Shown here piece after piece: positions 1 through 37,473 of a stretch of 37,473 nucleotides of DNA. Made by a program: the position numbers and the translations under genes. The first letter of the stretch is position 1. Each line of letters opens with the position of its first letter. The stretch covers positions 1 through 37,473 of the forward strand of contig SZXX01000019.1 in assembly GCA_005843825.1 (NCBI GenBank). Reading direction: 5' to 3'. Source of the DNA: Chlorobium sp. GTDB taxonomy: Bacteria; Bacteroidota; Chlorobiia; Chlorobiales; Chlorobiaceae. The notes under the pieces are model-generated. The model was not told the origin of the DNA, ran no database searches, and saw only the letters and a list, made by a program, of their open reading frames with translations.

Positions 1-1
1 T

Positions 2-115
2 TTTAACCGGACAGTAGTGAATAGTGATATTGTCTTGGGTAAAATAGGCGAAATTGATATTCAACGCCTATCTCGCATCAAACAAAGATTGGCAAATTGT
101 ATACAAGAACCATAA
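2..115 (+). CDS. 3' end of a gene entering from the left edge, possibly a PemK/MazF-type toxin
   Basis: An open frame runs from the window edge to a TAA at 113-115 and encodes the last 37 residues of a protein. The segment with SDIVLGKIGEID followed by a basic stretch is reminiscent of the C-terminal strand and helix of PemK/MazF-like endoribonuclease toxins, where a 'xKIxTID' pattern precedes the last helix. This is a resemblance only: the catalytic part lies outside the window. A toxin gene here would fit the toxin-antitoxin and Wadjet genes that follow. It could equally be the tail of an unrelated small protein. Confidence 0.4.
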   Translation, partial: FNRTVVNSDIVLGKIGEIDIQRLSRIKQRLANCIQEP

Positions 116-164
116 CCAGTTGCTACAGGGGATAAGTATTCCGGTGAATGTGTACCAGAACCTG

Positions 165-345
165 TCAAACCCTTCCCAAAGCCCCAAGCGCCTCAACCAG
201 CCACTTAAACCCAATCTTCTCCTGCTCCAGCCGTATTTGAGAGCCCAAATCATTTAGACGCAACTGATCATAAAACGCGCTCTCTTCAGTGGTCAGTCGC
301 GTGAGTATCCCTGTTTCAGGGGATGGTTCAACGCCCCAAAGCGTT
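165..345 (-). pseudogene. 3' fragment of a second jetD copy (Wadjet nuclease C-terminus)
   Basis: The minus-strand frame ending at 165 encodes about 60 residues nearly identical to the C-terminus of the intact JetD at 1205-2380 (shared stretch [11 protein letters not shown], then [16 protein letters not shown], ending in VEAL plus a slightly different tail). Upstream of about position 345 the similarity stops and the frame continues into unrelated sequence. The N-terminal domain and the Toprim acidic residues are therefore absent. Substitutions relative to the intact gene are both silent and replacement, which suggests a remnant of a diverged jetD allele rather than a very recent copy. It lies in the same orientation as the intact gene. 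Confidence 0.85.
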
Positions 346-352
346 CGATGTT
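190..352 (-). repeat. Direct repeat copy A (jetD 3' end)
   Basis: About 163 bp aligns without gaps to 1221-1383 at an offset of 1031 bp. I count roughly 16 mismatches by eye, about 90 percent identity, with a core near 217-289 that is almost identical. The two copies bracket the toxin-antitoxin pair. Confidence 0.85.
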
Positions 353-378
353 TTCTGTTTCGGGCTGATGTGTGTGTT

Positions 379-406
379 TTGATGGCCTGAAATTGTTTGC
401 TATAAT
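379..406 (+). promoter_or_regulatory. Sigma-70 type promoter of the toxin-antitoxin operon
   Basis: A -35 like TTGATG (379-384) is followed after 16 bp by a perfect TATAAT (401-406). The -10 is preceded by TGC, which makes an extended -10 element. It points toward the antitoxin gene starting at 561 and predicts a transcript start near 413 with a leader of about 150 nt. Confidence 0.6.
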
Positions 407-411
407 TAGAA

Positions 412-427
412 GTCAAGTTGTTTTGAC
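412..427. promoter_or_regulatory. Inverted repeat over the transcription start; candidate antitoxin operator
   Basis: GTCAA and TTGAC arms flank a 6-bp centre, six bases downstream of the TATAAT box. Type II antitoxins usually repress their own promoter by binding such palindromes at or near the start site. The operator role is inferred from position. Confidence 0.4.
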
Positions 428-560
428 AAGGCAAGCACTGATCAAGAGTTAATGAACTGACGATGCACGAGCGATCATGACTCCGGTTCTGTGTTTAACT
501 TTGGGGACGTCGTTTTTTTGTGTACTGTTAAAGGAAATCATAATCAAAGGAGCGTCCACC

Positions 561-791
561 ATGTCCGCACTGCTAGTCGAGTTGGAGCAAAAAGCAACTA
601 CGCTTTCTCCTGATGAGCGAGCACATCTTGCCGAAGTATTGTTAGAGTCGCTACGCGACACTTCGTTGGCCGATATTGAGAAAGAATGGGAACATGAAAT
701 TGAGAGCCGTGTAGCTGCCTTCGATAGAGGCGAGTTGCCGACATATTCTGCAGAGGACGTTTTTGCCGAAGCAAGGCGCATGTCTAGGTGA
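561..791 (+). CDS. Addiction-module antitoxin (unstable antitoxin family, PF09720-like)
   Basis: The 76-residue acidic protein has the pattern of the 'addiction module component' antitoxins: an N-terminal LSPDERAHLAEVLLESL helix followed by a W-containing helix (EKEWEHEIESR) and an acidic C-terminal region that in relatives wraps the toxin. It is expected to neutralise the ParE-type protein encoded immediately downstream and to repress the operon. The start at 561 is chosen because AAAGGAG lies 8 nt upstream; an in-frame start at 477 would add a hydrophobic extension with no ribosome binding site. The stop codon overlaps the toxin start by 4 nt (GTGA), typical of coupled translation in such modules. 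Confidence 0.85.
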   Translation: MSALLVELEQKATTLSPDERAHLAEVLLESLRDTSLADIEKEWEHEIESRVAAFDRGELPTYSAEDVFAEARRMSR

Positions 792-1093
792 AACGTGCAC
801 GTTTTATCGCAGCAGCGCGCCAGGAATTTTTTGCCGCGATTTCTTACTATAACGAAGTCCAACCCGGTTTTGGTTCAAGCTTCAGTGACGCAGTCGAGGA
901 AGCTTCTGCCAGAGCATTGGCCTTTCCACTTTCAGGTTCTCCGTCTGTTTCAAATACACGCAGAGTGATCCTCAAGGGTTTTCCCTTTGCACTTTTTTAC
1001 CGTCCCGAAGGCGATGGTGTGGTCATTTTCGCCGTTTCACATCATGCGCGACGTCCCGGCTACTGGACAGACCGCACACGTGACCGCTACTAA
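788..1093 (+). CDS. RelE/ParE-family toxin
   Basis: The 101-residue protein fits the ParE/RelE superfamily: an N-terminal FIAAARQEFFAAISYY helix, a second helix with the GFGSSFSDAVEEA pattern, and C-terminal strands containing FPFALFYRPEGD and VVIFAVSHHARRPGYW. The RR-P-YW ending is common in ParE-like toxins that pair with PF09720 antitoxins. Whether it poisons gyrase (ParE) or cleaves mRNA (RelE) cannot be read from the sequence. The start is a GTG overlapping the antitoxin stop. The gene ends about 110 bp before the 3' end of jetD, which converges on it. It looks intact. Confidence 0.85.
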   Translation: MKRARFIAAARQEFFAAISYYNEVQPGFGSSFSDAVEEASARALAFPLSGSPSVSNTRRVILKGFPFALFYRPEGDGVVIFAVSHHARRPGYWTDRTRDRY

Positions 1094-1204
1094 CCCATTT
1101 ATTAACACGGACGCCAGCGACTAAAGAGGTGGTTGAATATTGGCATTGTTGGGTCAATCGGGGGTATGATATTTTAATTGTGTTGAGCTATATTCACTTC
1201 GAAC

Positions 1205-2380
1205 TCACACCCTCTTCAAAGCCTCAACCAGCCATTCAAACCCAATCTTCTCCTGCTCCAGCCGTATTTGAGAGCCCAAATCATTTAGACGCAACTGATC
1301 ATAAAACGCGCTCTCTTCAGCCGTCAGCCGCGTGAGGATGCCAGTTTCGGGAGATGGTTCAAAGCCCCAGAGCACTTGATGTTCTATCAGCGTTTGTTGA
1401 TCCATCAGAAAAGAGGCCGTATGGGGAAAGAATCCCCGAAGCTGGTTGAGGATGGCGAATCCATGGGTATCAATGTCTCCCCAGTAATGGATGTTCCGTT
1501 CACCCAGCCAGTCAACTCCTCTGAAATTCTCAAAACCATAGCCGGCTCCGAAAATTACCATAGCGTCGGGAACCTGGGGAAAGGCAAGAAAGTTGATTTC
1601 GTTTTCGGTGATGAAAACCTTGGTAACCGCTATCTCCAGTTTTGCAAAAGTTGCCTGTGTCACCGTGATATCCTGGTCGGTTTCCGTCTGCAACTGCGCC
1701 AGTTTCGGGTCAAGGATTCGGAATCGCACCCGCAGGGGTTTATCCCGAAAACCATAACGGCGGCAGAACCCTCCAGCTCCTGTGGCTGTTGTATCGATCT
1801 TCTCCGGTGAAAGGACGAGATCAAAAAGCTCCCCGAGCACACCTCGTTGTCCTTCAATAAACTTGCTGTGTATCCCCGGCAGGTCGATCTGTCGGAGATA
1901 TATGCCAGGCCGGGGATGCTTCCGCAGCCATGCGACAAGTTCCAACAAGCGGGGCCACTGCTCAGCCAGCTCCAGGGCGCGCAGAGGTCGTTTTACCAGC
2001 CATGAGAGCAGTTCAGGTTGATGGTCGCGGGTCAGTGCGACGAGGGCTGCAAACTGTTCTGCAGCAAGTCGTTTGCCAATAAGCCCAAGAGCATCATCGA
2101 GTGAGTCGATCCAGATTTCCGCCGGAATTTCATTTGCTCCCAGAATGCGATGATTGATGCTGCGCCATACAATCCGATAATGTTTTGCTGGGCCCGACAG
2201 CCGGGCAATCCAGTCTCGCACCTCTGAAAATGAGTCGCTTAACTGCCGGGAGTCCGGCCCTTTCAGCGTCAAACGCCGGGGGAATATCTCTTCACCGCCA
2301 GTCAGGGTGGAGAGGAGTAAGCCCCGATCCCAAAGTTTTTGAACCTGAGCCTTGAGTTCTGCAGGAGTTGTCCAGTTCAT
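1205..2380 (-). CDS. jetD: Wadjet system nuclease subunit JetD (DUF3322-DUF2220)
   Basis: The 391-residue protein has the DUF3322 N-terminal half (about 1-190) and a DUF2220 Toprim-type C-terminal half (about 200-391). The metal-binding acidic residues of the Toprim fold are visible: a glutamate in ITENEINF (E259 or E261) and the GDIDTHG motif (D302, D304). JetD is the topoisomerase VI/Spo11-like nuclease that cuts small circular DNA such as plasmids after the JetABC motor has extruded it. It is the last gene of the operon; its ATG overlaps the jetC stop by 4 nt. Its final about 180 bp is duplicated near 165-352. The gene is full length and no inactivating change is seen. Confidence 0.92.
1221..1383 (-). 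repeat. Direct repeat copy B (3' end of intact jetD)
   Basis: This is the partner of 190-352 in the same orientation and forms the coding end of the intact jetD gene. The 868 bp between the copies carry the toxin-antitoxin genes, their promoter and about 130 bp on the jetD side. Confidence 0.85.
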
Positions 2381-5300
2381 TCAAGCGCCTTCTCTTTCTC
2401 GGCGCGATACTCCTCGATGGTGAGGTTGCGCAACACCGAGCAGCGCCCCTCCTGATTGTGAACAAACCCGACGCTGGAGACATACGGCTCTATGATATGG
2501 ATTTTCTGCAATGGTGTAACAATCAGCAGTTGCAGGTTGAGCTGGGCAAAGAGTTGCAGGCCGTACTGGGCCGATTCATCAGAACCTCGTCCAAAGGCCT
2601 CGTCGATGACCACAAAGCGGAACGACCGGGAGCGAACCGCGCCCCACTCCAGACCGAACTGATAGGCCAGGCTGGCGGCAAGCACAGTATAGGCGAGCTT
2701 CTCCTTCTGTCCTCCGGATTTCCCCCCCGAATCAGCGTAGTGTTCATGTTCACTGTCGTCTTCCCGCCACCGTTCGCTGGCTGCAAAGACAAACCAGTTG
2801 CGCACATCAGTGACTTTTGCTGTCCAGCGCCGATCCAGGTCAGCATGCTCATTTCGGCCACGGAATCGATCGATGATTCGCCGCACCTGGAGAAATTTTG
2901 CTTCGGAATACTGCGCGTCATCCGAACCGGTCAAACTCCCTTCAGTGCAGGCACGAAGCTCTGACTGAAAGTCACGAATGTCAGCATCGAGGTTTATTTG
3001 TACTTCGAGGGTGATGTATCGGCCGGCATTGAAGTCGATTTGCGTAAGTGATTCATTGAGTCGGGTAATGCGTTCCTTTATAGTCTCCCGCTCGCGAGCC
3101 AGTTGTGATTGAAAGTTGGCAACCTCACGGATGGTATTCTCGTTGAGCAGCTCTTTGAACCGTCCCTCAAAGCGAGGCAGATCATCTGCATGGAGTTGAT
3201 CAAACATCGAACGATATTCCGGTCCGGTAGCAATGTTGACATCCACCTCACGAGTTTCCAGTTTCCACTCTTCCTTGTATTCGGTCATCGCCCTGATAAT
3301 CTTTTCGCTCAGTCGGGAGAGCTTCCTGTCCTCGGTGTCGATCTTTGTCTGCAGCCAGTCACGCATCTCACGCTCGCGATTGTCGCACGTTTCAATCGTC
3401 AGCGTCTGTTCGCCGAGAGCTTGCACACGCATGGCTTCAAGCATGGCGAAACGCGCGGCATGTTCTGGCCCGGCTTCTGACAGCAGTGTATGCGTCTGCG
3501 CCTGCAACTCCATGATGACAGTGATCTTCTGCTCAATCTTTGAGCGTTTATCCTTCCTTTCGTCAAGTTTCCGCTCGGTTTCCTGCAGTTCCTCTTCCAG
3601 CTCGGCAAGTTGGGCGGTCAGGGTTTGCAGAAGGTTTGAGGTTGCCTCAAGATCACGCTTTTCCTTTTCCAGCCTGGCGATGGCAACTGCGAGAGGCTGC
3701 CAGTCGAGATCGCGGAAATCCGGATATTCGTCAAGTTTGGAGAGTATCGTCAGGCGTTCTTTGAGTGTCGTTTGCTCTTGCTGCAGTCTGCTCATGCGGC
3801 CCGCGAGTTCGGCAAGTTCTTTTTTCTGAAGTTTGGCCTTCTCTTCCAGTGCAGCGATTTTCTGGGCATTGCTCCATCCAAGCACGTAGCGGCTTCGGTC
3901 GTCAATCCGGTGGCGGTCATCCTTTTCGTGGCGTTCACCCGGCGACTTGATCTGACCGGCCAGGGTTATGGCTTTTTTCTCCCTACGGAACTCTTCCTGG
4001 CTCATGCAGCAAACCAGATCGAAACGCCAGGCAACTTCATGTTCCAGCCAGTCAAAGAAAGGTGAATCGGCTTTTATTGCGAGTTTGTGCGCCAGCGAAT
4101 CCGGATGGTCTGGCATCTGTTCACTGCGAGAGCGCTGACGTACCCGAAAATAGACCAGACGACCTTTCAGATTTGTATGCTCCACCCATTCCGCCACCTT
4201 CAGGTAGTGATGGTCAGGCACCAGCAGCGAAAGACCGAAGTTGCGGAGCACTCGTTCAATGGCTCCTTCCCAGACCTGATCTTCCTCACGAACCTGAAGC
4301 AGCTCACCGGCAAACGGCATCTCAGCTTCCGCGATATTCAGGGCCTGACAGAGCGAGCGCCGCATTGCAACCTGTTTTTCGTCTATATTGCTCAGGCGGG
4401 CTTTCAAACCCTTGATCTCGGTTGTCAGTTGTTCATGCTCATAGCGTCTCTGGGTAAAGAGAACTCCCGCCTCATTGAGATCGTTTTGAACTCTTGCTTC
4501 AGCTTCAGCAGTGGCTTCGTGCATGGCTGAGTGGCCGCTGCTCTGAAGATGAAACTCCTCAGCGTTCGTCGCAGGATGCTCACCAAGCAAACGTGCAAGT
4601 TCCCCATATCGGGTCGCTTTCTGATTGCGCCGTTCAAGATCATCCTGTTTCTGCCGAATCTCTGCATCAATAATCTCGATACGGTCACCGCCGTTTTCGG
4701 CGATGGTTCGGCGAAGCTCACGATCACGTCCCTGTTGGGTGCGGCGATCTTCTTCCAGTCGTTCGATGGTGATATGGTGACGGCTCAACTCTTCATACAG
4801 CGAGGAAAGACGTTTTTCCAGTAATCCCAGCTTGAGCGATGCAAACCAGGGACGAAGGGAATCGCGAGAGGCCCGCAACGCTTCCGCTGTTCGGGCCATA
4901 GTCTGGTGGTTTTCGCAATCAGCCACCAGAGGCCCCAGCATCTCTATTTGCCGCTTTGCTTTGAGGACGGCTTCGTGAGCCCGGTTGAGATCTTCGAAAT
5001 GCTGGATAAGGGCGGCAATACGTGGCTCGACAGTAAATGGTTCCAGCATGTGTAGACGCACGAAATCGGTCAGGTTTCCTACCGACTTGAGCGATACGGT
5101 TTGATGAAACAGATCCAGTGCCTGCTCATTTTCTATGCCGAAGCGCCGTCGGAACCAAGCACCGTAAGGTGGAAAGCTTTCGAACAACTCCACTCCCGAC
5201 CCGCGCAGGCGCTTGCGCAGAGTCCCGATTTCAGTGCCAAATGCAGAAAAATCGGCAGCGATGGAGAGATCGCCTTCATAAGCAGCATAAAAACGGGCTG

Positions 5301-5742
5301 GCTGTGTGGTATCCTTCATCGAGAAGACTTGCGCCAAAGTCACGGTCTTGTCGTACCCTTCGTTATGAAAGACGCCGAGAATCACCGAATAACTGTTGGA
5401 TTCGCGCAGAGCGACCGGTTTGGCACCGCCACCAAGGCTTTCCTGACGCTCCGACTTGAAATAACCCAGCACGTAAGAGCGAAGCGTGCGTTCACGGTTA
5501 TCTGCCCCTGCTGCTTTATTATAGGCAATACGCTGGCTTGGTACAAGTAAGGTTGTTACGGCATCGACCAGTGTCGATTTTCCGGACCCGATATCCCCAG
5601 TGAGGAGTCCATTTTTTCCGCCCAGCCGTAATGTCCAGACCCGTCCATCAAAGGTGCCCCAGTTGAAAACCTCCAGACGCTGCAGACGAAAGCCAGCCAG
5701 ACGGTCATCACCAATAAATCCAAATTCAAGGGCCTCACTCAT
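2377..5742 (-). CDS. jetC: Wadjet SMC-like ATPase JetC
   Basis: The 1121-residue protein is a MukB-like SMC ATPase. A Walker A motif GDIGSGKST sits at about 49-57, a long coiled-coil-rich middle spans about 270-900, and the C-terminal head carries the ABC signature [10 protein letters not shown] near 1009 and the Walker B VVIDEAF near 1044. Two such heads dimerise and drive ATP-dependent DNA loop extrusion with JetA and JetB. The N-terminus is ambiguous: two adjacent ATGs at 5745 and 5742 follow GGAG, with 7 nt spacing to the second, so 5742 is chosen. Either way the gene overlaps the jetB stop by several bases. An upstream in-frame start at 5853 would run deep into jetB and is unlikely. Confidence 0.92.
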
Positions 5743-6370
5743 CATTTTTCTCCATCGGTTGTGCAGGTCGCTGCAGGTATTCGTCGAGGCGTTGATCAAA
5801 ATCGGCCAGCCACTGGGCGTCGATAAACGCCTTGATAATCCTGCGGACTTCAATCATCTGCCGTTCGCCCCTCAAACGGCGGATAAAACCAAGCTCGGCG
5901 ATTTTATTCAACGAGGCATCGACCTGGTCGATCAACTTGACCTCATTGCTGGCAGCGGGGAGGAAAATCCGGATCAGTTCAACTACCTCATCCCGTGAAA
6001 GAATCAGGCGTGTATCTCCGGCACCGGCATCAAATTCAGCAAGTTTTTTACGCAGCAGTGCCAACAGCAGGCTGACAGGGTAACTGAGTTGCCTCCTTGC
6101 CATAAGGCGGGGAGTGGTGTTTGTGCTTTCTGCTCCGGTTTCAGACTGAGAACATAAAAAAGCGTATCCTTCGGCCTCATCGACAATCAATTCCAGACCA
6201 AGCACCGCGACGTAATCCCTCACACCAGCCAGCTGGTTGAGTAAAGCGCTCCATAATAACTGGTTATCCTCCTCGTAAATAACGCCTTTCAAAAGGGGGA
6301 TCACGACAGTAGAGAGTTCCTGGGTCGGATACAACGGACGGGAAGTAACAATCTCTGTATGGTTCATCAT
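5735..6370 (-). CDS. jetB: Wadjet KITE-like subunit JetB (DUF4194)
   Basis: The 211-residue protein matches DUF4194 in size, in winged-helix-like content and in its position between the DUF3375 protein and the SMC ATPase. In Wadjet it is the MukE-like (KITE) subunit bridging kleisin JetA and ATPase JetC. The start at 6370 overlaps the jetA stop by one base (TGATG); a second ATG follows directly at 6367. A longer frame starting at 6436 would overlap jetA by 67 nt and is less likely. The C-terminus ends in an acidic MEKNDE tail overlapping jetC. Confidence 0.88.
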
Positions 6371-7815
6371 CAGTTTCTTAATAAAATAATACGTGGCAAG
6401 GTTGCCTGCTTGGTTATACCCGTCACGCTCTGCCACTTTACATCTTCCTCTGCTCCCTCATCCACCGCCGTCCGGGGCCATTCCCCTGCAAGTTGCAGAT
6501 AGGCAACCAGTTCAGCCAACCCATTACGCAGCGGATGACGCACAACCACCTCCCCAATGGTGATCTGGCTGTGCATTTGAAGTTCCATGCGGATATTTCT
6601 GAGCAGCTCGGCCCTGTCGACAACAACCTGGGCGTAAAGAACTGTGGTATCGATTTCAGCATCACCTTCATCCAGAGCGATGCCTGCAATCAACGGTTTG
6701 AATGGAGGACGATAAAGGGCTCTTTCAAAAGGTAGTTCGATAACCGTCGTGGAGCCGTCAAGAGGCATGAAGTCACCTGGAGGGAGATCGTCGCGTAAAT
6801 CAAGGGCATGGGTTTCGACCTCATGCAGGATGTCCATGATGCGGCGGTTCTCAAGCCACGCCTTGTCATCGAGAAACCTGCGCAACTGTTCAGAGAGTCG
6901 GGCCACAGTCCGCTGAGTATGTTCTCCGGCCTCCAGCCAGTCGTAGTGAACCCGTCGCAGACGGGTATCGGGACGCATCGAAATGATCGGCGGCAAGGCC
7001 AGCACCTCTTCCAGAAGCAGGCTCAACTCCTCTTGGCGGGACTGGGACATGAGAAAATCCCAGAATGCCCTAAAACTCTTCCCCTGATCCGAATCGGCGA
7101 TAGCATCACGTTCTCCCATGATCTCTTCAAGCAGTGCTCCCTTGGCGCCCTCCCAGAGTGCAATGCGTTCACGAACCCGGCGATCGAGCTTGCGGAAGTT
7201 ATGTTCCACCTCGCGAAAATCGGTCAACAATTCACGTGCCAGTTGCAGAAACTGCTGAAAACGATCCTTCAGGCCGGTATCATCCAGAAGCGATATCTCT
7301 CCGGCAAGAATGCGGGCAATTTCTGCATCAATATCGTCACGGCGCTTTTGCAGTTCCGCAATCCGAACTTCAGGGTCGGCCTGGCTTCCCATACTCATTT
7401 GACGCAACAGTTCAAATAAGGTCAGAAGTCGCGACTCAGTCCCGACAAAAGCTCGTTCATTCAACCCCTCCAGCCAGGCCAGTGCCTTTTCAGTTGCCGC
7501 AGTCAGATCAAAGTGAGGTTCATCAGTACCGTCCTGATAGAATTTACGCAGCCATCCCTTCTCGTTATCAGCCCACTCATTCAGGTAGTTTTGCGCAGTA
7601 CCCGGAAACTGATCGGCACCGAGCTGCTGGCGCAAGGCAAACAATTCATCTTCAAGCGCCTCGACCAGATCTGCCTGTGAGAGGATCCGCACATTGGGAA
7701 CAATAAAAACCCGATGCAGAAAACCAGCTACCAGCGGTGCATGCTGGGCGCACAATAATCGCCATGCCGGGTGGTTCTGACGGAGCAGGTTCAGAGTGGA
7801 GTAGTCGAGAGCCAT
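6370..7815 (-). CDS. jetA: Wadjet kleisin-like subunit JetA (DUF3375)
   Basis: The 481-residue protein has the features of DUF3375/JetA: the N-terminal LLRQNHPAWRLLCAQHAPLVAGFL segment, the repeated RIAELQKRRDDIDAEIARIL helix near 160-180, and a C-terminal winged-helix region with PLRNGLAELVAYLQLA. It is the MukF-like kleisin that links the JetC heads. As the first gene of the operon it sets the transcription start; no strong Shine-Dalgarno is seen before the ATG. Only about 37 bp separate it from the ftsE terminator, so the promoter must lie in or overlap that terminator. The gene set DUF3375, DUF4194, SMC ATPase and DUF3322-DUF2220 corresponds to Wadjet type I as I recall it. Confidence 0.92.
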   Translation of the reverse strand: MALDYSTLNLLRQNHPAWRLLCAQHAPLVAGFLHRVFIVPNVRILSQADLVEALEDELFALRQQLGADQFPGTAQNYLNEWADNEKGWLRKFYQDGTDEPHFDLTAATEKALAWLEGLNERAFVGTESRLLTLFELLRQMSMGSQADPEVRIAELQKRRDDIDAEIARILAGEISLLDDTGLKDRFQQFLQLARELLTDFREVEHNFRKLDRRVRERIALWEGAKGALLEEIMGERDAIADSDQGKSFRAFWDFLMSQSRQEELSLLLEEVLALPPIISMRPDTRLRRVHYDWLEAGEHTQRTVARLSEQLRRFLDDKAWLENRRIMDILHEVETHALDLRDDLPPGDFMPLDGSTTVIELPFERALYRPPFKPLIAGIALDEGDAEIDTTVLYAQVVVDRAELLRNIRMELQMHSQITIGEVVVRHPLRNGLAELVAYLQLAGEWPRTAVDEGAEEDVKWQSVTGITKQATLPRIILLRN

Positions 7816-7852
7816 TAAGTTTTTCAGCAGCGGCTAACCATTGATTCTGGAG

Positions 7853-7875
7853 AAAAAAGTCCCGCTGAAAGCGGG
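7853..7875 (-). terminator. Intrinsic terminator after ftsE
   Basis: Read on the minus strand, CCCGCT and AGCGGG arms flank a 3-nt loop, followed by AC and six T residues. It lies 30 bp past the ftsE stop and about 38 bp before jetA, so it should stop ftsE-operon transcripts before they enter the Wadjet genes. Confidence 0.75.
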
Positions 7876-7904
7876 CTGGATTCGATGGTAAATATAAAAG
7901 ATAA

Positions 7905-8609
7905 TCATGGTGTGTTACAAACCGCCGGTCTGAACCCGGTTGCTGAGGGCTCCATGGTTGTTTCCTCAAGGTTCAGCCCGGTAATTTGCAACGTTCTGAA
8001 AGGGGAGTGACGAACCAGTTCGTAATCATGGGTGCCGATAAGGACAATGATGCCCTTCTGATTAATTCTTTTCAGATACTCAAGGATTTCAAGCGATGTG
8101 TCAGGGTCGAGGTTTCCCGTCGGTTCATCTGCCAGAATAACCAGTGGCTCGCGGACAAGTGCCCGTGCTATTGAAATTCTCTGCTGTTCTCCACCCGACA
8201 GGCCGAGGGGCATCAGTTTCGCGGCATGTTCAAGACCGACACTCTCAAGCGCATGCATCACTTTGTCCTTGATAAGTTTGTCCTTCGTACCCGTTACCTG
8301 CAGCACAAAAGCCAGATTATCGTACACATTGCGGTCTTCGAGCAGCCGGAAGTCCTGGAATACAATTCCAAGCTTTCTGCGCAGGAGCGGGATTTGCCGC
8401 TTTTTAATCGTGCGTGAACTGAATCCTGCAACCCTGATCTCTCCTTTTTTCGGACGGATATCCATATAGAGCGACTTGAGCAGAGTCGTTTTCCCGCTTC
8501 CGCTTTTGCCCACAATATAGACAAGCTCTCCTGGCTGAATGGTAAGGTTCAGGTTTTGGAACACCGGCTTTTTATTCAGCTCAAGGTCAACGTTGATAAA
8601 TGAGATCAT
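7905..8609 (-). CDS. ftsE: Cell-division ATP-binding protein FtsE
   Basis: The 234-residue ABC ATPase carries Walker A GKSGSGKTT (about 34-42), the Q-loop region VFQDFRLL, the signature LSGGEQQR and Walker B VILADEPTGNLDP, with the PTGNLDP wording typical of FtsE/LolD-type ATPases. FtsE with the membrane protein FtsX couples the divisome to peptidoglycan hydrolase activation at the septum. No ftsX lies in this window, so the partner must be elsewhere or this is a related FtsE-like ATPase. The start overlaps the pdxA stop by one base (TAATG), implying translational coupling. The last 25 or so residues extend beyond the usual ABC fold and end in VCNTP. Confidence 0.85.
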   Translation of the reverse strand: MISFINVDLELNKKPVFQNLNLTIQPGELVYIVGKSGSGKTTLLKSLYMDIRPKKGEIRVAGFSSRTIKKRQIPLLRRKLGIVFQDFRLLEDRNVYDNLAFVLQVTGTKDKLIKDKVMHALESVGLEHAAKLMPLGLSGGEQQRISIARALVREPLVILADEPTGNLDPDTSLEILEYLKRINQKGIIVLIGTHDYELVRHSPFRTLQITGLNLEETTMEPSATGFRPAVCNTP

Positions 8610-9619
8610 TATGGTTGCAGAGTTTGTTTTCTGTTTTGAGCTACCTGTATAGCAAGCAGCGTAGCTTCATAAAAACTTCTTTCAGAGGCGATTCCTTTTC
8701 CCGCAATATCAAAACCTGTTCCGTGATCGGGTGACGTTCGCACGATCGGCAGCCCAAGCGTAACGTTGACGCCGGTTTCGAAGGCAAGGACCTTGAATGG
8801 CAGCAGGCCTTGATCGTGATACATCGCCACAACAATATCATAGTTCTTATAAGCGCCTGCGCCAAAAAAACCATCAGCAGGGAAAGGTCCTTCAATCTGG
8901 AGTCGATGTGAAAGCAAGTCGATACAGGGCTGGATAATCTCCTGCTCTTCCCGTCCCATAACGCCGCCGTCAGAAGCATGCGGATTGAGGCCAAGCACGG
9001 CAATGCGGGGTCGGGCAATTCCGAAATCAGTGCTAAGCGACTTGGCAAGAGACGAAAAAAAAGTGTCAAAATCCATCTTCCGGATCAAACCCGGAATCTT
9101 CTCAAGTGGTTCATGAATAGTGGCAAGGGCAACCTTGAGGTTCAGTACCGGGTCAAAGAACATCATGGTCGGCGAAGCAACCCCGAACATTCTGCCGAGT
9201 AATCCCGTATGGCCTGTTTCCGGATATCCTGCCATTGCAATAGCTTCCTTGTGGATCGGAGCGGTAACAAGTGCATCGCCGACACCCTCCCGGCAAAGTT
9301 CAGCGGCCGCATGAATGGACTCCATAGCTACCTTTCCGGCTGCAGCAGATATTGTTCCAGGTATGATAGTATCAGCTTCAGCGGCATTAATGACGTGCAG
9401 GACCCCGCTTCGGGCAGCATCAATCTTCTTTATTGACGAGATTTCGTCAACCAGTTCCAGTTTCACAGGCAGATCAAGCGCGTCTCTGTAATAGTTCATT
9501 ACGGAAAACGATCCGCAGACAAAAAACGAATTCTCGGAGTTCTCAAGTTTAAGAAAGCTTTTCAGAATGATTTCCGGGCCAATACCGTGAGGATCACCTG
9601 CAGACCAGACAATAAGCAT
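8609..9619 (-). CDS. pdxA: 4-hydroxythreonine-4-phosphate dehydrogenase PdxA
   Basis: The 336-residue protein opens with GDPHGIGPEI, the PdxA signature (GDPxGIGPE), and carries the metal-ligand histidine segments ETGHTGLLGRMFG and NPHASDGG plus YHDQGLLPFK near residue 265. PdxA oxidises 4-phosphohydroxy-L-threonine in the DXP-independent-free step of the PdxA/PdxJ route to pyridoxal 5'-phosphate; it is cytoplasmic and a divalent-metal-dependent dimer. AAGG lies 8 nt upstream of the ATG. It is the middle gene of an apparent operon: DUF4293 gene, 2-bp gap, pdxA, 1-base overlap, ftsE. PLP made by this route is needed by CysK and MetY encoded nearby. Confidence 0.92.
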   Translation of the reverse strand: MLIVWSAGDPHGIGPEIILKSFLKLENSENSFFVCGSFSVMNYYRDALDLPVKLELVDEISSIKKIDAARSGVLHVINAAEADTIIPGTISAAAGKVAMESIHAAAELCREGVGDALVTAPIHKEAIAMAGYPETGHTGLLGRMFGVASPTMMFFDPVLNLKVALATIHEPLEKIPGLIRKMDFDTFFSSLAKSLSTDFGIARPRIAVLGLNPHASDGGVMGREEQEIIQPCIDLLSHRLQIEGPFPADGFFGAGAYKNYDIVVAMYHDQGLLPFKVLAFETGVNVTLGLPIVRTSPDHGTGFDIAGKGIASERSFYEATLLAIQVAQNRKQTLQP

Positions 9620-9621
9620 TG

Positions 9622-10089
9622 TTAGAGCCTTTTGTATGCATTGGCAATCTTGTCATCAGTTTTAACCCCTTTCAGTGCCAGTATGAAAAGGACGGGTTCA
9701 GGAAGCATTATAAAAAAGCCTGCTTCAGGGGTATGCGTTACTGCAGTGCCGATGCTTTGAAAATACTGGTTCAGAAAATGAGCCGCCGTTAGTCCCGAGA
9801 AAAGATTACCGAGAAAAAGAAATATGGCAAAGAGGATGAGCTTGCTCTGGAGAACCCGGTCCTTAAAGAAAAAGATGGCGGCAAGCGAGAGGATCGTTGT
9901 CAAAGGCGAAAATATTCCGGCAGAAAAGCAGGCTCCATTGACATACGGAATGCCTGAGGTACTGAATGAAGCGAAATCCGAAATGACATAAATTTTCCCT
10001 GCACTGAAGCTCCAGAAAGGGAAAAACATACTTCCTGCAGCAAGCAATCCTGCAAGGAACAGGTAAAGGTTCTGAATTCTTGCCACCAT
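9622..10089 (-). CDS. DUF4293 family membrane protein
   Basis: The 155-residue protein has four predicted membrane spans (about 8-24, 48-72, 84-106, 122-142) and begins MVARIQNLYL, a start pattern typical of DUF4293 proteins of Bacteroidota and Chlorobiota. The function of the family is unknown. It precedes pdxA by 2 bp, so the two are probably cotranscribed. The short tail after the last span is basic and probably cytoplasmic. Confidence 0.75.
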   Translation of the reverse strand: MVARIQNLYLFLAGLLAAGSMFFPFWSFSAGKIYVISDFASFSTSGIPYVNGACFSAGIFSPLTTILSLAAIFFFKDRVLQSKLILFAIFLFLGNLFSGLTAAHFLNQYFQSIGTAVTHTPEAGFFIMLPEPVLFILALKGVKTDDKIANAYKRL

Positions 10090-10241
10090 GGTTTCAGAAG
10101 TTTAAACGTCATTAAAAGAAGTAGCAACAATATACATAATCACAAGAAAAGAGTTTTGATCGAAAAAATGGAGATATCCTGATTCCCATTCAGTCTGACT
10201 GATTGTGACGCGGCGAAAACCCTTGCTCTCCCCTTGTCTTG

Positions 10242-11195
10242 TTACATATTTAAAAGCTCGTCATCAAACTGGAAGAGCATGGTTGAGAGATATCTTTCCC
10301 CTGTATCCGGCAGGATAACCACAATGCGTTTTCCAACGTTCTCTTCCTGCTGCGCAAGCTGCAACGCAGCATAAACGGCGGCCCCAGAAGATATCCCGAC
10401 AATCAGACCTTCAGCTCTGGCCAGTTCGCGGCTGGTGCGCATGGCATCTTCATTTTTTACGAGAATGATGTCGTCAATTATTTCTGTGTTCAGAATTTCA
10501 GGGATAAATCCTGGGCCGATACCCTGTATTTTATGAGGACCAGGCTTTCCTCCCGAAATAACGGGTGAATCGAACGGTTCAACAGCCACGATTTGTATCT
10601 CAGGATTCCGCTGTTTGAGTACCTCACCGACACCGGTTATTGTGCCGCCTGTCCCCACTCCGCTGACAAATATATCAACAGCTCCATCAGTATCATTCCA
10701 TATTTCCTCAGCCGTTGTCAAACGGTGGATTTCAGGATTTGCAGGGTTTTTAAACTGTTGCGGAATAAATGAATTTTTATTTTCCGCATGGAGTGCATCC
10801 GCTTTCTTTATTGCTCCCGTCATACCTTCCGATCCGGCTGTGAGCACTAACTCGGCACCAAGCGCTTTGAGCAGGTTTCTTCGCTCGATGCTCATGGTTT
10901 CAGGCATAGTGAGTATAAGACGGTATCCTTTAGCAGCGGCAATAAATGCCAGCGCTATCCCGGTATTGCCACTTGTCGGTTCAATGATGACGGTCTCTTT
11001 ATTCAGTAAGCCCTTTTTTTCAGCATCCTCAATCATTGCAAAACCTATGCGGTCTTTGACACTGCCGCCAGGGTTGAAGTATTCAAGCTTCGCAATAATA
11101 GTGGCCTGTGTTTGATGCTGTTGATTGAAATTCTGAAGTTCAAGCAACGGGGTGTTGCCGATAAGTTCGGTAAGCTTTTTTGCGATACGTTTCAT
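10242..11195 (-). CDS. cysK: Cysteine synthase A (O-acetylserine sulfhydrylase)
   Basis: The 317-residue PLP enzyme makes L-cysteine from O-acetylserine and sulfide. The PLP lysine is in GGSVKDR (K47), the substrate loop is TSGNTGIA, the phosphate-binding loop is GTGGTITG near 180 and the C-terminal active-site segment is GISSGAAV. The wording fits CysK/CysM-type synthases, with no extra regulatory domain as in cystathionine beta-synthase. In a sulfide-oxidising phototroph sulfide is abundant, so direct sulfhydrylation is expected. The gene appears monocistronic, with about 150 bp to the next gene downstream. No cysteine or SAM riboswitch was recognised upstream. Confidence 0.92.
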
Positions 11196-11243
11196 GTCAG
11201 GTTGTTCTCAATAGTTTGTTTGCGCATTTTTTTTTTGAAAACC

Positions 11244-11396
11244 ATGGAGCAAAGCGACTTTATCAAGTCAAAGGGTAATATCCGGCAGTTCATCATAACG
11301 TCAAATTATACATCGGCTCTGGAGAGTCTGGCAGCCGAAAATCCCGCTGATCCATACTGGGAGAAGTTAAAATATCAATTCAATGAACGTGATTAA
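11244..11396 (+). CDS. Small hypothetical protein (50 residues)
   Basis: An ATG at 11244 opens a frame for a 50-residue hydrophilic peptide ending NPADPYWEKLKYQFNERD. It lies divergent from cysK (48 bp between the starts) and its last 17 bases overlap the convergent 3' end of the hybrid kinase gene. No clear ribosome binding site is visible. The amino-acid composition looks protein-like and the frame occupies an otherwise empty gap, but the evidence is thin. I do not recognise the family. Confidence 0.3.
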   Translation: MEQSDFIKSKGNIRQFIITSNYTSALESLAAENPADPYWEKLKYQFNERD

Positions 11397-13512
11397 CAGA
11401 TTCTATCTTCGTCCATTGCCCGATTTTTCGTATTAGTGCCTGGTTATCGACGGGTTTAACCACATAATCATTCATTCCAGCATCAAATGCCTTCGATATT
11501 TCTGTTTCATCCGATTCCCCGCTGAGGCCGATGATTGGAATATCTTTGAAGCGAATACTTTGATCAGTGCGAATTTGTCGAGTTGTCTCAAGGCCGTCAA
11601 GTCCAGGCATCTGAATATCCATCAGAATAAGGTCGCAGCTAATGCTGTTATCTCTCAAATGTTTAAGTGCCTCTGTTCCATTGACTGCTTCAATAACGTT
11701 AATATTAAATTTTTCAAGCAGCCAGCGCAACGACAACCTGATGACATTTGCATCGTCAACAAGCATAACAGTCATTCCGGAAAATGCCAGGGCACTGTTG
11801 AAATATTTTAGATTGAAAATCGCGGCAATGCTTCTTATCAGCTCAAATTCCTGAACAGGCTTTGTAATAAATCCCTGCATCCCCACTTTTTCTGTTTTAG
11901 CGCGAGCTATATACAGGGGGTCTGCAGTATGGCCAATAATCGGAATATCAATCGATAATATACCGGCTTTCCCGCTTCTTATTGCTTCGGTTGCTTCGAA
12001 GCCATTCATGACCGGCATGTTCAGGTTCATCAACAGAGCATCATAATGGTTCTGCTTTATCATTTCTATTGCTTCAGCTCCATCACCTGCTTCGTCGATA
12101 TCAGCTTTAAATGGTTTAAGATAATGTATCACCTGTTTTCTGTCCGCAACCTTGTCATCTATCACAAGAATCCGCTTGTCACGAAAAATATCAAGATGAT
12201 CGGCTATTATTTTTTTTCTGTATTCGGCAATTTCCTTCTCCTTAACGATCGAAAAAGTCAGGATAAACTCTGTATACTCACCTAGTACGGAATTGCAGGT
12301 AATATCTCCATTGAACGCTCGCATCACCCTTTTACAGTAAGAAAGACCCAGACCTGTTCCTCCTTTTTTACCCGATGTAAAATAGGCATCAAAAAGCAGT
12401 GTAAGGTTCTCTGCCGGTATTCCCGGCCCTGTATCCCTTACATAAACCCTGTTATGCGAGCCTCCCTTCTCAAGACGAATAGAGATTCTGGCGTCTGGAT
12501 GTGGCTTCATGAAATAAAAGGCGTTGATAATCAGATTGAAAAGAACGAACACATACAAGGTCTCATCCACTTTTATGAGAAAGTCGTCATTACAATCCAA
12601 TGTCATTTTTTGCCGGTCTTGATCTGATTCATAACCATATTCATCAAGCGCCTTAAGAGTAATGCCAAAGCATGAGCAATACGAAAAACAGTTAGGATCA
12701 ATGATTTTATTTCTGGTTTCACTGAGAATCATGTCAATAATCTGTGCTCCACGAGCTACAGCCATCTTTCCCTGTGCTACACTGAGATAAACCTTGCCAA
12801 GACTTTCACTCGATATTTGTTCAGTTATTGAATTCGAATGTTTGATTGGAATTTCAGATAATATCCGTTCAAAACTGAATTTTACCTGTGCTAACGGATT
12901 TCGCATCTCGTGAGCAATACTTGATGCAAGGATCTGCAATACAGTGTTATTTTCTGTGGCAATAATGCCTTTCAGATTGCTTAAGCTGATCATGAATCCG
13001 GCCAGGATGGAAAACACAGCAACAATGGAATAATGACCGATATTGAATGTTGGTTCAAGGGCAAAAAAAGGAGGTATAAACTGAAATGCTATAAATGCTG
13101 CTGCTACTCCGATACCTAAATCGAACAGAAACATTAAAAAATTTGGAACAAATGATATAAGAACAAAAATCATGAAAACTTCCCAGGTCAGCCAGGGCTC
13201 ATCAAAATTATTTTTGAGCGTAAAGAGTGTGATAATGAACGGAAGCATATAAATGAGCATGGTGTGCCAGTAGAAGACAAAATACTTCCCAAGAAAATTA
13301 GGGTTTCTGACTCTGAAAAGGACACCGATACAGAGCGCCACACCAACCAGGCGTACCGGCATATTTTCCCACCTGTTATGGAAAATAAATTTGTAAACAA
13401 AATAGAGCCCGAAATGACCGATAGCTCCAATAAGCGATCCCGCAATGATATTGAAATGCGAAATCTGGGTTCCTTGACGAATAGAGGATTTTAAGAAATG
13501 AATCACATTCAT
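11380..13512 (-). CDS. CqsS-like membrane hybrid histidine kinase with two receiver domains
   Basis: The 710-residue protein has about six N-terminal membrane spans (20-180), a HisKA dimerisation helix with SSIAHEMRNPLAQ (H201), a HATPase domain (N330, DTGPGIP 360-366, GTGLGLSYC near 386), then two receiver domains. The membrane region, direct junction to the kinase and the closing GMNDYVVKP wording resemble Vibrio CqsS, the sensor of the alpha-hydroxyketone autoinducer CAI-1. Receiver 1 (about 447-565) keeps the DD pocket (452-453) and K551 but has asparagine (N496) where the phosphoacceptor aspartate should be. Receiver 2 (about 582-700) is intact (D586/D587, D632, K687). CAGGA precedes the ATG by 6 nt. 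No cognate output regulator or CqsA-type synthase is in the window. Confidence 0.88.
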   Translation of the reverse strand: MNVIHFLKSSIRQGTQISHFNIIAGSLIGAIGHFGLYFVYKFIFHNRWENMPVRLVGVALCIGVLFRVRNPNFLGKYFVFYWHTMLIYMLPFIITLFTLKNNFDEPWLTWEVFMIFVLISFVPNFLMFLFDLGIGVAAAFIAFQFIPPFFALEPTFNIGHYSIVAVFSILAGFMISLSNLKGIIATENNTVLQILASSIAHEMRNPLAQVKFSFERILSEIPIKHSNSITEQISSESLGKVYLSVAQGKMAVARGAQIIDMILSETRNKIIDPNCFSYCSCFGITLKALDEYGYESDQDRQKMTLDCNDDFLIKVDETLYVFVLFNLIINAFYFMKPHPDARISIRLEKGGSHNRVYVRDTGPGIPAENLTLLFDAYFTSGKKGGTGLGLSYCKRVMRAFNGDITCNSVLGEYTEFILTFSIVKEKEIAEYRKKIIADHLDIFRDKRILVIDDKVADRKQVIHYLKPFKADIDEAGDGAEAIEMIKQNHYDALLMNLNMPVMNGFEATEAIRSGKAGILSIDIPIIGHTADPLYIARAKTEKVGMQGFITKPVQEFELIRSIAAIFNLKYFNSALAFSGMTVMLVDDANVIRLSLRWLLEKFNINVIEAVNGTEALKHLRDNSISCDLILMDIQMPGLDGLETTRQIRTDQSIRFKDIPIIGLSGESDETEISKAFDAGMNDYVVKPVDNQALIRKIGQWTKIESVNHVH

Positions 13513-13742
13513 ACGGCATCCTGCTTCATATGATCGTTGGTGCTATGCTGAACGAATTCACTGATTTTTATCAGATAATTTTTCAACATTGAATGCAGTG
13601 TCAAGGGTGTTTCAGAAGAGATGATCTTCATATCATAATAAGGGGGGGACAGAAACAAAGTATATCAATCGCTACAGCAAAGTACGGAAAAAACAGTCCT
13701 CACGTATTATTTCCGGAACTTTTTTTAATCCGTTCCTTCGGA

Positions 13743-14960
13743 TCAATAGAGCTGGTGCAGTTCCAGCCGGCGGAGTTTTGGTGCCAGTTTTGCCGTTGTG
13801 GCAACGACACTCAAGGTCATTATTCCACCAAAAATTACTGACGGTATAAGTCCCATCAACCGTGCCGCAAAACCTGACTCAAAAGCCCCAAGTTCATTAG
13901 AAGAGCCAATAAAAATGCCGTTTATGGCTGAAACACGGCCGCGCATGGCATCGGGTGTCACGAGTTGCATGATGGTTGTGCGCATGACCACCGATACTCC
14001 GTCGCAAACCCCCGAAAGCAGCAAAAGCAGGCCTGCAAACCAAATGTTCGTTGATACGGCAAACGAGATGATACAGATGCCAAAGCCTGCGACAGCAGCC
14101 AGCAGCCATCTTCCTGCATGGAGATTGATTGGGTGGCGTGAGAGAAATAACCCGGTTATCAAACCGCCTATTGCCGGAGCTGCCCGAAGCACTCCAAGCC
14201 CTTCCGGGCCATAATGAAAGACATCATGAATGAAAGCCGGCAACATGGAAACAGCGCCCCCGAAGAGCACCGCAAACATATCCAGTGACTGCGCCCCAAG
14301 AATGATCTGATTGCTGAACACAAAGCGTAATCCGCCTGCAATGCTTGTAAAAATCGGTGTGCTCTCTGCCGCTGGAGGTTCCTCCATACGGATAGAGAAC
14401 AGCACCGCTGCAGCGGCAAGGCATAGGGCTGTTGCAACACTATAGGCAGTAGTTTTTCCTGCCAATCCGACTAGGATACCCCCTAAAGCAGGTCCTGTCA
14501 CCAACCCCAACTGGAATACAGAACTACCGATTCCAGATGCACGGGCATATTGATCACGTGGCAAGATCAGTGCAAACATGGCGCTGTACGATGGGCCGAT
14601 AAATGCACGAGCTACTCCGCCAACAGCAATAGAACCATAAATCCACCACGAAGGATTGCCGCTTATCCAGCCTGCCGAAACAGCAGTGAGCGTCAGCGCA
14701 TTGAGTACCAGCATCAGGCAGGCGAACACACCGAACAAGCGTCGGGAATAGTGGTCTATCGCATGGCCGGCGAACAGCGCGCACGAGAAGTAGGGTATGA
14801 CTTCGGCAAGTCCGATAAAGCCGAGCGCAAGGGTGTCATGTGTCAGTTCATAAATGTGCCAGCCCACAACAATCGCCATGATCTGATAGGCGAGAACAAT
14901 TAAAATCCGAAAAGATAACAGTTTGAGAAAAGCGCGATTCGAAGTAACCGGCAATGGCAT
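13743..14960 (-). CDS. MFS transporter (EntS-like exporter family)
   Basis: The 405-residue protein has about 12 membrane spans and belongs to the MFS_3 group, which includes the enterobactin exporter EntS and macrolide pumps. Typical wording includes the loop GHAIDHYSRR after span 2 and the segment RASGIGSSVFQLGLVTGPALGG in span 5. It is probably a proton-coupled exporter in the inner membrane; the substrate is unknown. The ATG at 14960 is preferred over an in-frame TTG at 14984, with AAAGGA about 10 nt upstream. It is downstream of nothing obvious on its strand and stands alone. Confidence 0.82.
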   Translation of the reverse strand: MPLPVTSNRAFLKLLSFRILIVLAYQIMAIVVGWHIYELTHDTLALGFIGLAEVIPYFSCALFAGHAIDHYSRRLFGVFACLMLVLNALTLTAVSAGWISGNPSWWIYGSIAVGGVARAFIGPSYSAMFALILPRDQYARASGIGSSVFQLGLVTGPALGGILVGLAGKTTAYSVATALCLAAAAVLFSIRMEEPPAAESTPIFTSIAGGLRFVFSNQIILGAQSLDMFAVLFGGAVSMLPAFIHDVFHYGPEGLGVLRAAPAIGGLITGLFLSRHPINLHAGRWLLAAVAGFGICIISFAVSTNIWFAGLLLLLSGVCDGVSVVMRTTIMQLVTPDAMRGRVSAINGIFIGSSNELGAFESGFAARLMGLIPSVIFGGIMTLSVVATTAKLAPKLRRLELHQLY

Positions 14961-15280
14961 GAATATGTAGTCCTTTTTAGTCAAGTGTTTTTTTGAAAAA
15001 ATGAGGTGTGCTTTCCAAAATGTCTTGCCTCATTTATCCTTTGTTACCTATAAAGATCAATATATTAAGAGCTTGCAAGTGAATATCAAAAAATACCTCA
15101 TATATGGTATCTCGACACTGATGCCTCTTGTAGAGATTGTCAAAACCACTTTGTAAAGTGGACATAGTGTTGTAAATTTGCGCCTGATCGAATGGTGAGT
15201 ATGAACACCTTGGAGTTCGATGCCTGTCCTTTCCTTCTTAATATCAATGCCGGGTTTCGTCAACGTCCAACTTAACGGAT
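14961..15280. other. Divergent intergenic region with several inverted repeats
   Basis: This gap lies between the MFS gene (leftward) and the Nramp-like gene (rightward). It holds three dyads: AAATGAGG/CCTCATTT (14999-15006 and 15028-15035), a perfect 7-bp-arm palindrome CCACTTT-GT-AAAGTGG (15146-15161), and a nested hairpin with outer arms ATCGAA/TTCGAT (15187-15192, 15216-15221) enclosing GGTG/CACC (15194-15197, 15206-15209). The last is 60 nt before the Nramp-like start and could be a structured leader. No known metal riboswitch was recognised, and no convincing gene is present. Confidence 0.45.
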
Positions 15281-16549
15281 ATGGATTTTTTTTCCATTCT
15301 CTACTACCGGTTTAAAAAAGTTTGGAAATCGATTCGTCTTTACCTGGTTATTGCAGGGCCGGGCCTCGTCGTGATGATTGCAGACAATGACGCTGGAGGT
15401 ATTACCACCTACGCAGCTACAGGAGCCAAATACGGTTATCACCTGATATGGTTTCTCCTTCTTCTTATTCCCGTGGCATATTACGTTCAGGAAATGACGG
15501 TCCGGCTTGGTGCGGTTACCAAACGAGGGCATGCTGAGGCTATTTTTGAGAGTTTCGGTGCATTCTGGGGATGGTTCTCGCTTATTGACCTTATGTTTGT
15601 GGACTGGCTGACGCTGGTCACTGAATTTGTCGGCATGACCGCTGCGTTAAGTATTTTTGGTGTTCCCGCCTGGTTGACCGTTATTCTGGTCGTCCTGCTC
15701 ATGAGTATGATTGTTCTGAATGGCCGATACTGGACATGGGAAAAGATTGCCTTGGGGTTTTGTTTGCTGAACCTTATTTACATCCCGGCAGCATTCATGG
15801 TTAACCCTTCAATATCAAGCATTTTAGGTCAGGGATTGATTCCCAATCTTCCCGGCGGCTTCAATAATGAGCTGTTTTTTTTGCTTATGGCTAATATCGG
15901 CACCACCATTGCACCGTGGATGCTGTTTTTTCAGCAGAGCTCAGTTGTCGATAAAGGCCTGCAGGAAAAAGATATCAAAATGGGCAAACTTGATACCTTT
16001 ATCGGTTCAATCATCACCGTTGCTGTTGCGATATTCATCGTGATTGTAACCGGAACACTCCTGAATGGTGCACCAATCGATGATGCCGCCACCGCGGCCA
16101 GAATGTTGATGAAGACCAATCATTATATTGGTGCGCTCATGGCAATTGGATTGTTTGATGCCGGTCTCCTGGGGGCAATCTGTATTTCACTTGCAAGCTC
16201 GTGGGCGTTTGGAGAAATTTTCGGATGGGCGCACTCGCTTAACACCAAGGTCAAGGAAGCCCCCTGGTTCTATATTTCTTTTTTTATAACTCTGGCTACT
16301 GCCGGTGTCGTTCCTCTGATTCCTGGCGCTCCGCTTGTGCTCATAACGCTTTTTGTTCAGGTTGTAGCGGTGACTCTCTTGCCTGCAGCACTGGTCTTTT
16401 TGATTTTGCTGCTCAACGATAAAAAGACAATGGGGGAGTATGCCAATACCCCGTTGCAGAATATTGTCAGTACCTTGATCGTTGTCATGATTATAATACT
16501 GTCCACGTTATATGGCATAAGTGCGCTTTTCCCTAATCTTTTCAAGTAA
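15281..16549 (+). CDS. Nramp-family divalent metal transporter with altered metal-site motifs
   Basis: The 422-residue protein has about 11 membrane spans with the Nramp/LeuT-type layout. Aligning span 1 by its GPGLV and KYGYHLIW landmarks puts DAGG (37-40) where Mn/Fe Nramps have DPGN, and span 6 has APW (211-213) where they have MPH. The span-1 aspartate is kept while the span-6 methionine that disfavours Mg2+ and Ca2+ is lost. Such changes are known in Nramp-related magnesium transporters, so Mg2+ (or Mn2+) uptake is the likeliest job. The two following genes, a small membrane protein and an MgtE_N-CBS protein, run in the same direction with gaps of 16 and 13 bp and support a magnesium-linked role. 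Confidence 0.85.
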   Translation: MDFFSILYYRFKKVWKSIRLYLVIAGPGLVVMIADNDAGGITTYAATGAKYGYHLIWFLLLLIPVAYYVQEMTVRLGAVTKRGHAEAIFESFGAFWGWFSLIDLMFVDWLTLVTEFVGMTAALSIFGVPAWLTVILVVLLMSMIVLNGRYWTWEKIALGFCLLNLIYIPAAFMVNPSISSILGQGLIPNLPGGFNNELFFLLMANIGTTIAPWMLFFQQSSVVDKGLQEKDIKMGKLDTFIGSIITVAVAIFIVIVTGTLLNGAPIDDAATAARMLMKTNHYIGALMAIGLFDAGLLGAICISLASSWAFGEIFGWAHSLNTKVKEAPWFYISFFITLATAGVVPLIPGAPLVLITLFVQVVAVTLLPAALVFLILLLNDKKTMGEYANTPLQNIVSTLIVVMIIILSTLYGISALFPNLFK

Positions 16550-16565
16550 TTGAGGCTGTCAGATT

Positions 16566-16733
16566 ATGAGGATGCTCAAACAGTTTATCAGAAAGATCCG
16601 CGAGATCAACCAGCGCTATGCCAAACCTAAAATTGAAATGTCAAAAGGTGTCAGTTTTTCCCTGGCGGTTCTTCGGGTCTACCTCTTTGTGCTTGTGCTT
16701 TTGATGATCTACAAATTCATCACGGTTTTATAA
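16566..16733 (+). CDS. Single-span small membrane protein (55 residues) between transporter and MgtE_N-CBS genes
   Basis: The frame ATG 16566 to TAA 16731-16733 encodes a 55-residue protein. A very basic N-terminal half (several K/R in residues 5-27) is followed by one hydrophobic span at about 31-50 (VLRVYLFVLVLLMIYKF), giving a likely cytoplasmic N-terminus by the positive-inside rule. GAGG lies 10 nt upstream. It fills the gap between the Nramp-like gene (16 bp away) and the MgtE_N-CBS gene (13 bp away) exactly, which argues for a real third operon member. I do not know a named family. A small accessory or regulatory subunit of the transporter is a reasonable inference. Confidence 0.7.
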   Translation: MRMLKQFIRKIREINQRYAKPKIEMSKGVSFSLAVLRVYLFVLVLLMIYKFITVL

Positions 16734-16746
16734 AACCCCAACACCA

Positions 16747-17997
16747 ATGGTTACAGTTCTTGATCGTGACTTTTACCTGAGCGAGATTGTCGGCCGCCGA
16801 ATCTATTTGAAGACACGTTCAATCGGCAAGCTTAAAGATCTCGTTATACAGGAGAACGCTGGTAAAGTCCCCGAAGTTACCCACCTGCTGGTTCACCAGC
16901 CATACGGTGACCCTCGCCTTTTGATTCCATGGGATAAAATCACCCTGATTTCCAACACTGAAATTGTTTCAGAAATCACCAGCACTGACGGGTACGAACT
17001 CAATCCCCTCGACAACTATATTTTTCTGAAAGACTACATTCTTGACAAGAAGATACTTGATATGGATGGCCATGAGGTTGAAGTGGTCTATGATGTCAAG
17101 CTTCTGTTTCAGAACGACCGGCTTTTTGTCACCGATGTAGATTTCAACCGTTTTCGTATTCTCCGGCGAATGGGGTTTAAAAAGCTTGCAAATTACCTTG
17201 CTAAATACAAAGAGGGATCCAGTATCTCCTGGCTTTATGTGCAGCCTCTGCCCGACACTATCGGCAGCTTTGAAGGCAATGTCAAGCTCAATGTACTTAA
17301 GGAAAATATCAACGATATCCACCCGGTCGATCTGGCTGATATTCTCGAGGAGCTTGACGGCAGTCAGCGTATGGCAGTATTCAATCAAATTGAACCGGAA
17401 CTGGCATCAGATACCCTCGAAGAGGTTGAGCCGAGAGTGCAGCGTGAGCTTATCCGCTCAATGGAAAAAGAGCGGGCAGCCGAATTGATTAACGAAATGA
17501 GTCCGGCTCAGGTTGCTGATATTCTTTCCGTGCTGCCGGCTTCGGAAGCCGATGAAATTATTGAGTTTGTTGACAGTGAAAACAAACAGAGAGTGCAGCA
17601 GATTATTGATCAGAACGATGAAAACATCATGCTCTACTCAACGCAGCAGGTTATCAAACGGCCGTATGAGACCATAGTCCGGGATGTCATTAACAATTAT
17701 CGTGACGTTGCCGGTGACATGGATGTCATTATGTATGTCTATGTTGTCAATGAAGAGAATATACTTCAGGGAGTTGTTGATTTACGTGAGCTGATTGCCG
17801 CTGAGCCGGAGCAGACACTTGGGGAAATTATGACCGATAACCTCATCACCCTCAGTCCTGATGAAACTCTGCAGGATGCGGTTGACATGTTTTCCCGATA
17901 CTCCTTCCGTGCCGTACCGATCACCGATGAGAGTGATCACTTGCTTGGTGTTGTTTCTTTCCACGATATTAAGGGTGTTAAGCCTCGATTGGATTAA
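16747..17997 (+). CDS. Soluble MgtE N-domain / CBS-pair protein
   Basis: The 416-residue protein has an N-terminal PRC-barrel-like part (about 1-75), a linker region to about 175, an MgtE N-type superhelical domain (about 185-290, with HPVDLADILEEL and MSPAQVADILSVLP) and a tandem CBS pair (about 300-412, ending RAVPITDESDHLLGVVSFHDI). The MgtE membrane channel domain is missing altogether. In MgtE the N and CBS domains sense cytoplasmic Mg2+ and close the pore, so here a free-standing sensor may gate or regulate the Nramp-like transporter encoded upstream. Distance and orientation suggest one operon. The start at 16747 leaves no overlap with the small gene before it. Confidence 0.85.
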   Translation: MVTVLDRDFYLSEIVGRRIYLKTRSIGKLKDLVIQENAGKVPEVTHLLVHQPYGDPRLLIPWDKITLISNTEIVSEITSTDGYELNPLDNYIFLKDYILDKKILDMDGHEVEVVYDVKLLFQNDRLFVTDVDFNRFRILRRMGFKKLANYLAKYKEGSSISWLYVQPLPDTIGSFEGNVKLNVLKENINDIHPVDLADILEELDGSQRMAVFNQIEPELASDTLEEVEPRVQRELIRSMEKERAAELINEMSPAQVADILSVLPASEADEIIEFVDSENKQRVQQIIDQNDENIMLYSTQQVIKRPYETIVRDVINNYRDVAGDMDVIMYVYVVNEENILQGVVDLRELIAAEPEQTLGEIMTDNLITLSPDETLQDAVDMFSRYSFRAVPITDESDHLLGVVSFHDIKGVKPRLD

Positions 17998-18005
17998 ATG
18001 CACCC

Positions 18006-18033
18006 GGGGATTCAGAGCAGGTCATCCCCCTTT
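18006..18033 (+). terminator. Possible weak terminator after the MgtE_N-CBS gene
   Basis: GGGGAT (18006-18011) and ATCCCC (18024-18029) can pair around a 12-nt loop, but only a short CTTT follows. It begins 8 bp after the stop codon, the right place for the end of the operon. A nearby palindrome TATAGC-TG-GCTATA (18048-18061) may be a regulatory site for the sigma-factor gene. Confidence 0.35.
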
Positions 18034-18112
18034 ACGAACATACATAGTATAGCTGGCTATAGCGTTACTCTAGAAAGATTACAACACTGAAATTCAGGAT
18101 CTTTTACAGGAT

Positions 18113-18694
18113 ATGGCCGATACTTCACGACATAAAGAACAATCGCAGTATACAGACCAGGATCTGGTTACTCAGACACTTGCTGATAAAAATGCGTTTG
18201 CTGCAATCGTTCGTCGCTATGAAGCCCCTCTTTTACGATATATAACCCGATTGGGATGTCGCGATACCAGTGCAGCGCAGGATTTGCTGCAGGAGATATT
18301 CATCAAAACCTACATTCATCTCAATGATTACGATCACTCACTTCAGTTTTCATCGTGGATTTACAGAATCGCACATAATGAAATAATCAGCTCATTTCGA
18401 AAGGAAAAGAATATCCCGAGTGTATTAGAGAGAGAGGGGGATTTATTTCTTTTTGAAAAAGTTGTTGATGATTTAGAGCTGTCGAACGAGGATGGTCAAA
18501 AGCATTCGGCATCGGAAATTCAGGCAGCTGTTGACCGGCTTGATCCTAAAAGTCGTGAAATCATTGTGTTAAAATTCTTTGAAGAAAAGCGCTATGAAGA
18601 AATCTCAGATATTTTACAGATACCTGAAGGAACAGTTGCTACAATGATTAATCGTGCCAAGAAAAAGATAAAAAGTTATTTAGAAGAGCGTTAG
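18113..18694 (+). CDS. ECF-type RNA polymerase sigma factor
   Basis: The 193-residue protein has the two-domain ECF layout. Region 2 (about 22-95) includes the core-binding and -10 recognition stretch LLQEIFIKTYIHLNDYD followed by FSSWIYRIAHNEIISSFRK. Region 4 (about 135-190) has LDPKSREIIVLKFFEEKRYEEI and the recognition helix IPEGTVATMINRAKKK. Regions 1.1 and 3 are absent, as expected. It should direct RNA polymerase to a small stress or envelope regulon. The next gene starts 5 bp after its stop and encodes a membrane protein, the usual arrangement of a sigma factor with its membrane anti-sigma factor. Confidence 0.92.
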   Translation: MADTSRHKEQSQYTDQDLVTQTLADKNAFAAIVRRYEAPLLRYITRLGCRDTSAAQDLLQEIFIKTYIHLNDYDHSLQFSSWIYRIAHNEIISSFRKEKNIPSVLEREGDLFLFEKVVDDLELSNEDGQKHSASEIQAAVDRLDPKSREIIVLKFFEEKRYEEISDILQIPEGTVATMINRAKKKIKSYLEER

Positions 18695-18699
18695 ATATC

Positions 18700-19494
18700 A
18701 TGATTATGCTTAAGGATAGATCAAAATCAATTCTGGAAGAAATCGAAAAAAGAAATGCAGTGCCTATTCCACGTTGGCACTTCGTTCTTCAGCGATTCGG
18801 TTTTTGGCTGCTGGCTGCAATTTCAGTCTTAACCGGCAGTATTGCTATGGCCACAGCTATTTATGTTTTCATTGATAACGATTTCATTGAGGATCATCAA
18901 TACATCGACCTTTTTTTAGCAGAACGGCCATTAATTGCTGAAATAGTAGCAAGCATACCCTATGTATGGTTGGCAACTCTTGCTCTTTTTACCATTGTCG
19001 CCTATTTCGGATTTCGGCATACGAAAACAGGCTACCGTTATGCTACAACTAAGGTTATAGCTGGAGCTCTGTTTGCAAGTCTTTTACTCAGCGTTGGATT
19101 GAATACGATTGATGTCGGCAAGTATATTCACCGTTATCTTATTGAAAATTTACATGTGTATAACAAGCTGGTATATGCCAATGAACACCGATGGACGCAT
19201 GCAGAAAAAGGTTTACTCGGCGGGAAGGTTATTCAGTACCAGAAGGATAAACATATCCTTGTTATAAGAGATTTTAACAAAAATATCTGGCAGATTGATA
19301 TCAGCGATACCGAGGTTCGGCCAGGCACCCATCTTCTTCCTGGAAAACAGGTGAAAATCACAGGCGTGGTAGTTGCCACGCAGACCTTTAAGGCATATAC
19401 CATACAGGGCTGGTCCAAGAGGTATCGCAAGCGCCCAGTTCCAGTGCCAAAAATTGTGCCATTCAAGGCAGTTAAGGATACGTTAGTTCCCTAG
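18700..19494 (+). CDS. Three-span membrane protein, putative anti-sigma partner
   Basis: The 264-residue protein has a cytoplasmic N-terminus of about 28 residues, three membrane spans (about 30-55, 85-103, 118-138) and a C-terminal domain of about 120 residues ending in a basic, proline-rich stretch. The start lies 5 bp after the sigma gene, so the pair is almost certainly cotranscribed, and location suggests control of the sigma factor. No zinc-binding anti-sigma motif (HxxxCxxC) is present, so the domain would be of another kind. The C-terminal part (ILVIRDFNKNIWQIDISDTEV, then PGKQVKITGVV) looks like an OB-type beta fold. A function outside sigma control cannot be excluded. Confidence 0.65.
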   Translation: MIMLKDRSKSILEEIEKRNAVPIPRWHFVLQRFGFWLLAAISVLTGSIAMATAIYVFIDNDFIEDHQYIDLFLAERPLIAEIVASIPYVWLATLALFTIVAYFGFRHTKTGYRYATTKVIAGALFASLLLSVGLNTIDVGKYIHRYLIENLHVYNKLVYANEHRWTHAEKGLLGGKVIQYQKDKHILVIRDFNKNIWQIDISDTEVRPGTHLLPGKQVKITGVVVATQTFKAYTIQGWSKRYRKRPVPVPKIVPFKAVKDTLVP

Positions 19495-19509
19495 AACGCT
19501 CTCTCGGGG

Positions 19510-20820
19510 TTAGAGCAGGTTCATAATACTATCGGCTATTATTGCTGTAGCTCCGGTTCTCTCTTTCACAAATGTTTCAGCGGCCTTTCCTCTCTTCTCT
19601 CTTTCATCGGTATTGGTAACCATCTCGTTCAGTAACGACGAAAGTGTCGACTGATCGTGAATAACTGAAGCCCCGTTTGCTTCCACAAGACCTTCTGCCT
19701 CAGGAGAGTTGTGATAGCGGGGGCCGAATACCACAGGAATACCATAGACCGCAGGCTCAAGCGTGTTATGGACATTGACGCCGAATCCTCCACCTACATA
19801 AGCTATCGAAGCTATTGAATAAAGCTCCACAAGATATCCGGTCTGGTCAATGACGAGAACTTCCCGTTCAGGATCAAATTTTTCGTTCATAGCTGAAGCC
19901 TTCACAAACGCGATAGAACGGTTTTGAAGATCGTGGTAAAGACGCGCCATATTTTCAGGGTGTACTTGATGAGGCACAAGAATAAGACAGGGGCGCACTG
20001 CCAGTTCCTGCCAGGCTGCAAGGAGTAAAGTAGTGTCTTTATCCCACACGCTTCCGGCAACCAGAACAGTCTTGTTTTCAAAGAAAGGTTTAAAGTGATC
20101 AACCCTCCCCGGGTTTTTACTGCGTAGTAAAACCTGATCAAACCGCGGGTCTCCTGCTGTCTGGGTTTGCAGACACTTGAATCTCTCCCTGAAAGCAAGA
20201 GTATCCTTTGAAGCTGCAGTATAGATATGATCGAAAAGATGGAAAATGCTTGTATAAAAACTTTTCACCACAGGCTTGAAATACGGAGCATTTTGTTGCA
20301 GCACCGCCGCAGCGAGAATTAGTTTTGCGCCATATTTTTTTGCTTCCAGAAGATGGTTTGGCCAGAAGTCATAGCGCATGAGAAGCAGTACATCAGGCTT
20401 GAGCAAATCGACCAGTTTTTTTGCATTGGCGCGCGAGTCAACAGGCAGGTAAAAAACTGCGGCGGCATCCGGAAAGTTTTTTCTTGCATTGTATCCTGAA
20501 TCAGAAAGAAAAGAGACAAAAAAGATAATGTCCGGCCGTTTTTCTTTCAATAAAGCAATTATAGGACGTGCCTGCTCGAATTCCCCGACAGATGCGGCAT
20601 GTATCCATACCCTGAAAGCAGAAGAGGGTAAATGACTGATTTTTTTCCCAAGTTCATCGATCACTCCCTTTCGAACTTCAAAAAAAGTTCGAAGTTTAGG
20701 AGAAAGTGGGCTGAATAGTTTTGCAATACCGTGAAAAAACGGGAAAAAAAGAGAATAGAAAGAGAGGGAGAAGCTATGCATAACGAAATTTTTCATGCTC
20801 ATTACATCGGTAAATAGCAT
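19510..20820 (-). CDS. waaA: 3-deoxy-D-manno-octulosonic acid (Kdo) transferase
   Basis: The 436-residue protein is a GT-B glycosyltransferase of the WaaA/KdtA family, which adds Kdo from CMP-Kdo to lipid A at the inner membrane. Diagnostic stretches include WIHAASVGEFEQARPII with the catalytic glutamate, LLMRYDFWPN, LVAGSVWDKDT, PHQVHPEN and GGGFGVNVHNTLEPAVYGIPVVFGP, followed by FGPRYHNSPEA. An N-terminal hydrophobic anchor (about 15-35) fits membrane attachment. The start is uncertain: ATGs at 20820, 20802 and 20796 are all possible and none has a good ribosome binding site. It converges on the membrane protein gene with only 15 bp between stops. Confidence 0.92.
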   Translation of the reverse strand: MLFTDVMSMKNFVMHSFSLSFYSLFFPFFHGIAKLFSPLSPKLRTFFEVRKGVIDELGKKISHLPSSAFRVWIHAASVGEFEQARPIIALLKEKRPDIIFFVSFLSDSGYNARKNFPDAAAVFYLPVDSRANAKKLVDLLKPDVLLLMRYDFWPNHLLEAKKYGAKLILAAAVLQQNAPYFKPVVKSFYTSIFHLFDHIYTAASKDTLAFRERFKCLQTQTAGDPRFDQVLLRSKNPGRVDHFKPFFENKTVLVAGSVWDKDTTLLLAAWQELAVRPCLILVPHQVHPENMARLYHDLQNRSIAFVKASAMNEKFDPEREVLVIDQTGYLVELYSIASIAYVGGGFGVNVHNTLEPAVYGIPVVFGPRYHNSPEAEGLVEANGASVIHDQSTLSSLLNEMVTNTDEREKRGKAAETFVKERTGATAIIADSIMNLL

Positions 20821-21216
20821 AAAGGTAATAAAAAAGTCACTTGTCGGCTTCCGTCATCATAGCTCTTTTTTTTGTTCACTCGACCTTAATTATTTTGGCC
20901 CAACCGAATTGAATCTTCTTTGTCATCCCGACCGTTCGGGTTGTATCTATCCTCACTCACACTCACAACCATGCTCGGGTTCCTTACCTCATAATAAATT
21001 CGTCTTTGGCAAAAAAAAATCGTACTATGCTGACGTTTTAAATGCGTGGTGAATATGCTAAGAAAGGACACAGGGATATATGGTCATACAGGCCTTGAGT
21101 ATTTCCAGTGTTTGTGACGAAACGATGGCGCTCGGTATTTTCTGAAGTTGCCCGGATGTTTTCGGTTGATGAGAACTCTTCTTCATTTTTTTCTTTCCTG
21201 CATTGCTGCCACTCCC
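20821..21216. other. Intergenic region and probable helicase leader, no gene recognised
   Basis: This AT-rich stretch lies between the starts of waaA (leftward) and the DEAD-box helicase gene (rightward). It contains a short hairpin CCCGA-CCGT-TCGGG (20927-20940) that begins with GTCATCCCGA, wording typical of dispersed intergenic repeats. The last part is T-rich and pyrimidine-rich and leads into the terminator-like hairpin at 21217. No convincing open frame is present; a small RNA ending at 21237 is possible. Confidence 0.35.
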
Positions 21217-21237
21217 GCCTCATACGAGGCTTTTTTT
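21217..21237 (+). terminator. Terminator-like hairpin in the leader of the DEAD-box helicase gene
   Basis: GCCTC (21217-21221) pairs with GAGGC (21226-21230) around a 4-nt ATAC loop, followed directly by seven T residues. It has all the marks of a rho-independent terminator yet stands only 27 bp before the helicase start codon, on the same strand. Either it ends a short upstream RNA or it attenuates the helicase mRNA. Confidence 0.7.
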
Positions 21238-21264
21238 CTCAATGATCTGGAATAAAATATACAA

Positions 21265-23061
21265 ATGAAAGAACAGCAATTATTGCCGCAGGATTTCCGC
21301 AGCCTTCAGCTCGCAGAACCGATAATGAGAGCCCTTGAAGAAGTCGGGTACGAAAATCCCACCCCGATTCAGGCTCAGACAATTCCCCTTATTTTAGAAG
21401 GACGTGACGTCCTCGGACAGGCACAGACCGGCACAGGAAAAACCGCCGCTTTTGCCCTGCCGATACTCTCCAACATCAATATTGAACAAGCCGAACCTCA
21501 GGCTCTTATCCTGGCTCCGACACGGGAACTTGCCATACAGGTTGCCGAAGCTTTTCAGCGTTATGCCGAATATCTTAAGGGTTTCCATGTTATACCAATT
21601 TATGGTGGACAGGATTACGGCATTCAGCTTCGCATGCTGAAACGTGGTGTGCATGTTGTTGTCGGAACACCTGGCCGTGTTATGGATCATATGCGGCGTG
21701 GATCACTTAATCTCTCCTCTCTAAAGTGTCTTGTGCTTGATGAGGCCGATGAAATGCTTCGCATGGGATTTATCGACGATGTCGAATGGATCCTTGATCA
21801 GACACCAAAAGGTCGTCAGGTTGCCCTTTTCTCTGCAACCATGCCTTCGGTTATCCGCCGTATTGCACAAAAGTACCTCAATAAGCCCGCAGAAGTTACC
21901 ATCCAGTCAAAAACCACCACTGTCGATACCATTCGCCAGCGTTACTGGATTGTCGGCGGAAGTCACAAGATTGATATCCTGACAAGAATCCTCGAAGTCG
22001 AGCCATTCGATGGCATGCTTATTTTTGTTCGTACAAAAACAATGACGCTCGAGCTTGCTGAAAAACTTCAGGCCCGTGGTTATGGTGCGGCAGCACTGAA
22101 CGGAGATATGGCCCAGAATCAGCGTGAACGCACTGTTGAACAATTAAAGAATGGAGCGCTGAGCATTGTTATTGCCACCGATGTGGCGGCACGTGGACTC
22201 GATGTCGAACGCATCAGTCATGTTATCAATTACGATATTCCTTCCGATACCGAATCATACGTTCACCGCATAGGACGAACAGGACGTGCTGGCCGTGCAG
22301 GCGATGCCATTTTGTTTGTATCTCCACGTGAAAAAAATATGCTGAGTTCTATTGAAAGAGCTACCCACAGTCGCATTGAATTGATGGAGCTTCCTTCAAC
22401 AGAAGTCATCAACAACAAGAGGGTTGCAAAGTTCAATCAGAAAATTACCGATACGATTGCCGCTGAAGATCTTGGATTCTTTACCAGTCTTATCGAGCAG
22501 TACTGCCACGAGCATGATGTTCCCGCAATTGAAGCGGCAGCCGCACTTGCATCGATGGTTCAAGGAGAGACACCTCTGCTGTTATCCAACAAGCCTGAAA
22601 AGCCAAGACCCCGTGAAGATAGCAGGGAAAGTTTTGACAGAGATCGTGGGTTTTCTGACAGAGACCGCGGCCCGGTTAAACGAAGAAAAAAAGACGAGAC
22701 CTATGGTGAAGAAGGCAAAGAGAGGTATCGAATTGAGGTCGGCAGCAAGGATGGTGTGAAAGCAGGTAATATTCTTGGCGCTATTCTCAACGAGGTCGGT
22801 CTCGATCCGGAGTCAGTCGGTCAGATTTCAATCAACGATGCATACAGCACAGTTGAACTTCCTCAGGGAATGCCGGATAACGTCTTTCATGAACTCAGAA
22901 AGGTAAGGGTCTGTGGCCGTCAGCTAAGGCTTACCAAAATGGAGGATCAGGAGCGCCAGTCATCACCTTACGGCATAAAAAAGAGCTTCAAGAAGCCTTT
23001 TAAACCGGCAGGAAAAGAAACAGCATTCTTTACAGGCAACAAAAAGAAACGCAACGGTTAA
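21265..23061 (+). CDS. deaD: DEAD-box ATP-dependent RNA helicase, DeaD/CsdA type
   Basis: The 598-residue protein has a complete helicase core (about 1-375): Q motif NPTPIQAQ, motif I AQTGTGKT, motif Ia PTRELA, motif II DEAD, motif III SAT, motif IV/V with ATDVAARGLD and motif VI HRIGRTGRAG. A charged linker (about 445-485, rich in R, D and E) is followed by a DbpA-type RNA-binding domain (about 488-560) and a basic tail. This layout is that of DeaD/CsdA helicases, which unwind structured RNA in ribosome assembly and cold adaptation. A terminator-like hairpin lies in its leader and a strong terminator follows the gene, so it is probably transcribed alone. Confidence 0.95.
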   Translation: MKEQQLLPQDFRSLQLAEPIMRALEEVGYENPTPIQAQTIPLILEGRDVLGQAQTGTGKTAAFALPILSNINIEQAEPQALILAPTRELAIQVAEAFQRYAEYLKGFHVIPIYGGQDYGIQLRMLKRGVHVVVGTPGRVMDHMRRGSLNLSSLKCLVLDEADEMLRMGFIDDVEWILDQTPKGRQVALFSATMPSVIRRIAQKYLNKPAEVTIQSKTTTVDTIRQRYWIVGGSHKIDILTRILEVEPFDGMLIFVRTKTMTLELAEKLQARGYGAAALNGDMAQNQRERTVEQLKNGALSIVIATDVAARGLDVERISHVINYDIPSDTESYVHRIGRTGRAGRAGDAILFVSPREKNMLSSIERATHSRIELMELPSTEVINNKRVAKFNQKITDTIAAEDLGFFTSLIEQYCHEHDVPAIEAAAALASMVQGETPLLLSNKPEKPRPREDSRESFDRDRGFSDRDRGPVKRRKKDETYGEEGKERYRIEVGSKDGVKAGNILGAILNEVGLDPESVGQISINDAYSTVELPQGMPDNVFHELRKVRVCGRQLRLTKMEDQERQSSPYGIKKSFKKPFKPAGKETAFFTGNKKKRNG

Positions 23062-23084
23062 GCCTTGCCATCTATAGTTAAGTT

Positions 23085-23114
23085 AAAGCGGGGAATTTTT
23101 CCCCGCTTTTTTTT
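23085..23114 (+). terminator. Intrinsic terminator after deaD
   Basis: AAAGCGGGG and CCCCGCTTT form a 9-bp stem around a 7-nt loop, followed by a run of T residues to 23114. It starts 23 bp after the helicase stop. On the other strand the same stem is followed by only TTTAAC, so it may also weakly stop transcripts from the convergent CPBP gene. Confidence 0.9.
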
Positions 23115-23147
23115 GCTCCATTCCTCACTACTCCTTTTTCCAGAGCC

Positions 23148-24101
23148 TTACGCTTTGCTCTCTGATTTCTTTTTTTCTTGTGAAGCACAACACTCCCCTG
23201 ACACCTTTCGATTTCTGAACCGGTATAACCCCGCACCGATTGCAGAGTATAAAATGATGCTGAGAACTGAACCAGGTCCAGGAGAAACAAGCACTTCCGC
23301 ACCTGGTGCTATCTTGATCAAGCCACCAAGTAAAAGGGGACTGCCGACAGCATTGCTGACGGTATGGAGCAGCAGCAGGGGCCATACCGATTGAGTCAGA
23401 AGCCTGATCTCTCCGTACACTAATGACATTGCGATAACACCGGCAAACATCATTGGAAAAAAGACTGTGAAACTCAGAGAAGTATATGATACAAAAGAAG
23501 GGCGATCTAGAAAAAAGAGGTAATACGGAACATGCCATGCGGCCCATACTACTCCAACCAGAGCGTGTCCGGCAAGATCATTCATACCCAGCGAGGTAAT
23601 TCTCGGTGCGAGATATCCACGCCAGGCAAACTCCTCAAAAATATTTTTCAAGAGCGAGGGGAGAAGTCCTGCTATCACTGCTTTCAAGAGCGCTCCTGCC
23701 ATCGCTGTTGAAAAATAAGGCACTATGGTTAACCCTGAAAGGAGGCCGATCACAACAACGATTGATGCACTTACGGGGAATACAAAAAACGCGAAAGCAT
23801 ACCATAACGCATTTGCTTTCAGCACTGTGCGCAAGCCGGCATCCTTCCATCCATCACCTCCAAAAGTTCGTAAAAGCACTGCCGTCACAAATGGCATGAC
23901 AAGCCAGAAAAGCTGACCTGGACCAAGTATATGTGATGATCCCGCGAGGTGATCCAATTCCCATCCGATCCAGCCGGCAGAGACAGCAACGGCCGAAAAA
24001 ATCAAGAGATTGCGGATCGTGGCACTATTGGTGTGTCTTTGCATGTTGTTCAACCCCAAGCGGGTGGTTGGGTAGATCAGCCGCAGGATAATTGTCCGCA
24101 T
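23148..24101 (-). CDS. CPBP-family intramembrane metalloprotease (CAAX-protease-like)
   Basis: The 317-residue protein has about eight membrane spans and the CPBP/Rce1-type motifs: EEFAWRGYL (EExxxR, about residue 168), then HALVGVVWAAWHVPYYLF with the paired histidine/tryptophan pattern, and a late HTVSN motif. Members cleave or process membrane peptides; bacterial roles include bacteriocin self-immunity and envelope signalling, but the substrate here is unknown. The start is uncertain: the ATG at 24101 has a GGGTGG stretch close upstream, while one at 24044 (MQRHTN) would remove 19 residues. It converges on deaD and appears monocistronic. Confidence 0.85.
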   Translation of the reverse strand: MRTIILRLIYPTTRLGLNNMQRHTNSATIRNLLIFSAVAVSAGWIGWELDHLAGSSHILGPGQLFWLVMPFVTAVLLRTFGGDGWKDAGLRTVLKANALWYAFAFFVFPVSASIVVVIGLLSGLTIVPYFSTAMAGALLKAVIAGLLPSLLKNIFEEFAWRGYLAPRITSLGMNDLAGHALVGVVWAAWHVPYYLFFLDRPSFVSYTSLSFTVFFPMMFAGVIAMSLVYGEIRLLTQSVWPLLLLHTVSNAVGSPLLLGGLIKIAPGAEVLVSPGPGSVLSIILYSAIGAGLYRFRNRKVSGECCASQEKKKSESKA

Positions 24102-24223
24102 TCCACCCTTTTACTGTACTTCCATATTCCTTGAGTATTTCTTTCGTCTTCCACTATTGCTCGTACTCAATTGTGTTGATAAGACAGACTGATCAAGGAA
24201 GTCGAGATAGTATACTCCAGAAA

Positions 24224-25450
24224 TTAATACGCTGTTGAAAAATCTGAAAGATATGTCTTTATAGATTCATGCTTTCCTAAACCAAGTTTTTTGTGCATCC
24301 GGTAGCGTATGCTTTCCATTCCTCTTGTTGAGATACCCACAGACCTGGCAATTTCTACGGTGTCATAATTCAGCTTGACAAGTAAGCTTATTCTCAGCTC
24401 ACGCTGGTTCAGGTTGGTATGCTTTTTCTGCAGTTTTGAAAGAAAGATAGAATCGGTTTCAGTTAGTTCGATGTTCAGGCGCTTTTCTATTGTTTCTGTT
24501 TCTAAGAGTTTCAGGCATTCATCAGTCATCTTCCTTTTTACATCAGTATCAATATCAAGAGAGTGTATCTGGTCAAGGAGATTTCTCAGTGCATTGGTTT
24601 TTTCTGAAATTGCCGTAGCCACTCTTGTTAGCTCCATATCCTGAGCTGCTACCCTTGCCCTGAGAGTAGCCAACTGTGCTTCAAACTCATGGATGGACTT
24701 TTTGCCAACTTCTGCTTGTGCATTCATTTTTATGATTGTTTGAGTTATTCGGGTTTCATAATCCTGATGGATCTGTTTTATTTCATTCTCTTTTTCTGTC
24801 TCTTTTGCTTTGAAGTCGGAGCGTAATGCATCTATAGCCTGAAAAAAATGGTAATACTGACTGTCAGGAGCAGGGACGGGGATTGGATAGTCCAGAATGT
24901 TGAGCCACGACATCCTTGCGACAGCACCTAGAAACCGTCGTTTGAATTCCGAATGTTCACTTGCAGCTTCATTTTCACCGTTTTCTGATAAAGCATCATT
25001 TGCTTTGAATGCCAGTGCTTTTTTCACTGCATCCTGATATGTTTCTGTCTGAAGGACACAAAAATTATCAGGCGCAACTGCAGCAAAAGAGTCTACGATG
25101 ACGGACATGGATGGGCAGACATTGAAAAAACATACCAAACCCAGGAATGGCTGCCAATGAAACAGCAATTCGGTAATGGCCTTCTTGTAGGAATAGGAAA
25201 TATCAGTAACGTGATTGAGATCAAAAATGACATGAAACTTCTTGTTTACAAGGCCGGTTTCGCTGAGTACAAGCTTAAGGAGATCAGCATCCATGAAGTC
25301 AAGTTCTATATCATGATCGGCTTGAGCCCACGTATGAACGATGTCTCCGTCCAGTATTCTGGCCTCCTTGGTATAACCAGCCTCAGGATGATGGCTTTTC
25401 CAGGAAGACTTTTCAGTTACTGATAAGTCCTGCAGTTTTTGAATTGCCAT
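24224..25450 (-). CDS. LuxR-type regulator with N-terminal sensory region and coiled coil
   Basis: The 408-residue protein ends with a LuxR/GerE-type helix-turn-helix (about 340-400): LNQRELRISLLVKLNYDTVEIARSVG followed by SIRYRMHKKLGLG. The middle (about 200-310) is a long charged coiled coil containing KETEKENEIKQIHQDYE. The N-terminal about 150 residues alternate hydrophobic strands and helices (KFHVIFDLNHVTDISYSYKK) in a way that suggests a STAS-like fold. No phosphorylatable receiver domain is present. The HTH-after-coiled-coil layout is common in Bacteroidota-type regulators. Its target genes are unknown; divergent or adjacent genes in this window give no clear hint. Confidence 0.72.
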   Translation of the reverse strand: MAIQKLQDLSVTEKSSWKSHHPEAGYTKEARILDGDIVHTWAQADHDIELDFMDADLLKLVLSETGLVNKKFHVIFDLNHVTDISYSYKKAITELLFHWQPFLGLVCFFNVCPSMSVIVDSFAAVAPDNFCVLQTETYQDAVKKALAFKANDALSENGENEAASEHSEFKRRFLGAVARMSWLNILDYPIPVPAPDSQYYHFFQAIDALRSDFKAKETEKENEIKQIHQDYETRITQTIIKMNAQAEVGKKSIHEFEAQLATLRARVAAQDMELTRVATAISEKTNALRNLLDQIHSLDIDTDVKRKMTDECLKLLETETIEKRLNIELTETDSIFLSKLQKKHTNLNQRELRISLLVKLNYDTVEIARSVGISTRGMESIRYRMHKKLGLGKHESIKTYLSDFSTAY

Positions 25451-25617
25451 TTCCGACGGAAGAGAGTTGTTTACTAACTAGACGTTGATTTTAATGCTTT
25501 ATGATGTAATAATGCTATTTATTTTTAAAAAAACATTGTTTTTTTGTTTAAAAGATGGTTATTACGCCAAAAGGTGGTATTGCATTACTTCATATCAGGA
25601 AGAAATTTGCAGTAATA

Positions 25618-25643
25618 GAAAAAGCCCCGGCTTGCGAAAGGGC
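25618..25643 (-). terminator. Possible terminator of the 139-residue protein gene
   Basis: On the minus strand GCCC and GGGC arms surround a 12-nt loop and are followed by five T residues. It lies about 100 bp past the stop of the gene at 25743-26162. The stem is short, so confidence is low. The remaining intergenic sequence (25451-25742) is very AT-rich with A and T runs near 25529-25551 and no recognised gene. Confidence 0.35.
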
Positions 25644-25742
25644 GTCCTATAGGGTACTAAGCAGCATATTGCCGTTTCTTTCAACAAATAGTTCTTTCTG
25701 AAAAAAACATTAAAAAGGGCTCTATCGCTGAAGTTAGGTCTT

Positions 25743-26162
25743 TCAATCCGCCGGAAATTGCGACTCATCCCAGTCATCGATCATATCCCAATTACGGCCA
25801 ATGATCTCGCCAGGCTCTGTCCCCTTTAAATAAACACTATGGCTGTCTGGGACTTCGACTAACCAGTCACATGGCATCCCTGTACCACCTTCCATTCGTT
25901 CATAAACACATACATCCTTCCAGCACATTATTCCACCTTGTTCAGCATAACATTCAAACCCTAATTTCCACCACTCATCGAGCAATCTCTTCATCGCGTC
26001 ATGGTTCATAGCCCCATCCCGAAAAAGATAGGTATCAAACCAGACCCGGGCGTTCAAGGCTGCGCTATGGTCTTTAAGACAGCGCTCCCAGCCTCCAGGA
26101 TATTTCTCCTCAATAACTTTTATTGGAACAATCAAATCTAGAAATTCCGTCATGATAGCCAT
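25743..26162 (-). CDS. Hypothetical acidic protein (139 residues)
   Basis: The protein starts MAIMTEFLDLIVPIKVIEEK; the ATG at 26162 is preceded by AAGGAG at 5 nt, a strong site by the standards of this genome, and decides against a longer frame from 26306. It is acidic and rich in tryptophan and aromatic residues (GGWERC, DEWWKLGFEC, NWDMIDDWDE). It has no membrane span and no motif I recognise. The acidic, Trp-rich small-protein character recalls immunity proteins of polymorphic toxins, but no toxin gene is adjacent, so this is only a suggestion. It has no close neighbours on its strand. Confidence 0.7.
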   Translation of the reverse strand: MAIMTEFLDLIVPIKVIEEKYPGGWERCLKDHSAALNARVWFDTYLFRDGAMNHDAMKRLLDEWWKLGFECYAEQGGIMCWKDVCVYERMEGGTGMPCDWLVEVPDSHSVYLKGTEPGEIIGRNWDMIDDWDESQFPAD

Positions 26163-26471
26163 TAAAGCTCCTTCTTGAAGAGGTGAATGGGGGGGTGTCA
26201 AAATGATAACAAAGAGAAAGTATTTCTTTAATCCAAATAGCCTTAGCAGAGGGTAGTCATTACGAAAGGAGATATAGTGTGGTGCCAGTCTTCTAAAAAT
26301 CATCATAACCGTTTATAAATAAATCGAATAACCGAAGGGGGCTTTATCTTCATCTCTCTGACTCCAACATCTTCCTCGCATTCTGTCAATAAAGAGATGT
26401 ATCATCTTGAGCAAAGTTTCATTATAATCAAGCACATTTGCCTGTGCATCCATTTTGATACCGTAATAGTC
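26163..26471. other. Divergent intergenic region between the 139-residue protein and the STAS gene
   Basis: The gap has a perfect TATAAT at 26423-26428, 43 bp before the STAS start codon and on its strand, but no good -35 at the expected distance. A GGGGGGG run lies near 26190. No gene or known RNA is seen. Confidence 0.3.
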
Positions 26472-27107
26472 ATGAAATCTTCAGTTACCATCCGTAGAGA
26501 GATAACCGTCCTGAAAATCGAAGAAGGCATCTTTGACTTTCGTCATGGGGAAGGATTTAACTCAACAGTTGCGGACCTGCTTGTCAAGGAAGAGAGCAAA
26601 AACCTTATCATCGATTTTTCCGATGTCAAAGCCATCGACCCCACGGTCGTATCCTCAATCCGATATGCTCAAGAGTTTGCCAACAAGAGTGGAGGGGTGG
26701 TTATTTTTGTCTCCCTCTGCAAGCTCATCAAGGATATGCTGAAACTCCAGGAACTGGACAAACAGCTCTATATTTATTCATCAATTCATGAGGTGCTGAC
26801 GCTGATCGCTCCTGACGTGAAAGGCAAAAGGCAAGTTCGCAGAAAAAAAATCGTGCACCCTGATGATATTATTGATGAACTGCTCAAGAGTGAAGTTGTT
26901 GCCATACCGAATATTCCTGATGATGATCTTCACGAAGAGCTTAATCTTCAAGACGACGCAGAAGAAGAACTTGAAAAGGATCTTGATACTTCCGGGCAGG
27001 AATCCGACGAGCAGGATCCTTCCGATGTTACAGATGCGAAAGAATCACGCCCAAAAAAAAGAGGGAAATCAAAATCAGCTGACACTGCGTCCAAGCCGGC
27101 AAAATAA
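26472..27107 (+). CDS. STAS-domain protein with long charged C-terminal tail
   Basis: The 211-residue protein has an N-terminal STAS domain (about 1-112) of the anti-anti-sigma type: IRREITVLKIEEG, the strand LIIDFSDVKAIDP and a final amphipathic helix with DMLKLQELDKQLYIY. At the place of the phosphorylated serine (canonical DSSGL) it has DPTVV, so T58 could be the target or the site may be lost. A tail of about 100 residues is first acidic (many D/E in 150-190), then lysine-rich. The start at 26472 is chosen to begin the domain; an upstream frame from 26397 would add a hydrophobic stretch. No kinase or phosphatase partner is adjacent. Confidence 0.8.
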   Translation: MKSSVTIRREITVLKIEEGIFDFRHGEGFNSTVADLLVKEESKNLIIDFSDVKAIDPTVVSSIRYAQEFANKSGGVVIFVSLCKLIKDMLKLQELDKQLYIYSSIHEVLTLIAPDVKGKRQVRRKKIVHPDDIIDELLKSEVVAIPNIPDDDLHEELNLQDDAEEELEKDLDTSGQESDEQDPSDVTDAKESRPKKRGKSKSADTASKPAK

Positions 27108-27216
27108 TAACATGGCCACCGCTATAATCCCCGGGTGAAAGAAGATTTGTCAGCAGATACTGAACTTGCCTAGGGCCACCGTGGATAATTACAAAACCAG
27201 ACAGTCCAACATCCCC

Positions 27217-27247
27217 TTGACATCCCGAAACGCAGTGAGGGATCTAT
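27217..27247. repeat. Intergenic palindromic element, probable dispersed repeat
   Basis: ATCCC (27222-27226) and GGGAT (27239-27243) flank a 12-nt centre containing CGAAACGCAGTGA. This ATCCCGAA...GTGAGGGATCT wording is like the small dispersed repeats found between genes in many bacteria. A shorter relative with TCATCCCGA lies near 20924. The 174-bp gap 27108-27281 holds no gene that I can see. Confidence 0.35.
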
Positions 27248-27281
27248 TTTCTCTCCTCACCCAACTGCCAACGGTTCCCCC

Positions 27282-27482
27282 CTAAACCTCTTGTTTGTTT
27301 TGAGTGGTTTTTTTCTCCGGAGGTTCGATAGCATTTTTGATTTCACCTTCAAACTCACTTTGGGCTTTTTTAAACTCCCTCACCCCTTTTCCCATTCCCC
27401 TCATAAGTTCAGGTAATTTAGATGGGCCGAAAAGTAAAAGAACGGCTCCACCAATCAGCACTAAATCCATTTGTCCAAACAT
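27282..27482 (-). CDS. tatA: Sec-independent protein translocase TatA/E
   Basis: The 66-residue protein has the TatA pattern: a short N-terminus, one membrane span (about 8-20, LVLIGGAVLLLF), the FGPSKLPEL hinge, an amphipathic helix (MRGMGKGVREFKKAQ) and a charged tail. TatA oligomers form the passage for folded twin-arginine proteins together with TatC. AAGGAG lies 7 nt before the ATG. tatC is not in this window, so the rest of the system must be elsewhere. The gene stands alone between the STAS gene and a ParB-fold protein gene. Confidence 0.92.
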   Translation of the reverse strand: MFGQMDLVLIGGAVLLLFGPSKLPELMRGMGKGVREFKKAQSEFEGEIKNAIEPPEKKTTQNKQEV

Positions 27483-27571
27483 TGCAAAACTCCTTCAGGT
27501 TTTATGTCGGCAATTAATTGAATGTTAAAAATGTTTTTTTCAGGTTCCCTCCATAGCTTGATGCACACCTG

Positions 27572-27946
27572 CTAAATGATTTTACAGGGAATAACCGCAT
27601 CTTCATCGAACGAATATACTGCGCATAACCGATGATATCCATCGGCAATGATGAGCTTGCCATTAAAGGTATCCCGCACTAAAAGAAGGGGAGCAATAGC
27701 AGCACCGGATTCTATTTTCTTTTGATCCTTTAAAACATGAGAATTGCTGACGCCAAGAAGCGATAGCGAGGATGCCCTGAAAATGTCTTTCGCCTTGAAC
27801 TTGGAAATTGGTGTTTTTTTCAATTCTTTCACAATCTTCTTTGCAAATGTTTCTTCGAACAGTATGCTCAAATATGATTTTGCCGCCGGATAATCATGAT
27901 CTTCCGGCGCACTCAGCCATTTGATTTCAAACATTTTCTTTGCCAT
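27572..27946 (-). CDS. Small ParB/sulfiredoxin-fold protein
   Basis: The 124-residue protein has a C-terminal stretch ADGYHRLCAVYSFDEDAVIPCKI, which matches the (x)DGxHRxxAa pattern of the ParB nuclease/sulfiredoxin-like fold, preceded by PLLLVRDTFNGKLII. The N-terminal half is helical and lysine-rich (KKIVKELKKTPISKFKAKDI). No DNA-binding HTH of chromosomal ParB is present, so it is not a partition protein. AAGGAG lies 8 nt before the ATG. Similar small proteins occur as stand-alone genes of unknown function; a nucleotide-binding or hydrolytic role is possible. Confidence 0.75.
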   Translation of the reverse strand: MAKKMFEIKWLSAPEDHDYPAAKSYLSILFEETFAKKIVKELKKTPISKFKAKDIFRASSLSLLGVSNSHVLKDQKKIESGAAIAPLLLVRDTFNGKLIIADGYHRLCAVYSFDEDAVIPCKII

Positions 27947-27994
27947 TGGTCCATCTCCTTTATTATTATTTGCTTCAGGTTGGCCGCAGAAGGG

Positions 27995-28648
27995 TTATTG
28001 ATTTGCCTGCTCTGGACGCTTTCGTTCCCTTCGATATTTTGTCACTGCAAAAACAATGACCACAACAAAAACTACCGTTACCGGAACACTGTACAGAACA
28101 ACAAATTCACCTATATTCTGCCAATGTTTACCGAGCAGATACCCGCCGTAAACCAGTAGGATATTCCAGATTGATGCACTTATTCCTGCAGCAATGAGCA
28201 CCAGAAAAGCATTCAGGTGCATTAAGCCGGTAACCGGAGAAATTAATGACCGGGAGCCTAAAAGAAAGCGGTTGAGAAGCACAGCCAGATAACCATGAGC
28301 AGCAAACCGTTTGCGTATAAATTCCATCTCAGTGGGCGGAAAAATCCTATGAATTCTTTCACCCCATCGAGGAGGGGTTGCAGAAATATCTCTGGCATAG
28401 AGTTTCATTCCAAACTTCCTGCTGATGAGGTAGATAACCATAAACCCCAATGTTGAGCCAAGTGAAGGCCATAAAATAACCAATACGATACTAAGTTTTT
28501 TGTATACAAGCAGATACCCTGTTAACGCAATAGGAGCATCAAAAGGGACTATAGGGAAAAAATTTTTCAGAAACGCAATGATAAAGAGAAGCAAATATAT
28601 TGCCATTGGGTCCGCGGACTGCACGAAGGCAATTACTGATTCAAACAT
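27995..28648 (-). CDS. DedA/VTT-family membrane protein
   Basis: The 217-residue protein has the VTT (SNARE-associated/DedA) layout: N-terminal re-entrant region, FIRKRFAAHGYLAVLLNRFLLGSRSLISPVTGL (about 110-142), and further membrane spans to about 200, then a basic tail. The R...G.R motif before the ISPVTG loop is the family hallmark. DedA proteins act in undecaprenyl-phosphate or phospholipid flipping and in membrane homeostasis. The gene lies 48 bp upstream of the ParB-fold gene on the same strand. Confidence 0.85.
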   Translation of the reverse strand: MFESVIAFVQSADPMAIYLLLFIIAFLKNFFPIVPFDAPIALTGYLLVYKKLSIVLVILWPSLGSTLGFMVIYLISRKFGMKLYARDISATPPRWGERIHRIFPPTEMEFIRKRFAAHGYLAVLLNRFLLGSRSLISPVTGLMHLNAFLVLIAAGISASIWNILLVYGGYLLGKHWQNIGEFVVLYSVPVTVVFVVVIVFAVTKYRRERKRPEQANQ

Positions 28649-28981
28649 GAGTATTGAGGGGTATTCTGTTCAAGGAGTAAAGGTTTTATCATGGTCTTCC
28701 TGCTCTTTTTTTCTTCTAAAGATACCATAAAAGGAGAAATTGACATACGCTTACGCTTTATCCTTGAAGAGCATCTGCATTTGAAAGCAGCCATGCCAGC
28801 AACTGGTCATGTTATAACTTTAAGGTCATAAATTGTCCTTTTGACCTCCGTGATTCATCGGATTGTCAATCTTTGGCAAAACTTCCGATTTTGGGTTGCG
28901 TGTGTTGGATGAATTACTATTTTGACAGTGCGTTACAGATGATGATGATGATCGTTTTTATATGTTATTAACAAGGATACT
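28649..28981. other. Divergent intergenic region, no supported gene
   Basis: The gap lies between dedA-type and DUF2721 genes. It has a TTGACA at 28923-28928 but no matching -10 at 16-18 bp, and an (ATG)4-like triplet run near 28937-28949. A 46-codon frame at 28691-28831 is open but has no protein-like features I can defend. Confidence 0.3.
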
Positions 28982-29461
28982 ATGTCAGTTACTTCATTCA
29001 GGGAGCTTGTCCCTATTCTTCAGACCGCAATCGGACCGATGATTCTTATTTCCGGTCTTGGTCTTCTTCTTCTGACCATGACCAACCGCCTTGGTCGTGT
29101 TATTGACCGGTCAAGATCACTCCTTGATGATCTGGAGTCAAATTCTGAGTCGTATGTTCTGCGCATAAACAGGGAGGTGGCTATTCTCTGGAAAAGGGCA
29201 CGGTATATTCGTGTTGCTATTCTGCTGGCCTGTATGACATGTTTTGGTGCTTCAATGCTCATTATCATGCTGTTTCTCAGTGCTCTGGTAAATATAGACC
29301 TGCCAATGGTGTTATCGGCTGTATTTATCGGCAGTATGCTCTGTTTAAGTACGTCACTGCTCTTTTTTTTCCTTGATGTGAATATGAATCTTGCCGCATT
29401 CAGAATAGAGATGGAGAGCCACGACAAGAAAAGGCTTATTCTTGAGAAAAAAGGATACTGA
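28982..29461 (+). CDS. DUF2721 family membrane protein
   Basis: The 159-residue protein matches DUF2721: an N-terminal span (about 10-33, LISGLGLLLLTMTNRLGRVIDR) followed by a basic, arginine-rich cytoplasmic segment, then two further spans (about 75-100 and 106-130). The MTNRLGRVIDRSR segment is the family's conserved core. The function is unknown. AAGGA precedes the ATG by 4-5 nt. It ends 29 bp from the convergent xerD stop. A single gene, no operon partner seen. Confidence 0.82.
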   Translation: MSVTSFRELVPILQTAIGPMILISGLGLLLLTMTNRLGRVIDRSRSLLDDLESNSESYVLRINREVAILWKRARYIRVAILLACMTCFGASMLIIMLFLSALVNIDLPMVLSAVFIGSMLCLSTSLLFFFLDVNMNLAAFRIEMESHDKKRLILEKKGY

Positions 29462-29490
29462 AAAACATCGTATCGCCGTCACCATCTCTG

Positions 29491-30405
29491 TCATCCCCTC
29501 GGATGAAAGGTTTTATGGACCTCCTTGATGAAGGAACGGTCGATATGAGTGTAAATCTGTGTAGTGACAATCGAACTGTGGCCGAGCATTTCCTGTACGG
29601 CGCGCAGGTCGGCCCCGCCTTCAAGAAGATGGGTTGCAAACGTATGGCGGAATGTATGCGGGCTGATTTTTTTTTCAATTCCTGCGAGCTGTGCATAGTG
29701 TTCCACCATTGAGTATATGGCCATCCTTGACAGCTTTTTCCCCCTCGAATTAAGAAAGAGATAGTCGTCCGAGTCCCCCTTCACCAGCGACAGGCGAAGC
29801 CCCGTCCTGTATTGATTTACCCATTGTACAGCCGAGTCACCGACCGGCACAAGCCTCTCTTTCGATCCCTTTCCGAAAATCCTTACAAACCCTGCCTCCA
29901 GATAAAGACTCTGTTGCTGTATGTTTACAAGTTCGCTCACCCTGACTCCGGTTGCATAAAGCAGTTCGAGCAATGCCTTATCTCTTGAGCCATATTTGCT
30001 TTGAGCGGTATTGCCCAGAGGCGCTTCAAGCAGGCGCATGGTTTCCTCAACACTCAAAACGGCAGGGAGGTATCTGGCCAGCTTTGGCAGATGGAGATTT
30101 TCCGCCGGGTTGGTATCAAGGGCGCGTTCAATAACCAGAAATTTGTGAAATGATCGAATGGCCGATATGTTTCTGGCCATCGAACTTGCCTCCAATCCGG
30201 TCTCATAAAGTTCGCTGATGAACCGTTCGATATGACTCGCTGTTATGCCCCTCATCTCTCTGGCGCTCTCCTGCATGAACATGAGGTAGCGCTTAAGGTC
30301 GTTGTTGTATGACTCCCTTGTGTTTTGCGAAAAGTTGCGCTCAATCAGCATATAATTCAGGAAATTCTCAAGAGCGCTCCTGAACTGGCTATGCAGCGTG
30401 TCCAT
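29491..30405 (-). CDS. xerD: Tyrosine recombinase XerD
   Basis: From the ATG at 30405 the protein is 304 residues, close to E. coli XerD (298). The N-terminal core-binding domain contains ERNFSQNTRESYNNDLKRY; the catalytic domain has the Arg in TGVRVSEL, the HTFRHTFATHLLEGGADLR box, GHSSIVTTQIYTH and the nucleophile tyrosine within it. The closing KEVHKTFHPRG is the XerD-type ending. XerC/XerD resolve chromosome dimers at dif. Longer starts (ATG 30450, TTG 30453) would overlap rsmB by up to 65 nt; the chosen one overlaps by 17 nt. It is chromosomal housekeeping, not a mobile integrase. Confidence 0.88.
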   Translation of the reverse strand: MDTLHSQFRSALENFLNYMLIERNFSQNTRESYNNDLKRYLMFMQESAREMRGITASHIERFISELYETGLEASSMARNISAIRSFHKFLVIERALDTNPAENLHLPKLARYLPAVLSVEETMRLLEAPLGNTAQSKYGSRDKALLELLYATGVRVSELVNIQQQSLYLEAGFVRIFGKGSKERLVPVGDSAVQWVNQYRTGLRLSLVKGDSDDYLFLNSRGKKLSRMAIYSMVEHYAQLAGIEKKISPHTFRHTFATHLLEGGADLRAVQEMLGHSSIVTTQIYTHIDRSFIKEVHKTFHPRG

Positions 30406-31747
30406 CTGACGACGGTCTTGTTTTGCGCAATCGTTGACAGAATCCGCCATCAAAACCCGGATTCATGCCTGGCAGGGTTAGTATGGCGCCCTTATTTTCC
30501 TGCTCCTGTCTGAATGCTTCAGGGACGCTGTCATTTTCTGTATCCGCAACAAAATCGTGATGACGAAGGAGAAAAGCCTCAATCTGCAGCGCATTCTCTT
30601 CAGGCTCGATGGAGCATGTGGCATACACCAGAATACCACCTTCGTCAAGAAGTTCCGCGGCATGGTCAAGCAGTTCCGCCTGAAGCGTCAGAAGCTCCTT
30701 CAGCGTTGCGGGGGTCAATTTCCAACGCAGTTCAGCACGCCGTCCTAAAACGCCCGTTCCACTGCAGGGTACATCAAGCAGAATGCTGTCAGGTCGTTTT
30801 TCAGGCACGTAGCTCCTTGCGTCAGCGACCACCGTGGTGATGATGGTTATGCCGAGGGCCTCGGAGTGGGTCTCTGTCTTCAAGAGTTTCTGTTCATAAA
30901 GGTCCACAGAGGTGAGCTCTCCCTGGTTCTGCATCAGTTCAGCCATGTATGTGGATTTCCCGCCTGGTGCTGCACAGAGGTCAAGCACAGTACTTTTTTG
31001 TCGAGGGTTAAGCAACAGGCAGGGAAGTCCTTGAGTGGGATTTTGAACGCTGCAGAGTCCTTCAGTTACAGCAGGCTCAAAGCTGTTGAAATCCTTTGAA
31101 AGAAAGAAGTTTTCAATGCCGCACTCTTCATGCGCTGCAGCCTCAAGCACCAGGCCGGAAAAAAACTCCTTCAGGGATGTTCTGAGGCTGTTTATCCGGA
31201 ATCCGAACAGAGGGAACTGGTTATTATAGGTGAGTGTAGCTTCGGTTTGTTCTCTCCCGTAGTTTCCGAGCCAGCGCTCAACCAGCCACAGCGGGTGCGA
31301 ATATTTTGTGGCCAGCTGCTCTTCCGGGCTTTTATCCTTCAGCCACTCATCAAGTGCTACACTTTCTGGAGTGATCTTTCGTAATACACCGTTGACAAGC
31401 TTCGACATTCTTTCGCCCTTGTACTTTCGTGCAAGTTTTACACATTCGTTCACAGCTGCCCAGTCCGGAACCTTGTCAAAAAAGAGAATCTGATAAGCAC
31501 CGAGGCGGAAAATATTTCTCATTACCGGTGCGGCTTTTTCAAGCTTGTGGTGGTAGAAGTGTGAGATGATGAAGTCAAGCTGACTGCGGTATCGGAGGAC
31601 TCCGTTCACCAACCCGGTTGCCAGAGCACGGTCGATACGGTTAAGGGTCGTGTGCTGCAGCATCCGGTGCAGCAGCTGATCTGATCTTTTGTTGTCGGTC
31701 TCAAGTGCCTGCAGGACGTTCAGAGCCAGTTCTCGTGCTGTGATCAT
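30389..31747 (-). CDS. rsmB: 16S rRNA (cytosine-967-C5)-methyltransferase RsmB
   Basis: From the ATG at 31747 (MITARELALNVLQAL) the protein is 452 residues, near the usual 430. The N-terminal half is a NusB-like RNA-binding domain (about 1-140), then the SAM-dependent methyltransferase: SAM loop LDLCAAPGGKSTY, LDVPCSGTGVLGR with one catalytic cysteine, and VYATCSIEPEENALQ with the second. The frame could start upstream at 31846, but that would run the N-terminus to the edge of the riboswitch and adds an unlikely extension. It is divergent to the SAM riboswitch and metY, and its 3' end overlaps xerD. Confidence 0.9.
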   Translation of the reverse strand: MITARELALNVLQALETDNKRSDQLLHRMLQHTTLNRIDRALATGLVNGVLRYRSQLDFIISHFYHHKLEKAAPVMRNIFRLGAYQILFFDKVPDWAAVNECVKLARKYKGERMSKLVNGVLRKITPESVALDEWLKDKSPEEQLATKYSHPLWLVERWLGNYGREQTEATLTYNNQFPLFGFRINSLRTSLKEFFSGLVLEAAAHEECGIENFFLSKDFNSFEPAVTEGLCSVQNPTQGLPCLLLNPRQKSTVLDLCAAPGGKSTYMAELMQNQGELTSVDLYEQKLLKTETHSEALGITIITTVVADARSYVPEKRPDSILLDVPCSGTGVLGRRAELRWKLTPATLKELLTLQAELLDHAAELLDEGGILVYATCSIEPEENALQIEAFLLRHHDFVADTENDSVPEAFRQEQENKGAILTLPGMNPGFDGGFCQRLRKTRPSSDGHAA

Positions 31748-31855
31748 GGAAAATGATAAATAACATTTAAGTGCATTGCCCTCTTCAGGCTGTTTGTAAA
31801 ATACTATTCCCTGTCGTAGATTAACTGAACTAAATGTTCTTTTCAAGTTTTTAAG

Positions 31856-31962
31856 CTATCATCCAGAAAGGTGGAGGGACTGGCCCTGAGAAGCCTTGGC
31901 AACCGTCATTGCACAATGAGTGGTGCCAATTCCATCCCGGAGTAAGAACCGGGAATGATGAT

Positions 31963-31964
<2 letters not shown>
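31856..31964 (+). ncRNA. SAM-I riboswitch (S-box) of the metY-metX operon
   Basis: The conserved core AGGTGGAGGGACTGGCCC followed by TTGGCAACC is present at 31869-31904. P1 can form from 31856-31863 and 31957-31964; a P3 hairpin CATTG-CA-CAATG and a P4 hairpin CCCGG...CCGGG are visible. Binding of SAM should stabilise P1 and turn the downstream methionine genes off. Confidence 0.92.
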
Positions 31965-34447
<2,483 letters not shown>

Positions 34448-34463
<16 letters not shown>

Positions 34464-35743
34464 GTAATCTCGTCAAACCTCGTATAGTGCCGTAAAACCT
34501 CCGGCACCCGTATGTTGCCTTCCGGAGTCTGGTAATGCTCAAGCAGCGATACCATCAGTCGGGAGGTCGCCAGGCCGGAACCGTTCAGGGTATGCACGAA
34601 CTCCGGTTTCGACTTGCTGTCAGGTTTGAAACGTATGTTTGCACGCCTTGCCTGGTAATCCTCAAAGTTCGAACAGCTTGATGCTTCAAGATATTTGTTT
34701 TCCGCAGGCGACCAGACTTCGATATCATAACATTTCGTAGCGTTTGCACTGATATCTCCACTGCAGAGCAACAGTACTCGGTAAGGGATCTTCAGGGCGA
34801 TGAGGATCGCTTCAGCGTTTTCTCGAATTTGTTCAAGAGTTTTGTATGACTCTTCCGGTCTGGTAAACTTTACCATTTCGACTTTGTTGAACTGATGCAC
34901 TCTCAGGAACCCTCTGGTATCCTTGCCATAACTGCCCGCTTCCCGTCTGAAACATGCAGAATAGGCCGCATAGGATATCGGCAGAGCGCTCTGATCCAGC
35001 ATTTCACCCCTGTGCAGATTCGTTATCGGGACTTCAGCCGTCGGTATGGCGTAAAGGTTGTCCTCCTGCATATGGTACACCTGATCGGCAAATTTTGGCC
35101 ACTGTCCAGTTCCCCTCAGCGATTCCTGATTGACGAAAAAGGGAGGGAACACTTCGGTATATCCATGCTTCTCTGTGTGCAGGTCGAGCATAAAATTGAT
35201 CAGTGCGCGTTCAAGGCGTGCGCCTTTTCCGATATAAGCGGGAAAGCCGGCCCCGCTAACCTTTGCCCCACGTTCAAAATCAAGGATTCCTAGGGATTTG
35301 CCCAGCTCAAGATGGTTTTTTATCGCGAAGTTCAGATCGTACTCAAAGTTCACCGGCTCTTTGAACATCAGGTTATCTTCCGCAGAGCGTCCTGCAGGTA
35401 CCGAGTGGTGAAGTTTATTGGGGAGACAGAGAAGAATAGTTTCAATCTCTTCTTCAATTCGGTTGAGCAGTGTATCCATTCCTGCTATATCTTCAGAAAC
35501 TCTCTTCATCTCAATAATCAGGTCATCCCCTGATCCCTGACCGCTTTTTTTAATCTCCGCGATCTCTTTGGATACCTTGTTTCTGAGAGCTTTCTGGTCA
35601 TCAGAGTGCTGTACCAGCTCCTTGCGCTTTTTGTCAAGGGCAAGAAGTTCAGCAACTTTTGGTTCTTCGGAAGAAAGCTGGCGCCTGCGCAGCATGTCGA
35701 CGACCTCTTCCGGATTTTGACGGATAACGTTGATATCAAGCAT
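34448..35743 (-). CDS. serS: Seryl-tRNA synthetase
   Basis: The 431-residue class II synthetase charges tRNA-Ser. An N-terminal antiparallel coiled coil (about 25-105, binds the tRNA extra arm) is followed by the catalytic core: motif 2 [26 protein letters not shown] (about 260-290) and motif 3 with [18 protein letters not shown] (about 392-410). Length and order match bacterial SerRS. It is 20 bp downstream of the yqeY gene, same strand, and likely cotranscribed with it. Confidence 0.95.
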
Positions 35744-35763
35744 GATGGTAAAAAAAGATGAGG

Positions 35764-36222
35764 TTATGCTGAAAGCAGTGATTTGACGATTTGCTGAACC
35801 TTGGTGCCGTCAGCTTTACCCTTCAGCGCTTTCATGGCTTCTCCCATCACCTTCCCGATCTCCTTCATGGATGTTGCCCCTGTTTTAGTAACTACATCCT
35901 TCACAATAGCAATAACTTCATCATCGCTTACTGGCTCAGGAAGATACTCTTCAATAACAGTAAGCTCCGAAAGCTCTATAGCCGCAAGGTCAGGACGGTT
36001 TCCCGCAGTGAACTGCTCAATGGCATCGCGGCGTTTTTTTGCAATACTGACCAGTACCTCTAACTCCTGCTCCTCATTAAGAACACCTACGCCACCAACG
36101 CGAATCGATACCTCTTTTTCAAGCAAAGTGGCCCGGATAGAACGAATTGCATTAAGGCGGACTTTATCGCCGCTTTTCATGGAGCTTTTGAGATCCTGGT
36201 CTATTTTTTCTTTCAGACTCAT
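35764..36222 (-). CDS. yqeY: GatB/YqeY domain protein
   Basis: The 152-residue protein is a YqeY-type protein: N-terminal helical domain ([34 protein letters not shown]) and a C-terminal GatB/YqeY tail-like domain with [18 protein letters not shown] (about 122-140). The C-terminal domain resembles the tRNA-binding tail of GatB, but YqeY alone lacks the amidotransferase core; its function is not settled. It lies between the SDR gene upstream (90 bp gap) and serS downstream, a translation-related context. Confidence 0.92.
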
Positions 36223-36312
36223 GGTCGATTATTGTTCAAATTTATAGTTTAAAAAGGAGTACCTGAAAATACAGGAAAAAATGCGGCTTTCCCACAAGAG
36301 CTTTTGCATTGT

Positions 36313-37044
36313 TCACTCGCTGATATCCCCGCAAACCGGCCTTATAACAAGCTCTTCAATAGAAGTTCGCTGCGTCGTCAGATATGCATTCACCACAGGA
36401 CCTGAAATGTCCTCAGGCATCATCATCACGTTTTTTACTGTATCGGGAACTTCACCCCACATCGGCGTATAGACTGCTCCGGGCATCACATTGGTGATCT
36501 TGACATTGCAGGATTTTGCGTAGAGGCGCATTGTCTCCACCAGACCTTTCTGGCCAAACTTTGACATCGAGTAGAGCGAAGAGCTCTTGAATGCCGTTTC
36601 GGCTGCAATCGAGGTAATAAAAAAAATATGACCCGATCTCTTCTTTTCCATCACAGCAAAGACTTTTTGCGTTAGAAAAAAAGTTCCTTTCAGGTTTGTT
36701 GCAATGGTATAATCAAAATCTTCCTCCGTCATTTCACCTAAAGCCTTGAATCGTCCAACACCGGCATTATTTACCAGACAGTCAATGGTTCCGTAACGTT
36801 CCATTGTCGTTGTAACGAGCCGGTCAACCTCCGTCAAATCAGCAATGTCTGTCTGAATAATATTTGTTTCTGCCCCATAAGAGCGGCACTCGGATGCAAC
36901 AGACTCAAGATCCGAAGCTGTTCTGGAGGCGAGGATCAGTAAAGGTTCAAAGTCGTTATTGTTGACTGCTGCTTTCGCAAAATCAAGTGCAATGCTTTTG
37001 CCGATGCCTTTTCCTGCTCCCGTAATGATGATAATCTGTCTCAT
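36313..37044 (-). CDS. Sepiapterin reductase-like short-chain dehydrogenase
   Basis: The 243-residue SDR has the cofactor loop TGAGKGIG, NNAGVG, ITSIAA and the catalytic YSMSK. From memory it matches the Chlorobaculum tepidum sepiapterin reductase closely (FDYTIATNLKGTFFLTQ, GLVETMRLYAKSCNVKIT, MPGAVYTPMWG, MMMPEDI). That enzyme makes L-threo-tetrahydrobiopterin, the precursor of the green sulfur bacterial glycosylated pterin tepidopterin (limipterin). It reduces a 6-pyruvoyl-tetrahydropterin-type substrate with NADPH. The gene is upstream of yqeY-serS on the same strand and divergent to the cold-shock gene. Confidence 0.87.
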   Translation of the reverse strand: MRQIIIITGAGKGIGKSIALDFAKAAVNNNDFEPLLILASRTASDLESVASECRSYGAETNIIQTDIADLTEVDRLVTTTMERYGTIDCLVNNAGVGRFKALGEMTEEDFDYTIATNLKGTFFLTQKVFAVMEKKRSGHIFFITSIAAETAFKSSSLYSMSKFGQKGLVETMRLYAKSCNVKITNVMPGAVYTPMWGEVPDTVKNVMMMPEDISGPVVNAYLTTQRTSIEELVIRPVCGDISE

Positions 37045-37118
37045 TGTATGTAAATAAAATTAATATATAGTAAGTGCAGTGAAGATGATGTTGGTTTGCT
37101 GAAAGGGTCAAAAAAGTA

Positions 37119-37138
37119 ATGCAATAGTGTTATTGCAT
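37119..37138. promoter_or_regulatory. Perfect inverted repeat between the SDR and cold-shock genes
   Basis: ATGCAATA and TATTGCAT arms flank GTGT. It lies in the divergent gap (37045-37257), about 75 bp from the SDR start and 120 bp from the cold-shock start. A binding site for a dimeric regulator is possible. The rest of the gap is AT-rich with a TATATATATA run near 37162. Confidence 0.4.
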
Positions 37139-37257
37139 ATTATGGTAAAATAATTCAGGATTTATATATATATTTCAGCTGTAATTGATCTGATTCAACC
37201 CACTTCTGCTATAGTGTAGTTGTCTATCTTTATAAATGATAAATCTTACTGTTTATC

Positions 37258-37473
37258 ATGGCAATAAGTAAAGTTAAATGGTTTGATGGGAAAAAGGGGT
37301 ATGGGTTCCTATTAAATCCAGAAGGAGGGGAGGACATATTTGTCCATTATTCTTCTATCCAGTCTGATCAGAGTTTCAAAGTACTGAATCAGGATGCAGA
37401 GGTCGATTTCGAGCTTGATACAACCCAGAAGGGACTGCAGGCAAAAAATGTCCGGGAAGTTTCTTCAAATGAC
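37258..37473 (+). CDS. Cold-shock domain protein, 3' end cut by window
   Basis: The ATG at 37258 opens 72 codons with no stop before the window end. The protein has the CSD motifs: KVKWFDGKKGYGFL (RNP1 region) and GGEDIFVHYSSIQ (RNP2 region), followed by VDFELDTTQKGLQAKNV. It is a CspA-type single-domain RNA/ssDNA chaperone, usually 65-75 residues, so only a few codons can be missing. A leader of unknown length precedes it; the strong terminator-like sites seen elsewhere are absent here. Its presence alongside the DeaD-type helicase is consistent with cold adaptation, although the two are 14 kb apart. Confidence 0.9.
   Translation, partial: MAISKVKWFDGKKGYGFLLNPEGGEDIFVHYSSIQSDQSFKVLNQDAEVDFELDTTQKGLQAKNVREVSSND

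Follow-up and report, generated by a model that had tools for sequence, protein, structure and literature searches.

Results

The window, the whole 37,473-nucleotide stretch of Chlorobium sp. DNA that was analyzed (contig SZXX01000019.1), contains three closely spaced genes:

15281 to 16549, + strand: nrmT, NRMT branch of SLC11, 422 aa (Pfam Nramp, PDB 7qia, AF2 model, tree)
16566 to 16733, + strand: predicted small single-span membrane protein, 55 aa (conservation beside nrmT, genome censuses)
16747 to 17997, + strand: free MgtE_N-CBS protein, 416 aa (Pfam, AF2 fold match, Mg-site residues)

The open reading frames confirm the layout given in a preliminary description of the locus, with all three genes on the same strand and gaps of 16 and 13 bp between them. 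Scanning the window for promoters and terminators gave signals at or near chance, there was no match to the M-box (RF00380) in the window, and a plasmid search for the operon gave no match. Elsewhere in the window, a SAM riboswitch lies at 31856-31964 on the + strand (RF00162, 85.5 bits).

The product of 15281-16549 matches Pfam Nramp (E 8e-77), and the closest solved structure in a PDB sequence search is EleNRMT (7qia, E 1.2e-67), the best classical Nramp reaching E 2.4e-16. The motif changes reported earlier, DPGN to DAGG and MPH to APW (in IGTTIAPW), are indeed present in the sequence, and the stretches NDAGGI and IGTTIAPWM are identical between the window NrmT and EleNRMT. At the ion site, DxxG in span 1 and TxxA in span 6 replace DxxN and A/CxxM. 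The AF2 model (pLDDT 91.2) has EleNRMT as its top fold match (TM 0.83/0.88), and 11 spans are predicted from the full-length alignment to the 11-span EleNRMT and from this model, which has the same fold. Judged by sequence and predicted fold, the transporter is an NrmT/NRMT protein, closer to EleNRMT than to the classical Nramps. This closeness and the ion-site motifs bear out the initial proposal that the protein is a Mg2+-type relative of Nramp, and Mg2+ is its likely substrate.

In the product of the third gene, Pfam places a PRC barrel at residues 8-70, MgtE_N at 191-288, and a CBS pair at about 295-410; a second barrel-like domain at about 95-170 is seen in the AF2 model only. The assignment of MgtE_N and CBS domains without a channel domain thus stands, and what the preliminary description overlooked is the N-terminal PRC barrel. 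The channel domain PF01769 is absent both from this protein and from the whole window genome, and the protein has no plug helix. Its AF2 model has a pLDDT of 86.8 and a pTM of 0.46, the latter leaving the placement of the domains unsure, and the cytosolic domain of MgtE is the closest fold to it (2yvy, E 2.5e-19). Three of the six MgtE ligand positions compared are acidic in the window protein, namely, E59 (as D), D95, and D247, and the positions of D91, D226, and D250 are non-acidic. Across the branch, acidic residues prevail at the positions of E59 and D247, and D91 is kept in none. In MgtE, D91, D226, and D250 are part of the sites that bridge to the plug helix (PMC5882242), and their loss is to be expected in a protein without plug or pore. 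The ligand pattern fits a freed sensor that may still close its own N-CBS contact.

In each of the 21 genus loci first examined (from 20 genomes; the named relatives are Chlorobiaceae), the small frame keeps one position, 12-19 bp 3' of nrmT and 13-26 bp 5' of mgtE_N, and its conservation between these two genes had been put forward as a test in the preliminary description. Its median dN/dS at these loci is 0.10, next to 0.03 and 0.04 for the flanking genes, ratios that are rough because dS is >1. By these values, the small protein is under purifying selection, and its constant position, its dN/dS, and its retention beyond the genus uphold the earlier view that the frame is a real gene. The protein has an N-terminal arm, KIREINxKYxxPxIxMS, followed by the span LRxYLxxLVxLxxYKF, in which LRxY is near-invariant (R37 and Y39 in the window protein). 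The N-side is the more positive one in 114 of 123 small proteins, a charge bias that suggests an orientation with the N-terminus inside. Neither Pfam nor NCBIfam gave a match at E 0.01 for 49 members, and a PDB profile search with the family was empty at E 1. In the literature searched, one limited collection, we found no mention of a small membrane protein beside NrmT and no small subunit for SLC11/NRAMP carriers. As far as these searches reach, the small protein represents a separate family that had not been described before.

To define its distribution, contigs were scanned with a broad NrmT alignment. Among the best 80 loci, three end at a contig edge and are unassessable, and the small-protein profile has one match per locus beside nrmT in all of the other 77. 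In the wider set of 137 loci, 123 have one match each, with none elsewhere in six frames. The 77 loci (64 bacterial and 13 archaeal) represent about 21 NCBI phyla, by labels that come from record titles, mostly of metagenome assemblies, and that may be wrong in single cases. The gene order of the window, nrmT-small-mgtE_N, is not unique to this strain, being found at 44 loci. The order nrmT-mgtE_N-small is found at 21 loci, and 10 loci, one of which lies on a truncated contig, were initially counted as having nrmT and the small gene without a close mgtE_N; a second profile or the reading of frames added L128 and L135.

Genome censuses gave a similarly strict pairing. The phylum census covered 394 genomes, and the 47 with the small protein are exactly those with NrmT of this branch (47/47), a count that overstates independence because most of these genomes are of one genus. 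The small gene accompanies 48 of the 49 nrmT copies, the 49th being a 228-residue fragment. Among 295 Nitrospirota genomes, 114 have NrmT. The small protein is present in 8/8 genomes with an NrmT of 71-73% identity, and a separate small gene lies beside nrmT in 0/106 genomes with only other NrmTs (33-42% identity); the sole match among those 106 is at chance level (E 1e-3) on a different contig, and three of them hold the small-protein motif fused to NrmT. At 30 Bacillota loci, the small gene lies beside all five NrmTs of 42-49% identity and beside none of the 25 less similar ones. Ten further genomes have exactly one small-protein copy each. Distances for nrmT correlate with those for either partner (r 0.56-0.86), and such correlations among the three proteins show co-inheritance only. 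Genome G003, from a relative, carries the complete nrmT-small-mgtE_N operon twice, on separate contigs (L053 and L054), with NrmTs of 95% and 92% identity to the window NrmT. Two Bacillota loci (L157 and L158) encode NrmT relatives of 40-41% identity, with the small gene and mgtE_N both absent from the 1.5-kb flanks, and these are a further type.

In a tree made by a quick method, with several long branches including the outgroup, the NrmTs that have the small protein cluster together, separate from the EleNRMT-like ones (SH-aLRT 99), with support dropping to 90 once the fused proteins are included. In the EleNRMT-like group, mgtE_N lies 5' of nrmT, and the small gene was not found there. The two orders that contain mgtE_N fall in two sister subgroups. 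The long-branched L045, without the small gene, joins the base of the small-bearing group in the first tree.

The fused proteins are 553-residue NrmT frames in three Nitrospirota genomes (L146, L147, and L148). Past the normal NrmT end, they continue with an extra hydrophobic span, a linker, and the C-terminus SSRVWMxxLRSYLxVAGGLLFFKLIxL, which matches the small-protein profile weakly (7.7-9.8 bits); the three frames are the top three non-family matches among 7465 frames. Their nearest neighbor in the tree is L134, with a separate small gene. The extra span would return the chain to the inside before the small-protein helix, in agreement with the N-in orientation from the charge bias. We take the 553-residue proteins as a natural fusion of the small protein to the NrmT C-terminus, and this fusion is the best hint that the two may be in physical contact. 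Long open frames in L059 and L076 that looked like NrmT-MgtE_N fusions were discarded because, by their coordinates, they do not share the reading frame of nrmT. The idea that the small protein supplies a missing twelfth span was rejected in its simplest case because the predicted N-in topology is the opposite orientation and because the fusion has an additional span before the small part.

A short frame without a domain match could also be a leader peptide or a chance frame with no protein function. The dN/dS of 0.10, a motif kept over about 21 phyla, the differing gene orders, and the fusion to NrmT all speak against this, and for practical purposes it is refuted.

The N-terminal arm varies with the gene order. 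The KIREINxKYxxP (EIN) arm is present in 49/49 proteins of the order nrmT-small-mgtE_N, in 0/24 of the order nrmT-mgtE_N-small, and in 0/11 at loci without MgtE_N. This is suggestive of contact between the arm and the MgtE_N protein; the arm tracks one clade, so a single event may account for its association with gene order. At L125, L127, L130, L131, and L132, whose gene order lacks mgtE_N, the N-terminal arm of the small protein is of another, acidic kind (e.g., LDEDWEDFIKEEGLIDYNKIP), perhaps for another partner.

The restriction of the cytosolic EIN arm to the order of the window, in which the small gene sits between nrmT and mgtE_N, would be explained if the small protein did nothing but tether the MgtE_N-CBS sensor to NrmT. 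We nevertheless find a pure tether improbable, as the small protein persists without a nearby MgtE_N gene, three genomes fuse it to NrmT alone with MgtE_N not nearby, and the order nrmT-mgtE_N-small lacks the arm. The same observations put in doubt the role of linker that was first proposed for the small protein: it stays with NrmT, and its fusions are to NrmT rather than to MgtE_N, and joining the two is thus not likely to be its core job. Its cytosolic arm could still contact MgtE_N.

Several features of related loci link the operon to Mg2+. An M-box (RF00380) lies upstream of six small-bearing operons, at loci labelled Myxococcota or Bacillota (L062, L065, L128, L133, L154, and L155); in L062 and L065, about 500 bp separate it from nrmT, with no convincing gene between. 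At L055, from a relative, nrmT is preceded at a distance of approximately 1.1 kb by a gene for a magnesium-translocating P-type ATPase (1365-3986; TIGR01524, E 1e-230). CorA is present in the window genome, and the MgtE channel is lacking. CorA presence showed no clear pattern with the operon in the genus genomes, and complementary loss of MgtE was set aside as too weak (the operon is in 6/7 genus genomes without MgtE versus 14/30 with it). In genome G016 (98% complete), which has the operon at L151, a search for the MgtE channel and CorA found neither at its threshold, and this genome may rely on NrmT.

The NrmT group was named by Shin et al. in 2014, who reported Mg2+ uptake for two Clostridium members, both functional without an MgtE fragment (PMC4072509). 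Most members adjoin a gene for an MgtE N-terminal fragment, and feedback control was proposed (PMC4072509). The Acidobacterium capsulatum NrmT, which has the fragment, carried Mn2+, and co-expression of the fragment, the sole published test of this kind, had no effect (PMC4072509). In 2022, Ramanadane et al. solved the structure of EleNRMT, which has 11 spans and a DxxG-TxxA/T site; EleNRMT transports Mg2+ and Mn2+, does not carry Ca2+, and is not coupled to protons (PMC8806188). Mn2+ transport by EleNRMT, together with the rescue for Mn2+ and only in part for Mg2+ by one NrmT with an MgtE-like neighbor (PMC4072509), leaves some room for a Mn2+ or Fe2+ importer in an operon unrelated to Mg2+. 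We regard this as unlikely given the NRMT ion-site motifs without the methionine, the M-box riboswitches ahead of other operons in this branch, the Mg2+ P-type ATPase gene upstream of nrmT in L055, and a window genome that lacks the MgtE channel.

Discussion

In bacteria and archaea alike, the small protein recurs beside nrmT, with fusion to NrmT in some cases, and it is probably a component of the importer that had been overlooked. We favor with some confidence the explanation that one NrmT branch has it as an obligate subunit with a single span. The operon would then encode an NrmT-type Mg2+ importer and two accessory proteins. The small protein would lie in the membrane against NrmT with its N-terminus inside and, by analogy with single-span subunits elsewhere, may be needed for the folding, stability, or transport cycle of NrmT. 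Where the gene for the free MgtE_N-CBS protein comes directly next, the longer N-terminus with the KIREINxKY arm may dock the soluble sensor. Binding of Mg2+ between the N and CBS domains of the sensor would then slow uptake when Mg2+ is plentiful. What the analysis shows is the genes, their conservation and co-occurrence, the gene orders, the fused form, and the motif identity with NRMT; Mg2+ as substrate, the physical binding, the docking arm, and the gating are inferred, and co-occurrence alone is no proof of binding.

Small peptides such as MgtR inhibit their targets or hand them to a protease. A negative regulator that inhibits NrmT or passes it to a protease would accordingly have precedents, since small single-span proteins in such roles exist for Mg2+ proteins (PMC6813294, PMC10925321), and the strict one-to-one pairing suits an inhibitor equally well as a subunit. 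However, the gene is always within the transporter's operon, the M-box-controlled operons would make both proteins at low Mg2+, and a natural fusion to NrmT would be odd for a degradation tag. A negative regulator is for these reasons an explanation to which we give little weight compared with an obligate subunit.

A more ambitious reading is that of a three-part, feedback-gated SLC11 carrier, in which the small protein is an obligate subunit and, in many lineages, its arm links the carrier with an MgtE sensor that has split off. We hold this only tentatively and think it more likely to be wrong than right in its entirety; full coupling of sensor, subunit, and carrier is possible but unproven. 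The pairing of nrmT with MgtE_N and the idea of feedback gating were published in 2014, so that this half of the preliminary description is not new. The new part of the locus is the 55-residue protein, and the transporter and its MgtE_N neighbor are a further example of a known pair.

The usual picture of an NRAMP-related Mg2+ importer is a carrier made of one protein. Should a large branch always have a second membrane subunit, tests of a transporter from that branch alone would miss a constant partner. A third component also gives a direct route to the question left open in 2014, the role of the MgtE-like fragment. Moreover, a small-protein family of bacteria and archaea is defined for which annotation has no model.

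The window transporter shares with the published NrmT/NRMT proteins (Clostridium Ca_c0685 and Ca_c3329; EleNRMT, 7qia) the fold, the 11 spans, the DxxG-TxxA site, the MgtE_N-CBS operon neighbor, and, in some relatives, the M-box, but a small membrane protein is not mentioned for those (PMC4072509, PMC8806188). It differs from the EleNRMT-like branch in belonging to the other branch, with nrmT first, whereas the EleNRMT-like loci studied here have mgtE_N first; EleNRMT works alone as a purified protein, and its branch is without the small gene. With the cytosolic N-CBS part of MgtE (2yvy, 2zy9), the third protein shares MgtE_N, the CBS pair, and the acidic ligands E59 (D), D95, and D247, but it has no plug helix or channel, has lost D91, D226, and D250, and has an N-terminal PRC barrel. 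Small single-span partners of transporters are represented by AcrZ (with AcrB), KdpF, and MgtS. The small protein of the window matches no family or solved chain, in contrast to these, and its candidate partner is an SLC11/NRAMP carrier. It resembles AcrZ (PMC7267776), KdpF, and MgtS in its size, its predicted single span, and its being encoded or acting with one transporter.
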